From: an uncultured Candidatus Actinomarina sp.
GTDB lineage: Bacteria > Actinomycetota > Acidimicrobiia > Actinomarinales > Actinomarinaceae
Length of the DNA stretch: 64,000 bases
Direction of reading: 5' to 3'
Assembly (NCBI GenBank): GCA_902619825.1
Contig: CACNFT010000005.1
Coordinates: 1-64,000, forward strand
Made by a program: the position numbers and the translations under genes. The notes beneath the pieces are model-generated. The model searched no databases and was not told the origin of the DNA. It was given only the letters and a program-made list of their open reading frames with translations. The first letter of the stretch is position 1, and each line of letters opens with the position of its first letter. Below are positions 1-64,000 of the stretch, one piece after another.

Positions 1-44
1 TCTACAACTTTTTTTTCTAAATTATCACAAACTAAGATTTTCAT
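1..44 (-). CDS. Start of a serA-like (D-3-phosphoglycerate dehydrogenase) gene, truncated by the window edge
   Basis: Only the first 14 codons are inside the window (MKILVCDNLEKKVV). The lysine-rich MKxLVxD opening resembles the start of D-3-phosphoglycerate dehydrogenases and other D-2-hydroxyacid dehydrogenases. It starts one base after the hisN stop on the same strand, so it is probably the next gene of that operon. The identity rests on a very short match and is tentative; that a coding start exists here is more likely than the exact function. Confidence 0.35.
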   Translation of the reverse strand, partial: MKILVCDNLEKKVV

Positions 45-45
45 T

Positions 46-837
46 TTATTTATCTTTTAATTTCTCTAATGCTAGTTCATGAAGCTCTTTAGAAGCAGAG
101 GCTAAAACATAAACATCTTTATCCTCAAGAGAAAGATCGTTTCCATCCCAGTCGGTCATAACTCCGCCTGATCCCTCAACTACTTTTACAAGAGGTAGGT
201 AATCATGTGGAGCGGTAAGTTTTTCAGCCACAATATCTACATATCCGCTTGCTAGTAATCCATAGTTGTAACAGTCACTTCCTGTAGTTGTTACTTTAAC
301 GCTCTCTTCAAGAGATTGATAAGCTCTCCATTTTTTCATACCGAATTGATGACTTGAGGTTGTTGCCATTACAGAGTATTCAAGTTGATCAATTTTTCTA
401 CACCTAATTACATCACCATTTACAGTAGTTACATCTCTTTCAAAAGAGATCCATCTTTCTTTCAACGCTGGACAATCAATAACCCCTCCAATAATTTCCT
501 CGTTTTTTACCAGTGCAATTAATGTACCAAAATCGTTCTTTCCAGCCACAAAACTTCTTGTTCCATCAATTGGATCAATATACCATGTATATTCTGACTC
601 ATTGTTTAGTACTTCAAACTCTTCACCAACAATATTGTGATTAGGATAATTTTTTTCAATTTCTCTTCTAATTACTTGTTCGATTTGTTTATCTGCAAGG
701 GTAACTGGACTTTCATCAATTTTTATTGTTAGATCTCTTATATCACGAAAGTGAGCCAAGGCTATTCTTCCTGAGATATCTAGAGTTTCATTACAAAAAT
801 TTATTAAGTTTTTAGTATCCAATTTATTTTCAAACAT
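46..837 (-). CDS. hisN: Inositol-monophosphatase-family phosphatase, probable histidinol-phosphatase (HisN type)
   Basis: A 263-residue Mg-dependent phosphatase of the inositol monophosphatase (FIG) superfamily. The metal-site motifs are visible: GEE at residues 71-73 and WYIDPIDGTRSF at about 85-96 (DPxDGT), with a C-terminal segment PHDYLPL in place of the usual WDxAP. In actinobacteria this subfamily dephosphorylates histidinol phosphate in histidine biosynthesis, which is the most likely role. Inositol or fructose bisphosphatase activity cannot be excluded from sequence alone. It lies 8 bases downstream of the mycoredoxin gene and directly before a serA-like start, so amino-acid biosynthesis fits the context. 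Length is normal for the family. Confidence 0.75.
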   Translation of the reverse strand: MFENKLDTKNLINFCNETLDISGRIALAHFRDIRDLTIKIDESPVTLADKQIEQVIRREIEKNYPNHNIVGEEFEVLNNESEYTWYIDPIDGTRSFVAGKNDFGTLIALVKNEEIIGGVIDCPALKERWISFERDVTTVNGDVIRCRKIDQLEYSVMATTSSHQFGMKKWRAYQSLEESVKVTTTGSDCYNYGLLASGYVDIVAEKLTAPHDYLPLVKVVEGSGGVMTDWDGNDLSLEDKDVYVLASASKELHELALEKLKDK

Positions 838-845
838 TATACAAA

Positions 846-1106
846 TTATAAGGAATTTAATTTTTCTGTGAGCTCTACATCTGTAGGTTCAACAAGGAAG
901 CTTCCATCTTCAAAAACTATAGTTGGTATTCTTGGATTTTGATTTTGTATTTTTTTAGCAATTTCATATCCTTCTTTATCAAAATCAATATCGATTTCAG
1001 TAAATTTGATATTTAACTTATCAAAAACTTTTTTGGATCTGACACAGTCACCACACCATTGTGTGCTGTACATAACGATTTCAAATTTTTTATCCATTTG
1101 AACCAA
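846..1106 (-). CDS. Mycoredoxin-like glutaredoxin
   Basis: An 86-residue thioredoxin-fold protein with the redox motif C18-G-D-C21 after an IVMYSTQW strand. The segment PRIPTIVFEDGSFLVEPT matches the cis-Pro and VxFxDGS pattern of actinobacterial mycoredoxin-1, which reduces mycothiol-mixed disulfides. The usual central residues are GY or PY; here they are GD. The start could be the second Met (residue 4), which would shorten the 17-base overlap with the upstream membrane-protein gene. It sits in a small redox cluster with thioredoxin. Its presence is one of the arguments for an actinobacterial host using mycothiol. Confidence 0.75.
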   Translation of the reverse strand: MVQMDKKFEIVMYSTQWCGDCVRSKKVFDKLNIKFTEIDIDFDKEGYEIAKKIQNQNPRIPTIVFEDGSFLVEPTDVELTEKLNSL

Positions 1107-1350
1107 ATGGATCAGTCAGTACTGATAATAATTCGCTAAGTTTCCCAAGATTTTCAAATAAGGGCTTGAGTTGATTAAAATTATTTACTGCTTCTTCAAT
1201 TTCAGGAAGTACTGTTTTCATGTCCTCGACTACTAATAATGCACTCTCTAATTGAATTGTTAAATCGTTAACTGTACTTTGAATATTTACAACAAAGTAC
1301 CCGAACATAAGAAATATAAGAACTTGTAAAACTAATACAATTCTCAGCAC
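1090..1350 (-). CDS. Small single-pass membrane protein of unknown function
   Basis: An 86-residue protein with one strongly hydrophobic segment at about residues 3-23, followed by a roughly 50-residue amphipathic, acidic helix that could form a coiled coil, ending in PFGSNG. I do not recognise a family. It lies between thioredoxin (2 bases upstream) and mycoredoxin (17-base overlap), so it is cotranscribed and perhaps translationally coupled with two thiol-redox proteins. The topology suggests an N-terminal anchor with an extracytoplasmic tail. No catalytic motif is visible. Confidence 0.6.
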   Translation of the reverse strand: MLRIVLVLQVLIFLMFGYFVVNIQSTVNDLTIQLESALLVVEDMKTVLPEIEEAVNNFNQLKPLFENLGKLSELLSVLTDPFGSNG

Positions 1351-1352
1351 TA

Positions 1353-1664
1353 TTAACCTAGTGAAGTAATTTTCTCTTTAATAACTTCTTTTGGTTGAAC
1401 ACCTACAAATCTATCTTTAACTTCACCGTCTTTTAAGATTACAACAGTGGGCACACCCATAACTTGATTTTGCCCTGCGATTTGAGGATGTTGATCAACA
1501 TCAAGTTTAACGAATTCTACACCTTCGATTTCATCATTTAACTCTTCCAAAATTGGGCTCAAGACTTTGCATGGGCCACACCAAGTCGCATGAAAATCAA
1601 TTACAACCGGTGACGAAGAGTTGATGATTTCAGCATATTCTTCAGCATTTATTTCTTTTACCAT
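1353..1664 (-). CDS. trxA: Thioredoxin
   Basis: A 103-residue classical thioredoxin. It has the VVIDFHATWCGPCK active site (WCGPC at residues 28-32), the conserved Asp in the preceding strand and the cis-proline segment GVPTVVIL at about 70-77. It is a cytoplasmic disulfide reductase, normally reduced by NADPH-thioredoxin reductase, which is not in this window. A purine-rich ribosome-binding site (AAAGGAAATA) lies just before the ATG. It heads a short redox group (trxA, membrane protein, mycoredoxin) separated from smpB by 64 bases that contain a 23-base inverted repeat. Confidence 0.93.
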   Translation of the reverse strand: MVKEINAEEYAEIINSSSPVVIDFHATWCGPCKVLSPILEELNDEIEGVEFVKLDVDQHPQIAGQNQVMGVPTVVILKDGEVKDRFVGVQPKEVIKEKITSLG

Positions 1665-1687
1665 TATTTCCTTTAATTTCTTTATAG

Positions 1688-1710
1688 TTTATAAATTCTA
1701 AATTTATAAA
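1688..1710. repeat. 23-base perfect inverted repeat upstream of trxA
   Basis: Arms TTTATAAATT and AATTTATAAA (10 bases each, perfect) flank a 3-base centre. It lies 18 bases after the smpB stop and about 24 bases before the trxA start. All arm bases are A or T, so a chance origin in this AT-rich DNA is possible; an operator or weak transcript end is the alternative. Confidence 0.35.
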
Positions 1711-1728
1711 AGTAATTTAAAATAAAAA

Positions 1729-2163
1729 TTATTTAAGGTCTCTGATTTCTTTTTTAATTCTTTTATCAGTAATTTTTCTTCTTTTGTCTATATTTTTTTT
1801 ACCCTTTGCTAAGGCTAATTCAATTTTTATAAATCCATTTTGTTCAAATACTTTTGTTGCAATTAATGTAAGCCCTTTTGTAGAAGTTAATCCAATTAAT
1901 CTCTTAATCTCTTTTTTATGAAGAAGAAGTTTTCTTGGAGTTTTAGGATCATAATCAATTAACTCTGCGTACTTATAAGGTTCAATATTCATCTCTCTAA
2001 TAAGAACTTCCTCATCTTCGAGACTAGCAAAAGCATCAATTATTGAAATTCCACCGTTCCTGATACTTTTTGTTTCTGCTCCTGTAAGTACAATTCCAGC
2101 TTCAAAGAATTCTAAAAACTCATATGAGGTTCTAGCCTTACGATTTTCTGCAAAGACTTTCAT
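1729..2163 (-). CDS. smpB: SsrA-binding protein SmpB
   Basis: A 144-residue tmRNA-binding protein needed for trans-translation rescue of stalled ribosomes. Diagnostic segments are the N-terminal NRKARTSYEF, the EFFEAGIVLTGAETKSIRNG block and the basic C-terminal tail RRKITDKRIKKEIRDLK, which acts in the ribosome. Length is typical. It is the last gene of the secA-prfB-ftsE-ftsX-M23-smpB run and overlaps the peptidase gene by 4 bases, an order known from actinobacteria. No tmRNA (ssrA) gene is recognisable next to it. Confidence 0.95.
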   Translation of the reverse strand: MKVFAENRKARTSYEFLEFFEAGIVLTGAETKSIRNGGISIIDAFASLEDEEVLIREMNIEPYKYAELIDYDPKTPRKLLLHKKEIKRLIGLTSTKGLTLIATKVFEQNGFIKIELALAKGKKNIDKRRKITDKRIKKEIRDLK

Positions 2164-3536
2164 CTATCTAAAAAACAGTAGGGGTTCATTCTGCCTCTAG
2201 ATGTTGGATCTAAGTATGGAAGACTACAACTAACAGAATTAGGATTTTTTAGTCTTACTTCAAAGTGTAAGTGTGGCCCTGATGATCTTCCAGTTGTGCC
2301 AACGGTGCCAATTACATCACCTGTGACAACAGTTTGACCAACGGAAGCTTTTATTTGGTTCATATGAAAGTAAAGAGTTGTCATGCCTCCACCATGATCA
2401 ATAAACACTGTCCTACCGGCCAAGCCATAATACCGTGCGAGAATTACTACGCCTCCAGCCGCAGCTTTTATAGGTGTTCCCGTCCTTCCAGGTATATCAA
2501 TAGCACCATGAAAACTTGTTATGCCTCTAAAACGCCTCCATTTATATCCACTTGAAACATAACTACCAGTTACTGGCCATGTCAATTTATCTGGAGCTAC
2601 TCCCCCTAATGTACTAAGTCTCTCGATATCAGCCTGAATAGCATCTTCAAGTTTTTCAAGATTGGCATGTTCAGCATCTAACTTTGCGAGTTGATTATTG
2701 GCTTGAGTAAGAAGATTTTGAGCATTTCTTCTTTCTGCTAAAACCGCTGCCTTTTTATTTTCAACTTTTCGTTTTTCGGTTTCAACTCTATTTTTACTTT
2801 CTTCTACATCTTCAGCATACTCTTCAGCCTCAATCGATATCTGATTTTTTTTCTCCTCTTCGATTTGTAGTGTAGAAATTATTTCCTCTCTTTCTTGCTC
2901 ACGATCTTTCAGAAACTCAGTCTGGGTTTCAGATAAATTTTCAAAAGAATTTAAAGATTCAATTATTTCATATGCTGTATTTACAATTGCAGAAGCATAA
3001 CCTAGTACAGCAAGAAAGTCTGATAAATCATTTAAATCTACAAACAATGCAGTTGCTGGACTCATAACTCCATTGATGTACATATCAACAGCTTTTTCTT
3101 GTAGTTGATCTTTTGCTAAATTTAGACTTTTTTGTGTCTCAAATAATTCATCTTTAACTTTTGATATTTCATTTTTTGTAACACCTAGAGTGACTTGCTC
3201 TTTTAGAATACTTTGCTGAACAGCAGCAAGATTGTTTAAAGCCTCATCGTAACCTTCTAATGCCTTGTCTAAAGCAAGCTCTGCTGCAATTAATTCTTTT
3301 TGTACGACAGCCAATTCATTGTTTACCTTCTTTATTGCTGCGTCATTTGCCAAAATTGCCTTTTCTAAATCAGTCTTCTCTCCTTCATATTGCTTGATTT
3401 GATTAGCAACAGCAATAAGCTGCTTTTCAACCTCTTCAAGCCTTTCTTCAGCTGTGATTGCAAAAGAGGTATCTACAACACTTGATTGAATAATTAGAAG
3501 AAATGATATTAAAGAGATAAAAAATTTTTTAATCAT
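2160..3536 (-). CDS. Secreted M23 (LytM/EnvC-like) peptidase with long coiled coil
   Basis: A 458-residue protein. A signal peptide (about residues 1-26, ending near SFA) is followed by heptad-rich coiled coil from about 30 to 305 and a C-terminal M23 domain from about 319. The metal ligands are present: HGAID at 343-347 and HLHFE at 422-426, so the peptidase may be active, unlike degenerate EnvC proteins. It overlaps ftsX by 8 bases. In EnvC/FtsEX and RipC/FtsEX systems, FtsEX drives a coiled-coil hydrolase or activator at the septum. By context this protein is the likely periplasm-side partner of FtsEX in cell separation. Confidence 0.88.
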   Translation of the reverse strand: MIKKFFISLISFLLIIQSSVVDTSFAITAEERLEEVEKQLIAVANQIKQYEGEKTDLEKAILANDAAIKKVNNELAVVQKELIAAELALDKALEGYDEALNNLAAVQQSILKEQVTLGVTKNEISKVKDELFETQKSLNLAKDQLQEKAVDMYINGVMSPATALFVDLNDLSDFLAVLGYASAIVNTAYEIIESLNSFENLSETQTEFLKDREQEREEIISTLQIEEEKKNQISIEAEEYAEDVEESKNRVETEKRKVENKKAAVLAERRNAQNLLTQANNQLAKLDAEHANLEKLEDAIQADIERLSTLGGVAPDKLTWPVTGSYVSSGYKWRRFRGITSFHGAIDIPGRTGTPIKAAAGGVVILARYYGLAGRTVFIDHGGGMTTLYFHMNQIKASVGQTVVTGDVIGTVGTTGRSSGPHLHFEVRLKNPNSVSCSLPYLDPTSRGRMNPYCFLDR

Positions 3537-4404
3537 TTAAGACTTTTCTTATACCTACAAAGCTTGCAAAAAATCCAAAAATAATTGTTGAAAGTAGTAA
3601 AACTAAAGTCAAATTAATTAAATAAGAATCAGAAATTGCGATATCGAATATACTCTCAGCTATAAATGAAGTTTTTGAATACTGTATAAATCCCCATCCA
3701 AGTCCAACCGCAATACTTGTTCCAATTAAAGACTCAAATACAGCTTCAAAAATAAAAGGTAAGCGGATATATGTTGCTGATGCACCAATGGTCCTCATTA
3801 TTTTTATTTCTTTTCTTTTAGCATAAGCTGTAAGCCTCAAAGTGTTAATGATTAATATAAAAGCTGCAAACGCAATTAAAATGGCAAAAATAGTTGCAGA
3901 TAAAACAAGAGTATTTGTTAGCGTAAGAAGTCTTTCAATCGCTTCTCCAGAAGCTCTAATTTCTTTTACTGCAGGATTTCCATCCATTCTCTCAATAATT
4001 AATTCATAATCGGCTGGATCATTCAAGTTTATTCTCAGGGAAGTAGGAAGGATATCAAAGTCTACTTCTTGTACTAATTCTGGTTGATCTTGGAATAATG
4101 TTTTAAATTCTTCAGTTGCTTCAGATTTCGAAAAATATTCTACCATCCTCACTTCTGAATAACTTTCTAATGTTTCTTGTAGTTGTTGATGAGCTGTAGA
4201 AGTAACTCTATCATCTAAAAAAATGACTACATGAACTCCGTTCTGCCAACGTGATGTATTGTTTTCAACAATTGCTCTCGCTGAAAGTGTTGTGAATACT
4301 AAAAAAGAAGATACAAGAACAGCAAGCATAGTTGCGATAACTAATAAAGGATTCCTTCTCATATTTATGAAAGTATTCTTTATCACATAATTTAGTTTTT
4401 TCAT
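3529..4404 (-). CDS. ftsX: Cell-division protein FtsX
   Basis: A 291-residue membrane component of the FtsEX ABC-type complex. It has an N-terminal transmembrane helix (about 20-42), a roughly 120-residue extracytoplasmic domain, then three helices near 170-195, 215-240 and 260-285 (FtsX/MacB permease fold). The cytoplasmic loop YAKRKEIKIMRTIGAS between helices 2 and 3 is the typical coupling segment contacting the ATPase. It lies 6 bases after ftsE and overlaps the M23 peptidase gene by 8 bases, which supports direct functional coupling of ATP hydrolysis to cell-wall hydrolysis. Confidence 0.92.
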   Translation of the reverse strand: MKKLNYVIKNTFINMRRNPLLVIATMLAVLVSSFLVFTTLSARAIVENNTSRWQNGVHVVIFLDDRVTSTAHQQLQETLESYSEVRMVEYFSKSEATEEFKTLFQDQPELVQEVDFDILPTSLRINLNDPADYELIIERMDGNPAVKEIRASGEAIERLLTLTNTLVLSATIFAILIAFAAFILIINTLRLTAYAKRKEIKIMRTIGASATYIRLPFIFEAVFESLIGTSIAVGLGWGFIQYSKTSFIAESIFDIAISDSYLINLTLVLLLSTIIFGFFASFVGIRKVLND

Positions 4405-4410
4405 ACTGCT

Positions 4411-5088
4411 TTAGATGTACCTTCCTTGATCAACATCGCTTACTAATTTACCTTCTTTGAGTTGTATAACTCTTTTCTTACGTCTATTTACTATTGATGA
4501 ATCATGAGTTGCCATTAAAACTGTTGTTCCCGCTCTATTTATTTTTTCAAGCAAAGTAACAATTTGAATACTTAAATCTGGATCTAAATTACCAGTTGGT
4601 TCGTCACACAAAAGTACTAATGGATTAGATGCCAAAGCTCTAGCAATACAAACTCTTGTTTGTTCACCTCCTGAAAGTTGATTAGGGAATTTATACATGC
4701 TTTGGTTCAAATCAACTAAATCTATAAGTGTGCTCGTTTTCTCATCTATTTCTTTTTCTTCATAACCTAGAACTTCTAATGCGAAACTTATATTTTCATA
4801 AGTAGTCCTGTCTTCAAGAAGCTGTGGTTCCTGTGTGACAATGCCTAATTTTCTTCTAAGCAATGGTATTTTCCATTTTGGTAGAGTGGTTACGTCCATA
4901 TCAGCAACCTCAATCTCTCCTTTTGTTGGTGAATATTCTTTATATAAAAGTTTTAGTAAAGAAGATTTTCCACTCCCAGAATGACCTATAACATATGCAA
5001 ATTCACCTTCTGAAATTTCTGTGGAGACATTTGAAAGTGCAACACTTCCGCCTTGAAAAACTAGTGAAACATTATTTAATTTAATCAT
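4411..5088 (-). CDS. ftsE: Cell-division ATPase FtsE
   Basis: A 225-residue ABC ATPase. Walker A is GHSGSGKS at residues 35-42, the Q-loop is VTQEPQLLEDRTTYENI, the signature is LSGGEQTR and Walker B is LVLLCDEPTGNLDPD followed by the switch His in MATHDSS. It pairs with FtsX, encoded 6 bases downstream, to control septal peptidoglycan hydrolysis. Its start overlaps the prfB stop by 8 bases. In the FtsE family the second Q-loop residue region and the EPTGNLD string are characteristic; length is normal. Confidence 0.93.
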   Translation of the reverse strand: MIKLNNVSLVFQGGSVALSNVSTEISEGEFAYVIGHSGSGKSSLLKLLYKEYSPTKGEIEVADMDVTTLPKWKIPLLRRKLGIVTQEPQLLEDRTTYENISFALEVLGYEEKEIDEKTSTLIDLVDLNQSMYKFPNQLSGGEQTRVCIARALASNPLVLLCDEPTGNLDPDLSIQIVTLLEKINRAGTTVLMATHDSSIVNRRKKRVIQLKEGKLVSDVDQGRYI

Positions 5089-6185
5089 TTAATCCCTGTC
5101 TACGCCATTTTAGATACTCATTTATAAATATGTTAATATCTCCATCTAAAACTGATTGTATGTTTCCGACTTCAATATTTGTTCTTGAATCTTTTACTTG
5201 TTGATAAGGCTGCATTACATATGATCTTATCTGCCTACCCCATCCAGCTTCTACTTGTTCACCCCTTATAGAATCCAGTTTTTTCAACTTTTCCTCTTTT
5301 TCTTTAATAATTAATTTTGATTTTAGAAGACCTAATGCACGAATTTTGTTTTGTAATTGTGACCTTTCTGCCTGACATGCTACAACAATACCAGTTGGAA
5401 TATGTGTAACTCTAACAGCTGAATCAGTTGTATTTACATGTTGACCCCCAGCCCCCGAAGATCTATAAACATCTATTCGGATTTCATCATCATTTATTTG
5501 AAAATCATTTGAATCTTCAATTAACGGAACTACATCAACACCTGCAAAGCTAGTATGTCTTCTCTTGTTGCTATCAAATGGACTTATCCTTACCAAGCGA
5601 TGAACTCCTCTTTCACTTTCTAAGTTTGCATAAGCTCTGAAACTTTCTACTCTTATTGATGCAGATTTTATTCCTGCTTCTTCTCCAGAAGAAATTTCTT
5701 CTATCTCATAACTCATTTCTATACTGTCTAAATATCTTGTGTACATTCTTAATAACATTTCTGCCCAGTCATGAGCATCAACTCCTCCCGCACCAGCATT
5801 AACTGTAAGAACAGCTGAATGATTATCAAACTCACTTGAGTACAGAGACTCTTCCTCTAGGTCTATTATTTTTTTCTCGATTTCTTCAAATTGAGGTTTT
5901 ATTTCTTCCAGTTCAGATAGATTATCTTTGCTTAACTCTGTTAATTCTTCCAAATCTTTGATTTCATTGTCTAAAGTATTTAATAAATTAATTACTTTCT
6001 CAATGTTTGAAGCATTTTTAACAATATTTTGAGCATTTGATATTTCTGACCAAAAATCTTTTTTTGAGATAATTTTATTAAGTTTTTTTAGTTCTTCTTT
6101 TTTATTATCAAAGTCAAAGATACTCCTTGGCAGAAGTTAATCTTTCTTTAAAATTTTTTATTTTGTTTCGGATATCTTTATACAT
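5081..6185 (-). CDS. prfB: Peptide chain release factor 2, made by programmed +1 frameshifting
   Basis: RF2 terminates translation at UGA and UAA. The reading frame is split. A 23-codon first frame starts at ATG 6185-6183 (MYKDIRNKIKNFKERLTSAK, then EYL) and ends at an in-frame TGA (6116-6114). Shifting +1 at CTT-TGA-C continues into 344 residues ending at 5081, for 367 in total, the usual RF2 length. The peptide anticodon-like SPF and the catalytic GGQ (in GAGGQHVNTTDSAV) are both present. The first-frame start overlaps the end of secA by 28 bases. Reading only from the internal ATG at 5953 would lose the N-terminal domain. It is autoregulated: low RF2 favours the shift. Confidence 0.93.
6113..6128 (-). 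promoter_or_regulatory. prfB programmed +1 ribosomal frameshift site
   Basis: On the minus strand the sequence reads AAGGAGTATCTTTGAC: an internal Shine-Dalgarno (AGGAG) three bases before the slippery CTT codon, followed by TGA and C. This is the canonical RF2 autoregulatory site in which slow UGA decoding by scarce RF2 permits slippage of tRNA-Leu from CUU to UUU. Confidence 0.93.
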
Positions 6186-7378
6186 CTATCATCAATTCCA
6201 CATTTTTTGTATTTAATCCCACAACCCTCAGGACATGGATCATTTCTTCCAATTTTATCTCCATTATTAATATTTGATATTTTTTTCTTTTCCTTATCTA
6301 AATTATTATTTTCTTGTGAGATTTTCTCAAAGTTTAGTAAGAGTCTAACAACGGATAATTTTACATTATGAATTAAATCCTCAAATAAATCATAACCCTC
6401 TTTTTGATACTCAACGAGAGGATCTCTTTGGCCCATAGCTCTTAAGCCAATACCTGATCTTAAATAATCCATTTCTGAAAGATGGTTTTTCCATAATTGG
6501 TCAATAAACGATAGAGAGCCCATTCTTGCTAGGTTCATAAAATTTTCTTTATTTAATTCAAAATTTTTGATGTACAAAGATTCAAGACTTGATATTATTT
6601 CCAATTTGTCATTTACCTCAATATTTTTAATTATTCGTTTTTTTACGTTGTCAGACAGAATTAAACTTAATTCATCATCTACGTAATTTTGAAAATCCTC
6701 AACTGTTTCATATTGTGTTTTGTAATTATCAATATTGTTTTGTAAATCATCAAAAATATCGTCCCGCCAATCAATTATTAAATTTTCTATATTGTCAGAC
6801 GTTAGCAACTCTCTTCTCCATTTATAGATAACATCTCTTTGTTGATTTAGAACCTGATCAAACTTCAGTACATTTTTTCTAATTTCAAAGTTCAAGGATT
6901 CAACCTGTGCTTGGGCTCTTTCAATACTTTTTGTAACCATGCTTTGTTCAATTTTTTCATCATCCGGAAGATTGAGCTTATCCATGATTGACTGTATTCG
7001 TTCACCTTGAAATCTTCTCATAAGTTCATCCTCAAGACTTATATAAAATCTTGATTCACCAGGATCACCTTGTCTTCCTGATCTTCCTCTTAGCTGATTA
7101 TCAATTCTTCGAGACTCATGCCTTTCTGTTCCAATAACATAAAGACCACCTAGTTTAATTACTTTCTCTTTTTCCTCATTGATGATTGATTCAAATTTTT
7201 TCGTTAAATCTTCAATAAATTTTAGATCTTCAGATTTATTTTCATTATCTGCCTGGTTTTTAGCCATAAATTCACTATTACCTCCAAGTTTTATATCTAC
7301 ACCTCTACCTGCCATATTCGTTGCAACGGTTACAGAATTTAATCTTCCGGCTTGAGCAATTATTGCTGCTTCTTCCAA
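6158..7378 (-). CDS. secA: Preprotein translocase ATPase SecA, C-terminal part (after a frameshift)
   Basis: This frame carries the second half of SecA: rest of NBD2 (QAGRLNSVTVATNMAGRGVD), the helical scaffold and wing domains, and a C-terminal zinc-finger tail. Reading upstream of the first Met continues SecA-like (NSIKHSVLNAKNHLEE) back to a run of seven A at 7416-7422, where the frame joins the N-terminal part if one A is removed. The tail is unusual: GRNDPCPEGCGIKYKKCG has CPEGCG where most SecAs have CPCGSG, so one Cys has moved by two positions, and a further Cys lies near the end. It overlaps the start of prfB by 28 bases. Confidence 0.88.
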   Translation of the reverse strand: MEEAAIIAQAGRLNSVTVATNMAGRGVDIKLGGNSEFMAKNQADNENKSEDLKFIEDLTKKFESIINEEKEKVIKLGGLYVIGTERHESRRIDNQLRGRSGRQGDPGESRFYISLEDELMRRFQGERIQSIMDKLNLPDDEKIEQSMVTKSIERAQAQVESLNFEIRKNVLKFDQVLNQQRDVIYKWRRELLTSDNIENLIIDWRDDIFDDLQNNIDNYKTQYETVEDFQNYVDDELSLILSDNVKKRIIKNIEVNDKLEIISSLESLYIKNFELNKENFMNLARMGSLSFIDQLWKNHLSEMDYLRSGIGLRAMGQRDPLVEYQKEGYDLFEDLIHNVKLSVVRLLLNFEKISQENNNLDKEKKKISNINNGDKIGRNDPCPEGCGIKYKKCGIDDRCIKISETK

Positions 7379-7412
7379 GTGATTTTTTGCATTTAATACA
7401 GAATGTTTGATA

Positions 7413-8792
7413 CTATTTTTTTGTTAACTCTTTTGAAATTTCTTCAGATGAATCAACGGAGACAGTACCAAGCAAAACTGGCTGACCCATTTCATGTCGA
7501 TATTTTATATCATCGACTACAGCATTTAATTTTGCCTTTTTTGTTTTATACACCGTATCCTGATTGTCATTTCTTGCAACAGGGAGATTTGTAGGTATTT
7601 CAACTACTTCAAGATTGTAGATCTGAATAAGTTCTTCTTCTTCAGTTTTAGCAGTACCTGTCATACCAGCAAGATGTTCGTACATTCTAAAATAGTTCTG
7701 ATAAGTAATGGAGGCTAATGTTTGGTTTTCATCCTGGATACTAACATTTTCTTTTGCTTCGATAGCTTGGTGTAGTCCATCAGAATATCGTCTACCCTCC
7801 AAAACGCGACCAGTAAATTCATCTACTATTTTTACTTGGCCATCTGAGACAATGTAATCGACATCTTTTTTATATATTTCTTTTGCACGCAAAGAAGCAG
7901 TTAAATAATGAATAAAGTTTGTAGATGTGTTTTCATATAGATTATCAATACCTAGTTTTTCTTCTATAAATTCAATTCCATCTTCAGTTGGATGAATTTG
8001 TTTCTTAGATTCATCAACTTCATAATGAAAATTTTTATTCATTTGTTTTACAAACTTTGAAAATTGCAAATACCATTTTGTAGACTCCTCTACTCTTCCA
8101 GAAATAATTAATGGTGTTCTTGCTTCATCTACTAATATCGAGTCAACTTCATCAATTACTGCATAAAATAAATTTCCTTGAGTTAATTGCTCCGAAGATT
8201 GGGCCATGTTATCTCTTAAATAATCAAATCCAAATTCATTATTGGTTCCATAAACAATATCCTTTTTGTATTCAGAAACTTTTTCTTGATATTCCTGATT
8301 TGAATAAATTAAACCAACTTCTAGACCCAGGAAGTTATAAATTGGACTCATCCATTCAGCATCTCTTCTAGATAGGTAATCATTTACAGTTACAACATGT
8401 ACACCCTGTTCGAAAAGTGACATAAATGAGATTGGAAGTGTAGAAACTAATGTTTTTCCCTCTCCAGTTTTCATCTCGGCTATCCTATTTCGTAATAAAA
8501 CCATTCCACCGAATAACTGTACATCGTAATGACGTTGTCCTATTGTTCTTTTAGATGCCTCTCTGACAAGTGAAAATGCTTCAACCTCATAGTCAAATTT
8601 ATTTTCATTAGTAATTTTTGTTTTTAGATCTTGAAACTTATTTTTTATTTCTTCGTCTGAATATTTTTCGACTTCTGATTCTAAATTATTGATTAGCTCA
8701 ACTTTTTTATCAAGCTCTTGAGCAAGCTTTCCACTTCCAACAGATAAGACTTTTTTAAAAATACTCAAATTTAGCTTGTGCCATGCTCCCAC
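7413..8792 (-). CDS. secA: Preprotein translocase ATPase SecA, N-terminal part, ended early by a frameshift
   Basis: SecA is the motor that pushes unfolded proteins through SecYEG. This part has NBD1 with Walker A (AEMKTGEGKTLVSTLP), DEVD-box (VIDEVDSILVDEARTP), the preprotein cross-linking domain and the start of NBD2, then stops at TAG directly after seven A. With six A it would read TKNSIKHSVLNAKNH, colinear with other SecAs, giving a normal 870-residue protein. SecA is essential, so a sequencing or assembly indel, or slippage on the A run, is more likely than a dead gene. The frame opens at 8792 inside ahcY; a TTG at 8768 just after the ahcY stop (reading MSIFKKVLSVGSGKL) is the more likely start. 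Confidence 0.9.
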   Translation of the reverse strand: MGAWHKLNLSIFKKVLSVGSGKLAQELDKKVELINNLESEVEKYSDEEIKNKFQDLKTKITNENKFDYEVEAFSLVREASKRTIGQRHYDVQLFGGMVLLRNRIAEMKTGEGKTLVSTLPISFMSLFEQGVHVVTVNDYLSRRDAEWMSPIYNFLGLEVGLIYSNQEYQEKVSEYKKDIVYGTNNEFGFDYLRDNMAQSSEQLTQGNLFYAVIDEVDSILVDEARTPLIISGRVEESTKWYLQFSKFVKQMNKNFHYEVDESKKQIHPTEDGIEFIEEKLGIDNLYENTSTNFIHYLTASLRAKEIYKKDVDYIVSDGQVKIVDEFTGRVLEGRRYSDGLHQAIEAKENVSIQDENQTLASITYQNYFRMYEHLAGMTGTAKTEEEELIQIYNLEVVEIPTNLPVARNDNQDTVYKTKKAKLNAVVDDIKYRHEMGQPVLLGTVSVDSSEEISKELTKK

Positions 8793-10015
8793 GAGTCGAG
8801 GTAATCAATTTGCTCTTTGGTAAGTATTTCTAACTCTCCACCCATGAGTCCTAGTTTTGTAGCCGCAATTTTTAAATCAACTTCGTTTGGAAGTGTGTAA
8901 ACCTTTGGCAGTAATTCTTCATGATTGTCTTTAATCCATTCAGCTGCCAGTGCTTGGTTGGCAAATGACATATCCATTACTGAAGCTGGATGCCCCGATG
9001 CGGCAGCTAAGTTAACAAGTCTACCTTCAGCAAGTACTAATATTTCCTTCCCATCATATAAATAACTTTCGACGTGGTCCCTGACTCTATGGATCTCTGC
9101 ACTTTCTTGTTTCAATGCTTCTAAATTAATTTCTACATCAAAATGTCCCGCGTTTGCTAAAACTACACCATCTTTCATTACATCAAAATGCTGTTTATCT
9201 AATGCATGCATGTTTCCAGTCACAGATACGATTACATCTGCAATTTTTGCAGCATTTACACTACTCCTTACCTCGTAACCATGCATCAAAGCTTCCAACG
9301 CACGTACAGAGTTAGGCTCAACAACTGTAACTTTTGCACCCATTCCGTATGCCCTCTCTGCTACTCCTTTTCCACAATCACCAAAACCTATAACAACAAC
9401 ATCTAAACCAGCAATTAAAAGATCTGTTGCTCTTACAACACCATCCATAGCACTTTGACCTGTTCCAAATCTATTATCAAATAAATGTTTAGTTTCAGAA
9501 TCGTTCACAGCAACAACTGGGAAACGAAGCTTATTATTTTTTTCCATTGACTTAAGTCTTATCACTCCTGTTGTAGTTTCTTCCATTGAACCCATAACTG
9601 GAATATCGGCTCTGTCTGTTAAAAGAAGTGTTACTAAATCTGCCCCATCATCCATTGTTATATCCGGTTTAGTATCAAGTACAGAATTAAGATGTTTAAA
9701 AAAATCATCATTTGATACACCGTGTACTGCGTGTACTTCAATGTCATTTTCAGATAAATAAGCCGCAACTGAATCCTTCGTTGATAATGGATTAGAAGCA
9801 CATAAGGCAACATTGGCTCCTGCAGCCTTTAAAGTAAGCATCAAATTAGCTGTTTCTTTTGTGACATGCATACAAGCACCTATGTTTAAACCATTTAATG
9901 GTCTAGAGGAGGAAAACTCTGTCTTGATTTCCTCAAGAACTTTCATTTGTCTTGCAGCCCAATCAACCTCTTGTTGACCAATTGTTGCTAAATTTTTATC
10001 TTTTATTGTGGACAT
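8771..10015 (-). CDS. ahcY: Adenosylhomocysteinase (S-adenosyl-L-homocysteine hydrolase)
   Basis: A 414-residue NAD-dependent enzyme that splits S-adenosylhomocysteine into adenosine and homocysteine in the activated methyl cycle. Visible motifs are the N-terminal GACMHVTKETANLMLTL substrate site, DDGADL, the NAD-binding GFGDCGKGVAERAYGMGA and the C-terminal block ASGHPASVMDMSFANQA. The length corresponds to the short bacterial/archaeal type lacking the roughly 40-residue insertion. It overlaps the PGI/PMI gene by one base upstream. No SAH riboswitch is possible here because there is no leader. Confidence 0.95.
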   Translation of the reverse strand: MSTIKDKNLATIGQQEVDWAARQMKVLEEIKTEFSSSRPLNGLNIGACMHVTKETANLMLTLKAAGANVALCASNPLSTKDSVAAYLSENDIEVHAVHGVSNDDFFKHLNSVLDTKPDITMDDGADLVTLLLTDRADIPVMGSMEETTTGVIRLKSMEKNNKLRFPVVAVNDSETKHLFDNRFGTGQSAMDGVVRATDLLIAGLDVVVIGFGDCGKGVAERAYGMGAKVTVVEPNSVRALEALMHGYEVRSSVNAAKIADVIVSVTGNMHALDKQHFDVMKDGVVLANAGHFDVEINLEALKQESAEIHRVRDHVESYLYDGKEILVLAEGRLVNLAAASGHPASVMDMSFANQALAAEWIKDNHEELLPKVYTLPNEVDLKIAATKLGLMGGELEILTKEQIDYLDSWEHGTS

Positions 10016-11010
10016 TATTCTCCTAGTAATTTTTTCAATTTTTCAATTGTGTCTATATTTTTTGGGTCAACAGTAAGTTTTGCAGCTAAATTTAAACTTA
10101 CTAAATCACCTAGTAATACTAACTCCAATAAAGTTTTTAGTGTACTTTCTTGATTGGGTAAATTTACTTCAGTTATATCTACTTTTTCCCCTATTAAATC
10201 TTTAGTAAATTCAAATCTTTTTCTAATTTGAGGATGTTCATTTTGATCTCTAATGAAAATAACAACATAGTTATTTTTACTTCCGTCTTTATCTGAATCC
10301 CATGAGAGGATTTCATTATGATGAATCTCTGGTAAATGACCAACAAAAGCTTTGGATTTGGCATTCTCATTAATTTGTGTTTTCCAACGTGACGAAGCAA
10401 CTCTTGACATCTCAGTACCTGAATAAATAATTACAGTTTTTTTATTGATACTTTCACATATATCTATAGACAACTTATTGATATCTGATTCATCATCGTT
10501 TTTAGACAATTTATCAATGTATGAACTTACATCATTTAATTGAGATACATAATTTGAACCCTCAGAAACATCAATTATTTTTGAAACTGCAAGTGTGAGA
10601 TATCCAAATGCTGCCCTTGGTTGTAAACCATTTGGAATTTTAATATATTCTTTACCTTCATTTTTGGCCATATCAATCAACTTGCCGCCACTTGAAATAA
10701 CTATCCAGTCAAAATTGTTTCCTTTTGCATCAGATATTCCTGATAGAGTTTCCTCCGTATTGCCAGAATAAGAAATAAATAAACATAGAGGTTTAAACTT
10801 TTTAACTTGTTTAGGGATTGAATAGTCTTTCTGCACAAAAATGTTTTTATCAGATATTTCGTTTGATAATAACTTCATTACATCGCCGGCAACACCTGAT
10901 CCACCCATGCCCATAATTAATAAGCTTTCGTATGAAACTTTTTGAAGATTACTTGAATATTCAAGATTAGCTATTATTTGATTTTTTAAGTCAAAAGCAA
11001 CATTTAACAT
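10015..11010 (-). CDS. Bifunctional phosphoglucose/phosphomannose isomerase
   Basis: A 331-residue SIS-fold isomerase of the PGI/PMI family that interconverts fructose-6-phosphate with glucose-6-phosphate and mannose-6-phosphate. The N-terminal SIS domain has MGMGGSGVAGDV (about 33-44) and SYSGNTEETL. The C-terminal PGI domain has the catalytic-type segment GHLPEIHHNEI, with a Glu and His in the usual positions. It ends one base into ahcY and starts right after the phosphomannomutase stop. The pair would supply mannose-1-phosphate for GDP-mannose, in line with the glycan genes downstream at 12-19 kb. Confidence 0.88.
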   Translation of the reverse strand: MLNVAFDLKNQIIANLEYSSNLQKVSYESLLIMGMGGSGVAGDVMKLLSNEISDKNIFVQKDYSIPKQVKKFKPLCLFISYSGNTEETLSGISDAKGNNFDWIVISSGGKLIDMAKNEGKEYIKIPNGLQPRAAFGYLTLAVSKIIDVSEGSNYVSQLNDVSSYIDKLSKNDDESDINKLSIDICESINKKTVIIYSGTEMSRVASSRWKTQINENAKSKAFVGHLPEIHHNEILSWDSDKDGSKNNYVVIFIRDQNEHPQIRKRFEFTKDLIGEKVDITEVNLPNQESTLKTLLELVLLGDLVSLNLAAKLTVDPKNIDTIEKLKKLLGE

Positions 11011-12351
11011 CTATAAACTTATTATATTTGAAATTTTATCAATGATGCTATCTAAAGTTTTTTGATCTACTGCTTCTGCATTTAAACGAAGCATGGGTTC
11101 AGTATTTGATCCTCTTACATTAAACCAAAAATCATTAGCAAAATATGATATTCCATCTAATTTATCAAATTGGCCCTCAAAAGAATTTTCGATATTTTTC
11201 AAACTTTTTTCTACATCTTCAACCATATAATTTATTTCACCTGATGATGGATAAAATTCATAATTTTCTACTAGTTCCGAAGTTTTAACATTTTTTTCAG
11301 ATAAAATTTTTAAAAATATTAACAATGTCAATATTCCAGAATCAGCATAAAAATTTTCCCTTAAATAAAAATGAGCACTATGTTCACCACCAAAATCAGC
11401 ATCTTCATCCCTCATAATCTTTTTTATATATGAGTGACCAACCTTGGATCTTATTGTCTGTATTCCTTTACTATTTAAATACTTCACAACAGAGGGTTGG
11501 ACATTTACATTGTGAACTATCTTTATTTGAGATTTTTTTTCAAACAACCAATCAGAAATTAAACATGTCATTAGGCTTCCACTAATAAGATTTCCTTTAT
11601 TGTCGATAAATACAGACCTATCTGCATCTCCGTCAAAAGCAACTCCAAAATCGAGATTCTCTGATATTACTTTATCCTTTAGATCTGATAAGTTGTTTTC
11701 ATCAGAGGGATCTGCTGGGTGATTGGGGAAACTACCATCTACATCCATGTAAAGACCCGCAAAATTTAAATTAAAAGTATCAGATAGATCTTCAATAATT
11801 GCACCAAGTACACCGTTTCCAGCATCAATAGAAAATTTTACTTTGTCACTTATGTCTGTTGGATCTACTATTTTTTTAAAATGTTCTAAATATATTTGAT
11901 TCATTATCTGCTTTTCTGGCAAATCTGAAATAACAAAATTACCATTAAAATTTTCAGCTATTTGTTGTATTTCTTTTAATCCTGTTTCTTGCCCAATCGC
12001 TACTGCCCCAGCGTTACAAAATTTCATGCCTGTGTATTCACTGGGGTTGTGAGAAGCTGTAATAATTAGACCAGGCAAATTCTTAATTCCTGACAATGTG
12101 TAAACAACATCTGTGGGAACCATGCCGACATACATTACTTTTTTGTCCATATTCTGAATTCCTGAACTTACTGCAGCAAACATTTCACTATTTGAGATAC
12201 GGCCATCGTGCCCAACAATAATTTCGTTTGAATTTACATACGAAGCAAAGGCTGCACCTATTTTATAACCAATTTCTGGTGTAATTGTTTCATTAAAAAG
12301 GCCTCTTACGTCGTAAGCCTTAAAAATTAAATCTAGTTTATTTTCATCCAC
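11011..12351 (-). CDS. manB: Phosphomannomutase/phosphoglucomutase
   Basis: A 446-residue alpha-D-phosphohexomutase. The phosphoserine loop is TASHNPSEYTGMKF with Ser100, the metal loop is DGDADRS near residue 240, and the sugar-binding loop is GGEHSAHFY (GEMS-type position with GEHS). The phosphate-binding RGSNTEPMLR is near the C terminus. GEHS is usual for phosphomannomutase/phosphoglucomutase enzymes. The start is a GTG preceded by GGAG; TACAAT 9 bases upstream is a possible -10. It begins the minus-strand operon that continues into PGI/PMI and is divergent from a GT2 gene. Confidence 0.92.
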   Translation of the reverse strand: MDENKLDLIFKAYDVRGLFNETITPEIGYKIGAAFASYVNSNEIIVGHDGRISNSEMFAAVSSGIQNMDKKVMYVGMVPTDVVYTLSGIKNLPGLIITASHNPSEYTGMKFCNAGAVAIGQETGLKEIQQIAENFNGNFVISDLPEKQIMNQIYLEHFKKIVDPTDISDKVKFSIDAGNGVLGAIIEDLSDTFNLNFAGLYMDVDGSFPNHPADPSDENNLSDLKDKVISENLDFGVAFDGDADRSVFIDNKGNLISGSLMTCLISDWLFEKKSQIKIVHNVNVQPSVVKYLNSKGIQTIRSKVGHSYIKKIMRDEDADFGGEHSAHFYLRENFYADSGILTLLIFLKILSEKNVKTSELVENYEFYPSSGEINYMVEDVEKSLKNIENSFEGQFDKLDGISYFANDFWFNVRGSNTEPMLRLNAEAVDQKTLDSIIDKISNIISL

Positions 12352-12366
12352 TCCATATGTATTGTA

Positions 12367-13107
12367 ATGTTTATGAAAATGAACAACATGATAAATAATT
12401 TTTCAGTTGTAATACCAGTATTTAATGAGGAAGAAATCTTTTTAGAATCTGCAAGAAAAATTTACAAAATTTGTCTAGAGATGAACATGCCGTTTGAAAT
12501 TATTTTTTCTGAAAACGGTTCAACAGACAACACAGTAAAACTTATTGAAACTTTTATAGGGGATAAAAACAATTGTTTTATGATAAATAACAATTATGCA
12601 AATTATGGGCTTGCATTAAAAAATGGATTTGAGAATGTGAAAAATGAAATTGTAATATCATTCGATATCGATTATTTTTCAAAAAAATTCCTTAAGCAAG
12701 CATTGAAACTAGATGAAAATTTTGTAGCACTTGTTGCATCAAAAAGACTAAATGAGTCTGAAGATGAAAGAACATTTATCAGAAAAATGGCAACATCAAC
12801 ATTTGTATTAATTTTAAAACTTTTATTTAAAACCTCACTTAGTGATACTCATGGAATGAAAGCTATAAGAAGATTTAATATTCAAAAAGAAATCAATAAT
12901 GTGATATCAACACAGGATATTTTTGATACTGAACTTTTAATTAGAATAGAGAAATCAGGATATAAAATTCTTGAAGTACCTGCAAAAGTAAATGAGATTA
13001 GACCAAGTGTGTCAGTTATTTTTACAAGAATTCCTAGAACACTAAAAAGTTTATTTTTATTACGTCTTCAATTATTTAAAGAGTCTTTAAATACAAAAAA
13101 TTTATAA
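12367..13107 (+). CDS. Family 2 glycosyltransferase (polyprenyl-phosphate-mannose-synthase type)
   Basis: A 246-residue GT-A-fold enzyme. The N terminus FSVVIPVFNEEE, the NGSTDNT diphosphate-binding stretch and SFDIDYF in place of the DXD metal site place it with dolichol/polyprenyl-phosphate sugar transferases. RPSVSVIF and LRLQLF near the end resemble the C-terminal helices of these enzymes; no membrane span is obvious. It probably loads a sugar such as mannose onto a polyprenyl phosphate for extracytoplasmic use by GT-C enzymes. Four in-frame ATGs occur at 12367, 12373, 12379 and 12388; the last is closest to the conserved domain. It overlaps the convergent GtrA gene by 40 bases. Confidence 0.82.
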   Translation: MFMKMNNMINNFSVVIPVFNEEEIFLESARKIYKICLEMNMPFEIIFSENGSTDNTVKLIETFIGDKNNCFMINNNYANYGLALKNGFENVKNEIVISFDIDYFSKKFLKQALKLDENFVALVASKRLNESEDERTFIRKMATSTFVLILKLLFKTSLSDTHGMKAIRRFNIQKEINNVISTQDIFDTELLIRIEKSGYKILEVPAKVNEIRPSVSVIFTRIPRTLKSLFLLRLQLFKESLNTKNL

Positions 13108-13538
13108 ATTAAATATTTAATGGGAAGAATAAATCCATGTATCAAAACAGTTGCTATTAAAAATTGTATTTCGTTATCTTGAATTGATGGTCTGATCGAG
13201 TTAATTAAAAACCAGATAAACAATGGAACAACTAAGTTGATTAAATTAGTAAGCAAAAATTTAACAAATTCTTTAAATCCCCCCTCGTATATAGATAATT
13301 TGAAAATAATTCTTCTAGACAAAAAATATGAAACTATAACTCCTATTGAAAAAGCAAAAATATTTGTTAAATAAGTTCTTTGAGGAATCTCAATTGAATA
13401 AAAAACAAAAAATTGAAATAAATAGCTTATTCCTAGACCAAATACTAAATTGAATACACCAACAATATAGGTTCTAAATAATTGTACATAGGTGGAATCA
13501 CCTACTAATAATTTGGAATTTTTAAGTTTTTTTAACAT
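13068..13538 (-). CDS. GtrA-family membrane protein
   Basis: A 156-residue protein with four predicted transmembrane helices (about 27-50, 58-78, 92-113, 122-146). YIVGVFNLVFGLGISYLFQF is typical of the GtrA family, whose members are thought to flip polyprenyl-linked sugars or act in their transfer. It lies next to a polyprenyl-phosphate glycosyltransferase and a large GT-C-like membrane protein, the standard neighbours. It overlaps the upstream membrane-protein gene by 17 bases and its last 13 codons lie opposite the end of the GT2 gene. Confidence 0.8.
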   Translation of the reverse strand: MLKKLKNSKLLVGDSTYVQLFRTYIVGVFNLVFGLGISYLFQFFVFYSIEIPQRTYLTNIFAFSIGVIVSYFLSRRIIFKLSIYEGGFKEFVKFLLTNLINLVVPLFIWFLINSIRPSIQDNEIQFLIATVLIHGFILPIKYLIYKFFVFKDSLNN

Positions 13539-15720
13539 TTTTTAAAGATCTAATAAAAATAATCAATGATAAGACTAATGAAAATATTGAAAAATAGAAG
13601 CTGTTTTTTTCAAGTGTGGTTTTTTTAAAATTGATCTCTACATATTCCTGATTGGGTATAACTGACATAAATGATGGAGAGGTCCTAAATGGCCCAAACC
13701 CGTTTGATATAGACCAATTCGGAAAGTAAGAAACTTTAATCAAATGTAATTCGCCAGGATTGTTTGTAAAAAATGAAATCTTCTTATTTGTAATTTTTAC
13801 GTCTGTAACTTCTAAATTATTCTTATTTGATGGCTGTATCAATATTTTATTACTTACTTCAACAACTCTCTTTTCATCTAGTTCATCAAAATTTTCATAT
13901 GCTTTTTGAAAAAAATTAGTTATATTAGTGTCTCTAAAAACTGAACTTAGAATGCCTTCTTGTTTGTTTACTTTTGAAAACACATCAATATCTTGATAAA
14001 TTAATTCTACTTTTGAGGAATTGACTTCAAATACTGAAAACGGCTCTGATGAAAAAAGAAATGTAAGTCTTTCAGAATTCATTGCTTTACTTTCAATTTC
14101 TTCTGTATACGTAATGAAATAGTCTATACCTAGGTCATAAAGATAATCTACACCTTTATCAAATTGATTATTTATATATGACAGTCCACCTACTGGATTT
14201 GATGGTCTTTTTGCCAAACCAGATACAGATATAAAATGAAATGGGGTTGTAATACTTGAATCAAAATATAAACCTTCCATGCTTGTATGTTTTGTGAAAT
14301 AAGGAATTGTCATTAGAGTCATTGGGGTTCCATATTTATTCATATCTGAATTAGGTTCCCACACAATTCTTCCAGGACTTAAATTGTCTAATTGTGTGTA
14401 TAGGTTTTGAATTTGATTCCAGTCGTTCTTTCCTTCGTAGCCTGTAAAATTCCAATTAAGCCAATGTGGCAAGAAAGATATAGTAGAAAAAATAATAGAA
14501 ACAATGAGCAAATTAAGTTGTACAACAACATTTTTTAAATTAAGGATTGCATAAATCATTATCAAAAAAATGATTGGTATGTAAAGATTTAAATATGATT
14601 GGTTATTAGACCATTTTTCATAAAATATATACAAACAATAAATTGTTCCACCTAAGAATAGGCTTGTTAATAGATTGACTCCCTGTTGATAAAGATTAAT
14701 ATCATCAATAAAAATTTCCACTGCTTTGAAAAATAAAAAAATAATTCCAAGATTGAAAAATGGTACCAATCTACCATTCCAAAGAGCACCTTCTGGGACA
14801 TAAAAATAAAGGAGAACAGATGAGGAGATAATATAAAGATCAAATAAATTTAATGTCTTTTTTTTAATCAAATTTTTATGCTTTGCTATCATTAAACCAA
14901 TCAAGATAAAGATAATGGGTAAAATATCCTTCTTGATTAAATCATCTAATCTTGAAAATGGAGTGTAACTCATATTTGTTGTATATTCTAAATTCACCAA
15001 CAATGAGACAGACCATCTTGATGCAAGTGCTAAAAAAATAAAAATTGAGAGTATTCTTTGATTTAGATTTTGTTTTTTTGATAACCAATAAAATGCATAA
15101 ATTGGAGAATAGATAATAAATGGAATTAAATGAGACAACAAACAGAGAGCCAGAAAGATTGAACAGATTGTAAATCTAAAATTATTTTCTGATTTTATTA
15201 AGTAAAAAATTGAAAGATTTGCAAATGCTAATGAATACGCAAAAGAAAACTGCCCTGCCAATGTTGATGCTAAATTGCCGCCATAAATAGTAAACGACTC
15301 AGTAAAAATGTAAAATAATCCAGCCGTAGCACCATAGATTGAAAATTGATTTGATGTTTTTCTCATAAGTTTTTCGATGGAGTAAACAACCAAAATGGTG
15401 GAAAATACAACCATAATTTTGAAAGCAATTCCAAAAGGAAATACAATATTAAAGATAAATGTGATTATTGCAGGAAGAGGAAAATAAAAATAGTATAAAG
15501 GATATCCACCAAACCAATCATTTGACCATCCATTTATTTCAAGATTTGGCATAAAGTCTTTTATAAAAGTATCAATTGCAACGATATGAGCTCCCATATC
15601 TCCACCAGTAGGTGTATTGTTTTCAAAAACTAAATCAATTCTTAGAAATAAAACTAAAACAAGTAAATAAAATAATTGTTGCGAAATATTTGAATTTAAA
15701 TTTTTACTAACTGATTTCAT
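13522..15720 (-). CDS. Large polytopic membrane protein, GT-C-like (6-pyruvoyl-tetrahydropterin-synthase-related family)
   Basis: A 732-residue protein with about a dozen membrane helices over residues 1-450, an extracytoplasmic domain from about 450 to 700 and a final helix near 710-728. The early loop TPTGGDMGAHIVA followed by DWFGGYPLYYFYFPLPAI is the hallmark of the integral-membrane family misnamed 6-pyruvoyl-tetrahydropterin synthase related (PF10131), which resembles GT-C glycosyltransferases using polyprenyl-phosphate sugars; the acidic GGDMGAH loop would be the catalytic acid site. It is not a pterin enzyme. With GT2 and GtrA beside it, extracytoplasmic glycan transfer is the likely role; donor and acceptor are unknown. 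Confidence 0.72.
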   Translation of the reverse strand: MKSVSKNLNSNISQQLFYLLVLVLFLRIDLVFENNTPTGGDMGAHIVAIDTFIKDFMPNLEINGWSNDWFGGYPLYYFYFPLPAIITFIFNIVFPFGIAFKIMVVFSTILVVYSIEKLMRKTSNQFSIYGATAGLFYIFTESFTIYGGNLASTLAGQFSFAYSLAFANLSIFYLIKSENNFRFTICSIFLALCLLSHLIPFIIYSPIYAFYWLSKKQNLNQRILSIFIFLALASRWSVSLLVNLEYTTNMSYTPFSRLDDLIKKDILPIIFILIGLMIAKHKNLIKKKTLNLFDLYIISSSVLLYFYVPEGALWNGRLVPFFNLGIIFLFFKAVEIFIDDINLYQQGVNLLTSLFLGGTIYCLYIFYEKWSNNQSYLNLYIPIIFLIMIYAILNLKNVVVQLNLLIVSIIFSTISFLPHWLNWNFTGYEGKNDWNQIQNLYTQLDNLSPGRIVWEPNSDMNKYGTPMTLMTIPYFTKHTSMEGLYFDSSITTPFHFISVSGLAKRPSNPVGGLSYINNQFDKGVDYLYDLGIDYFITYTEEIESKAMNSERLTFLFSSEPFSVFEVNSSKVELIYQDIDVFSKVNKQEGILSSVFRDTNITNFFQKAYENFDELDEKRVVEVSNKILIQPSNKNNLEVTDVKITNKKISFFTNNPGELHLIKVSYFPNWSISNGFGPFRTSPSFMSVIPNQEYVEINFKKTTLEKNSFYFSIFSLVLSLIIFIRSLKNVKKT

Positions 15721-15961
15721 TTAAAATCTTTCCAAGATATTTAGTACTTCTTTTACCATTTTCTGACCACTCAGCATACCAATACGGTCCATGAGGACAA
15801 CTATTACATGATTCTCTTCCACATTTTATTAATTTTTGCCTATAGGATATTTTTTGTTCATCACTTGTGGGCCCAAGCTTGTTATCAATTAGAATACGTA
15901 ATCTTTTTAAATCCGATTCTCCTAATTCAGATATTGCCTCTAGAATTTCTCTATCTACCAT
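15707..15961 (-). CDS. Small cysteine-containing protein, DUF6788-like
   Basis: An 84-residue protein. The C-terminal half has KCGRESCNSCPHGPYWYAEW followed by GKRSTKYLGK, which matches my memory of the DUF6788 pattern (CGxxxCxC, HGPYWY, YLGK); the four close Cys may bind a metal. The N-terminal half is a charged helix. Function is unknown for the family. It overlaps the large membrane-protein gene by 14 bases and is the first gene of that three-gene minus-strand unit, divergent from cofD. Confidence 0.65.
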   Translation of the reverse strand: MVDREILEAISELGESDLKRLRILIDNKLGPTSDEQKISYRQKLIKCGRESCNSCPHGPYWYAEWSENGKRSTKYLGKILNEIS

Positions 15962-16001
15962 TATTAAAATGTTAATGGAATATTGGTAAGAGTAATAAAG
16001 T

Positions 16002-16898
16002 ATGAAAAAAATTGTTTATTTATCCGGTGGAATTGGTGGAGCAAAACTTGCAAAAGGTTTTTACAATCTCAAAGAAATCGACCTAACAATTATTATCAAT
16101 ACGGGTGATGATGAAACTATACAAGGAGTTAAGCTATCTCCAGATATAGATTCTGTAATTTATGCATTAGCTGGAATTGAGGGTGATCTTGGATGGGGCC
16201 AAAAAAATGATAGTTTTGTTGTAAGTGAAGAATTTAAAAAATATTTTCCTCAAGAATTCAGTATTGGCGATAAAGATCTTGCTTTAAACCTTTTTAGAAA
16301 TCAATTACTTTCAGAGGGCAAATCACTTACTCAAATAACAAAGATAATTTCTGATAAATTTGGATTAAATTGCAAAATATTTCCAATGACAGATAATTTA
16401 GTTAGTACAAAATTGAAAACCACTGAAAATAAATTATTAGACTTTCAAGAATATTTTGTTGAATTAAAGTCGGAACCTGATTTAAGTGATGTTATTTATT
16501 TAAATTCTGAGGATGCAGATATAACTAATGAGGTTTCTAAAGCAATTGAAAAAGCTGACAAAATAGTGATTGGACCTTCAAATCCAATACTTTCTATTGG
16601 ACCAATTCTCTCAGTAAAAAATTTAAAGGAAAAATTAATTAACGATGATAAAACATACATTGTTTCACCATTCATACAAGATAAAGCAATCAAGGGTCCT
16701 TCCAAGAAAAATTTTGAAGATCTTGGTTACAAAAGTGACATAAGTGGATTAAAAAAATTTTATGATTATGTTGGAGATTTCTATGTAGTGCATAATGGTG
16801 ATTCTGATGACGCTGAAAATACAATCGAAACAAATATATTATTAAAATCTATAGAAGACTCGACCAACTTAGCTAAATTCATTATTGATCATGAATAA
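16002..16898 (+). CDS. cofD: 2-phospho-L-lactate transferase (CofD/FbiA), coenzyme F420 biosynthesis
   Basis: A 298-residue transferase that joins a phospholactate or phosphoenolpyruvate moiety to the deazaflavin Fo, giving F420-0 or its dehydro form. Diagnostic features are the N-terminal YLSGGIGGAKLAKGFYN, NTGDDETIQGVKLSPDID and GPSNPILSIGPIL. In actinobacteria (FbiA) the donor derives from phosphoenolpyruvate. The gene overlaps cofE directly downstream, so the two form an F420 unit. The Fo synthase (fbiC) and cofC/fbiD are not in the window. Confidence 0.92.
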   Translation: MKKIVYLSGGIGGAKLAKGFYNLKEIDLTIIINTGDDETIQGVKLSPDIDSVIYALAGIEGDLGWGQKNDSFVVSEEFKKYFPQEFSIGDKDLALNLFRNQLLSEGKSLTQITKIISDKFGLNCKIFPMTDNLVSTKLKTTENKLLDFQEYFVELKSEPDLSDVIYLNSEDADITNEVSKAIEKADKIVIGPSNPILSIGPILSVKNLKEKLINDDKTYIVSPFIQDKAIKGPSKKNFEDLGYKSDISGLKKFYDYVGDFYVVHNGDSDDAENTIETNILLKSIEDSTNLAKFIIDHE

Positions 16899-17589
16899 CA
16901 TAAATATCATTCCTATTAAAAATCTACCTGAATTTTCACCTAAGCATGATTTAGCTGATGAGTTAATAAAAGGATTTGAAAAAAACAATATTGCTCTAGA
17001 AGACAATGATGTAATTGTTGTCACCCAAAAGATCGTATCTAAAGCTGAGAATAGATTGATAGAAAACAATTTTGAAAATATTGAAGAATTAATTAAAAAA
17101 GAATCTTTAGAAATTTTAAGAAAAAGAGGCGATACGATAATCGCAAGAACAAAACATGGTTTTATCTGTGCAAATGCAGGTATAGATAAATCAAATATAA
17201 AAAAAGGTTCTGTTTTACTATTGCCTGAAGATCCAGATAAGACATCTAGGGACATAAAAAAGAAAATTGAATACAACACAAATAAAAAAGTCAGCGTAAT
17301 CATATCCGATACTTTTGGAAGAGCATGGAGAAAAGGGCAAACCAATGTTGCTATAGGTTCATCTGGAATTGAACCTTTGGAAAGCTATATTGGTGAAAAA
17401 GATGCTTTCGATAATGAGCTTTTTGCCACTGAAATTGCAATTATTGACGAACTAGCTGGTGCTGCTGAATTAGTTATGAAAAAAAGTGACAATATTCCTG
17501 TAGCAATCATAAGAGGTGTTGATTATAAATCCTCTGATTTGGGAGTTGGAGAATTAATAAGAAAAGAAGATGAAGATTTTTTTCTTTAA
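16891..17589 (+). CDS. cofE: F420-0:gamma-glutamyl ligase (CofE, short FbiB type)
   Basis: A 232-residue enzyme that adds gamma-linked glutamates to F420-0 with GTP. The N terminus IIPIKNLPEF, the DDVIVVTQKIVSKAENR block, FGRAWRKGQTNVAIG and AGAAELVMKK are characteristic. I start it at ATG 16891, which overlaps the end of cofD by 8 bases; a TTG two codons earlier is less likely. Many actinobacterial FbiB proteins carry an extra C-terminal nitroreductase-like domain that reduces the dehydro intermediate; that domain is absent here, so reduction must be done by another protein or is not needed. Confidence 0.92.
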   Translation: MNNINIIPIKNLPEFSPKHDLADELIKGFEKNNIALEDNDVIVVTQKIVSKAENRLIENNFENIEELIKKESLEILRKRGDTIIARTKHGFICANAGIDKSNIKKGSVLLLPEDPDKTSRDIKKKIEYNTNKKVSVIISDTFGRAWRKGQTNVAIGSSGIEPLESYIGEKDAFDNELFATEIAIIDELAGAAELVMKKSDNIPVAIIRGVDYKSSDLGVGELIRKEDEDFFL

Positions 17590-17596
17590 AAATTTT

Positions 17597-18532
17597 TTAT
17601 GAATTCTTAAACCAATCTACTAATTCTTCAATACCTTTATTTAAATCATATTCTGGTTCCCAATCCAAACTTATCTTCGCTTTGTTGTTATTTAAAACAC
17701 TCCTCAGCAATTCTCCGTCTCTTTGAGGTTTGTAATCAGGTTCCCCTTCCCATGAAGTTTTTGTCGCAATTAGTGATACTAAATCATTAACAGATGTTTC
17801 AACACCTGTGCCTATATTTAAAAATAAATCATTATCATCTTCAGATGATTTAATTAATGCACTCACAACATCTGCAACATATATGTAGTCTCTTGTTTGG
17901 TTTCCATCACCATAAATTATTGGTTTTTCATTATTTAGCATTTTTCCAGTAAATATCGACATTACTCCTGCTTCTCCGTGGGGGTCTTGACGTGGACCAT
18001 AAACATTTGATAAATTCAAAATTGAGTATGACATTTTTTCATTTTCTAACATTAATTTTATAAAGTCATTAAGCTTTTTTTTTGCTACACCATACGGAGA
18101 AGCTGGCTCACCTGCAAAGTCTTCTTCAGAAGTTGGAATTATATTAGGTTCACCAAATATTGTTCCTCCGGAAGAGCTAAAAACAAACTTCTTACAATCT
18201 GAACCTATTAATGTTTGTATTAATTTAATTGGCTGTAAAAGATTATGTTCAAAATCTAGCAATGGATCTTCTACAGAAATTACAACTGAAGATTGTGCTG
18301 CTAAATGAAAACAAATTTCAGGTTTAAATTTTTCAATTTCTTTTATAGATTCATTAGAACCAATGTCATCATAAATTATGTCTACGTTTTCTAATCTGTC
18401 TAAATTTGTTTTTTTTCCTGTCAATAAATTATCAATAACTAAAACTCTTACTTTGTTTTTCAATAATTCATCTACTAAATGTGAACCAATAAATCCGGCT
18501 CCACCTGTTACTAATGCTTTTTTATATTTCAT
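17597..18532 (-). CDS. NAD-dependent sugar-nucleotide epimerase/dehydratase
   Basis: A 311-residue extended short-chain dehydrogenase. The N terminus has ALVTGGAGFIGSHLVDELL (GxxGxxG), FHLAAQSSV, the catalytic SSSGG and the YGVAK (YxxxK) motif near residue 150; RDYIYVADVVSA and LNIGTG are typical of UDP-glucose 4-epimerase-like enzymes. The exact substrate is not determinable; a GDP- or UDP-hexose is likely given the adjacent nucleotidyltransferase, whose stop overlaps its start by 4 bases. It is convergent with cofE, 7 bases apart, with no clear terminator between. Confidence 0.83.
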   Translation of the reverse strand: MKYKKALVTGGAGFIGSHLVDELLKNKVRVLVIDNLLTGKKTNLDRLENVDIIYDDIGSNESIKEIEKFKPEICFHLAAQSSVVISVEDPLLDFEHNLLQPIKLIQTLIGSDCKKFVFSSSGGTIFGEPNIIPTSEEDFAGEPASPYGVAKKKLNDFIKLMLENEKMSYSILNLSNVYGPRQDPHGEAGVMSIFTGKMLNNEKPIIYGDGNQTRDYIYVADVVSALIKSSEDDNDLFLNIGTGVETSVNDLVSLIATKTSWEGEPDYKPQRDGELLRSVLNNNKAKISLDWEPEYDLNKGIEELVDWFKNS

Positions 18533-19392
18533 AATTTAAAAATTTCGTCATTTACAACTGCTCCATCTTCAATTATCGCCTCACTGCAGATTATTGAATT
18601 ATTAACTTGAACACTATTTCCAATGGAACTTGAACCTAATATAACGCTATTCTCTATCACTGTGTCTTTTCCGATGGTCGCTGATTCAGAAATCCAATTA
18701 GTTTGATTTTCTGTATGAGCATATATATATGACTCTCTTGTTCCTATATCTAACATATTTCCATTTACACTAAAACAATCCAATAAATTATTTTTCGCTA
18801 ATTCAGGAAATACATTTTTCTCAAAAGAACAGGGTACTTCCAAATTGTTTTTGATTTCTATGATATCTTTTTTGTGAAAACAATATACACCCAGGCTTAT
18901 ATTGTTTCCAAATTTCATGTCTTTTGGCTTCTCAATAAAGTTTATAATTTTTGTACCTTCCAACTCAAGTACGCCATATCTCGATGGATCTTCAACGGGG
19001 ATTGAACAGATAGTTGAATTTTTTGAATTATTTGCCATTTCCATGAAAGATTCAAAATTCATATCAATGAGTAAATCTCCATTCATACAAAAAAATTTAT
19101 CATCAAAATTGTCTATATTCTGAATTACATATCCACCCGTATCTAATTTTTCATGTTCAAAATGTAAGTTCACGTTATATTTAGAATTTTTTTTGTAATC
19201 TATCCAGTAGCTTTCATGCTTAATTGAACAAATTAAATTTATGTTATCTAAATTTGCTTCTTCCAAATTCTCAAGAATTAAATCTATTAATAGTCTTCCC
19301 TTTATCGTAAGTAATGCTTTAGGGATACCTTCTGATAGAGGTCTAAGCCTTGTAGCTTCTCCTCCTACTAAAAGATATATGTCTTTAATCAT
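18529..19392 (-). CDS. Sugar-phosphate nucleotidyltransferase (mannose-1-phosphate guanylyltransferase type)
   Basis: A 287-residue nucleotidyltransferase. The signature is LVGGEATRLRPLSEGIPKAL, with EA instead of the usual xG of GGxGTRLRP; FCMNGDLLID carries the metal Asp and FIEKP the sugar-binding part. From about residue 225 a short left-handed beta-helix of hexapeptide repeats follows (ATIGKDTVIENSVILGSSS). This arrangement is usual for GDP-mannose or dTDP/UDP-glucose pyrophosphorylases. It overlaps prpD by 8 bases upstream and the epimerase by 4 downstream, so it makes the activated sugar and the epimerase may process it. Confidence 0.82.
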   Translation of the reverse strand: MIKDIYLLVGGEATRLRPLSEGIPKALLTIKGRLLIDLILENLEEANLDNINLICSIKHESYWIDYKKNSKYNVNLHFEHEKLDTGGYVIQNIDNFDDKFFCMNGDLLIDMNFESFMEMANNSKNSTICSIPVEDPSRYGVLELEGTKIINFIEKPKDMKFGNNISLGVYCFHKKDIIEIKNNLEVPCSFEKNVFPELAKNNLLDCFSVNGNMLDIGTRESYIYAHTENQTNWISESATIGKDTVIENSVILGSSSIGNSVQVNNSIICSEAIIEDGAVVNDEIFKL

Positions 19393-20764
19393 TGTCCAAT
19401 AAATTTAAAAGTTCTTTAAAGCCAGATTCTATATCGATTTGTAATATGTTTTCCCATAAATTTTCAGCTTTTTTATCTGAAAAGTAATTTTTAACATTAT
19501 GAACAAATTTATCTTTCAATAAGGGTATTGCCTCATCTCTTCTATCTGGATGACCTATGGGAGTTTCTATTTTTACTTTATCAGAAAATGAGCCATCGTT
19601 ATATTTAAAGTAAATCTCATTTGAAATATGGCGTTTAGCAATGTCATAATAATTTTTTGTAAAGTCTTTATTTTCATGAACTTTTATCTTTTTTCTCAAA
19701 GAATTTATTTTGTTTAAACCATGAAAATTATCACTATAAGTTTCCGAGGTTAAATCTTTAAAAATTAGGGCGGCAGATACCATATATTCAAGAGAGTGAT
19801 CTCTATCTGAAGAATTATTAAGTTCTTTTTTATTACTAATAATTCTCAATGCTGGCTCATGTGTTTCAATAACTATTTCCTGAATATCATTCTCTTTTTC
19901 ATGAAATAAATCAGATAATTGAAAAGAAGCCTCAACTGCAGATTGTCCATGAAACTCTGCTGGATACAAGACCTTATACAAAATGTTTTGAATTACCCAA
20001 TCACCTAGTTCTTTACCAAACGATAAAATATCGTCATCCAAAAAAACTTTGTTAAATCCCCATATCTGATCATCTTGTATATTTTCATAAATATTATCAG
20101 GAAACTGACTTATTTCAGCAATCTCGATACCTCTGGATGAAGCATCTCCTGCAGCCCAGCTTTTTCTTTTACCGACATTTGGTGCCTGTCTGTAAGATCT
20201 TAAATTAACACCATCTTGTAAAATATTATTTACTGTTCTTGATATTGATTCTTCATTTTGATTTGATAACAGGGATGAAAATACTACACCTGATGCTAGC
20301 TTGACATAAAATACATGATCATAACCTTTTTTGTTTAAGGAAGTACCTAGTGCTAAGCATCCTTGTATTTCATACATTTGGATTATCGATTGAAAAAATT
20401 GTGATAGATTTTTATTTTTGTGGTTTAAAAAGTAACCAAATGCTGTTCCAATATTATCAGATGGATGTGCCCACTCTTTTGCCAAAAAGGTATCGTTATA
20501 ATCAAACCATCTCGTCAATATTGATAAATACCTCGCAATCTCTTTGGAAGATTGCATATCCTTAATAATCAAAATAGGATTTGTGTTTGAACCATGCTTA
20601 CCTCTTGTTGCAAATCTCATCGGATCTTCATAAGTTGAAGCATTATAAATACAACCCAAAGTGTCTAAAAGCGACAATTTTGCAGCAAGTAAATTTTCGT
20701 CGGAAAATTTAATGCTCTTCGAAAGATAATTCGAGATAATTTTATCAATATTTTGTTGAACCAA
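19385..20764 (-). CDS. prpD: MmgE/PrpD family protein, probable 2-methylcitrate dehydratase
   Basis: A 459-residue MmgE/PrpD-fold lyase. LSLLDTLGC near the N terminus, WAHPSDNIG, NLRSYRQAPNVGKRKSWAAG and LYPAEFHGQSAVEA are PrpD landmarks. The enzyme dehydrates 2-methylcitrate to 2-methylaconitate in propionate breakdown. It lies 3 bases after a citrate/2-methylcitrate synthase gene, which supports the methylcitrate cycle; the lyase prpB is not in the window. Its end overlaps the nucleotidyltransferase gene by 8 bases, so an unrelated glycan function is cotranscribed with it. Confidence 0.85.
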   Translation of the reverse strand: MVQQNIDKIISNYLSKSIKFSDENLLAAKLSLLDTLGCIYNASTYEDPMRFATRGKHGSNTNPILIIKDMQSSKEIARYLSILTRWFDYNDTFLAKEWAHPSDNIGTAFGYFLNHKNKNLSQFFQSIIQMYEIQGCLALGTSLNKKGYDHVFYVKLASGVVFSSLLSNQNEESISRTVNNILQDGVNLRSYRQAPNVGKRKSWAAGDASSRGIEIAEISQFPDNIYENIQDDQIWGFNKVFLDDDILSFGKELGDWVIQNILYKVLYPAEFHGQSAVEASFQLSDLFHEKENDIQEIVIETHEPALRIISNKKELNNSSDRDHSLEYMVSAALIFKDLTSETYSDNFHGLNKINSLRKKIKVHENKDFTKNYYDIAKRHISNEIYFKYNDGSFSDKVKIETPIGHPDRRDEAIPLLKDKFVHNVKNYFSDKKAENLWENILQIDIESGFKELLNLLDND

Positions 20765-20767
20765 AAA

Positions 20768-21817
20768 TTAGTCTCTTTCTTCAACTCCGATATATTTTGC
20801 AGCAGGTCTAATCAATGTGTCGTCCGCTCTTTGTTCAAAATAGTGAGCTGCCCAGCCAACTGATCTACCAGCAACAAAAATTGGAGTGAATAAATTTACA
20901 TCAAAATCTAGCTCAGAAAGTAAAAGGCCACCGTAAAAATCAACATTTGGAAATAATTTTTTTTCTTTATCCATTATTTCATCAATTTTCTTTGCAATTT
21001 CAAATCTTAATTTTGCTTCATCATCAGATATAAGTTTTTCAACCCAGTTTTTTACAATTGGACTTCTAGGATCTTGAATTTTGTAAACACCATGACCAAA
21101 TCCCATAATTTTTTTCTTTTCTTCAAGCATTTTCATGACACCTGAAGTTGCGTCATCTACATCTTTAAATGAATTAATTAATTCAACTGCTCGCTCATTT
21201 GCTCCACCGTGCAGCTCGCCTTTTAGTGTTCCAATTCCAGAGACAATTGCACTGGTTAAGTCAGACCTTGTAGAACCTGTAACTCTTGTAGCAAAAGTTG
21301 AGGCATTAAATCCATGTTCAGCATAAAGAATTAAGATGTCATCAAGCGCTTGTAGCTGATCATCAGATGCATTATTACTTAACATAGAGCTGGCAACTGT
21401 ATACTCATCGTTTAATTCGCTTGTATCATTCTCGTTATAACTTGCTATTACATAAGCTACAGCCGCAGAAATTTGAGTAGTTAATTCTAAATCAGATTTT
21501 TTCTCTGACTCTCCAATGTAAGAAACTATTGTTCTAATTACATCCATTGGGTGAAGTCTTGATTTAACTTGCTTGAAAAGATTATTAACGTCTGTATCTT
21601 TGTCTAGTTCTGTGTAATATTGCTTGAAAAAAGTTGTGAATTCAGAACCATCCAGATCGTCACTTATTATTAGCGATGCAACATCTTCGTACGTTTGCGT
21701 TTCTGTAAGTTTAATTGCGTCATATCCCCGGTATCTTAAGGATGTACCTTCCATTCCAACAGTAGAAATTTTAGTTTCTCCAGCAATTACCCCTCTTAAA
21801 CCTGGTGAATATTCCAT
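20768..21817 (-). CDS. prpC: Citrate synthase / 2-methylcitrate synthase
   Basis: A 349-residue citrate-synthase-fold enzyme of the short type. It begins SPGLRGVIAGETKIS, as in Gram-positive CitZ/PrpC enzymes. The catalytic triad is intact: His203 in GELHGGANERA, His242 in GFGHGVYK and Asp293 in FPNVDFYGG. Because prpD follows at once, 2-methylcitrate synthase (propionyl-CoA plus oxaloacetate) is likely, but sequence alone does not separate it from the TCA-cycle enzyme and in a reduced genome it may do both. The gene is divergent from the PBP gene; TAGAAT 9 bases before the ATG is a possible -10. Confidence 0.85.
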   Translation of the reverse strand: MEYSPGLRGVIAGETKISTVGMEGTSLRYRGYDAIKLTETQTYEDVASLIISDDLDGSEFTTFFKQYYTELDKDTDVNNLFKQVKSRLHPMDVIRTIVSYIGESEKKSDLELTTQISAAVAYVIASYNENDTSELNDEYTVASSMLSNNASDDQLQALDDILILYAEHGFNASTFATRVTGSTRSDLTSAIVSGIGTLKGELHGGANERAVELINSFKDVDDATSGVMKMLEEKKKIMGFGHGVYKIQDPRSPIVKNWVEKLISDDEAKLRFEIAKKIDEIMDKEKKLFPNVDFYGGLLLSELDFDVNLFTPIFVAGRSVGWAAHYFEQRADDTLIRPAAKYIGVEERD

Positions 21818-21881
21818 AGTTAATTAATTCTACATATAAATTAATAAATTCGACTACCGCAAAGTTGAATTTTATGAATAC

Positions 21882-21887
21882 TAAAAT
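21882..21887 (+). promoter_or_regulatory. -10 element (TAAAAT) six bases before the PBP start
   Basis: TAAAAT is followed by six bases and the ATG at 21894, with no Shine-Dalgarno between. This spacing would place the transcription start at or next to the start codon, giving a leaderless mRNA. The same geometry is seen before five other genes of the window. Confidence 0.45.
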
Positions 21888-21893
21888 CTTGTC

Positions 21894-24845
21894 ATGGCAC
21901 AAATTCATGAACTTGAATCAAAATCAAGATTTGGGACAAAATATATAGTTGGAATAATCTTAGTTATTTCAACACTTCTAATTGCAGGCTGGATTGGTTT
22001 TTTTGTTTTTTTACCAATCAAATCAGGAATGAATACTGTCTATGAGTTAGAAGAAAGATTTTTACCAAGAGCAGAAGGAATGGTCTTAGATTTTGTATCT
22101 CTTTCAGAGCCATCGATAATAATCACTAGTGATGATGTACTTTTAGATGAGCTTCATGATGGTCTAAATCGTGACCCAATTAAATTGTCTGACGTACCAC
22201 CATTTGTAATAAACACTTTATTGGCCGCTGAGGATAGTAATTATTATCAGCATGAAGGTGTTGATTTTATTGCAATTTTGAGTGCTGTTCTTGATAACTT
22301 GAGAGGAGTAACAAGGGGCGGATCAACAATAACTTCTCAAGTTGCAAAACAGTCATTCGTTGGAGATGAAATTTCAATTAGAAGAAAAGTAGCTGAAGCT
22401 GTTGTTGCAGCAGAGCTTGAGAGAAGGTATACAAAAGATCAGATTTTAGAATATTACATTAATTCAATTTATTGGGGATCAGGTGCTTACGGATTGCAAT
22501 CAGCAGCATTAGAGTATTTTAATAAAGATGTATCGGAACTTACATTAGACCAAGCTGCAACATTAGTTGTTATTATTCGAAGTCCAGCGTATTACAATCC
22601 AAGGAAATATCCAGAAAGAGTACTTGAAAGAAGAAATGATGTATTAGATATTATGCTTAAAGAGGGTTTTATTGTTGACATTCAACATAGGTCAGCAAAA
22701 CTTGCCCCTTTAATAATCTCTGAGTCAAAAATATTAGAAAATAATGCAGAACATGTTTCAGCTGAGGTAAAAAGACAATTGCTAAATGATCCACAGTTCG
22801 CATTTTTAGGAAATTCAAAAGAAGAAAGAAAGAAAAAATTATTTGGGTGCCCATCAGATGACACAAGTTGTACAGGTGGGGGTGGATTAAAAATTTATAT
22901 TACAGTCAATCTTAAATTGCAAGAACATGCAAATAATATATTAAATAAATGGGTTCCATCATCAATGGATGAAGAAGATGAAGATGAAAATGAACCAAAA
23001 CCTACAGGTGTTATAACTTTATTAAATAATTACACAGGTGCAATTGAAGTAATGGCTTCAGGAATTCCTTTCGAGGAAGAACAATACAATTTAGCAACTC
23101 AAGGAAAGAGGAATCCAGGTTCTGCATTTAAGCCGATAACTCTTCTTGCAGCATTAGAAACAGGATCACAATTATATAGTTATAGGGATTCTAGATCACC
23201 AACAGAAATCGACTGTGGATATCCATGTGCTCCTGATGGAGTTGGAACAAATTGGGTTGTAAGAAATTATGGAACATCCATAACAGCTGACAGATACATA
23301 AATAAAATTGCTGCTCAAGACCGTGCGATTGAACTTCAATGCATTGGAACCCATGTAGATGAAATTAAAAATAAAGACTTTATAGAGCAATTTCCTTTAG
23401 CTGAAGGGCTTGATGATATTGAAGAAGAGAGTGATAAATTATTAGAGATAGGGAAGGCACTAAACCAGTATGATGAAGAAGGTCTTCCAATAATTTATAG
23501 TGATAATGAAAATATTGAAAAAGAAGAGAATCAAACCGTAGTTTTAGATGAATTGCTTATTGATGAGCAAAGTAACTTAATACAAATTGATCTTGAAGCT
23601 GAGAAGCAATATATTTTCAAACCATGTCAGGACAAATCGGAATACAATAGATCTATAAAACTACTTGATACATCTGGAATGATATCACTTGAAGAAGCTA
23701 CTAGAAGATCAATTAATACAGTTTTTGCTCAGTTGGCATCAGAAATTGGAGGGGAAAAACTCGCCAGTACGGCAAAAAGAATTGGTATTGATTCAGAACT
23801 TGAACCAGTAATTTCTTTAACCCTCGGTGCTGGAGCTGTTACTCCCATTGAATTAGCATCTGCATATTCTTCCTTTGCTACAAATGGAAAATTAGCACCA
23901 CCATATTTGATAGAAAAAATTGAAGACTCAAATGGACAACTACTTTATAAACATATTGTCTCCACTAGAACAAGTATTCCAGATCCAGCAGCAGCAGCTG
24001 CAGTCAGAAAAACACTTGAGGTTGCAGCTCAAATTGGAACAGGTACAAGGGCAGTTTTAGACGATAGACCAATCGCTGGTAAAACAGGTACCCACCAAGG
24101 ATTTAGAGAAGCATGGTTCATAGGATTCATTCCTCAATATACTTCCTCAGTTTGGATTGGTTTTGCTGAGGAACAATTACCACTTACTGATGTAGAGATT
24201 AATGGTGAGCTCATTAAAAATGTTTCAGGAGGTAGAGTTCCCGCACCAATTTGGAAAGAATTTATGCAAGAAGTCGTTAAGGGTTTACCTGTTCAACAGT
24301 GGCCAGAAGATCCTATTGATATTGATAGATATTATGAAATTCCTAAAATAGAAATTCCAGAATTAGTTGGATTAAACGTTCTTGATGCAGAAGAAATTGC
24401 TTTCTCTGGTTATATACTTCCAACAATAAATCTCGTTGACTCAGAAGAAGCACCTGGATTAGTCTTGAAACAAAATGTTAAAAATTGTAATCGTGAAGAA
24501 GAATCCAATGATTCAGATGAAAATGATAATAACTCTGAAGAAGATGACTGTATTGGAGTTGAAATGCCGGAGGGTACAGAAGTCATTCTTGAAGTATCAG
24601 GTAAAAAATTTACTGGAAATCTTCCGAATCTACCACCTTGTGAATACACAATCGATGAGGCAGAAAGTTTAGTTAAGGAATTTATGAGAGAGACAAATGT
24701 AATACTTTTCCTAAAAAATATATTTGAAGAAACCGACTTAGTAAATTGTGAAGGAAAAGTCATTGGAACTAATGTTGCTCAAGGAGGTATCGTATCTACT
24801 GGGGAGACACTTTCATTTATTATTGGAAGTAAAAACGAAGACTAA
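21894..24845 (+). CDS. Class A penicillin-binding protein (transglycosylase/transpeptidase) with C-terminal PASTA domains
   Basis: A 983-residue bifunctional peptidoglycan synthase. A membrane anchor (about 19-42) precedes the GT51 domain (AAEDSNYYQHEGVD; GGSTITSQVAKQ; RKVAEAVVAAELERRYTKDQILEYY). The transpeptidase has SAFK with Ser410, SIN at about 606 and KTGT at about 730. The SxxK-SxN distance is about 196 residues instead of roughly 60, due to an acidic, Cys-containing insertion between residues 450 and 590. After the transpeptidase come PASTA-like repeats (IPELVGLNVLDAEEIA and a second around 900-980) with an acidic linker. The gene ends 4 bases inside the convergent pepA gene. Confidence 0.92.
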   Translation: MAQIHELESKSRFGTKYIVGIILVISTLLIAGWIGFFVFLPIKSGMNTVYELEERFLPRAEGMVLDFVSLSEPSIIITSDDVLLDELHDGLNRDPIKLSDVPPFVINTLLAAEDSNYYQHEGVDFIAILSAVLDNLRGVTRGGSTITSQVAKQSFVGDEISIRRKVAEAVVAAELERRYTKDQILEYYINSIYWGSGAYGLQSAALEYFNKDVSELTLDQAATLVVIIRSPAYYNPRKYPERVLERRNDVLDIMLKEGFIVDIQHRSAKLAPLIISESKILENNAEHVSAEVKRQLLNDPQFAFLGNSKEERKKKLFGCPSDDTSCTGGGGLKIYITVNLKLQEHANNILNKWVPSSMDEEDEDENEPKPTGVITLLNNYTGAIEVMASGIPFEEEQYNLATQGKRNPGSAFKPITLLAALETGSQLYSYRDSRSPTEIDCGYPCAPDGVGTNWVVRNYGTSITADRYINKIAAQDRAIELQCIGTHVDEIKNKDFIEQFPLAEGLDDIEEESDKLLEIGKALNQYDEEGLPIIYSDNENIEKEENQTVVLDELLIDEQSNLIQIDLEAEKQYIFKPCQDKSEYNRSIKLLDTSGMISLEEATRRSINTVFAQLASEIGGEKLASTAKRIGIDSELEPVISLTLGAGAVTPIELASAYSSFATNGKLAPPYLIEKIEDSNGQLLYKHIVSTRTSIPDPAAAAAVRKTLEVAAQIGTGTRAVLDDRPIAGKTGTHQGFREAWFIGFIPQYTSSVWIGFAEEQLPLTDVEINGELIKNVSGGRVPAPIWKEFMQEVVKGLPVQQWPEDPIDIDRYYEIPKIEIPELVGLNVLDAEEIAFSGYILPTINLVDSEEAPGLVLKQNVKNCNREEESNDSDENDNNSEEDDCIGVEMPEGTEVILEVSGKKFTGNLPNLPPCEYTIDEAESLVKEFMRETNVILFLKNIFEETDLVNCEGKVIGTNVAQGGIVSTGETLSFIIGSKNED

Positions 24846-26182
24846 TCTAAATTTTTAAAAAATTCATAAAGTGATAAAACTCCAAATCCAGTTGCACCCT
24901 TTCTGTTATCTGAGCGTGCTGGACCCGCTATGTCCAAATGTATCCAGTCATTTTCACCAATAAACTCTTTTAAAAGAAGTGCGGCAGTTATTGCTCCACC
25001 GAATCTCCCACCAGTATTTTTCATATCAGCTAAATCTGAATCAATTAGATTTCTGTATCCATCAAATAGTGGAAGAGGGTGAAAATTTTCATTTGTACTT
25101 TTAGCAGATTCAATGAATTTTTTTTCTAAATCACTGTTGTTTGAGAATATGGCACCAATATCTAGGCCTAACGCTACGTAAGAAGCTCCTGTTAATGTAG
25201 CGATATCGCAAATTAAATCTGGATTAGTCTCAGCAGCAAATGCCAAAGCATCAGACATAATTAATCTTCCTTCTGCATCAGTATTCATAACTTCAATTGT
25301 TTTACCATTTCTAGTTTTAAGTACATCACCGGGTCTTATCGCGGACCCACTAACCATATTTTCTACGATCGGAGTGTAAACTGTTAAACCTATGTCCTGA
25401 TTTGTTCTTGCAATAATATTGATTACACCCCAGGCACTAGCTGCTCCTGACATATCGGTTTTCATTGTTTCCATACCAGCAGGACTCTTTAATGAGTATC
25501 CCCCCGTATCAAAAAGCACGCCTTTACCAATCAAAGATACTTGATATTTTGCTTTTGAATTGTATTTGCCAACTAAAAAATATGGAGGCCTATCCGAACC
25601 TTTCCCAACACCCAAAACGCCACCAAAATCATTTTTTTCAAGCCACTTTTGATCATAAGCTTCAACTTCTATTCCTGATGAGTCAACTAATTCATTTACC
25701 TTATTTATAAATTCCTCTGGTGACTTATCTAAGGCAGGTGTATTTATTAAATCTCTTACCCAAAATACTGAATTCTTTTTTATTTCATTTTCTGAGGAAT
25801 CTAGATCTTGAAATATAATATTGTTTACAGAAGAATGATCTTCAGATTTATAGTTATTGAATTTATATTGAGCATATAAAATTCCATCAATAATTAAATT
25901 TGTATCTTCCACAATGTTCAAAAAATTAATTTCTGCATCAGAATTAATTTTTGAACCAATTAATGTCCCCAGATCATAAAAATTAATATCTTCTTTATTT
26001 TCACCAAGGCCAACGATAAATGTTAAATTCTGACTTTTTGAATATGATGGTGGAACTGAAAGTATCTGATTCTTTTTGCCTTCAAAAGAATGTGTTTCAC
26101 AATATTCTTGAAACAAATCATTATCGAAGTATTCATCATGACCGTTCATTTCATTATTCAGAAATAATATATCAATTTTCAT
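24842..26182 (-). CDS. pepA: Leucyl aminopeptidase (M17)
   Basis: A 446-residue cytosolic aminopeptidase. The metal and catalytic motifs of family M17 are clear: LIGKGVLFDTGGYSLK, MKTDMSGAA, the signature NTDAEGRL and the ITAALLLKEFI block near the end. The N-terminal domain is divergent, as is normal. It releases N-terminal residues in peptide turnover, using two metal ions. It overlaps the adenosyltransferase gene by 4 bases (ATGA) upstream and is convergent with the PBP gene with a 4-base overlap. Confidence 0.93.
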   Translation of the reverse strand: MKIDILFLNNEMNGHDEYFDNDLFQEYCETHSFEGKKNQILSVPPSYSKSQNLTFIVGLGENKEDINFYDLGTLIGSKINSDAEINFLNIVEDTNLIIDGILYAQYKFNNYKSEDHSSVNNIIFQDLDSSENEIKKNSVFWVRDLINTPALDKSPEEFINKVNELVDSSGIEVEAYDQKWLEKNDFGGVLGVGKGSDRPPYFLVGKYNSKAKYQVSLIGKGVLFDTGGYSLKSPAGMETMKTDMSGAASAWGVINIIARTNQDIGLTVYTPIVENMVSGSAIRPGDVLKTRNGKTIEVMNTDAEGRLIMSDALAFAAETNPDLICDIATLTGASYVALGLDIGAIFSNNSDLEKKFIESAKSTNENFHPLPLFDGYRNLIDSDLADMKNTGGRFGGAITAALLLKEFIGENDWIHLDIAGPARSDNRKGATGFGVLSLYEFFKNLD

Positions 26183-26721
26183 TTACTTGGTGTCCAATCA
26201 TTTTCAAACTCTCTTGCTAACATCCATAAAAAATCAGATAGTCTATTTAAATACACCACTACTTCAGAATCATCTATCTCTAAATGTTTTTGCCATCTTA
26301 CACATTTTCTTTCGGCTCTTCTTGAAACTACCCTAGCCCAATCAAATTTTGCAGAAATATCATTTTCACCAGGAACTACAAAAAATTCAGGTATTCCATT
26401 TTTTTCTTCCAGAAAATCAATATCTTTTTCTAGTTGTAAAATCATTTTTTCTTCAACTAAAGTTTTATCAGGTTCAAGTTTTTTTCTATTTTCTTTTGTT
26501 GTCGCTAATTCAGCTCCAACAATAAACAATTCTCTTTGAATCCTTAATACATTTTCTTGGACTTCAATTGGTAAGTTTTTATCTGCTCGTACTAAGCCAA
26601 GTGCAGCTACAAGTTCATCGACAGATCCGTATGCATCAGGAGCTAAATCATCCTTTGAAACTGCATCACCAAAAAGCATGCGGGTTTCACCTTTATCTCC
26701 TTTTTTTGTATATATCTTCAT
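26179..26721 (-). CDS. Cob(I)yrinic acid a,c-diamide adenosyltransferase, PduO type
   Basis: A 180-residue ATP:cob(I)alamin adenosyltransferase. It starts MKIYTKKGDKGETRML (TKxGDxGxT ATP loop), then GSVDELVAALGLVRA and, near the C terminus, RRAERKCVRW and YLNRLSDFLWMLARE, all PduO-family hallmarks. It makes adenosylcobalamin, the cofactor of methylmalonyl-CoA mutase and class II ribonucleotide reductase. I start it at ATG 26721; a TTG three codons upstream is possible. No corrinoid biosynthesis genes are nearby, so the cell may salvage cobalamin. Confidence 0.9.
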   Translation of the reverse strand: MKIYTKKGDKGETRMLFGDAVSKDDLAPDAYGSVDELVAALGLVRADKNLPIEVQENVLRIQRELFIVGAELATTKENRKKLEPDKTLVEEKMILQLEKDIDFLEEKNGIPEFFVVPGENDISAKFDWARVVSRRAERKCVRWQKHLEIDDSEVVVYLNRLSDFLWMLAREFENDWTPSK

Positions 26722-26737
26722 AATTATCAATATAGTC

Positions 26738-27391
26738 CTAGGACAAAAGTAAAAGACCTCCAGAAGCTCCTAGAGAAACAATTAAGGATAAATAACTCAA
26801 TCCTGTTGACGCCATTACACCAGTATATGATTTTTCGGCCAGTGACCTATACGAGGCAAAAGATAAAATACCAGCAGAGCTATAAAGTACTAAAATTACA
26901 TTTTTAAATATAGAATCAATATCTGGACCAATAATTTCAAAGAATACAAGAAGCAAAATTAATAATGACAAAATGGAACATAGTAATGCTATTTTCATCA
27001 TTCCTTCTTTAGAAATAGTTGGGTCAACTAAAAACCAATGACCAATCATCATAGACGATAATACACCGCTTGTTAGGGAAATAGGAAGAACATAATTTAA
27101 TAAAAATACTGAAATACTTAAATCTAATTTTATAAAAATATCAATATTTAGAATTAAAAAACTTAACCCATAAAAAATAAATTTAAATTTATCTTTTTCA
27201 ATTATTAATGTCAAAGCCAAAATTACTCCTGCAATCAAAGAAAAAAAGCTAAATTTTAATAAAATAACCATCGAAATAATTGAAACAAATAAAATACTAA
27301 AACCTTTTCTAGGATTTATTCGATAATTTGAATAAAGCAAAAATGGAATACAATAAGCCAACAAGACATAAACAAAAAGATTCAATTCCAT
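26738..27391 (-). CDS. Multi-pass membrane protein of unknown function
   Basis: A 217-residue hydrophobic protein with about seven membrane segments and few charged residues, mostly Lys near the N-terminal loops (NYRINPRKGF). No conserved motif is recognised. It lies 16 bases upstream of the adenosyltransferase start on the same strand and only 22 bases from a divergent membrane-protein gene, so the two promoters must overlap or lie within coding sequence. A role in cobalamin use cannot be inferred from position alone. Confidence 0.6.
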   Translation of the reverse strand: MELNLFVYVLLAYCIPFLLYSNYRINPRKGFSILFVSIISMVILLKFSFFSLIAGVILALTLIIEKDKFKFIFYGLSFLILNIDIFIKLDLSISVFLLNYVLPISLTSGVLSSMMIGHWFLVDPTISKEGMMKIALLCSILSLLILLLVFFEIIGPDIDSIFKNVILVLYSSAGILSFASYRSLAEKSYTGVMASTGLSYLSLIVSLGASGGLLLLS

Positions 27392-27413
27392 ATATCTTTT
27401 ACAATAACAATAT

Positions 27414-27758
27414 ATGTTAAAGAATATAAATCTTAAGAAAGCTTTAAGTGCTGTAATGTTATCTTTAAGCTTTATTTACCTTACTAATACATTGTTTGAA
27501 AATAATGAATTATATTTTGATACAAATTTCTTTGTTTCTTTGTCAATCTATTCAATATTGAGCTTTATTGCTTTATATGGATATGATTTAAATAAATTAA
27601 TTGGCTTGATTTTATTCACGTCTATAACTTTTTTATCACCAAATCTCTATCCTGATTATGCTGGAGAACTATTTCCAGTTACTTACGTTGTATTTGCTTT
27701 ATTTCTGACATATTTTATAGGAATGGGAATGTACAAGAAGTGGAAAACGAGTCTGTAA
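27414..27758 (+). CDS. Small membrane protein of unknown function
   Basis: A 114-residue protein with four hydrophobic segments (about 10-27, 38-55, 62-78 and 86-105) and a basic C terminus KKWKTSL. No family is recognised. TACAAT eight bases before the ATG could be a -10 for a nearly leaderless transcript. It is divergent from another membrane-protein gene and is followed 36 bases later by the SpoIID-domain gene, which has its own putative -10. Confidence 0.55.
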   Translation: MLKNINLKKALSAVMLSLSFIYLTNTLFENNELYFDTNFFVSLSIYSILSFIALYGYDLNKLIGLILFTSITFLSPNLYPDYAGELFPVTYVVFALFLTYFIGMGMYKKWKTSL

Positions 27759-27782
27759 TCAAATAAATGATGAATGGTAGGT

Positions 27783-27788
27783 TAGAAT
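27783..27788 (+). promoter_or_regulatory. -10 element (TAGAAT) six bases before the SpoIID-protein start
   Basis: TAGAAT is followed by six bases and the ATG at 27795, with no Shine-Dalgarno. It has the same sequence and spacing as the elements before sufB and the acyl-CoA dehydrogenase gene, suggesting leaderless transcription. Confidence 0.45.
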
Positions 27789-27794
27789 AGAATA

Positions 27795-30752
27795 ATGTTA
27801 CGGGGCCTAATTAAAAAATCCATATTAATTTTTATTGGAGCTTTTTTTCTTTCTTTATCTATTCAATCTGAGGCATATTCTTTCACAAATATAAAATATG
27901 ACACTAATTTTTATTGTGCAGATAATGCAGTAGCTCCTCTTGACTCTGTAATGGATATACAAACATACCTAAACTGTAATGGATTTAGTCCAGGACCAAT
28001 TGACGGAGTTGCTGGAGGGCGAACAACTACTGCCATAAAAACTTTTCAAGCCTCTGTAGGCCTTACAGCTGATGGTGTTGTTGGGCCTGCAACTAAACAA
28101 GCTATGAGAAGTTACAGTGCTGTTACGTTCACATTTACCGGCAGCGGTTGGGGTCATGGAGTGGGTCTTAGTCAATATGGAACTAAAGGCCTCACCGAAC
28201 TTGGAGCAAGTTTCTGCAGTAATAGTAGTTCATGTAATTCTGACGAGGTAGTTAAGTATTATTTTCAAGGTACAAATGTAAAAAATTTAGGTGATATTTC
28301 ATTGTCATCACCAGATATTGTGTCTAACAACAATGCTTTGTGGGTTGGCTTAGCAAGAAATGCAAAAAATATATCACTCACTACATTGCCTTCATCAAGT
28401 CCTCCAAGCCTTCAGATCTGCCAGGATGGTTTATCAAACACAGCAGGTGTTCAGTTGTTTCTTACATCTAGGGGTTTTGAACCAGGTCCAATCGATGGTG
28501 CTTATGGAGATAGGACTGCTGATGCTATTCGAAGTTATCAAGCTTCAGTTGGTCTTGGTCAAACAGGATCAATCAATGATGAGCTGATGAGCAAGATTAA
28601 GTCTGATGCATCAAGTGATGGTCCCTGCGAATCAATTTGGGGTCCATTAAAAATTGGTGGTGGAGCAACAATAAATATCATAAACAATGGTAATGAATGT
28701 TATATGACAGGACACCCATTGGTACCAAAAATAAGGGCAAGTTGCAACATTGGTGTGAAATGGAGTGATGGAGGAAGAATTAGAGTTGGACCAAGAGAGC
28801 ATAAGCATGGCATTTTAAAATTGAGAAATAAAAATGTTTCTTCAGGTTTTCACGTTGCATTAGCAGTAAATCTAGAAAAATATCTATACGGATTAGCGGA
28901 AATGCCTTCAAATTGGAATGTAAAAGCTCTCGAAGCACAGGCTTTGGTAGGAAGAAGTTACGCAGTCTTTCATTATCTTGATGAAAATATTCCATCAGCA
29001 TCTACAAACCTTGATGCTGGCTTAAGTGAAAAACAAAAAGCATATTGCTGGTGTCATATTGGATCTACAGCTTCAAGCCAATATTACTATGGCTACTTAA
29101 AAGAGATATCAGGTCCCAATTGGGTACAAGCTGTAAATAATACCTCTGGAAAAGTGATTACCTATGATGGTTCCTATACAAGAAGTAGTGTAATTCAGGC
29201 ATTTTATTCATCATCTACAGGTGGAAAAACAAATACAAATGTTGTTGGATTTGGCTCAGCTACGCCATGGCCATATCTTCAGACTGTAGATGATCCGTGG
29301 TCAATAGATAATAGAGTTGGTAACGCAAAAGCAGCTTGGTCATTCGACTTTAATACCTATCAACTTTCAAAAAATATTTTATGTGGAGATACTCCTTGCT
29401 TTGATGCTTTAACTGATATTTATGTATCTTCAGCTGCTGAGTCAGGAGCAGCTTTAGAAGTAACAATGAAAGGTTTTAAAAATGGTTCACCTAAGTCTGT
29501 TACGAAGTCTGGGAGAAATATCAAATCTCAACTAGGGTTTAGATCTCATTATTTTAAAACATCTAGTAATTCAGATATTTCTAATTTAAAAGTCGGACCA
29601 GTTCAAGCAAATGCTTCATCGAGTAATGATGGCACAGAAAATCTCTCATCTGGTGAAACAGCACAGTATGCAACTTCCTTCGCAGGATTTAGTTATATGG
29701 CTAAAGGAGGATTAATTAATGAATGTGATGGAAATTCATCGGGTTGCCAAGCCAAAACTTTAACTCGAGAAGAAGCAGCAGCAATAGTTACGGTAGTAGG
29801 TGGAGTGTCTCAAGATTCTCCAAATGCTTATAGTGATGATGATCAAAGCATTTATCAGTCTGCAATAAATGGATTGCCGTATTACGGAATGCAAGTTTGT
29901 TTTGGAAGTCCATTTGAAATTCTTCCTAAAGAAACTGTAGCTAGAGATGAGTTTGCATGTTTATTAGTTAAATCAATAAAGGCCGGAGCAACAACAAACC
30001 TTTCTGGTTCTATTGACAAATACTCGGATGAGGGTGCAAGTAAATGGACAAATGAAATAAATACTTTAGCGGCAAACGATGTAATACCTCCATGTAGTTC
30101 ATTAAGTGATAAATTTTGTCCAAGTAGAAAAATTTCAATTGGAGAAGTCGCTTATATAATGGACAAGCTTGTTGGCAAGTCTCTTGTTTCAAGCGATTTG
30201 TTTAATTCTTCTCCATTTAATAACTCTTGGGAACCTTCTGGTGGCGAAGTTGAAAATGTAGCCGAAACTGCTGTTTCAAATCCAAATGCAGGAAATGACT
30301 CTTGTGTTCCCAAAGACAACTCGGCAATCATTATCAATTCAGTACTAGACGTCCAACAATTTCTTGTAAACAATGGATTTAATCCGGGACCTGTAGATGG
30401 ACAATCTGGTCCAAAAACAAAAGCCGCAATAAAAGAGTTCCAACAAAAAAATGCTTTATTTGCTGATGGAATTGTCGGTAACAAAACAAAAGCTGCAATG
30501 AAAGCTTACACTGGTTGCGAATCAGGAAATGTTTGTAAAGCAAGGGACAATACTGGTGCGAAACTAGATAGCGTTGCAGGAGTTCAAACATTTTTAGCAA
30601 ATAACGGATTTAATCCTGGAATCATTGATGGAGAAATGGGTTCTTATACGAGAGAAGCAATTAAAGCATTCCAAAGAAAAGTTGATTTAATTCCTGATGG
30701 AGTTGCAGGCACAAGAACCAAAAATGCAATGAAAGCTTATACAGGTTGTTAA
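27795..30752 (+). CDS. Secreted SpoIID/LytB-domain protein with four peptidoglycan-binding modules and an SLH-like region
   Basis: A 985-residue exported protein with a signal peptide at about 1-30. Module order: PG-binding-1 (about 55-108), the GWGHGVGLSQYG motif (about 117-128), a second PG-binding module (about 210-270), the SpoIID core (about 320-590, including EMPSNWNVKALEAQALVGRS and AFYSSSTGGKT), an SLH-like region with paired Cys (about 625-805), and two PG-binding modules (about 845-905 and 920-985). Each PG module carries a GFxPGxIDGxxGxxT core. SpoIID proteins are lytic transglycosylases acting on denuded glycan, so this is probably a cell-wall remodelling enzyme. The QYG motif lies N-terminal to the core, as in other actinobacterial members. 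Confidence 0.85.
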   Translation: MLRGLIKKSILIFIGAFFLSLSIQSEAYSFTNIKYDTNFYCADNAVAPLDSVMDIQTYLNCNGFSPGPIDGVAGGRTTTAIKTFQASVGLTADGVVGPATKQAMRSYSAVTFTFTGSGWGHGVGLSQYGTKGLTELGASFCSNSSSCNSDEVVKYYFQGTNVKNLGDISLSSPDIVSNNNALWVGLARNAKNISLTTLPSSSPPSLQICQDGLSNTAGVQLFLTSRGFEPGPIDGAYGDRTADAIRSYQASVGLGQTGSINDELMSKIKSDASSDGPCESIWGPLKIGGGATINIINNGNECYMTGHPLVPKIRASCNIGVKWSDGGRIRVGPREHKHGILKLRNKNVSSGFHVALAVNLEKYLYGLAEMPSNWNVKALEAQALVGRSYAVFHYLDENIPSASTNLDAGLSEKQKAYCWCHIGSTASSQYYYGYLKEISGPNWVQAVNNTSGKVITYDGSYTRSSVIQAFYSSSTGGKTNTNVVGFGSATPWPYLQTVDDPWSIDNRVGNAKAAWSFDFNTYQLSKNILCGDTPCFDALTDIYVSSAAESGAALEVTMKGFKNGSPKSVTKSGRNIKSQLGFRSHYFKTSSNSDISNLKVGPVQANASSSNDGTENLSSGETAQYATSFAGFSYMAKGGLINECDGNSSGCQAKTLTREEAAAIVTVVGGVSQDSPNAYSDDDQSIYQSAINGLPYYGMQVCFGSPFEILPKETVARDEFACLLVKSIKAGATTNLSGSIDKYSDEGASKWTNEINTLAANDVIPPCSSLSDKFCPSRKISIGEVAYIMDKLVGKSLVSSDLFNSSPFNNSWEPSGGEVENVAETAVSNPNAGNDSCVPKDNSAIIINSVLDVQQFLVNNGFNPGPVDGQSGPKTKAAIKEFQQKNALFADGIVGNKTKAAMKAYTGCESGNVCKARDNTGAKLDSVAGVQTFLANNGFNPGIIDGEMGSYTREAIKAFQRKVDLIPDGVAGTRTKNAMKAYTGC

Positions 30753-32662
30753 TTCAATAAACTTCTTATTTCATCACTAATTTTTTTGGCACTTAAGCTA
30801 AATCTTTCAGTTAGCGCTTCAATTGGAGCTGATTCTCCGAAAGAATCAATTGAAAATGATTTTGTAATATTTTCAATGTATGAATCCCAACCTGTTGATC
30901 TTCCAAGTTCAAGTGTAAAAATATTTTGATTGAGATTTAAGGACTCTATCCTCTCTTTATTTGTCTTGTTAAGAATAGGAGCACTTATTATCTGCACAGA
31001 TAAATCTTTTAAGTTTTTACTTATTGCAACAGCAAGCTCGAGTTCAGAACCAGTCGCAACCAAAGTAATATCTTTACCAGGCAAAAATTCATAAGCACCT
31101 GTAAGAAAATCCTCATAGCTAACATCATTATCAAAAAATTTCATGTTCTGTCTTGATAAAATTATTGCTTTAGGATTATCTCTTTTTTCTAATGCATATC
31201 TATAAGAATGAATTAATTCCATGCTGTTTGATGGCCTGATAACATCAAGATTAGGTATCAGTCTTAGTGACATTAAATGTTCAATAGGCTGATGTGTTGG
31301 TCCATCCTCTCCAAGATATATTGAATCATGAGTGAATATAAATAACGAATTAACATTCATCAAAGATGCTAATCGCATACTTGGCCTCATATAATCGGAG
31401 AAAACTAAAAAAGTTGATCCATATGGCATTAAATTACTATGTAATGCAAGACCGTTAACAATTCCACCCATTGCATGTTCTCTAATTCCAAATTCAATAC
31501 TGTTTCCTCCGAAATTATTTGAGCCGAAGGTATTATCACTTATTATTTGTTTTGTTGAAGCAGCTAAATCTGCAGATCCACCAATAATAAATTTGTTAGA
31601 TAAACCATATTCATTCAATATTTTGCCACCGACAACCCTTGAAGCTTCATCGCTTGACCATTCCAATTCAACCGCTGAGGTTTCAAAATTATTAAACTGG
31701 TTCCACAATTGCCTAAAATTCTTGTCAGATTGAAGTTTCGATTCTAAGTTAGCTTTCCATTCATCAAATTTTGAATTATCGTTTTCTCTTTTTTCATAGA
31801 AATATGAATAAATTTGCGAATTATGAATAAATGGATCACCCGAAAACCCAATATTCTTTAAAAAAAGCTCGAATTCATTTTCACCCAGTGGAGAACCATG
31901 AACTCCACTTGTGTTTTCTTTATTTGGAGCGTATTTACCGATTGTTGATTTAGAAATAATCAATGTTGGCTTATTGGTAACACTTTTTGCAGATTCAACT
32001 GCGTCAATAATTTCATTTTCATTATGTGCATCAATTTCGAGCACATCCCATCCCATCGAAATAAATTTATGTTTTTGGTTAGTGACTGACACTTGTGTAA
32101 CATTTCCGTCAATAGAAATGTTGTTGTCATCAAAAAAGTAAATTAGTTTACCGAGTTCCCATAATCCAGCTAGTTCTGCAGCCTCAGTTGATATACCCTC
32201 CATTAAATCACCATCAGAAACAATCCCGTAAATATGATGGTCTACAACATCCTCTCCAAAGACAGAGGCTAGATATCTCTCAGCTACTGCCAAGCCTACG
32301 CCATTTGCAAATCCTTGTCCGAGTGGTCCTGTAGTTGTATCTATTCCAATTTCAAAATCTTTTTCTGGATGTCCTGCAGTTTTTGATCCTAATTGTCTAA
32401 AATTCTTTATTTCATCTATAGATATATCGAATCCATTAAAGTGTAAAAGACTATATAGAAGCATTGAACCGTGTCCTGCGCTTAAAACAAATCTATCCCG
32501 ATTGATCCAGTCTGGATTTTTATTCGATACTTTTAAGAAGTTTTTGTACAAAACAACTCCAACATCCGCCATACCTAGTGGCATACCAGGATGTCCAGAG
32601 TTTGCTCTTTCAACAGCGGCAGCAGAAAGAACTCTTATTGATTTTGTTACATCGTCAAACAT
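30749..32662 (-). CDS. tkt: Transketolase
   Basis: A 637-residue thiamine-diphosphate enzyme of the pentose phosphate pathway. The N terminus SAAAVERANSGHPGMPLGMAD, the TPP site GDGDLMEGISTEAAELAGLW (SDGDLMEG) and the pyrimidine-binding part FGIREHAMGGIVNG are typical, as is THDSIYLGEDGPTHQPIEHL. Length is near the family norm. It lies 21 bases after the LipB-LipA gene and closes the lpdA-E1-E2-lipBA operon; all but lipBA and E2 in that unit share TPP or central-carbon substrates. It is convergent with the SpoIID gene with a 4-base overlap. Confidence 0.95.
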   Translation of the reverse strand: MFDDVTKSIRVLSAAAVERANSGHPGMPLGMADVGVVLYKNFLKVSNKNPDWINRDRFVLSAGHGSMLLYSLLHFNGFDISIDEIKNFRQLGSKTAGHPEKDFEIGIDTTTGPLGQGFANGVGLAVAERYLASVFGEDVVDHHIYGIVSDGDLMEGISTEAAELAGLWELGKLIYFFDDNNISIDGNVTQVSVTNQKHKFISMGWDVLEIDAHNENEIIDAVESAKSVTNKPTLIISKSTIGKYAPNKENTSGVHGSPLGENEFELFLKNIGFSGDPFIHNSQIYSYFYEKRENDNSKFDEWKANLESKLQSDKNFRQLWNQFNNFETSAVELEWSSDEASRVVGGKILNEYGLSNKFIIGGSADLAASTKQIISDNTFGSNNFGGNSIEFGIREHAMGGIVNGLALHSNLMPYGSTFLVFSDYMRPSMRLASLMNVNSLFIFTHDSIYLGEDGPTHQPIEHLMSLRLIPNLDVIRPSNSMELIHSYRYALEKRDNPKAIILSRQNMKFFDNDVSYEDFLTGAYEFLPGKDITLVATGSELELAVAISKNLKDLSVQIISAPILNKTNKERIESLNLNQNIFTLELGRSTGWDSYIENITKSFSIDSFGESAPIEALTERFSLSAKKISDEIRSLLN

Positions 32663-32683
32663 TGCTCTAAGTATATTTATATA

Positions 32684-34330
32684 TCAAACAGAGGCAAAGG
32701 AATCTTTTGCATGATATGAAGATCTTACAAGAGGTCCTGATTCAATATGTGGGATACCAAGCTCTTGGCCGATAGTTTTATATTGTTCAAATTCTTCTTC
32801 TGATACATATCTATCAATTAACCTATGTCTTTGTGTAGGTCTTAAATACTGTCCAATAGTGACAATATCTATATTGATACGAGATAAATCCTTAAGTACT
32901 GCTATTACCTCTTCAAATTCTTCACCCATGCCAACAATTAAACCAGTCTTGGTCTTTCCGAGAAAATGAGATTCCTTAGCATATTGAAGTAGAGCTAGAG
33001 AACGACCATAAGATGCGGCTGTTCTTATTTCTCTTTGAAGGCGTGGAACAGTTTCTAAATTATGATTCAATACTTCAGGATTGGCATTTATGATATTATC
33101 TATCGCCTCTTTACTACCTTTAAAATCAGGAATTAAGACCTCAATGGATGTTTGATTGTTTTTAAGTCTGACCTCATCAATGGTTTTTGCAAAAAATGCA
33201 GAGCCTCCATCATCAAGATCATCTCTATTTACAGAGGTTATAACAGCGTGGGTAAGGCCCATAATTTTTACACTTTCTGCGACTCTATAAGGTTCATCCA
33301 TATCCAAATCAAATGGTTTTCCTGTATTTACATCACAAAATCCACATGCTCTTGTACAGGTATCACCCATAATCATAAATGTTGCAGTACCCATGGACCA
33401 ACACTCATAAATATTTGGACATGATGCTTCTTCACAAACTGTGTTAAGCCGTTTTTCTTTAATTAAACTTTTTAGTGAGAGGTAATCTTTACCAAGGTTG
33501 GCTTTGACTTTCATCCATTCCGGTCTCTCTGGTTCACTTTTAACTGATGAATTTAAAGTAATTGGAACGGAGTTTTTAGAGGCATTGAACACACCATTGT
33601 TTACCAGTTGATCAATATGAAATTCCTTTTTCTTTTTTAATTGTCTTGGGGTAAATTGAGAAAACTGTTTATCTACTTTCTCATATTTAAATATTTCAAC
33701 AAATTTTCTTGAAATTATTTCGGTAACTTCTTTAAATGAAACTGTCTCATCATATTGCTGGATAGAAACTACATGTTCATCACTGCTTCCACACGGATTT
33801 ATAAAATCAAACCCTTTTGTATTTTCACTTATGTTTAATGAGAATCCGTGAAGTGTTGTCCATTTACTGACTTTTATTCCAATAGAAGCAATTTTTCCTT
33901 CTTTGGTCCATACTCCAGTGTCATCAGTTTTTGAGAAAGCCTCTATTGATAGTTCAGCAAGTGTATCAATAATTACATTTTCAATTTTACGCACAAAAGG
34001 AACTACTTTTTTTGGATCATCTAATCTAATTATTGGATATCCAATTAATTGACCATCGCCATGAAAGGTTATATCTCCCCCTCTATCTGTTTCAAAAAAT
34101 TCAATATTATTTTCATTAAGTATATTTTTTGAAACTAGTAAATTGTTGATATCTCCTGATCTTCCAATTGTCACTACATTATTATGTTCTAACAAAAGTA
34201 AGTAATCGAATGGTGAACTTTCTTGACTAGTAGCTGAATGAAGACCTTTTTGAAGAATATAGGCTTCTCCATAAGGTAATTTTCCTAACCATCTAATGTT
34301 TAATTCTCTCAAGATATTTCCTGAGACCAA
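32684..34330 (-). CDS. Fused octanoyltransferase LipB - lipoyl synthase LipA
   Basis: A 548-residue protein covering both steps of lipoate assembly. Residues about 1-215 are LipB: RGGDITFHGDGQ at 83-94, the catalytic Lys147 in KIASIGIK and Cys180 in FDFINPCG. A lysine-rich linker (about 220-270) leads to LipA: auxiliary cluster Cys299, Cys304 and Cys310; radical-SAM cluster Cys325, Cys329 and Cys332 (CTRACGFC); and the C-terminal RSSYHA. Both halves look complete. The start lies inside the end of the E2 gene (22-base overlap), so the lipoylating enzyme is coupled to its substrate. I found no stop or frameshift between the halves. Confidence 0.93.
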   Translation of the reverse strand: MVSGNILRELNIRWLGKLPYGEAYILQKGLHSATSQESSPFDYLLLLEHNNVVTIGRSGDINNLLVSKNILNENNIEFFETDRGGDITFHGDGQLIGYPIIRLDDPKKVVPFVRKIENVIIDTLAELSIEAFSKTDDTGVWTKEGKIASIGIKVSKWTTLHGFSLNISENTKGFDFINPCGSSDEHVVSIQQYDETVSFKEVTEIISRKFVEIFKYEKVDKQFSQFTPRQLKKKKEFHIDQLVNNGVFNASKNSVPITLNSSVKSEPERPEWMKVKANLGKDYLSLKSLIKEKRLNTVCEEASCPNIYECWSMGTATFMIMGDTCTRACGFCDVNTGKPFDLDMDEPYRVAESVKIMGLTHAVITSVNRDDLDDGGSAFFAKTIDEVRLKNNQTSIEVLIPDFKGSKEAIDNIINANPEVLNHNLETVPRLQREIRTAASYGRSLALLQYAKESHFLGKTKTGLIVGMGEEFEEVIAVLKDLSRINIDIVTIGQYLRPTQRHRLIDRYVSEEEFEQYKTIGQELGIPHIESGPLVRSSYHAKDSFASV

Positions 34331-35592
34331 TCTGTATTTTCAAGCTTATTTTTAATTGAATTTAAAAACATCAGAGCTGTAGACCCATCAAAAGCTCTAT
34401 GATCCCAAGTTAAACTCAATATTCCAACGTGACGAATTGCAATTGAGTCGGAACCATCATCCATCTCTAAAACTACTGGTCGTTTTTTAACTGACTCAGT
34501 TGAGAGTATTGCTACATTCGGCTGATTTATAATCGGTGAAGTAAGAAAGGAGTTGAATGATCCATTATTTGATATGGTAAAGGTACTTCCTGTTACATCG
34601 TCTAGATTATATTTTCCATCCCTCAATAGCTTTGAAATTTCAGATATTTTTCTTGCGGTACCTTTTAAATTATAGGAATCAGCTTCTCTGATAGTTCCAA
34701 CAAGAAGCCCTTCTTGATTTATATCAACTGCAATGCCTAGTTCAATATTTTCATAAACTGTATGAACTCCTTTTTCCAAATCAAATGAACTATTTACTAC
34801 TGAATGCTCTCTTAATGCACTAACAACAGCTGTTGCAATAAATGGCAAATAAGTTAATGAAAAATTATTTTCTTCCTTAAATTTATTCTTTACTTTGCTT
34901 CTTATGTTTTCCACATTTTCGAAATCTACCTCTACTGATGTCATCACATGTGCAGATGTTTGTTTTGATAAAATCATATTTTCAGCAATTTTTTTCCTCA
35001 ACCTTGGAATCTCTGAAGTACCAATTTCAGCAGATTTTGATTGCGTCATTGAGGGTTTTGTTTGACTGCTAATTTTTCCAGATCCGTTGTTTATAAAATG
35101 ATCAATATCTTTTCTTGTAACCCTGCCGTCTTTACCTGTTCCCTGTACAGATTCTAAATCAATGTTATTCTCTGATGCCAACCTTCTGACTACTGGTGAG
35201 ACTTTACCAATATTTTTTAATTTAGTTATTGGCTGATCTTTTTCTACAACTTCTTTATTTTCTTCAATTTCTTGAACTGGATTTTGATCAGTTGGAGCTT
35301 CTACAACCTCTTCAACCACATCATTGGTATCATTTATAACATCTTCTGACGACTCTTCTCCATCCAATTCAAGTAATGGAGAACCAACTTCTACAGTTTC
35401 ACCCTCCTCGACTAATAATGCAGAAACTGTTCCAGAAAAGGGACTTGGAACTTCAGTATCAACTTTATCTGTAGAAATTTCTAATATTGGATCATCTTCT
35501 TTTATTGAATCTCCAACATTTACAAGCCATCGGAGTATCGTACCCTCAGTTACAGTTTCGCCAAGCTGTGGCATAGTTATGCGTTCACTCAT
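34309..35592 (-). CDS. 2-oxoacid dehydrogenase E2 component (dihydrolipoamide acyltransferase)
   Basis: A 427-residue E2. One lipoyl domain (residues 1-77) carries the modified Lys43 in EISTDKVDTEVPSP. An acidic linker is followed by a peripheral-subunit-binding domain (about 129-166, VSPVVRRLASENNIDL and GKDGRVTRKDI). The catalytic domain (about 200-427) ends in SLTWDHRAFDG with His398 and Asp402. E1 lies 4 bases upstream, and lipBA overlaps downstream. Substrate class (pyruvate, branched-chain 2-oxoacid or 2-oxoglutarate) is not fixed by these motifs. Confidence 0.92.
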   Translation of the reverse strand: MSERITMPQLGETVTEGTILRWLVNVGDSIKEDDPILEISTDKVDTEVPSPFSGTVSALLVEEGETVEVGSPLLELDGEESSEDVINDTNDVVEEVVEAPTDQNPVQEIEENKEVVEKDQPITKLKNIGKVSPVVRRLASENNIDLESVQGTGKDGRVTRKDIDHFINNGSGKISSQTKPSMTQSKSAEIGTSEIPRLRKKIAENMILSKQTSAHVMTSVEVDFENVENIRSKVKNKFKEENNFSLTYLPFIATAVVSALREHSVVNSSFDLEKGVHTVYENIELGIAVDINQEGLLVGTIREADSYNLKGTARKISEISKLLRDGKYNLDDVTGSTFTISNNGSFNSFLTSPIINQPNVAILSTESVKKRPVVLEMDDGSDSIAIRHVGILSLTWDHRAFDGSTALMFLNSIKNKLENTDWSQEIS

Positions 35593-35596
35593 ATAT

Positions 35597-37603
35597 TTAT
35601 TGTAATTCCTTTATAGCATTTATAACTTTTTCAACACTTGGAATGAATGCATCCTCTAAAACAGGGGCAAATGGAATATGGGTATTTGGTGATGTAACTT
35701 TTTTAATAGGGTTATCAAGATTCCAAAAACCTTTTTCAGCAACAAGTGATGAAATTTCTGAAGCAACTGATGAAAAGGGAACATCCTCTTGAAGAATGCA
35801 AATATTTGATGTTTTCTCGACAGAATTCAATATTATTTCTTCATCAAGTGGAACTATGGTTCTTATATCGACTATCTCGACCGAGATATTTTCTTTTTCA
35901 AGTTTTTCAGCAGCTTCTTGTGCAACTGAAACCATACCAGACCAAGTAACTATGGTTACATCAGATCCTTCACGAACAATTTTTCCTTTACCAATCTCAA
36001 CCTCATACAGTCCTACTGGTACATCCATTTTGAGATCTGGTTTTCTATATAGTTTTTTATGCTCTAAATACATGACCGGATTGGGGTCATTAACTGCAGC
36101 AACTAGTAATCCTTTTGCATCATAAGGATTTGATGGTGCAACAACTTTGATACCAGGGTGATGGGCTAATAAAGATTCAGGACTAATTGAATGAAATGGT
36201 CCAGATCTTGTTCCTGCTCCAGTTGGTCCTCTTACAACCATTGGAACTGCTTTTCCAGCTTTCCAATAATATTTTGCAGCTTCGGTTGTTAATTGATCAA
36301 GTGCTGGATAAACAAAATCATAAAATTGTAATTCAACAATTGGTTTTTGCCCAGCTAATGCAGCACCTACTGCTGCACCTGTGAAACCCCCTTCAGATAT
36401 TGCAGTATCAATAACTCTAAATGGTCCGAATTTATCAAATAATCCTTTTGTCGCTTTAAATGCTCCCTCAAACACACCAACATCTTCACCCATAATGAAT
36501 ACACCTTCATCATCAGTCATGAGTTCGTCTAAACCATTATTTATTGCTTCAATATAATTCATTGTTTTTAAGTTGTTTAAATTATTTTCAATTGTTGGTT
36601 TTGTTCGAACAGCGAACATATCTTTAAGTTCATCATTAGGATCAGGATCTTCTTGGCTTTTTGCCCACTCAAGGGTATCTCTAATTTCAACTTCTAAATT
36701 AGATCCTAAATCTAAAAAGTCTTGTTCTGTAAATAGTCCTTCATTAATTAATGAATCTTCAAACCTAGCTATAGGATCTCTTTTCATCCAAAAATCTCTA
36801 ACTTCATCCTCAACGTAATCAGCTGGATCATGTCCAGCGTGTCCATAATGTCTAAATGTGACTAATTCAATTAATGTTGGACCTTGACCGTTCCGAGCAT
36901 TTTCACATGCTTCGTGGATGGTATCAATGACATCATAAATATCATTACCGTCAATTATTAAAGATGGAATACCGTATCCTGCTCCTCTATCAGCAACATT
37001 TGGAGTTCCAAATTCAGTCTCATTCGGTGAAGAGTAAGCAAATTGATTATTTTGAACTGTAAAAACCACTGGAAGGTTTAAAACGCCAGCCATATTTACA
37101 CTTTCATGCCAAGTTCCTGTTGCAGTTGCACCTTCACCGCAGTTTGCAACAGCTACAACGCCACTTCCTTGTTGTTGAGAAGCTAATGCCCAACCTACTG
37201 CGACAGGTGCAGAATCAGGGAGTGGGGAAACAACCATTAAAGTTCCCTTATCAACTACCCCAAAGTGACTGTTTCCATCTCTTCCTTTTGATGGACCATC
37301 TTTTTTCCCAAAAAAGTTAAGTGCAACTTCCTTTAAAGTTACACCTTTCATGAGCTGGACACCTAAATCACGATGAGTTCCTCCAAATATATCTTGTTTG
37401 GCCATTCCTGCCCCTATACCTGCCATTGAAGCTTCCTGACCAATTCCTGGATAAACTGCACCACTTAACTGTCCACCTTTGTACATTTTTAATAAACGAT
37501 CCTCAAGAAGTCTTTGTGTTTTCATAGATTTATATACTTCCCAAAGTTGTTCGCTTGAGAGAGTTGATGAATGTTCTTTTCTTACTATTTTTTCTACTTT
37601 CAC
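35597..37603 (-). CDS. 2-oxoacid dehydrogenase E1, alpha and beta subunits fused
   Basis: A 668-residue TPP-dependent E1. Residues about 1-330 match the alpha subunit (LLEDRLLKMYKGGQLSGAV; TPP-binding NCGEGATATGTWHE to VQNNQFAYS; RHYGHAGHD), and about 345-668 the beta subunit (MGEDVGVFEGAFKATKGL; DTAISEGGFTGAAVGAAL; LEHKKLYR). In most bacteria these are separate chains. It starts with GTG overlapping the lpdA stop by one base (TAGTG). With E2 and lpdA it makes a full complex; pyruvate or branched-chain 2-oxoacids are the probable substrates, and sequence alone does not decide between them. Confidence 0.9.
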   Translation of the reverse strand: MKVEKIVRKEHSSTLSSEQLWEVYKSMKTQRLLEDRLLKMYKGGQLSGAVYPGIGQEASMAGIGAGMAKQDIFGGTHRDLGVQLMKGVTLKEVALNFFGKKDGPSKGRDGNSHFGVVDKGTLMVVSPLPDSAPVAVGWALASQQQGSGVVAVANCGEGATATGTWHESVNMAGVLNLPVVFTVQNNQFAYSSPNETEFGTPNVADRGAGYGIPSLIIDGNDIYDVIDTIHEACENARNGQGPTLIELVTFRHYGHAGHDPADYVEDEVRDFWMKRDPIARFEDSLINEGLFTEQDFLDLGSNLEVEIRDTLEWAKSQEDPDPNDELKDMFAVRTKPTIENNLNNLKTMNYIEAINNGLDELMTDDEGVFIMGEDVGVFEGAFKATKGLFDKFGPFRVIDTAISEGGFTGAAVGAALAGQKPIVELQFYDFVYPALDQLTTEAAKYYWKAGKAVPMVVRGPTGAGTRSGPFHSISPESLLAHHPGIKVVAPSNPYDAKGLLVAAVNDPNPVMYLEHKKLYRKPDLKMDVPVGLYEVEIGKGKIVREGSDVTIVTWSGMVSVAQEAAEKLEKENISVEIVDIRTIVPLDEEIILNSVEKTSNICILQEDVPFSSVASEISSLVAEKGFWNLDNPIKKVTSPNTHIPFAPVLEDAFIPSVEKVINAIKELQ

Positions 37604-38967
37604 TAATGCAATCCTTTCCCAGTCAAACCAAGTAATGATTCTCCTACTGCCTCGCTTAATGTTGGATGAGCATGAATAAATTCTGCTGCCTCTTCAGGTA
37701 GAGCCTCCCATCCAACCATATACATTATTTCATGTATCATTTCTCCAGCGGAAGGTCCACAAACACTCGCGCCTACTATAGGCCCATCTTTTTCTGCATA
37801 AACTTTTACTAATCCTTGGTTTTGCTCTGTAATCAATGCTCTTCCTACACCAGCAAAGCTGTGCTGAGATTGTTCAATTTCTATATTTTCTAATTTAGCT
37901 TTTTCGGCATTAAGTCCAATTTCTGCCAATTCTGGCCTTGTATAAACAACATATGGTATTGCTTTATAATCTAATGGCTTTTTTACACCAGAGGCAATGT
38001 ATGTAATCGCGGATATTGCTTCGGCAAAAGCTGCATGAGCTAATTGAGGTGTATTGTTCACGATATCCCCAAGTGCAAAAATATTAGCAACAGATGTTTC
38101 AAAGGTGTCTAAATCTACATTTATAAAACCATTTTCTGAAGCAATATTTACGTTATCTAATCCAATGTTTTCAGTTAATGGAGCTCTGCCAACGGCAATT
38201 AATACTGTATCGAATTCTTTCTTTTCACCATCTGAAAAATTAACAGTCTTATCATCTATTCCATCAATTGATGTATTTAGCTTAAACTCAACTCCTCGCT
38301 TGGTTAGTTGCTTTCTTAGTTCACCTGATGTTCTCTTGTCCAAACCAGGAAGTATCTCTTTAGCTAATTCAACAACAGTCACTTCTGATTCAAGATCATT
38401 TAACAGACTTGCAAATTCACAACCAATCGCACCAGCACCAACGATACAAACTTTTTTTGGCGGCTCTTCCCAGTTCAGTGCAGTATCTGATGTGATAATG
38501 AAGTCTTCATCTGGTTCAATATTTGGAAGATTTCTTGGTTTAGATCCAGTTGCAAGAATAATAAAATCGGAATCAATTTTTTCACTGGTTCCATCTGATT
38601 TTTGTACTAAAACTGAAGACTGATTTTCAATAGAGCCCCATCCTTCTATGACATTTACATTCTTACTTTTTAAAAGCATTTTTATGCCAGATACAAGTTT
38701 TTCTACTATTTCAATTCTTTTGAGTGATGTTTTATTCCAATCTATTGATTTCCCATCCACATTTATTCCATAGTTTTCTGATGTTGAAATTTCATGGTTT
38801 AACTCTGCAACATGGAGCCAATATTTTGCAGGTATACAACCGCGGTTTAGACATGTTCCACCTAAGACATCAGACTCTATAAGTGTTACTTCAAGATTAA
38901 AGTTGTGAGCGTATAGTGCAGCTGCGTATCCAGCTGGTCCCCCGCCAATAATTGTTATTTTTTTCAA
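37603..38967 (-). CDS. lpdA: Dihydrolipoyl dehydrogenase (E3)
   Basis: A 454-residue FAD disulfide oxidoreductase. FAD site IIGGGPAGYAAALYA, redox disulfide Cys39/Cys44 in GGTCLNRGCIPAKYW, NAD site IVGAGAIGCEFA, and the interface catalytic His in HAHPTLSEAVGE. It reoxidises dihydrolipoyl groups of E2. The start is TTG preceded by a good Shine-Dalgarno (GAAAGAGG). It is the first gene of the lpdA-E1-E2-lipBA-tkt operon, with a 31-base imperfect palindrome about 50 bases upstream. Confidence 0.94.
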   Translation of the reverse strand: MKKITIIGGGPAGYAAALYAHNFNLEVTLIESDVLGGTCLNRGCIPAKYWLHVAELNHEISTSENYGINVDGKSIDWNKTSLKRIEIVEKLVSGIKMLLKSKNVNVIEGWGSIENQSSVLVQKSDGTSEKIDSDFIILATGSKPRNLPNIEPDEDFIITSDTALNWEEPPKKVCIVGAGAIGCEFASLLNDLESEVTVVELAKEILPGLDKRTSGELRKQLTKRGVEFKLNTSIDGIDDKTVNFSDGEKKEFDTVLIAVGRAPLTENIGLDNVNIASENGFINVDLDTFETSVANIFALGDIVNNTPQLAHAAFAEAISAITYIASGVKKPLDYKAIPYVVYTRPELAEIGLNAEKAKLENIEIEQSQHSFAGVGRALITEQNQGLVKVYAEKDGPIVGASVCGPSAGEMIHEIMYMVGWEALPEEAAEFIHAHPTLSEAVGESLLGLTGKGLH

Positions 38968-39014
38968 ATTACCTCTTTCAAGATAGGGTTTCTATCAAAT
39001 CGAGATAATAACTA

Positions 39015-39045
39015 CACCATATCTAGGGGTTCCCTGAATATGGTG
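39015..39045. promoter_or_regulatory. 31-base imperfect palindrome between divergent genes, possible operator
   Basis: Outer arms CACCATAT and ATATGGTG are perfect; inner arms AGGG and CCCT also pair, separated from the outer arms by two mismatched positions; the centre is GTT. It lies in the longest intergenic stretch of the window, between lpdA (minus) and a small ORF (plus). It is richer in GC than its surroundings and has no T tract, so an operator for a dimeric regulator fits better than a terminator. Confidence 0.5.
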
Positions 39046-39119
39046 ATCAAAGTTATTTTCACTATTAAATCTAACCTAAAAGATGACATCCTCCAACTCA
39101 AGATAACTCATTAATAAGA

Positions 39120-39125
39120 TAAAAT
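39120..39125 (+). promoter_or_regulatory. -10 element (TAAAAT) six bases before the 28-residue ORF
   Basis: TAAAAT is followed by six bases and ATG 39132; no Shine-Dalgarno is present. The geometry predicts a leaderless transcript and supports the small ORF being a real gene. Confidence 0.42.
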
Positions 39126-39131
39126 ACTTTT

Positions 39132-39218
39132 ATGCAAACTAGACATCTAATAATTGCTTCCCTGATTACAGCGATAGTTATTGTTGTTGCATTTGGTGTT
39201 TGGGTGATGACTAACTAA
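39132..39218 (+). CDS. 28-residue single-pass membrane peptide
   Basis: The peptide MQTRHLIIASLITAIVIV continues VAFGVWVMTN: a short basic N terminus (R4, H5) and one membrane helix. A -10-like TAAAAT sits six bases upstream of the ATG, and the stop is one base before the TTG start of the hydrolase gene, so the two are probably cotranscribed and coupled. No family is recognised; such tiny hydrophobic peptides are often accessory subunits of membrane complexes, but there is no direct evidence for that here. Confidence 0.45.
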   Translation: MQTRHLIIASLITAIVIVVAFGVWVMTN

Positions 39219-39219
39219 A

Positions 39220-40176
39220 TTGAAAAGCTTTAATCTTGGTCACGGCATATTACATTTCCCTTTAAAACTTCCATGGGCTCCTCCAGGTTTTGTAAATATT
39301 TATTTAATTGAGGATGATGAAGGCTTCATCATGATTGATTGTGGAGTTAATGGAGATGAGTATTTTGATGAACTAAAAATAAATCTACAAAACTTAAACA
39401 TTGATTTTTCAGATATAAATTTATTGATCGGTACACACATGCATTCAGACCACATCGGTCTTTCTGGAGTTTTGAGAGAAGAAGGATTGAAATTTGGACT
39501 TTATGAAAATTCTGAAGAGTTTATTCCCAAATATAATGATTGGACTGATCGATTTAGATTAATTAGTGAGTTTGCAAAAAAACAAGGTGCTCCGAAAGAA
39601 TTTGTAGAAGATCTGAACTCGATTACAACTCCATCTACGACTGGCAAGCTAACCACCCCCGATGTTCTATTAAAAGAAGGAAAAATAAAAGATATAAGTC
39701 GAAATCTAGAAGTTATTTTTACACCCGGACATGATATTTCAGAAATATCAATTTATGACCCATCAAGTAAAATTATCTTTTCTGGTGATCACATACTTCC
39801 AAGAATTACACCTTTCATTCCTATTCATGATGAAGAAACAAGTATGTTAAATCATTATGTCGACTCACTAAATAAAATGAAGTCCTTTGAACATACAAAA
39901 ATTGCACCTGGTCATTTTGAGATGATAGATAATCCACAAAATAGGGTTGAGCAAATACTTCTCCACCACGAAAAAAGGTCTGAGAAAATAATTAATATTT
40001 TAAAAGATGGTGAACTAACCGGATGGGAAGTTACGAAGAAATTATTTTCGAGACCGCTTGATGCAATGAATCTTCGTCTAGCTTTCCAAGAAACCATGGC
40101 CCACCTTAAATATATTGAGTCACAGGGGAAAATTAAACAAAAAGTTTCAGAAGTGAATACTTGGAGCCTTACTTAA
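39220..40176 (+). CDS. Metallo-beta-lactamase-fold hydrolase with C-terminal winged helix
   Basis: A 318-residue protein of the glyoxalase-II-like group. The zinc site THMHSDHIGL (HxHxDH) is at about residues 71-80; later ligands are in FTPGHDI and FSGDHIL. After residue 250 a helical region with ILKDGELTGWEVTKKLF resembles the winged-helix tail found in LACTB2-type hydrolases. It starts with TTG one base after the small membrane peptide. The substrate is unknown; thioesters, nucleic acid ends and other esters are all used by relatives. Its end overlaps a convergent small gene by 8 bases. Confidence 0.82.
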   Translation: MKSFNLGHGILHFPLKLPWAPPGFVNIYLIEDDEGFIMIDCGVNGDEYFDELKINLQNLNIDFSDINLLIGTHMHSDHIGLSGVLREEGLKFGLYENSEEFIPKYNDWTDRFRLISEFAKKQGAPKEFVEDLNSITTPSTTGKLTTPDVLLKEGKIKDISRNLEVIFTPGHDISEISIYDPSSKIIFSGDHILPRITPFIPIHDEETSMLNHYVDSLNKMKSFEHTKIAPGHFEMIDNPQNRVEQILLHHEKRSEKIINILKDGELTGWEVTKKLFSRPLDAMNLRLAFQETMAHLKYIESQGKIKQKVSEVNTWSLT

Positions 40177-40375
40177 AAGGTTTAAAACTTCTATTCTTTG
40201 CTTCCTCTAAAGAGTCCGGAGCAAAAGATTGTAATTGATTATTTTTTACAAGTTCTTTTTCTTCTTCAAGTTGTTCTAATGCTTTAAAATGATCAGGATT
40301 ATCACAATCATAAACTTTCATATTTTTTCTATATCCTATAAATCTGTAACTTTCGAATTTTGGAAGTCTTGGCAA
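40169..40375 (-). CDS. Small hypothetical protein
   Basis: A 68-residue charged protein rich in Glu, Lys and Phe, with one Cys (YDCDNPDHF). No family is recognised. It follows the acyl-CoA dehydrogenase gene by one base on the same strand and may be its cotranscribed partner. Its 3-prime end overlaps the convergent hydrolase gene by 8 bases. The tight junctions support it being a real gene. Confidence 0.55.
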   Translation of the reverse strand: MPRLPKFESYRFIGYRKNMKVYDCDNPDHFKALEQLEEEKELVKNNQLQSFAPDSLEEAKNRSFKPFK

Positions 40376-40376
40376 T

Positions 40377-41498
40377 TTATAAACTTAAAAGTCTGGATAC
40401 ATCATTTCGAGCAGATTTGGCAGTTCCAAAAATAAGCGAATCAGATTTAGCTTTTTTAAAATAAAGATGTGCGGGATGCTCCCAAGTAAACCCAATTCCA
40501 CCATGAACTTGTATGTTATCTCCTGATACTTTATTGAATACATCTGAACAATAAGCTTTTGCCATTGAAGAACTCATTTCTAGTTCAACAATATCGTCAG
40601 AGTCAACTCTTACAGAACTGTAGGCAATAGATTTTGCACTTTCGATTTGAAGAAGCATATCTGCGCACATATGTTGTATTGCTTGGAAAGATCCAATTGG
40701 TCTTCCAAATTGAATTCTTTCTTTTGCATATTGAGTAGACATATCTAAACAAGCTTGTGCTCCCCCAACTTGCTCCATAGCAAGAAAAGAGATAGATATA
40801 TGCTTTACTTTATTCCATATATTTTCATCTTCTTTAATATCGAACATAAAGTTTTCATTACCAACCTCGACATTCTCAAGTATTATCTCAGCCATTGGTC
40901 TTGTTTGATCTAAGGATGTTGTTTCTGAAATTGTTACTCCAGGATTATCTTTATCTACCATTATGAATTTGAATCCATCTTCAGATTTAGCAAGAATAGC
41001 AAAATAATCAGAAGTATCTCCAAACATCACATAACTTTTCTTGCCATTAAGTAGGTATCCATTGTCATTATTTTCAGCTACTGTTGAAATATTTTCATCA
41101 TTTATCTCATATCGGTCATTTTCATAAATGCCAAATGAACCAATCTTTGAGCCAGAAACTATTTCGGGAAGAATTTTATTTTTTAGTTCAGAAGGAGAGT
41201 GTAAAAGTAGTTGCTTGAATACAACACCTGAACTAAAAATGGGAACTATCGGCATGTAATACCCAAACACTTCAGAGAGTATGGATGAATCCACTTTTGA
41301 AAAACCTAATCCTCCATCTTCCTCAGGAACATCTAAACCCAACCAACCTTGTTCACTAACCAGCTGCCATAACTCATTGTCAATTCTTGTGTTATCGTCA
41401 ACTTTTTTAATTAACTCAAGCAAATCAACTTTTTCAGAAAGAAGCTTTTGAGCATTTTCTTTAATTTCATTTTGAAGTTCTGTAAGACTGAATTGCAT
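40377..41498 (-). CDS. Acyl-CoA dehydrogenase
   Basis: A 373-residue flavoprotein of the acyl-CoA dehydrogenase family. N-terminal helices with EDGGLGFSKVD, the middle beta domain with GKKSYVMFGDTSDYFAILA, and the C-terminal FAD part KERIQFGRPIGSFQAIQHMCADM and VHGGIGFTWEHPAHLYFKKAK. The last string is usual in actinobacterial members. The catalytic carboxylate position and chain length are not determinable from sequence alone. ATG 41498 is preceded by TAGAAT with exactly six bases between. Confidence 0.88.
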   Translation of the reverse strand: MQFSLTELQNEIKENAQKLLSEKVDLLELIKKVDDNTRIDNELWQLVSEQGWLGLDVPEEDGGLGFSKVDSSILSEVFGYYMPIVPIFSSGVVFKQLLLHSPSELKNKILPEIVSGSKIGSFGIYENDRYEINDENISTVAENNDNGYLLNGKKSYVMFGDTSDYFAILAKSEDGFKFIMVDKDNPGVTISETTSLDQTRPMAEIILENVEVGNENFMFDIKEDENIWNKVKHISISFLAMEQVGGAQACLDMSTQYAKERIQFGRPIGSFQAIQHMCADMLLQIESAKSIAYSSVRVDSDDIVELEMSSSMAKAYCSDVFNKVSGDNIQVHGGIGFTWEHPAHLYFKKAKSDSLIFGTAKSARNDVSRLLSL

Positions 41499-41504
41499 TC
41501 CCTT

Positions 41505-41510
41505 ATTCTA
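41505..41510 (-). promoter_or_regulatory. -10 element (TAGAAT) six bases before the acyl-CoA dehydrogenase start
   Basis: On the minus strand TAGAAT, six bases (AAGGGA), then ATG 41498. Same hexamer and spacing as before sufB and the SpoIID gene; predicts leaderless mRNA. Confidence 0.45.
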
Positions 41511-41561
41511 ATTTTGTTTTCAAATTTGACTAATCAAATGTCGTTTGTTTTTTTATAGAAT

Positions 41562-41567
41562 TAATAT
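41562..41567 (+). promoter_or_regulatory. -10 element (TAATAT) six bases before sufC
   Basis: TAATAT, six bases, then GTG 41574, with no Shine-Dalgarno. It fits the leaderless geometry seen elsewhere in the window. A TTGACT further upstream (41526-41531) is too far away to be the matching -35. Confidence 0.38.
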
Positions 41568-41573
41568 AGTTAT

Positions 41574-42299
41574 GTGTTAAAAATTGAAAATTTACATGCA
41601 TCTGTGGAATCAACTCCAATTATAAATGGAGTGAACCTAGAAATTAACCCTGGTGAAGTTCATGCAATCATGGGACCTAATGGCTCAGGAAAATCAACTC
41701 TTGCTAATGTTTTAATGGGTAACCCAGTATATGAAATTACAGATGGAAAAATTACATTCAGTGGAGAGGATGTCACTGAAGAACCAGTAGACAATCGAGC
41801 AAAGAAAGGGATGTTTCTTGCTTTTCAATATCCCGAGTCAATACCTGGAGTGACGATAGTTAATATGCTCAAAACTGCTCTTACTAATATTGAAGAAACT
41901 GAATACACAACTGTAGAGCTCAGATTAAAAGTTGCTGAAGCAATGAAAGATTTAGGTCTTTCACCAGATTTTGTTGATAGATACTTAAACGATGGTTTTT
42001 CAGGCGGAGAGAGAAAAAGAAATGAGATTCTACAACTTGCAGTACTAAATCCTAAACTTGCAATTTTAGATGAAACTGATTCAGGTCTTGATGTTGATGG
42101 TCTAAGAATCGTAGGAGAAGGAATAAGTAATTTAAGAACTCCTGATCGCGCTTATTTAGTCGTTACCCATTATCAGAGATTATTGGAATATGTTAAACCA
42201 GACTATGTTCATGTATTTGTGGATGGAAATATTGTAGAAACTGGTGGTGTAGAATTATCTGAAAAACTTGAGAAAGAAGGATACGAATCTTACCAATGA
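41574..42299 (+). CDS. sufC: Fe-S assembly ATPase SufC (first copy, with sufS and sufE)
   Basis: A 241-residue ABC ATPase. Walker A GPNGSGKS at 34-41, the SufC-type Q-loop FQYPESIPGV, signature FSGGERKRNEI and Walker B LAILDETDSGLDVDGL, as in SufC of the SufBCD scaffold. It starts with GTG and overlaps sufS by 4 bases. A second SufC lies at 60112-60813 beside sufB and sufD, so the genome has two. Which of them partners SufBD cannot be told from motifs alone; both have intact ATPase sites. Confidence 0.9.
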   Translation: MLKIENLHASVESTPIINGVNLEINPGEVHAIMGPNGSGKSTLANVLMGNPVYEITDGKITFSGEDVTEEPVDNRAKKGMFLAFQYPESIPGVTIVNMLKTALTNIEETEYTTVELRLKVAEAMKDLGLSPDFVDRYLNDGFSGGERKRNEILQLAVLNPKLAILDETDSGLDVDGLRIVGEGISNLRTPDRAYLVVTHYQRLLEYVKPDYVHVFVDGNIVETGGVELSEKLEKEGYESYQ

Positions 42300-43519
42300 G
42301 CAAATTTTCAGACATAAAAAAAGATTTTCCAATATTTGAAAGAGATATCAATGGAAAGAAATTAACTTACTTAGACTCAGGTGCAACCTCACAGAAACCT
42401 AACTCAGTAATAGATAAGATGAATGATATTTACAAATTTAATAATGCAAATGTTCACAGAGGAACTTATGTGCTTTCATCAGAAACTACCAGCGAATATG
42501 AATCAGTTAGGTATAAGCTTCAATCTTTCTTAAATGCATCTGAATCAGATGAGATAATTTTTACTAAGGGTACAACTGAAGCACTTAATTTTTTAGCTAA
42601 TTCAATAGCAAATAAATTTATGGGTGAGGGTGATGAGATTATCTTATCGGAGATTGAACATCATGCAAATATTATCCCTTGGCAAATGGTTGCAGAAAAA
42701 TACAAATTAACCATTAATTACGTAAAAGTAAATGATGACTTTTCACTAGATCTTGATGATTTATCTTCAAAGCTTTCATCAAAAACAAAAGTGGTTTCAA
42801 TTGTTGGTGAATCTAATCTTTCTGGAATGCTTCCTGATATTAAAGAAATAAATAATTTAGTTAGATCAAATTCTGATGCTTTACTAATTATTGATGGTGC
42901 TCAATTAGTACCACATAGAAAAGTAGATGTTCAGGATTTAGGAATTGATTTCTTAGTATTCTCCGGACATAAAATGCTTGGACCTACTGGTATTGGTGTT
43001 GTTTGGGGCAAGAAAGAATTATTGAATTCTCTTGATCCAGTTTATGGAGGTGGAGATATGATTGAAGAAGTTCATTATGATAAAGCAACTTGGGCACCCG
43101 TTCCTCATAAATTCGAAGCAGGAACTCCCCCATACGTAGAGGCAATTGGCCTTGGAGCAGCTGTAGATTATTTAGAAAATTTAGGTATGTCTGAGGTTGA
43201 AAAACATTCTGATGAATTGCGTGAATACGGTAGAAAAGTTTTACTAGATATCGATGGTGTGAATGTAATACATGCCGAACAAGATATTGCAGGATGTACT
43301 TTTGGTATGTATGTTGACGGTGTTCATGCAGCAGACCTTTCGTTAATGCTAGATACACATGGAGTTGCTGTAAGAGCAGGTCATCATTGTGTTCAACCAT
43401 TTCACAGAAAATTAGGTATTGATGCAACTATTAGATCAACAGCCTACATTTATAACGACAAAGAAGATATTGACACATTAAAGTCAGCACTAATATCTAG
43501 TGTCGAAATATTGAGATAA
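42296..43519 (+). CDS. sufS: Cysteine desulfurase SufS
   Basis: A 407-residue PLP enzyme, group II desulfurase. N-terminal LTYLDSGATSQKP, EIEHHANIIPWQ, the PLP lysine in FSGHKMLGPTGIG and the active-site Cys in RAGHHCVQPF. The persulfide formed on Cys is handed to SufE, encoded two bases downstream. It overlaps sufC by 4 bases (ATGA). The cluster supplies sulfur for Fe-S assembly by SufBCD. Confidence 0.95.
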   Translation: MSKFSDIKKDFPIFERDINGKKLTYLDSGATSQKPNSVIDKMNDIYKFNNANVHRGTYVLSSETTSEYESVRYKLQSFLNASESDEIIFTKGTTEALNFLANSIANKFMGEGDEIILSEIEHHANIIPWQMVAEKYKLTINYVKVNDDFSLDLDDLSSKLSSKTKVVSIVGESNLSGMLPDIKEINNLVRSNSDALLIIDGAQLVPHRKVDVQDLGIDFLVFSGHKMLGPTGIGVVWGKKELLNSLDPVYGGGDMIEEVHYDKATWAPVPHKFEAGTPPYVEAIGLGAAVDYLENLGMSEVEKHSDELREYGRKVLLDIDGVNVIHAEQDIAGCTFGMYVDGVHAADLSLMLDTHGVAVRAGHHCVQPFHRKLGIDATIRSTAYIYNDKEDIDTLKSALISSVEILR

Positions 43520-43521
43520 AA

Positions 43522-43935
43522 ATGTCTATAAGAGAAAAAGTTGATGAATACAAAAAAATACTAGATATTTTCCCAAATGATCAGGAAAAATATCAATATT
43601 TAATTGAAAAAGCTAAAGAGAATGATTCTTTTCCTCTAGAACTACGACTCGATAACTTTAAAGTAAATGGTTGTCAAAGCCAAGTTTGGCTTGTTCCTGA
43701 AGAAAAAGATGAAAAACTTTTTTTTAATAGTGATTCAGATGCTCTTATTGCAAAAGGATTGGTTACTTTAATTGCATCAATATACTCTGATGAAAAAGCA
43801 GAAGATATTGTTTCGTCAGAAATTGATTTGATGGAAGAATTTGAGCTAGGTGTAATTTTAAGTCCTGCTCGTAGAAATGGAGCTTACAGCATGCTCAAAA
43901 CAATTAAAGAGTATGCTAAAAATCTAGTTTCTTAG
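43522..43935 (+). CDS. sufE: Sulfur acceptor SufE
   Basis: A 137-residue SufE. The acceptor Cys51 is in VNGCQSQVWLV and the C-terminal helix contains SPARRNGAYSMLKTI. It accepts persulfide sulfur from SufS and stimulates it. Most actinobacteria pair SufS with the zinc protein SufU; here the SufE type is present instead. It lies 2 bases after sufS and ends 1 base before a convergent gene. Confidence 0.93.
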   Translation: MSIREKVDEYKKILDIFPNDQEKYQYLIEKAKENDSFPLELRLDNFKVNGCQSQVWLVPEEKDEKLFFNSDSDALIAKGLVTLIASIYSDEKAEDIVSSEIDLMEEFELGVILSPARRNGAYSMLKTIKEYAKNLVS

Positions 43936-43936
43936 A

Positions 43937-44389
43937 TTATTGTTTCCACCAAGATTCATGTGGAAAATCCACCCATACATTTTCTGTATCTTTTGCTAAA
44001 TCCCTTATATAATAATGAGGTTCAAAATCGCATTCATTGTTCCACCAGAGCGATACAAATCTAACATCACATTCATGATTTATATTTTCTTTTATATATT
44101 CAGAAAGCCTTTCAAAGGTTTCACCGCTGTCACAAATATCATCAACAATAAGAACTTTTTCATCTTTAGACTTGGGTAAGTAATTTTCCCAATGTGGAAA
44201 ATCTCTTGTTGATGCATGTACTGGCTTAAATGGAATATTTAATTTATGAGAAATCATAACTCCGGGTATTAACCCTCCACGACTAATACCAACAATTACA
44301 TCTGGAACAAAATCATCTTTCTCAATAAGTTCACAAATTTCGTTTGTATCTTTTAGTTGTTCATCCCAAGAGTAAAATAATTTTTCCAT
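43937..44389 (-). CDS. Purine-type phosphoribosyltransferase (xanthine/hypoxanthine-guanine class)
   Basis: A 150-residue type I phosphoribosyltransferase. VGISRGGLIPGVMISHKL and the PRPP loop VLIVDDICDSGETF are clear; the C-terminal WVDFPHESWW resembles Gpt-like xanthine phosphoribosyltransferases (W-V-x-F-PW). It would convert a purine base to its monophosphate. I start at ATG 44389; an upstream TTG at 44413 is unlikely because TAGAAT, a good -10, lies between. It is divergent from a BMP-type nucleoside importer, which suggests joint use in purine salvage. Confidence 0.82.
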   Translation of the reverse strand: MEKLFYSWDEQLKDTNEICELIEKDDFVPDVIVGISRGGLIPGVMISHKLNIPFKPVHASTRDFPHWENYLPKSKDEKVLIVDDICDSGETFERLSEYIKENINHECDVRFVSLWWNNECDFEPHYYIRDLAKDTENVWVDFPHESWWKQ

Positions 44390-44487
44390 AATTGTAAGTG
44401 CTAATTCTATCAAAAATTTAAATCATAAATCTTGTTTCTTTCATAAAAAAATGATTCCTAAAAGAATAATGTACTGAAGCCAATGTC

Positions 44488-44493
44488 TATAAT
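44488..44493 (+). promoter_or_regulatory. -10 element TATAAT upstream of the BMP importer operon
   Basis: A perfect consensus -10 hexamer 24 bases before the ATG at 44518. No clear -35 is seen. It is followed by the strongest Shine-Dalgarno of the window, AGGAGGT at 44507-44513, four bases before the ATG, in line with high expression of a solute-binding protein. Confidence 0.6.
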
Positions 44494-44517
44494 GAAAATT
44501 ATGAAAAGGAGGTAAGG

Positions 44518-45525
44518 ATGCGCAAAAGTTGGGCAGTAGGCCTAATTATTATCAGTATTCTTACTATGGCCTGCGGTGGAGCCGCAGACGTAGATGATTA
44601 CAAAGCTGCATTTGTGTATGTAGGACCAGCTGACGATGGTGGATGGTCACAAGCACATGATGTGGGTCGACAATTCTTAGTAGATGAAACTGGAATCGAA
44701 ACAGCTTACACAGAGCTAATTCCTGAGGATGCTACTGAGTTCAGAACAGTTGCAGAAGCTTATATTGAACAAGGTTACAATATTATTTTTGGAACAACCT
44801 TTGGTTACATTGATGCTATGGCAGAAATGGCAGAGGAATATCCAGACGTAATATTCCTTCATTGTTCAGGCTACTTAAGTAATGACAGTAACTTTGGAAA
44901 CTATTTTGGAAAAATGTATCAACCAAGATACCTATCTGGTTTAGCTGCAGGAGCAATGACAGAATCAAACAAAATCGGTTATGTTGCTGCATTTCCTATT
45001 CCTGAGGTTATTAGAGGAATCAATGCTTTTGCTACTGGTGTAAAAGAAGTAAATCCAGATGCTACAGTTGAGGTTGTTTGGACATTCACATGGTTTGGAC
45101 CTGAAGAGGAAACTCAGGCAGCAAATGCTCTAATTGAGACAGGTGTGGATGTATTAGCTCAACACCAAGACTCACCTTCAACTGGTGTAGTTGCAGAAGC
45201 AAATGGAGCAAAATGGATCTCATATAACACTGCATACGGTCAAGAAGCTGCACCGGGCGCATTTGTTACAGCTCCAGTTTGGGCCTGGGGACCATATTAT
45301 GTTGACGTTGTAAATTCAATTATCGATGGTGAATTTGCAGGTGGTGCTTATTGGGGTGGAATGGATACTGGACTTGTCTCATTATATGACTTAAGCTCTG
45401 ATGTTCCATCTGACATTGCCGATTTAATTTCACAAAGAACAGATGAAATTATTGCAGGTGATTTTGATCCTCCAATAGTTGAGGAAGAGTTCATCGACAA
45501 CGTTATTGGTACAGTTAGCCCGTAA
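44518..45525 (+). CDS. BMP-family (PnrA-like) nucleoside ABC-transporter substrate-binding lipoprotein
   Basis: A 335-residue lipoprotein. The signal sequence has a lipobox ending LTMAC with the acylated Cys at residue 19. The mature part begins with YKAAFVYVGPADDGGWSQAHD and includes GTTFGYIDAMAEMAEEYPDVIF, the BMP/PnrA pattern. Family members bind purine or other nucleosides. It is the first gene of the operon and is followed by a strong hairpin terminator at 45536-45570, which would make it more abundant than the ATPase and permeases downstream. Confidence 0.92.
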   Translation: MRKSWAVGLIIISILTMACGGAADVDDYKAAFVYVGPADDGGWSQAHDVGRQFLVDETGIETAYTELIPEDATEFRTVAEAYIEQGYNIIFGTTFGYIDAMAEMAEEYPDVIFLHCSGYLSNDSNFGNYFGKMYQPRYLSGLAAGAMTESNKIGYVAAFPIPEVIRGINAFATGVKEVNPDATVEVVWTFTWFGPEEETQAANALIETGVDVLAQHQDSPSTGVVAEANGAKWISYNTAYGQEAAPGAFVTAPVWAWGPYYVDVVNSIIDGEFAGGAYWGGMDTGLVSLYDLSSDVPSDIADLISQRTDEIIAGDFDPPIVEEEFIDNVIGTVSP

Positions 45526-45535
45526 CAATTATTTT

Positions 45536-45570
45536 TAAAACACTCCAGCTTTAATGCTGGAGTGTTTTTA
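45536..45570 (+). terminator. Rho-independent terminator between the binding-protein and ATPase genes
   Basis: A perfect hairpin with arms ACACTCCAGC and GCTGGAGTGT and a six-base loop (TTTAAT), flanked by A and T tracts. The stem is 13 bp with the A/T extension. It is 11 bases after the binding-protein stop and 14 before the ATPase start; partial read-through would set the expression ratio. Confidence 0.92.
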
Positions 45571-45583
45571 CTACCATTACTAA

Positions 45584-47080
45584 ATGAAAAAATATATTCT
45601 CGAAGCAAAAAATATTTCAAAATCTTTTGGAAATGTGAAAGCACTTGAGGATGTAAACTTCTATCTGCAAAAAGGAAAAATTCATGGCTTACTTGGGGAA
45701 AATGGTGCGGGTAAATCATCATTAATGAATATACTTTCGGGAATCTATCAGCCTGAAAAAGGAAGTATATATATTAATGATATTAAACAAAAAAGTCTTG
45801 ATCCTGAGTCTGCATCAGAACTTGGAATTGGAATGGTACACCAAGAATTCAGACTTATAGAAAGTTTTAGTATTCAAGACAACTTAACACTTTCAAAAGC
45901 AAATATTTATCAAGACAATTTCAAAGAAGCATATGACAAATATTCTGAAATATTTTCTTTATCTGTAAATCCTGAAAAGAAAATTGTACAACTTTCAGTT
46001 GGAGAAAAGCAAAAAATTGAAATAATGAAATTAATTTTTAAAAACAGCAACATTATGCTTTTAGATGAACCTACTGCTGTTTTGACACCTCAAGAAACAG
46101 ACCAACTAAGGATTTCTCTAGAAAGATTGTCAGATGAAGATGAAAAAACCATTGTATTGATTTCTCATAAACTTAGAGAAATCAGAGATTTTACAGAAAA
46201 AGTTTTTGTAATGAAAAATGGAAAAATGGTTGCTGAAGATCTTTCAACGGTAGATGTTACTGACGATGATCTTGTTGAATTAATGATGGGAAGTATGCAA
46301 AAATCAATTATCGACAAATCAAATAAGACTGGAGATACAAAATTAAGCGTAGAGTCAATCGAATATATCGATAGAGTAAGTAATTATAAGATTTTAGAAG
46401 ATATTAGTTTAGAAATAAAAGCTGGCGAAATTCTTGGCATTGCAGGAGTATCTGGAAATGGACAAGTAGAACTTGCAAATATTATTAGTGGTGTTGAGAT
46501 TGATTATTCTGGAAAAATATTCATTAATAATAAAGATGTTTCAAGAAAAGGAGTTAAGTCTCGAAAAAAACTTAATTTGTCTTACATTCCTGAAAATAGG
46601 CTTGGTGTAGGATTAGCACCAGGTGTCTCTGTTTTAGACAATTCAATAGTTAGAGATTATTTCAAAACAAGACTGGGTCCACATCTCTCTAGATCTAAAA
46701 CTGAAACTTATCTTGAAAGTTTAATTAAAAAATTTTCAATTAAAGCTCCAGATTCGAAGGCGGAAATATCAACTTTATCAGGTGGAAATATGCAGAAGTT
46801 ATTGATGGGAAGAGAGTTGGTCAGTAATCCAGAAGTAATTATTGCTTCGCAACCAACGAGAGGTCTTGATGTAAATGCTGTAGAAGCTATTCATACCTTG
46901 CTCGTTGACCAAAGAGATAAGGGCTCAGCTATTTTGTTGATTTCAGAGGATCTTGATGAATTATTTAAATTAAGCAATCGTCTACATGTTATGTATGAAG
47001 GAAAAATTGTAAAATCATTCGACATTGACAATGCAGATATTAATAATGTTGGTCTTGCAATGGCAGGTGTAATTGAATAA
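45584..47080 (+). CDS. Nucleoside/sugar ABC-transporter ATPase with two ABC domains
   Basis: A 498-residue ATPase of the RbsA/NupA type. The first domain has LGENGAGKSS, signature LSVGEKQK and LLDEPTAVLTP. The second has AGVSGNGQ at the Walker A position (degenerate, as usual in this family), signature LSGGNMQK and Walker B-like VIIASQPTRGLDV. It energises the BMP-type importer and overlaps the first permease gene by 8 bases. It is transcribed past the terminator at 45536-45570 or from a separate promoter. Confidence 0.92.
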   Translation: MKKYILEAKNISKSFGNVKALEDVNFYLQKGKIHGLLGENGAGKSSLMNILSGIYQPEKGSIYINDIKQKSLDPESASELGIGMVHQEFRLIESFSIQDNLTLSKANIYQDNFKEAYDKYSEIFSLSVNPEKKIVQLSVGEKQKIEIMKLIFKNSNIMLLDEPTAVLTPQETDQLRISLERLSDEDEKTIVLISHKLREIRDFTEKVFVMKNGKMVAEDLSTVDVTDDDLVELMMGSMQKSIIDKSNKTGDTKLSVESIEYIDRVSNYKILEDISLEIKAGEILGIAGVSGNGQVELANIISGVEIDYSGKIFINNKDVSRKGVKSRKKLNLSYIPENRLGVGLAPGVSVLDNSIVRDYFKTRLGPHLSRSKTETYLESLIKKFSIKAPDSKAEISTLSGGNMQKLLMGRELVSNPEVIIASQPTRGLDVNAVEAIHTLLVDQRDKGSAILLISEDLDELFKLSNRLHVMYEGKIVKSFDIDNADINNVGLAMAGVIE

Positions 47081-48131
47081 CTTTAAACTTTTTAAAAGAC
47101 AAACAGTAAATGAACTATCAACTTTTTACTCTTTTTTAATAGGATTTATAATTGCCATAATTATTGGTTCGATAATATTACTTATACAGGACAAAAATCC
47201 AATAGATACTTTTTCATTAATGTTAAGACTCTCTGTGGGAAGTGTTAATAGCTTAAGCTCATCTTTAAATAAAGCGATTCCACTTATACTTGCTGGTCTG
47301 GGAATTTCTATTATTAATTCTGTCAAGTTATGGAATATTGGTGCAGAAGGCCAAATTTTCTTAGGGGCCATTGCAGTAAATTTTATTTACATAAATACTC
47401 AATTTAATAACCCCTCATTTCATATTCTCGTTTTGCTCCTTGCTGGTTTTGTTGGTGGATCAGTTTGCATATTGATACCAGCAATAACAAAAGTAGTTTT
47501 TGGCGTAAATGAAATAATTACGACACTATTAACAAACTATATAGTTTTTGGTGTGACAATTTTTCTTATTAATGGTCCATGGAAAGATCCTAAGTCTTTA
47601 AATTTTCCAGCTGCAGCATATGTCGGTGAGGAAGTATTTTTACCGACAGTAATTGGGAAGCTTAGTTTTGGATTTTTAATATGTATACTTTTTACTTTCG
47701 TAGCTCATTATCTCAAAAATAAATCTGTATTTGGTTTTGAAATGAGAATTGCTGGTGGGTCTGCAATGACTGCTATTTATGCAGGAATTAATGCAAAACA
47801 AAAAGCTTTTATTGCCATGTTGATTGGTGGAGGTTTTGCTGGACTTGCAGGTGCTATCGAATTGTTAAGCCAAACACACAGAGTCTCTACTGGAATTTCG
47901 CAAGGTTTTGGATATACGGCAATAATTGTTGCTGCAATTACTGGCATGAGACCACTTGGAATTTTCTTAGTTGGTTCTTTATTTGGTGCTCTCTCAATTG
48001 GTGGATCTGTAATACAAACAATTGGAGTAAGTACTTATATTGCAGATATAATTCAGGCTTCAACTCTTTTTGGTGCACTTATAATTCAATTTTTCTTTAC
48101 TTATCAAATAAAAAGAGTAGAAAATGATTGA
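47073..48131 (+). CDS. Nucleoside ABC-transporter permease, first subunit (NupP type)
   Basis: A 352-residue permease with about nine membrane segments. WNIGAEGQIFLGAIA and GVNEIITTLLTNYIV followed later by GGGFAGLAGAIELL are conserved in BMP-type (BPD_transp_2) permeases. It overlaps the ATPase by 8 bases and the second permease by 8, so the two permease subunits are made together. It forms the membrane channel with the next gene product. Confidence 0.9.
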   Translation: MNNFKLFKRQTVNELSTFYSFLIGFIIAIIIGSIILLIQDKNPIDTFSLMLRLSVGSVNSLSSSLNKAIPLILAGLGISIINSVKLWNIGAEGQIFLGAIAVNFIYINTQFNNPSFHILVLLLAGFVGGSVCILIPAITKVVFGVNEIITTLLTNYIVFGVTIFLINGPWKDPKSLNFPAAAYVGEEVFLPTVIGKLSFGFLICILFTFVAHYLKNKSVFGFEMRIAGGSAMTAIYAGINAKQKAFIAMLIGGGFAGLAGAIELLSQTHRVSTGISQGFGYTAIIVAAITGMRPLGIFLVGSLFGALSIGGSVIQTIGVSTYIADIIQASTLFGALIIQFFFTYQIKRVEND

Positions 48132-49047
48132 TATTCAACTTATTGGACTTTTAAATGCAACATTGCAAGCAGCAACTTTGTTATTCATTGCTGCATTGGG
48201 AGAATTAATTACCGAAAAATCTGGAATACTCAACCTTGGAGTAGAAGGTATGATCTCAGTTGGTGCGGTAACTGGCTTCATGACAGCAATTAATACGGAA
48301 AATATATTCCTGGCAGTTTTAGTTGGTGTTTTGTCTTCCTCTATCTTTGCATCAATACATGCACTTGTTACTGTTGTTTTAAAACAAGACCAAACAGTCT
48401 CAGGATTGATTCTTACAATTTTAGGTTTAGCCCTCTCATCATTACTTGGGAAAAATTACGTCGGAAGAAAGCTTGTTACAAAATTAGAAAGTGTTAGCTC
48501 AATAACAGAACCTTCAAATATAATTGAGGTCTTAATCAGCCAAAATATAATCTTTTATTTAGCTGTTGTTTTAATGATATCTACATCCTTTGTATTAAAA
48601 CGAACAATGTTTGGTAGAAGGCTTGAAGCTGTCGGGGAGGACTCTAAATCATCAGATTCAATGGGTTTAAAAGTTGCAAAAACACAATTTATCGCAACTT
48701 GTGTAGGAGGTGCATTTGCAGGACTTTCAGGTGTTTATCTCACACTAAGTTATGTTCCATATTGGACTGATAACATGACTTCAGGAAGAGGCTGGATTGC
48801 TTTAGCACTTGTTATATTTGGGGGTTGGAAGCCATATAGAACTGCTTTGGGTGCACTTTTGTTTGGATTTCTAGAAGCCTTGGTTCCAAGATTACAAACT
48901 TATGGTTTTGAATTAAGTCCTTACATAGTAAAAATAACTCCATACGTAATTACGATTTTGGTTTTAGTTATTCTTACAATCTATAAAGGAGGAAAGACAG
49001 GAGCACCTAGAAATATTGGAGTTCCATTTTTTCGAGAAAATAGATAA
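48124..49047 (+). CDS. Nucleoside ABC-transporter permease, second subunit (NupQ type)
   Basis: A 307-residue permease with eight or nine membrane segments. ALGELITEKSGILNLGVEGMI and VGGAFAGLSGVYLTLSY are typical of the second permease of BMP-type importers. It ends the importer operon; a 7-bp hairpin follows and then the pyr operon. Confidence 0.9.
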   Translation: MIDIQLIGLLNATLQAATLLFIAALGELITEKSGILNLGVEGMISVGAVTGFMTAINTENIFLAVLVGVLSSSIFASIHALVTVVLKQDQTVSGLILTILGLALSSLLGKNYVGRKLVTKLESVSSITEPSNIIEVLISQNIIFYLAVVLMISTSFVLKRTMFGRRLEAVGEDSKSSDSMGLKVAKTQFIATCVGGAFAGLSGVYLTLSYVPYWTDNMTSGRGWIALALVIFGGWKPYRTALGALLFGFLEALVPRLQTYGFELSPYIVKITPYVITILVLVILTIYKGGKTGAPRNIGVPFFRENR

Positions 49048-49050
49048 TTA

Positions 49051-49075
49051 ACCAAACGTATTCAACAAGTTTGGT
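49051..49075 (+). terminator. Weak hairpin after the importer operon
   Basis: Arms ACCAAAC and GTTTGGT with an 11-base loop, directly after the permease stop (49047). No T tract follows, only alternating AT, so it is at best a weak terminator or a 3-prime end stabiliser. Confidence 0.4.
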
Positions 49076-49094
49076 AATATATATATAGCTTTAA

Positions 49095-49119
49095 ACAATG
49101 TCAGCGAGCATTGAAAGGA
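49095..49119 (+). promoter_or_regulatory. PyrR-binding-loop-like hairpin overlapping the pyrR ribosome-binding site
   Basis: Arms CAATG (49096-49100) and CATTG (49109-49113) enclose the loop TCAGCGAG, which fits the CNGNGAG core of the PyrR RNA-binding consensus. The Shine-Dalgarno AAAGGA (49114-49119) follows immediately and pyrR starts at 49124. An AT-rich -10-like stretch lies at 49078-49087, so the mRNA may begin near the hairpin. This fits translational repression of the pyr operon by PyrR. Confidence 0.45.
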
Positions 49120-49123
49120 TAAA

Positions 49124-49600
49124 ATGACAATAGATAAAATTCTATTCCGCCTCAGTAAAGAAATCATTGAATCAAACACAGATAATCCATACTTATTAGG
49201 CATACCAAAAAGAGGAGATCTTCTAGCTCAAAGGATATCTAATAATTTATTGAGCGAAAACTTTAAACACGACATAGGAAAAGTAGATTACTTACCGTTC
49301 AGAGATGATTTAGATAAGAATCCAAAAAAGAACAATCTTGCTATATCACCAAAAGATAGAGAAGTTATATTAATTGATGACGTTATTTATACCGGCAGAA
49401 CATTAAGGGCATCTATTGAAGCTGTAATGTACTCTGGTCGACCTAAATCTATTTCACTTTTATGTTTAATTGACCGAGGACATAGAGAATTACCTATCAC
49501 CCCTAAATTTGTAGGTAAAAATATACCAACTAATCAAGATGAGTATGTTTCCGTTTTTTTGAAAGAAATAGATAACGAAGACAAGGTCGAGGTTACATAG
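49124..49600 (+). CDS. pyrR: Pyrimidine operon regulator PyrR (uracil-phosphoribosyltransferase-like)
   Basis: A 158-residue PRTase-fold regulator. The PRPP loop IDDVIYTGRT is at residues 84-93, and GRPKSISLLCLIDRGHRELP with FVGKNIPT is diagnostic of PyrR. It binds pyr mRNA when UMP is abundant. The N-terminal half is divergent in the IVGIxxRG region (LLGIPKRGDLLA). It is the first gene of the pyr operon, three bases before pyrB, with a candidate target hairpin just upstream. Confidence 0.92.
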   Translation: MTIDKILFRLSKEIIESNTDNPYLLGIPKRGDLLAQRISNNLLSENFKHDIGKVDYLPFRDDLDKNPKKNNLAISPKDREVILIDDVIYTGRTLRASIEAVMYSGRPKSISLLCLIDRGHRELPITPKFVGKNIPTNQDEYVSVFLKEIDNEDKVEVT

Positions 49601-49602
49601 AA

Positions 49603-50481
49603 ATGAAACATCTTTTAGATTTTCAAGATGTAAACAAAAATCATTTAGAAAATCTAATTGACAAAACTAGAAGTCTTGAAGTTAAACTAGAAAATCTCGG
49701 CTCTTTAGCTCTATTAAAGTTTGACGAACCTTCAACAAGAACGAGACTTTCTTTTGCAATAGCAGCAGATAAACTTGGAATTAAAACTTTCGAAACTTCA
49801 GATGTAGTATCGGCGAAACAAAAAGGGGAAATTCTTAAACATGAGATAGAGACATATGTTTCTATGGGTATTGAAGTTTTAGTATTAAGGACAAAAGAAA
49901 ATAATATCGATGATTATCGAGAATTTAATAACATCAGTGTTATAAGTGCTGGTTTTGGAAATAAATCTCATCCAACTCAAGCATTGATAGATATATCTAC
50001 ACTATATAGCCTGAATAAAATCAATGAAAAACGTACCCCTGTAACTTATGTTGGGGACGTAAAACATTCAAGAGTTTTTGAATCTGGAAGACAGCTCCTA
50101 AATATATTAGGATTCAAAGTTGGTGTCTTTACAGATAAAAAACTATTACCCGACAATAAAAATGACCTTGAAATTTATCAATCATGGGATGAAGTATTTG
50201 AAAATTCTAACGCAATAGAACTTCTAAGAATACAGAAAGAAAGATTAGAAGACAATGAAGAACTAAGCTTTGACGAATACATAAATAGTTATCAACTTAC
50301 AAATGAAGTTTTAAGTAAATCTCAAAGTGATTTAGCTGTTCTTCATCCAATGCCAATCAATATTGGTATTGAGATTTCTAAAGAAGCTATTGAAGATAGC
50401 AAAATGAAATATAAAGACCAGCTTTTACACGCAATACCTTCACGAGTTACAGCCTTCAAATATGTAAGGGATGAAATATGA
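49603..50481 (+). CDS. pyrB: Aspartate carbamoyltransferase catalytic subunit
   Basis: A 292-residue enzyme joining carbamoyl phosphate and aspartate. The carbamoyl-phosphate loop is STRTR at residues 44-48, then SHPTQALIDI and, toward the end, LHPMPINIGIEIS (HPxP). No regulatory subunit gene (pyrI) is present, as usual for this group. It is slightly shorter than typical (about 305-310). It overlaps pyrC by 4 bases (ATGA). Confidence 0.94.
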   Translation: MKHLLDFQDVNKNHLENLIDKTRSLEVKLENLGSLALLKFDEPSTRTRLSFAIAADKLGIKTFETSDVVSAKQKGEILKHEIETYVSMGIEVLVLRTKENNIDDYREFNNISVISAGFGNKSHPTQALIDISTLYSLNKINEKRTPVTYVGDVKHSRVFESGRQLLNILGFKVGVFTDKKLLPDNKNDLEIYQSWDEVFENSNAIELLRIQKERLEDNEELSFDEYINSYQLTNEVLSKSQSDLAVLHPMPINIGIEISKEAIEDSKMKYKDQLLHAIPSRVTAFKYVRDEI

Positions 50482-51533
50482 TTGAAATTCCTGGATTTAT
50501 CGATCTACATACCCATACAAGATATCCTGACAATAATAAATTTCCTTTCATCGATATCGATGATTCAGCAATTAATGGTGGTTTCTCAACAATCCTCGCA
50601 ATGCCAAATTCTGAAATACCTATTGACTCAATCAAAAACCTACGAATTGCAGAGGAAATAGACAAAAAATTAAAAACAAAGGTACACCGTGTTGGCTCAT
50701 TGACCATAAATTTAGAAGGAAAAGAACTTGTTAATTATAAAGAATTCGTTGAAAACGGTATCACAATTTTTTCAGATGATGGAAAATCTTTAATTGATGA
50801 TCATTTAGCTGATGAGGCATTTAAACAAATTAGCAAACTTGGTGGTGCAGTCTTTCAACATTGTGAAAAAAGTTGTCACTCCAAGCCTGGTGATATTGCT
50901 CCACCAAATAGTGATAGTGACTTGATTCCAATAAATAATGATGAGGAGTTGGAAGTTCTTGAAAGAGACTTAAGTTTATCTGAAAAATACGGAACAAGAT
51001 ACCATGCTCAGCACCTTTCAACTTTTGAAAGTGTTCAGCTGATAAAAAAAGCAAAACAAGAGGGTCTTCCTGTCACTGCGGAAGTAACACCACATCATAT
51101 ACTTCTAAATAATGAAAATTTAGACACAAATAATGGACTATTTAAGATGTACCCACCCCTCAGAACTGAAAAGGACAGAGAGGGATTGGTTGATGGCTTA
51201 CAGTCTGAAATTATAGATGTCATTGCTACAGATCACGCACCTCATAAAGCAGAAACTAAAAATGTCCCTTTTAAGGATGCTAATCGTGGCGTTGTTGGTC
51301 TTGAATCAGCTTTTCCTTTGATTTATAGTTCAAATATTTTTGATATAGATCAAATGTTGAAATTTTTAGTCGTAAATCCTACAAAAATACTCAATGAACT
51401 TGGTTACGAAATTCCCAAGACGATAAATACATGGAAGAAATCAAAGTCAGTTTTTATTACAAAATCAAAATTCAAAAATTCATTATTTGAAAATGAAAAT
51501 ATAGAAATTGTAAGGGTTCTTTCAGGTGTATAA
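50478..51533 (+). CDS. pyrC: Dihydroorotase, short form
   Basis: A 351-residue amidohydrolase. It begins almost directly with PGFIDLHTHTRYPD (metal-binding HTH); further ligands are in FQHCEKS, YHAQHLST and ATDHAPH with the catalytic Asp. Typical class I dihydroorotases have about 50 residues of beta-sandwich before this point; they are missing here. The preceding sequence is pyrB coding sequence, so this is not a wrong start. It overlaps carA by 8 bases. Role: closure of the dihydroorotate ring. Confidence 0.88.
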   Translation: MIEIPGFIDLHTHTRYPDNNKFPFIDIDDSAINGGFSTILAMPNSEIPIDSIKNLRIAEEIDKKLKTKVHRVGSLTINLEGKELVNYKEFVENGITIFSDDGKSLIDDHLADEAFKQISKLGGAVFQHCEKSCHSKPGDIAPPNSDSDLIPINNDEELEVLERDLSLSEKYGTRYHAQHLSTFESVQLIKKAKQEGLPVTAEVTPHHILLNNENLDTNNGLFKMYPPLRTEKDREGLVDGLQSEIIDVIATDHAPHKAETKNVPFKDANRGVVGLESAFPLIYSSNIFDIDQMLKFLVVNPTKILNELGYEIPKTINTWKKSKSVFITKSKFKNSLFENENIEIVRVLSGV

Positions 51534-52626
51534 AAAAGCAATTCTGTTGAATCAAAATGGTGATGAATTTCTAGGTTGGACAACTGAAATATTTGAGCCA
51601 ACAACTGGAGAACTTATTTTCAATACAGCGATGACTGGGTTTGTCGAAATATTAAGTGATCCATCATATATAAATCAGATTGTAACTTTTACTTCCTCAC
51701 ATATAGGAAATTACGGTATGTCAAAAAATGATTTTGAATCCAATAAACCAAAAATTGAAGCAGCAATTGGAAATTCTTTTACAAACACTCCATCTTCATG
51801 GAGATCTGAGAAATCAATAACGTCATGGTTGAAAGAATATGAGATTCCATACAGTGGTGGATTTGATGTAAGAAATATAACAAAATATCTAAGAGACAAC
51901 GGTTCGAGTATGTTTGCACTTGGTATAGATGTCGATACAAGAGATTTAAAGGAAATTTTATCAAAAGCAAAAAATATTCTTGGTGACAGTTCAGCAATGA
52001 CTGCAGGAAACCAGAATAATGAAAACACTCCAACTGAAGGAAAGATTGGAATTATAGATCTTGGAGCTAAAAGAAGCATTATAAAAGTGCTTGAAGACCA
52101 TGATTACAAAGTTGTAATGATCTCCCCCTCTACGACATCAAATGAGATTTTAAAAATGAATTTAAAAGGTCTTTTAATTTCGAACGGACCAGGTGACCCA
52201 AGATCATTGCTTACAGTAATAGATACCGTTCAAAACCTTATAGGAAAACTTCCAATATTTGGAATTTGTCTTGGTCATCAAATACTTGCTTTGGCTTGTG
52301 GTCTTAAAGTTAAAAAAATGCAATTTGGTCATCATGGTTCAAATCACCCAGTTGAAATAGAGGGAATAAAAAAAGCACTAATAACCGCACAGAACCATGG
52401 TTTCTCTATTGAGGAGTTTGAAGATGGGTTTGAGCATGAAAATTATGGAAACATTAGTGTCTTTGCAAGGAATTTAAATGATGGAACAAATGAAGGAATT
52501 AGTCTTTGGGATTCCATGGCGTACTCAGTTCAATTTCATCCAGAATCAGGACCTGGTACAACTGATGGATTACAAATTTTTAATCCTTTTTTTGAAATGA
52601 TTGAGAATAACTATGCCAAAAAATAA
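51526..52626 (+). CDS. carA: Carbamoyl-phosphate synthase small subunit (glutaminase)
   Basis: A 366-residue subunit. The N-terminal domain has [17 protein letters not shown]; the class I glutamine amidotransferase domain has the nucleophile Cys in [13 protein letters not shown] and the His/Glu in FHPESGPG. It provides ammonia to CarB. The start is GTG, overlapping pyrC by 8 bases. It overlaps carB by 14 bases. Confidence 0.95.
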
Positions 52627-55600
52627 AGAAATTAAGAGTATTTTGATAATTGGTTCGGGACCAATTGTTATAGGTCAAGCTTGCGAGTTTGATTATTCAG
52701 GATCTCAAGCAGCTAAAGCACTTAAAAAAGAAGGATTTCGTGTAATTCTAGTTAATTCAAATCCAGCAACTATTATGACAGATCCAGAAATGGCACATGC
52801 CACATACATCGAGCCTTTAACTCACAACTACCTAAAAAAAATAATCGAAATAGAAAAGCCTGATGCTGTTTTACCAACATTAGGAGGACAAACTGCACTT
52901 AACTTATCGATTGAATTAGAAAAAAGTGGTGTTTTAAAAGAAAATAATGTGGAACTTCTTGGAGCCTCGGCCAATGCTATTGAGATTGCAGAAAACAGAT
53001 GGAAATTTAAAGAAGCTATGGATGGAGTTGGTATTAAAACACTTAAGGCAACTTATGCTAAATCTTTTGATGAGGGAATAAGCGCTAGTAAAGAAATTGG
53101 TTTTCCATTAATGCTAAGACCATCATTTATTCTTGGTGGTGGTGGAACAAGTGTAGTGAATAATGAAGAAGACTTTAAATCAAAATTATCTGACGCGTTT
53201 AATGCTTCTCCTACTCAGGAAGTCTTAATCGAAGAATCAATATATGGATGGAAAGAATTCGAACTTGAAGTAATGAGAGATAGTGATGGTAATGGTGTAA
53301 TTGTTTGCGGAATAGAAAATTTTGATCCCATGGGTGTCCATACTGGAGACTCAATAACAGTTGCTCCTATTCAAACATTATCTGATAAAGAATATCAAAC
53401 TATGAGGGATGAGGCACTACTTTGTTTGGACACTATTGGAATAGCAACTGGTGGTAGCAATGTTCAATTTGCTATAAACCCTGAAAATGGAGATAGAAGA
53501 ATAATTGAGATGAATCCTAGGGTCTCAAGGTCGTCTGCTCTAGCTTCAAAAGCAACTGGATTTCCTATTGCCAAGTTTGCTGCCCTTTTGGCAGTAGGTT
53601 ACAACTTAACTGAACTTGAAAATGACATAACTGGAACAACACCGGCTAGTTTTGAACCCGTCCAAGATTATGTTGTGGTTAAAATTCCTAGATTTGATTT
53701 TCCAAAATTTCCATCAACAGATGACATATTAGGCACATCAATGCAGAGTGTGGGTGAAGTTATGTCAATAGCTTCTACTTTTACAGAAAGCTTAACTAAA
53801 GCCATTAGGTCACTCGAAATTGGTAAATCAGGAATAAGAAATATAGACAATAGGTTTATAGGAATGCCAAAAGAAATTCTACAAGATGAAATCAGAACAC
53901 CTAGACCTAGAAGAATATTTGCGATCCTTGAAGCGATTAGAAGAAACTGGCCACTTGAAGACATAGCAAAAATATCCTCTGTAGATATATGGTTTTTACA
54001 AGAAATTGAAAAAAGTTTTAATGTTAACCCTGAAAATACTCCATCCTCTGTTCTGAAAATGCTTGGATGGACGGAAGAAGATCTTGATAATAAAGAGTCT
54101 AAAAATGAATTAGAAAATAATAGAGTTTATAAGTTAGTTGATACATGTTCTGCAGAGTTCGAGTCCAAAACGCCTTACTTATATTCAACAAATGGTGTAA
54201 GTAACGACGATACAACAACTGACAAGAAGAAGGTTGTAGTTATTGGATCGGGTCCAAATAGAATTGGCCAAGGAATTGAGTTTGATTATTGCTGTGTTCA
54301 TGGAATCAGTTCATTAAAAGAAAATGGATTTGAAGCAATAATGATAAACTCAAATCCGGAAACGGTTTCTACAGACTACGATACTGCAGATAAACTATAT
54401 TTTGAGCCTCTTACATGGAGAGAAGTAAAATCTGTACTAAATAGAGAAAAGCCTGATTCGGTAATAATTCAACTTGGAGGTCAAACTCCATTAAAACTTG
54501 CAAAAAATATATCCAAAGAAGGTTTTAATATTGCTGGATCATCATTAGATGTAATTGACAAAACAGAAGATAGAGATCTATTTCAAAAACTATGTTTAGA
54601 TCAGAATATTCGACAACCAGAGTCTAAAATCGCAAAAAATGAGAATGAGTTAGTTGAAGCTGTAAAAGAAATAGGTTTTCCAGTCTTGTTACGGCCAAGT
54701 TATGTATTAGGTGGAAGAGCCATGAGAGTTGTTCAAAGTGATGAAGAACTTGAAAATTATTTGGATATATTAGCGAGTGCAGATGAAGATGGTAATCCAT
54801 TTAAATCTGGTCCCCTTTTGGTTGATCAGTTTTTAACGGACACTATTGAAATTGATGTTGATTTAATTTCTGATGGAAAAGAAGTTTATATTGCAGGAAT
54901 TTTAGAACATCTTGAGCCTGCTGGAGTACATAGTGGTGATTCTACAGCGGTCATTCCACCTTATAGTGTTAATGAGGAAATGTTGAAAGAGGTAGAGGAA
55001 AAAAGTAAAAAGCTTGCTTTAGGTCTAAATGTAAAGGGACTTCTAAATATACAATTTGCCATTAAAGATGAAGAATTATTTATATTAGAGGCGAATCCTA
55101 GAGCATCAAGAACGATGCCATTTGTTGCAAAAGTAACCGGCAATCAAATTATTAAAGCTGGAACATTATTAATGCTTGGTTATTCAATTGATGAAGTTAG
55201 AAATAAGACTAAATACTTGAGTAGTTCATCAAATAAAGTTGCAATTAAAAAGGCTATATTTCCATGGTCTAGATTTCCAGCTGAAGACACTATGTTAGGA
55301 CCGGAAATGAAAGCAACTGGTGAAGTATTAGGAGTTGGAAAAGAGTTTGGTACTGCATTAAATAAAGCATATGCAGCTGCAGGTGTAGAAATTAATAATA
55401 AAGAGAAAGGGATATTTGTAACTTTAAGTGACAGCGAAAAGCCAAATTTTATTCAGACAGTCAATAAATATCTTGAACTTGGCTTCACACTTTACTCAAC
55501 TGAAGGAACAGGAAAATTTCTTGAAACTAATGGTATTGATTCAGTAATAGTTGGTAAAGCTGATGACTTAGGACAAACTTCGTTAACAATAATTGAAGAT

Positions 55601-55795
55601 AAATTAGTTTCTTTAGTAATCAATACACCAACATATGCAAATGAATTGTCAGATGGTTGGAAAATTAGACGTTTATCACATGAAACTGGAGTGGCGGTTG
55701 TTTCGTCTGTAAGAGAAGCTGATGCATTTATTGAAGCTTTTTTAAATCAGAACTTAGTGTTAGATGATCTGGAGGTCATACAAGATGTCAGTTAA
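52613..55795 (+). CDS. carB: Carbamoyl-phosphate synthase large subunit
   Basis: A 1060-residue synthase made of two homologous ATP-grasp halves: the first starts [20 protein letters not shown], the second [19 protein letters not shown] near residue 540. [15 protein letters not shown] and [15 protein letters not shown] are the matching ATP-grasp loops. A C-terminal MGS-like allosteric domain follows ([13 protein letters not shown]). I start at ATG 52613 rather than a TTG four codons upstream. Its last 11 bases overlap pyrF. A full-length enzyme serving pyrimidine and arginine synthesis. Confidence 0.95.
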
Positions 55796-56423
55796 ACCAA
55801 TTTTCTTTGCACTGGATGGTAAGTCCCTAAAAGAATTTAAAGAACAATTAGATATCTTAAAGGATCATATTTATGGGGTAAAAGTTGGATTAGAACTTTT
55901 TACTTCTGAAGGCCCTTCATGTATTGAACAACTTAAGAATGATGGGTGGGTTGTTTTCTTAGATTTAAAACTACATGACATCCCAAACACTGTAGGTGAA
56001 GCGGCTGCTTCAGTTTCAAATATTGGAGCAGACTATTTAACTTTACATATATCATCTGGGAAAGAAGCATTATCAGAAGCTGTGGATAAAAAAAGTAAAG
56101 ATTTAAATCTTCTTGGAGTCAGTAGTGCTTTAACAAGTAAATCAGTTGATTCAAATACAAGCAAGATTGTTAAAGATGAGTTTCAAATAGCTAAAGACTC
56201 AAATTTAGAAGGCGTTATTTGTCCAGCATCTGAAATTGCTAATACAGCAAATTTATTTGATCTAATTGTTACACCAGGCATTAGATTAGAAAATGATTTA
56301 CATGGAGATCAAAAAAACATAACTACTCCTAAAAAGGCTATCGAGCTTGGAGCAAAATATATTGTTATGGGACGATCAATTAAAAATAATCCTGCAATGG
56401 TAATAAATGAATTAGAAGTATGA
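55785..56423 (+). CDS. pyrF: Orotidine 5-phosphate decarboxylase
   Basis: A 212-residue decarboxylase making UMP. The catalytic signature [13 protein letters not shown] is complete; the substrate loop has VTPGIRLE and MGRSIKN is at the C terminus. I start at ATG 55785 because GGAGG at 55771-55775 sits nine bases before it; an in-frame ATG at 55764 lies upstream of that site. It overlaps carB by 11 bases and pyrD by 4. Confidence 0.93.
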
Positions 56424-57097
56424 ATAAATTTATTGCAGCACCTTTTGGAAACTACATAAAGACTAAAAATACTATTTCCGTATCTGGTAGTTGGACTGTT
56501 GAAAAAAGAACAGGTCGAATTGTTCAAATAGTTAAAACTTTACGATATACAAAACGTGGATGGGTTAACAAAATTGGTTTAAGAAATCCTGGTTTAACAA
56601 TTGGGCTTCCTAAACATAAGACTGGTGAAGTCTTTTCAATTGCAGGAATAGAAAAAGATGACTGGAGATTATTTGCGGAGAGAATACCAAATGATTTCAA
56701 TATTGAAGTCAATATGTCATGTCCAAATATAGACGCACATTACATTGATGGAATTGAAGATTTTGAGCCAGATACAAGAAACTGGTACATAGGAAAAATT
56801 TCGCCACTTACTACTTTTCAGGAATTGGATGAGTACATCAACAAATTTAGATTCAAACAGATTCATGCATGCAATACATTACCAATAGATAAAGGAGGAC
56901 TAAGTGGTAAAGAGTTAATCCCATATACTTCAAAGTTTGTTAAACACATTAAAGATTCTTATCCTGATATTGAAGTTATTGCAGGTGGAGGTATTGATTC
57001 TCTAAAAGATATAGAGTACTACAAAAATATTGGTGCCGATCATATTAGTTTGGGTACTGTTTGTTTCAATCCACTAAAATTAAGGAAGTTAATATGA
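56420..57097 (+). CDS. pyrD: Dihydroorotate dehydrogenase, short divergent form
   Basis: A 225-residue FMN-barrel protein. Matches to dihydroorotate dehydrogenase are WVNKIGLRNPGL, NMSCPN at 98-103, CNTLPIDKGGLSG at about 151-163, and GGGIDS with ISLGTVC near the end. Normal class 1 and 2 enzymes have 300-360 residues, so several loops are missing. The residue after the NxSCPN block that usually serves as base is not clear. Its place after pyrF supports the assignment. The stop overlaps the next start (ATGA). Confidence 0.78.
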   Translation: MNKFIAAPFGNYIKTKNTISVSGSWTVEKRTGRIVQIVKTLRYTKRGWVNKIGLRNPGLTIGLPKHKTGEVFSIAGIEKDDWRLFAERIPNDFNIEVNMSCPNIDAHYIDGIEDFEPDTRNWYIGKISPLTTFQELDEYINKFRFKQIHACNTLPIDKGGLSGKELIPYTSKFVKHIKDSYPDIEVIAGGGIDSLKDIEYYKNIGADHISLGTVCFNPLKLRKLI

Positions 57098-57450
57098 ATT
57101 TATTTATTAAAGAAGATTTCATCTCTCATGCTGGCTTACCACTTACATGGAAAGTGGAATGTGATGCACTAGATGAAAATGACTACGAAGCATTAGCAAA
57201 AATAGTTAGTGAGAAAATGACTTTTAGAGATGTCAAAGGTATTCCACGTGGCGGCATACCGTTTGAAAAAGCATTAAAACCTTACTGTTCAAATAATGAT
57301 ACAGATCCACTACTAATTTGTGATGATGTTTATACAACTGGTACTTCTATGAGAGAAGTCTATGAAGACGGAGCATTAGGTATTGTTGTATTCGCTAGGA
57401 ATGAAATTCAAGATGACTGGGTTAAAGCTATTTGGCAGTTATCAATATAA
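57094..57450 (+). CDS. Short phosphoribosyltransferase-like protein at the pyrE position
   Basis: A 118-residue PRTase-fold protein. LLICDDVYTTGTSM (about 73-86) is a type I PRPP loop, and GIPRGGIPFEKAL precedes it. The N terminus FISHAGLPLTWKVECDAL resembles a group of small PRTases seen in phages and environmental genomes rather than normal orotate phosphoribosyltransferase, which is about 180-210 residues. It may replace PyrE or act with the next gene. I use ATG 57094 (ATGA overlap with pyrD, Shine-Dalgarno AAGGAAG) and not the TTG 33 bases upstream. Confidence 0.7.
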   Translation: MNLFIKEDFISHAGLPLTWKVECDALDENDYEALAKIVSEKMTFRDVKGIPRGGIPFEKALKPYCSNNDTDPLLICDDVYTTGTSMREVYEDGALGIVVFARNEIQDDWVKAIWQLSI

Positions 57451-57452
57451 AG

Positions 57453-58313
57453 ATGATAGAAAATAAGTATGCCTCAGCTTTAGATGGTCTTGAAATAGAA
57501 GATCCAGTAAAAAGCTTTTTTGATTTCTGTAAAGAACGAGAAAAGATAAGAATTTCACGAGAAAATGGTGAAGATTTTCCATGGAGTGCAGATGAAATTT
57601 TTCAAAATGGAAGGTTCTTGAATGTCTTTAGAGAAGATGATCGAGTTAGTAAATCAATTATTATTTTTGCGGATAATTTAAATGAAGAGCCATCAAAACT
57701 TATTAACGCTGTATTTTTTGCAAGGTGGTGCAATAGGCAAGAAGTTTTAGATACTTTAACGCCCGATGATTTAAATAATCCTGAAAACTTAAAAAATAAA
57801 TTAGAAAGTATTGATCCATGGTGTAATGAAACTGCATATCCGGTTGAACCAGTTACATGGAAAGGTAAACAATACTCAAGAATTGATGCTGCAACTAAAT
57901 TATTTTACGAGATACAAGGTTCTTTATTAAACATTCTTAAATCATCAAACAAAAGTGTAATTACTGCAACCAACAACATAAATAAAGAATTTCAGATGCA
58001 AAATGATTTTCCAATTTTCATGGCAGTGATTGATATTGCTTGGTTTAGACCCGATATTATTCCAATTGAAAGTGAGGTTCCTACAGGAATAGGTGCTGTT
58101 GCTTATCTGGATAGATTACAAAATCATCTTGGTTTAAGTTCCCACCAAGAAGTTGGTGAAAAAATGATTGAACTTCAAAAAACATACTGGCCTGAAGCAA
58201 AACGTGGTTTTAATCCAATAGATATAGAATATTTAGCTTGTGAATGTAGAAAATACTATAGCTATATAAATGGGACAAAGGTTTTTGAAGGTAAAAACAA
58301 ATTTATACCTTAA
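57453..58313 (+). CDS. Protein resembling phage base-modification (5-hmdU DNA kinase helical / aGPT-pyrophosphorylase) families
   Basis: A 286-residue helical protein. Near the N terminus FDFCKEREKIRISRENGE, PWSADEI, then RFLNVFREDDRVSK (54-67) and FARWCNRQE (about 90-97) follow the pattern I recall for the helical domain of 5-hydroxymethyl-dU DNA kinases and the alpha-glutamyl/putrescinyl-thymine pyrophosphorylase clades. Those occur mostly in phages with hypermodified thymine. The C terminus has CECRKYYSYINGT. No P-loop kinase domain is fused. It lies two bases after the short PRTase at the end of the pyr operon. ATG 57453 is used; a TTG inside the previous gene is less likely. Exact role unknown. 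Confidence 0.6.
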   Translation: MIENKYASALDGLEIEDPVKSFFDFCKEREKIRISRENGEDFPWSADEIFQNGRFLNVFREDDRVSKSIIIFADNLNEEPSKLINAVFFARWCNRQEVLDTLTPDDLNNPENLKNKLESIDPWCNETAYPVEPVTWKGKQYSRIDAATKLFYEIQGSLLNILKSSNKSVITATNNINKEFQMQNDFPIFMAVIDIAWFRPDIIPIESEVPTGIGAVAYLDRLQNHLGLSSHQEVGEKMIELQKTYWPEAKRGFNPIDIEYLACECRKYYSYINGTKVFEGKNKFIP

Positions 58314-58745
58314 TTAGCTAAGTTTATTAATTCTATTTATGTATCTTTCCTCATTTAAAAAAGAGGAATTTAAAAATGACTCAGTTATTTCTTTTGCAGC
58401 CTCAATATCAAGATTTTCCGAACCGAGACATAGAACATTTACATCATTATGCTCAACAGATTGAATAGCGGTTTTTACATTAGTGACATTAGAAGCTCTT
58501 ATACCTTTTACTTTATTTGCTGCAATAGACATGCCAACACCTGTCCCACAGATTAAAACTCCCTTTGTGTCTTCATTATCCAAAACGAATTCGGATACTT
58601 TCGTTGCATAATCAGGAAAATCACAAGGTTCCAAACTATCAGTTCCTAAGTCCTCAATTTCAAGATCAGAAGATAAAGATTCTATTAATAATTGTTTTAA
58701 TTCAAAACCTGCATGATCAGAGGCAATAGCGATTTTATTAATCAC
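58314..58745 (-). CDS. rpiB: Ribose-5-phosphate isomerase B
   Basis: A 143-residue RpiB/LacAB-fold isomerase that interconverts ribulose-5- and ribose-5-phosphate. IASDHAGFELK, the active-site ICGTGVGMSIAANK with catalytic Cys, and SVEHNDVNVLCLGSE are diagnostic. Start is GTG overlapping the fumC stop by one base. Its product feeds PRPP synthesis, matching the nucleotide genes convergent to it. It ends one base from the convergent gene at 58313. Confidence 0.93.
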   Translation of the reverse strand: MINKIAIASDHAGFELKQLLIESLSSDLEIEDLGTDSLEPCDFPDYATKVSEFVLDNEDTKGVLICGTGVGMSIAANKVKGIRASNVTNVKTAIQSVEHNDVNVLCLGSENLDIEAAKEITESFLNSSFLNEERYINRINKLS

Positions 58746-60115
58746 TAGATAAGCTTCTCAATATCCAAAAGATCATCAATATCACCCTCTGACATTAATT
58801 CCTTGCTAAGCAATACATCTTTAATTGTTAATCCACTTTCCATAGCTTCTTTAGCTACTTCAGCAGCAACATCATACCCAAGCTTTGGTACAAGTGCTGT
58901 AACTAGGATTGAGTTTTTTTGAGTATCTTCATTTAGCTTTTCAGTGTTTGCTTCTAAGTCTTTAATTAGTTTTTCCCCAAACACACTCACTCCAGTAGTG
59001 AGTAAAGCAATACTTTCAAGTAGATTGTGAGCCATTACAGGAAGCATTGTGTTGAGCTCAAAATTTCCATTCGCTGATGAAAACGTAATAGTTGTATCGT
59101 TTCCAATAACTTGAGCTGATACCTGCATCATCATTTCAGGAATTACAGGATTTACTTTTCCTGGCATTATTGATGATCCTGGTTGCAAAGCAGGGATCTT
59201 CAAATCTCCTAATCCAGACACTGGTCCACTACCCATCCATCTAATATCATTTGCAATTTTAAAGAGCGATACTGCAAGTGCCTTCAAAGCACTTGATAAA
59301 TGAACCACTTCTTCTCTTGATCCTTGTCTTGTGAAATGATTTTCAACTTCTTTAAAAGGTATACCAATTGATGACTGAAGTTCGCTTGCAACATCGGCCC
59401 CAAAATTATCAGGAGCATTTATTCCAGTACCAACGGCGGTACCCCCAATTGCTAATTTCTGAACATTATCTAAAGAAGCTTTAATGTCCCCCATTCTTTC
59501 ATTAATGAGGTCAGCATATCCAGAAAATTCTTGGCCTAAACTAACAGGTGTTGCATCCATTAGATGAGTCCTTCCATTTTTATAGACTTTCTCCCACTGT
59601 TTTGCCTTTTCATTAAGTAATGAAATAAGATTATCTAATTCAGGGATGAGCCCTTCAGTAACATCTATTACAGCAGCAACATTTGTAGCTGTTGGAATAA
59701 TATCATTTGATGATTGACTCATATTTACATGGTCGTTTGGATGTATTGATTCACCAGTTTTATCAGATGCTATTTTTGCAATGATTTCATTTGCATTCAT
59801 ATTTGTAGAAGTGCCTGATCCTGTTTGGAAAATATCAACAGCAAAATCTTTGTCATGATTACCTGAGATTACCTCTTCAGCACCATCAATAATTGCAGTT
59901 GCTATTTTTTTACCTAATAATTTATTATCTTGATTTACTACAGCACAAGCTTTTTTAATTTCACCAAGTGCTCTTATAAATGATCGAGAGAACTTAAGTT
60001 CTGAAATTGGAAAATTTTCAATTGCTCTTGCAGTTGAAGCACCATACATAGCATCAATAGGTACTTCAAATTCACCCATTGAGTCTTTTTCTATTCTTGT
60101 TTCTTTTTTATTCAA
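58745..60115 (-). CDS. fumC: Class II fumarate hydratase
   Basis: A 456-residue TCA-cycle enzyme that hydrates fumarate to malate. The superfamily signature GSSIMPGKVNPVIPE is intact, as are TGSGTSTNMNANE and GRTHLMDATP (active-site His). It does not need an Fe-S cluster, unlike class I fumarases. It overlaps the end of sufC by 4 bases, so it is cotranscribed with Fe-S assembly genes. Confidence 0.95.
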   Translation of the reverse strand: MNKKETRIEKDSMGEFEVPIDAMYGASTARAIENFPISELKFSRSFIRALGEIKKACAVVNQDNKLLGKKIATAIIDGAEEVISGNHDKDFAVDIFQTGSGTSTNMNANEIIAKIASDKTGESIHPNDHVNMSQSSNDIIPTATNVAAVIDVTEGLIPELDNLISLLNEKAKQWEKVYKNGRTHLMDATPVSLGQEFSGYADLINERMGDIKASLDNVQKLAIGGTAVGTGINAPDNFGADVASELQSSIGIPFKEVENHFTRQGSREEVVHLSSALKALAVSLFKIANDIRWMGSGPVSGLGDLKIPALQPGSSIMPGKVNPVIPEMMMQVSAQVIGNDTTITFSSANGNFELNTMLPVMAHNLLESIALLTTGVSVFGEKLIKDLEANTEKLNEDTQKNSILVTALVPKLGYDVAAEVAKEAMESGLTIKDVLLSKELMSEGDIDDLLDIEKLI

Positions 60116-60813
60116 TTTTCTTCCTGATATTGAGTGTATCCACCAGAATCGACTTCTTCAATCAATTCATCTGAACCTGATTTAACGATTTTACCGTTAA
60201 CAACAATGTGGACTTTATCAACATCAAGATATTTCAGTATTCTGCTGTAGTGAGTAACTAATATATAGGATGTTTTTTCATCTCTATTTTCGTTAATCAA
60301 AGATGCAACAGATTTAATTGCATCAATATCTAAACCTGAGTCTATTTCATCAAGAAGGGCTAAAGATGGCTTCATCAATGATAATTGAAATAATTCTGAT
60401 CTTTTTTTCTCCCCACCAGATAGATCAACGTTTACATCACGATCTAAGAATTCTTCTAAGTTAAATCTTTTAGATGTTTCAATTAGCTCATCTTCATCTA
60501 CATTTTCTAAGAACGATTCTGTAAATTCTTTTAACGTAACACCTGGTAAACCTACGGGATATTGAAATGATTGAAAAATTCCTTTTTCTGCTCTTTCAAA
60601 CTGTGGAATTGATAATACGTCATCTCCATTAAGTGTCACCTTACCTTCTTTTTCATAATCAGTATTACCCATAAGTACATGACAAAGAGTTGATTTTCCT
60701 GAACCATTTGGTCCCATGACTGCATGGAGTTCTCCACTGCTTATCTCTAAATCTATCCCCTTTAGAATTTCAACATCACCAATTGAGGCTTTTAGGTTTT
60801 CTATTTTAAGCAT
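60112..60813 (-). CDS. sufC: Fe-S assembly ATPase SufC (second copy, with sufB and sufD)
   Basis: A 233-residue SufC with Walker A GPNGSGKS at about 34-41, FQYPVGLPGV, signature LSGGEKKRSEL and Walker B LALLDEIDSGLDIDAI. In the Walker-B region it has DEIDSG where the other copy has DETDSG. Position after sufB, sufD and the Rieske protein marks it as the natural partner of SufBD. It overlaps the Rieske gene by 8 bases. Confidence 0.93.
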   Translation of the reverse strand: MLKIENLKASIGDVEILKGIDLEISSGELHAVMGPNGSGKSTLCHVLMGNTDYEKEGKVTLNGDDVLSIPQFERAEKGIFQSFQYPVGLPGVTLKEFTESFLENVDEDELIETSKRFNLEEFLDRDVNVDLSGGEKKRSELFQLSLMKPSLALLDEIDSGLDIDAIKSVASLINENRDEKTSYILVTHYSRILKYLDVDKVHIVVNGKIVKSGSDELIEEVDSGGYTQYQEEN

Positions 60814-61120
60814 TGTCTTCCATTTCTAAACAAATAACTTCATCTTCGACAGTAATTTTATATGTAGCAACTGGTTTAGTTGCAGGTAAAGTTACAGCCT
60901 CTCCTGTTTTTAAATCAAATTCTGCACCGTGCAATGGACATTCAATTTTACAATCAAATACTTCTCCTTCAGCAAGTGATGCTTCTGCGTGGGAACACAT
61001 ATCGTCTATGGCAAAGTATTCACCCTCAACATTAAAAATTGCTATGTCTTTATCATCAATACTTACAACTCTTACAGAATTTTCATTTACTTCTGATGTG
61101 TTTATGGTTTTAACTTTCAT
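60806..61120 (-). CDS. Rieske-type [2Fe-2S] ferredoxin
   Basis: A 104-residue Rieske ferredoxin of the non-haem dioxygenase-ferredoxin type. Cluster ligands are CSHAE (Cys42, His44) and CPLHGAEFDL (Cys61, His64 approximately). Such a gene in suf operons is common in actinobacteria. It may supply electrons for Fe-S assembly, but the role is not proven. It overlaps sufD by 11 bases and sufC by 8. Confidence 0.9.
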   Translation of the reverse strand: MKVKTINTSEVNENSVRVVSIDDKDIAIFNVEGEYFAIDDMCSHAEASLAEGEVFDCKIECPLHGAEFDLKTGEAVTLPATKPVATYKITVEDEVICLEMEDNA

Positions 61121-62279
61121 CTGATTTTCTTCCTAAGATATTTTCATACTTTTTAGCTAAAGTATCTGCAACTTCATCATGAATAATTTCCCAAGCATCC
61201 TCATTGATTACTTCATTAAAGAAACCTTTAATTAATAATTTTTCAGCATCTTCTTTATTTATGCCTCTAGACATAACATAGTGATATAGAGTTTCATCAA
61301 TTGGCCCAACTGATGAACCATGTCCACAAATAACGTCATCACAAAGAATCTCTAAGTTTGGAACAGATTGCGCTGATGCTTTTTCAGTTAGAATTATGTT
61401 TCTATTTTCTTGCTGAGATTCTGTTTTAACAGCTCCCTCAGCAATATGTATAGTACCTGTAAATATAGAAGAACTTTCATCACCTAATACACCTTTGGTA
61501 ATCATATTTGATGTTGTGCTTTTGCCTAGGTGATTAACAAATACTCTTGTGTCATGTATCTGAGCATTCTCTCCAAAATATACACCATCAATTTCAAATC
61601 CAGAACCATTGCCATATAAATCAATATCTAATCTTGATCTAGAAAACAAACAACCAGTACTGACCATATGAACAGATAGATTTGCATCATTTAAAAGTTT
61701 GGCGTAAAGATTATTGACAATACTTATGTCATTTTTTGATGTTACATTGATAATCAATTCTAGAGTTGCATTCTGTTCTAGAAATAATTCTATTGCAGGA
61801 AATATATTGCCATTTACCAAATCACCAAAATTTAATAGGAGTTTACCTGATTTATTTTTTGCTACATTTACACCTAGATATGGGACTGCTGTTTCCTCAT
61901 TTTGAAAATTAATTGAATAGTACTGACTAAAGTCATCTTTAACATTAAGTTGAAATCCACCAGTTAATTTCTCAAATTGTTCAACTAAAAATTTATCTAA
62001 TGGTCTTTTAATTGATTCGTCGATGATTGGTTTCTTTATATTTGCAATGTCTGTGACTTCTATTTTTTCTTCTTCAACGTTAACAACAAATTCGTGACAA
62101 TTTGAATCAATGTTAAATGTTTCATCTTTTTCAATATTTACAGGTTTACCAATTTCAAATTCATTGACTGAATACACATTTTTTCCTGTGTATTTCCAGT
62201 CTTCATTTTTTACAGATATATCAGGAAAATCTTTAGATGTTATTTTTCCAAGATTTTTTTCGACTAATTTTGTGTTCAA
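61110..62279 (-). CDS. sufD: Fe-S assembly scaffold protein SufD
   Basis: A 389-residue beta-helix protein. The C-terminal part has ENRNIILTEKASAQSVPNLE followed by DVICGHGSSVGPID, and ends with the EDAEKLLIKGFF motif, all SufB/D family hallmarks. The start is TTG with a Shine-Dalgarno (AGGAAG). It forms the SufBC2D scaffold with SufB, encoded 16 bases upstream, and SufC. Compared with SufB the N terminus is unconserved, as usual. Confidence 0.92.
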   Translation of the reverse strand: MNTKLVEKNLGKITSKDFPDISVKNEDWKYTGKNVYSVNEFEIGKPVNIEKDETFNIDSNCHEFVVNVEEEKIEVTDIANIKKPIIDESIKRPLDKFLVEQFEKLTGGFQLNVKDDFSQYYSINFQNEETAVPYLGVNVAKNKSGKLLLNFGDLVNGNIFPAIELFLEQNATLELIINVTSKNDISIVNNLYAKLLNDANLSVHMVSTGCLFSRSRLDIDLYGNGSGFEIDGVYFGENAQIHDTRVFVNHLGKSTTSNMITKGVLGDESSSIFTGTIHIAEGAVKTESQQENRNIILTEKASAQSVPNLEILCDDVICGHGSSVGPIDETLYHYVMSRGINKEDAEKLLIKGFFNEVINEDAWEIIHDEVADTLAKKYENILGRKSDES

Positions 62280-62295
62280 ATTACTTCCTATGCAA

Positions 62296-63705
62296 TTAAC
62301 CTACGGCACCGGCCTCAATCATATTGAGTTCGATTAATTTGTTAAATTCCATTGCATATTCCATTGGAAGTGTTTTTGTAAATTCTTCGACAAAGCCCGC
62401 AACGATCATTGAAGTTGCCTCTTCTTCGGAAAGCCCGCGACTCATCAAGTAAAAAAGCTGATCTTCACCAACTTTTGAAACTGTTGCTTCATGGCCAATT
62501 TCTGCTGAAGATTCTTCAATCTCCATATAAGGATATGTATCTGATCTTGATTCATCATCTAAAATCAGTGCATCACATCTTACAAAACTTTTTGCTGTTT
62601 CAGAACCGTCCTCTACTCTAACTAAACCTCTATAGGCTCCTCTTCCACCGCCTTTTGAAATAGATTTTGAAGTAATCAAGGAAGTAGTATCAGGAGCAAG
62701 ATGTACCATCTTTGCACCTGTGTCCTGATGTTGGCCACTATTTGCAAATGCGACTGACAAAACCTCACCATGAGCTCCTGGCTCCATCAAGTAAACAGAT
62801 GGATATTTTACTGTTAATCCTGAACCAAGGTTTGCATCGATCCATTCCATTGTTGCATTGCCATATGCTTGTGCTCTTTTTGTCACTAAGTTATAAACAT
62901 CATTTGACCAGTTTTGGATTGTTGTATATCTGCAAGTACCAGATGCCTTTACTACAATTTCAACCACTGCTGAGTGCAATGAATCTGTTGTGTAAACAGG
63001 TGCTGAACATCCCTCTATATAATGAACTGATGCTCCCTCATCAACAAGAATTAAGGTTCTTTCAAATTGGCCCATATTCTCAGCATTGATTCTGAAATAT
63101 GCCTGCAGAGGATCTTCAACATGAACGCCTTTTGGTACATAAATAAAAGATCCACCAGACCATACTGCAGAATTTAATGCTGCAAATTTATTGTCTCCAG
63201 GAGGAATAACTGTTCCAAAATATTCTTTAACAAGTTCAGGATATTCTCTGACAGCAGTGTCCATGTCACAAAATAGAACACCTAATTTCTCAAGATCTTC
63301 ACGATTTTTGTGATAAACAACTTCACTTTCGTATTGTGCTGTAACTCCTGCAAGGTAACTTCTTTCTGCTTCAGGAATACCTAATTTTTCATAGGTTTGT
63401 TTGATCTCTTCAGGTACTTCATCCCATGAATCTGCCTGATTTTCAGTTGGTTTGATGTAGTAATAGATATCATCGAAATCTAATTTATTTAGTTTATCTT
63501 TAGCTACCCATTCAGGCATAGGTTTATCAAGAAATCTTTTATATGCTTTTAATCTAAAATCGAGCATCCATTCTGGCTCTTCTTTAATTTCAGACATTTT
63601 TCTAATAATGTCTTCATTCAATCCTTTTTCAGGTTTAAAAACATTCTTTTCAGGGTCAGACCACCCCAAAGAGTATTTACCAATATCTATATCTACGTCA
63701 GTCAT
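62296..63705 (-). CDS. sufB: Fe-S assembly scaffold protein SufB
   Basis: A 469-residue core scaffold for Fe-S cluster assembly. [50 protein letters not shown] and [20 protein letters not shown] are strongly conserved, and the last includes the Cys that takes part in cluster assembly. It leads the sufB-sufD-Rieske-sufC-fumC-rpiB run. TAGAAT with six bases before the ATG suggests a leaderless mRNA. No sufR regulator gene lies next to it. Confidence 0.95.
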
Positions 63706-63711
63706 AATCTA

Positions 63712-63717
63712 ATTCTA
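63712..63717 (-). promoter_or_regulatory. -10 element (TAGAAT) six bases before sufB
   Basis: On the minus strand TAGAAT, TAGATT and ATG 63705 in direct succession, with no Shine-Dalgarno. Same hexamer and spacing as before the acyl-CoA dehydrogenase and SpoIID genes. Confidence 0.48.
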
Positions 63718-63786
63718 GTTAAGTCTCGTTTCAATAATAAGAGCAATGAATATAGATTTCTCATATTATTAATTAAACTTTAATTG

Positions 63787-64000
63787 ATGCCTGTTATATG
63801 TGTAAATCCATCAAATAGTTCTGAAAAAGAAATTGTTGAAAAACTATCTTTGCAAAATGGTGATTTGAGGGTATTTTTATCTGATCAATTAGAAGATACA
63901 TATAATAAATCTATTCCTGGAAAAAAAGCAATAGGAGATATTTTAGATGATACTCACATCTCAACAGCTTCACATGGTGCATTTTGTGGCGTATTTTTTG
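63787..64000 (+). CDS. Unidentified gene, truncated by the window end
   Basis: An open frame of 71 codons runs off the window. It begins MPVICVNPSNSSEKEIVEKL and later reads KKAIGDILDDTHISTASHGA; I do not recognise the family. The frame is divergent from sufB and starts with ATG 63787 (TTG 63784 is an alternative). Codon use is like its neighbours, supporting a real gene. Confidence 0.5.
   Translation, partial: MPVICVNPSNSSEKEIVEKLSLQNGDLRVFLSDQLEDTYNKSIPGKKAIGDILDDTHISTASHGAFCGVFF

Follow-up and report, generated by a model that had tools for sequence, protein, structure and literature searches.

The window, meaning the whole 64,000-nt stretch of DNA analysed here, carries on its plus strand a run of pyrimidine biosynthesis genes that opens with pyrR (49124-49600), encoding a PyrR regulator / uracil phosphoribosyltransferase of 158 aa. 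The product scores 167.3 bits against NCBIfam NF003549 (cut-off 138) and 168.1 bits against NF003548, whose cut-off of 218 it does not reach; its relatives at 91-95% are records of Candidatus Actinomarina / the OCS155 cluster, and the window belongs to Candidatus Actinomarina (Acidimicrobiia). Two nucleotides after the pyrR stop begins pyrB (aspartate carbamoyltransferase, 49603-50481), followed on the same strand by pyrC (dihydroorotase, 50478-51533, 4-nt overlap with pyrB), carA (carbamoyl-phosphate synthase small subunit, 51526-52626, overlapping pyrC), carB (the large subunit, 52601-55795, overlapping carA), pyrF (OMP decarboxylase, 55764-56423, overlapping carB) and a dihydroorotate dehydrogenase-like gene (56420-57097, 225 aa, 4-nt overlap with pyrF, Pfam DHO_dh 48.1 bits). 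From pyrR to pyrF the genes thus overlap or nearly touch, so that blocking a single ribosome site could be enough to control the whole operon. Read off the junctions, pyrR-pyrB spacing is -4 to +3 nt at 28 of 30 Actinomarina loci (L012 and L013 differ).

The Pfam match of the dihydroorotate dehydrogenase-like gene is best in its C-terminal part, and 225 aa is unusually short for pyrD. A gene for a Pfam HMUDK_hel protein (5-hmdU DNA kinase, helical domain; 57432-58313) lies where the pyr genes end; it is found in 35 of 42 Actinomarina genomes and in several of these ~8.3 kb downstream of pyrR; the ORF before it (57061-57450) has no Pfam match and shows by eye a phosphoribosyltransferase-like LLICDDVYTTGTS motif. 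Directly upstream of the pyr genes and on the same strand, 44518-49047 encodes a Bmp/PnrA-type substrate-binding protein, an ABC ATPase and two permease-like proteins, possibly a nucleoside uptake operon adjoining pyr.

Between these two gene groups, at 49088-49119 on the plus strand, is the hairpin that concerns us. A first-pass annotation had described it as a 5-bp stem, CAATG (49096-49100) and CATTG (49109-49113), enclosing TCAGCGAG with its CNGNGAG core, and had placed it directly before AAAGGA (49114-49119) and the pyrR ATG (49124). The hairpin and its placement are confirmed, but its boundaries are not: it is larger than first reported. As RNA, 49088-49126 reads GCUUUAAA-CAAUGU-CAGCGA-GCAUUG-AAAGGA-UAAA-AUG. 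The pair U101.G108 (numbered by last digits) adds a sixth base pair to the upper stem, now CAAUGU:GCAUUG (49096-49113), so that what remains unpaired at its tip is the hexaloop CAGCGA (49102-49107), of the CNGNGA form that terminates PyrR binding loops; below it CUUU (49089-49092) pairs with AAAG (49114-49117) in an additional lower stem, with AAA (49093-49095) bulged on the 5' side. CUUU is invariant in the genus, and the bulge, which corresponds to the purine-rich 5' internal bulge of PyrR loops, is AA followed by A or U, the first two A being invariant (A6 and A7 of alignment A1, below). The Shine-Dalgarno (SD) sequence of pyrR, AAAGGA, is read directly from the sequence, and its AAGGA is invariant in 31 leaders; its AAAG part is the 3' arm of the lower stem. 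The earlier proposal that the hairpin sequesters the SD therefore stands only in altered form, the 5-bp stem not holding it and the lower stem pairing part of it.

Folding energy says little about this structure. ViennaRNA recovers both stems at -5.4 kcal/mol, with CUUU shifted one base 3' (CUUU:AAGG), but the value is ordinary (z -0.81), and since 41 of 200 shuffles fold equally well it proves nothing; the support for the hairpin is comparative. Among the 139 CNGNGA words on both strands of the 64-kb window, four have a stem of at least 5 bp and a single one has the full element with lower stem. The Rfam model RF00515, which at 115 nt includes the attenuator part, gave no match at cut-off in the window or its own genome; it does align to the element in the same register, at 14.4 bits (E 6.3), well short of its gathering score of 54.

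Conservation and covariation of the element

We found pyrR in 31 of 42 Actinomarina genomes; the other 11 are 51-89% complete, so the lack of pyrR there is no evidence of loss. The element precedes pyrR in all 31 leaders examined, in 16 distinct sequences. Every loop reads C-N-G-N-G-A, with the C, G, G and A positions invariant, and is closed by U.G or C.G except for an A.G mismatch in two leaders (L006 and L007). Stem letters, in contrast, change by pairs, with two-sided changes at four of the six upper-stem pairs. In alignment A1 (16 rows, one per distinct sequence) standard pairs make up 99.4% of the pair cells, against 92.5 in shuffles and at most 57.6% in slid registers, and two-sided-change cells number 20, against 6.4 +/- 2.5, a count reached by 0 of 500 shuffles. 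Two other measures are weak: A1 has 9 further pair types where shuffles have 9.6, and its 4 pairs with two-sided change were equalled by 21 of 500 shuffles. The lower stem is nearly constant within the genus, and covariation for it comes only from other genera. RNAalifold, supplied with no structure, returned from the 31 leaders exactly the 10-pair structure described above. With a covariance model built from these Actinomarina elements (R1), each of the 31 pyrR-bearing genomes, and none of the other 11, yields a single site of 49-57 bits; nothing else scores above 21.6 bits. The window element scores 50.9 bits; the next match in its own genome, at 20.3 bits, was considered as a second PyrR site and set aside, as it falls inside an ORF and was taken as chance.

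The same element was sought elsewhere by a strict scan, which asked for CNGNGA, a 5' bulge and no fewer than 5 upper and 4 lower pairs, and which recovers it in 29 of the 31 Actinomarina leaders, against 8 of 1550 shuffles. Matching genomes of other Acidimicrobiia numbered 83 and gave 80 leaders (in G093 the gene lies too near the contig end, and G073 and G059 are partial); the scan hit 76 of these, against 30 of 4000 shuffles and 0 of the 80 reverse strands, and in two of the leaders that it missed (L120 and L142) the element is present by eye with one upper-stem mismatch. We aligned 58 elements, namely 10 of the 31 Actinomarina rows and 48 of 55 rows chosen by 5' motif, as A2, leaving out seven CUUU-type rows whose register differs. 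In A2 97.3% of cells pair, and two-sided-change cells number 115, against 29.9 +/- 8.3 in shuffles, although the seven pairs with two-sided change were equalled by 122 of 500 shuffles. Here the lower stem does covary, its middle pair (A2 columns 3-29) being G-C, U-A or A-U. Compensatory change thus maintains the stem in both alignments. With such changes in the stem and invariant letters in the loop, the hairpin passes the test on relatives' pyrR leaders that the first-pass annotation had named as able to refute it, and its interpretation as a PyrR target is supported at the level of sequence.

Beyond the class, the element is present in 26 of 30 leaders from a first sample of other Actinomycetota and in 19 of 20 from mostly larger genomes, including ones of 6-9 Mb, many of them in the form UCCUUU...AAGGAGG. 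The compactness of the control element had been read as a solution for a reduced genome. As the same element sits at a ribosome site in Acidimicrobiia of 1.5-5 Mb and in other Actinomycetota of up to 9 Mb, its compact form is no product of genome reduction, and that reading is ruled out. Short PyrR loops, missed by Rfam's attenuator-length model, are widespread in Actinomycetota.

PyrR and the top of the upper stem

Actinomarina departs from its relatives in one part of the RNA and in the protein. According to PMC7430163, PyrR recognizes the loop, the top of the upper stem and the purine-rich bulge, and the canonical top is ARUC ... GGYU. This top, with U.G as its second pair, occurs in none of the 31 Actinomarina elements, where the second pair below the loop is A-U (17), G-C (12) or G-U (2). 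In other Acidimicrobiia the second pair is U.G in 72 of 75 elements, and its 5' member is a pyrimidine in 75 of 75, as it is in 26 of 26 elements of other Actinomycetota, again mostly as U.G.

On the protein side, RNA binding by Bacillus subtilis PyrR involves Thr18, His22 and Arg141. The residue equivalent to His22 is Lys in 30 of 30 Actinomarina PyrR sequences, against 0 of 60 others, and the position equivalent to 18 is F or Y in the 30 compared. The DRGHR motif is kept, as is an arginine at window residue 9. The N-terminus (49124-49160, residues 1-12 in the window) is ~10 aa shorter, query residue 3 aligning to chain residue 12-15 of PyrR relatives in the PDB. Given the changed stem top and the Lys at the His22-equivalent, recognition must differ from that of the PyrR proteins that have been studied. 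A strict co-change of RNA and protein at residue 22 was considered and is weakened: Tyr occupies position 22 in 13 of 19 loop-bearing loci among PyrR relatives (mostly Lactobacillus), so that most loop-bearing Firmicutes PyrR carry Tyr and the residue is not invariant. The Lys and the second-pair change are, moreover, one evolutionary event, and as such no proof of co-evolution. A clade-specific change of both RNA and protein offers a natural test of PyrR-RNA recognition.

Control of the operon and competing explanations

Upstream of the element we predict an extended -10 box, TGGTAATAT (TGnTAnnAT, 49072-49080, plus strand), which would place the transcript start near 49086-49089. In 30 of the 31 Actinomarina leaders a TGnTAnnAT precedes CTTTAA by exactly 17 nt (background, 112 of 10029 30-nt windows), and 61 of 75 other Acidimicrobiia have a TAnnnT 4-18 nt ahead of the element (background, 13 of 748). 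Transcription thus probably starts at the 5' edge of the element, at or within ~3 nt of the lower stem, which would make the 5' UTR ~35 nt long. An inverted repeat in this region, ACCAAAC...GTTTGGT (49050-49075), was set aside, being present only in L001 and L002. The start codon follows the loop by 16-18 nt in 29 of the 29 Actinomarina leaders counted (the two A.G leaders were left out), and is ATG in 16, GTG in seven and TTG in six. Folding puts the SD at ~40% open on average in the RNA alone, so that occlusion by bound PyrR would be a likelier block than the RNA fold itself. The loop adjoins or overlaps the first ribosome-binding site with no terminator, the arrangement of the Mycobacterium smegmatis type; the leader of that species reportedly has a single loop at its first ribosome-binding site.

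We consider PyrR-dependent translational repression of the pyr operon through 49088-49119, much as in M. smegmatis, the best reading of these sequences, with a probability of roughly 0.86. The Actinomarina pyr leader would be essentially one PyrR binding loop. At high UMP/UTP, PyrR-UMP would bind the CNGNGA hairpin, lock the weak CUUU:AAAG stem and cover AAAGGA, and ribosomes would then be unable to start pyrR. Since each downstream gene overlaps the one before it or, for pyrB, begins 2 nt after it, the block could pass by translational coupling to pyrB, pyrC, carA, carB, pyrF and the dihydroorotate dehydrogenase-like gene, and faster decay of the untranslated mRNA would probably add to it. 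When pyrimidines are low, PyrR would leave, the weak hairpin would open and the operon would be translated. Pyrimidine synthesis in this lineage of very small ocean actinobacteria, whose genomes are near 1 Mb, would then have a concrete feedback switch that can be tested.

Precedent for this exists, as the first-pass annotation noted, in mycobacteria: PyrR-dependent translational repression in M. smegmatis is reported by Fields and Switzer (2007). Actinomarina would resemble that system in control of pyr genes by PyrR at translation, and leaders of the same form occur in large Actinomycetota genomes. It differs from M. smegmatis in its second pair (A-U, G-C or G-U, not U.G), in a weaker lower stem (CUUU:AAAG, without an outer C-G pair) and in a PyrR with Lys at the His22-equivalent and a shorter N-terminus; the sequences that follow leaders L293-L296 start with what we take to be a PyrR N-terminus of mycobacterial type. 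With the B. subtilis attenuator, as modelled in RF00515, the element shares the lower stem, the 5' A-rich bulge, the 6-bp upper stem and the CNGNGA hexaloop in the same register, but there is no antiterminator or terminator in Actinomarina, where control is predicted at translation. The window thus very probably works like the M. smegmatis system with the recognition pair changed, that is, by a known control in slightly re-coded form. Among the papers returned on PyrR in Actinomarina or actinobacteria, none has a title or abstract opening that concerns this element.

Other explanations fit the locus less well. A Bacillus-like transcription attenuator, in which PyrR favours an intrinsic terminator before pyrR, has the merit that the same loop does precede terminators in a Lactobacillus (an RF00515 match) and in 8 of 80 and 10 of 39 leaders from two samples of Acidimicrobiia (below). 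In the window, however, the ATG follows the upper stem after only 10 nt, and 49020-49220 contains no terminator-like site, in agreement with the first-pass view that an antiterminator/terminator pair is missing; we reject attenuation for the window as very improbable. We think it unlikely, if a little less so, that the hairpin is a constitutive mRNA structure, tuning translation or mRNA stability, to which PyrR ceased to bind as protein and loop drifted. The altered stem top, the altered residue at the 22-equivalent and the shorter PyrR N-terminus could all be read as signs of such drift. Yet neither the bulge nor the unpaired C, G, G and A of the loop vary, although the stem changes pair by pair; this counts against a plain structure, which would need no fixed loop letters. 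The site is, moreover, found only before pyrR, and PyrR retains DRGHR as well as the arginine at window residue 9.

Scarcely credible is a DNA operator for a repressor protein, even though the element is an inverted repeat near the predicted promoter. The element coincides with the predicted start and extends downstream of it, its conserved loop is asymmetric, and it always stands in sense orientation (reverse strand, 0 of 111). The G.U-type pairs of its stem, U.G at the closing position in 10 of 31 elements and G.U at the second in 2 of 31, are meaningful in RNA alone. Translational repression by PyrR remains our preferred reading of the window.

Leader ORFs in relatives

Many relatives place something other than pyrR itself behind the loop. 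We examined the 80 leaders of non-Actinomarina Acidimicrobiia described above and 40 further ones, 39 of them with the element, the latter being the highest-scoring new matches and not a random sample. In these 120 leaders the loop is followed by pyrR's own start in 64 and by a leader ORF in 46, the other 10 having neither or no clear element. The leader ORF stops within -6 to +14 nt of a pyrR-frame start in 43 of the 46 (L251, L270, L274 and L286 are examples of the 46), for the most part at an offset of 4 or 13; a third-frame control gives 0 of 46. We take a stop on or next to the pyrR start as a sign of translational coupling. Of 15 ATG leader ORFs in other Actinomycetota, six stop at the pyrR start in the same way.

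A terminator follows the loop in 8 of the 80 first-sample leaders and in 10 of the 39 element-bearing leaders of the second sample. Of the first eight, seven have an ATG placed like pyrR's start elsewhere (chance 1.6e-6 by shuffling), and of the second ten, all have an ATG in that place which is out of frame with pyrR (expected, 1.6; P = 1.1e-8), although the leaders are related by descent and these shuffle-based chances ignore kinship. The ORFs read through the terminator in all eight first-sample cases (one with a TTG start) and run past it in all ten of the second. The ORFs that contain a terminator are those of L119, L122, L129, L130, L134, L144, L178, L179, L257, L262, L263, L275, L281, L283 and L286-L289. 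The 3' arm of the loop lies at the SD position of these ORFs, which suggests PyrR-gated, translation-coupled attenuation.

The leader-ORF pattern gives independent support for an actinobacterial PyrR loop that acts on ribosome entry. The closest precedent comes from E. coli, with a different protein and RNA: according to PMC5574718, CsrA represses iraD through a coupled short uORF. The protein blocks the SD of this uORF, and the uORF's stop overlaps the start of iraD, an arrangement like that of the leader ORFs in the relatives. The parallel does not extend to the window, where pyrR itself would be gated. We found no description of such an arrangement for PyrR in the open literature, most subscription papers lying outside the scope of the search, and it may be previously undescribed.

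More tentatively, and at slightly less than even odds, we suggest that the PyrR loop of Actinomycetota is a ribosome gate, with its 3' arm as SD, that has three outputs: pyrR directly (Actinomarina and most of the Acidimicrobiia sampled), a coupled leader ORF whose stop overlaps the pyrR start, and a leader ORF with an internal terminator, where PyrR would block the ribosome that prevents termination. Actinomarina would add to this a re-coding of the loop-proximal pair and of the residue 22-equivalent, possibly an orthogonal PyrR/RNA pair. The leader-ORF versions point to a path from translational repression to transcription attenuation, or back, by means of one unchanged element. Two AT-rich Acidimicrobiia of family f8, genus g9, have leaders of other form: the pyrR leader L189 has two CNGNGA hairpins ~50 nt from each other, both lacking the usual lower stem, and in L187 a single CNGNGA hairpin has a different lower stem.
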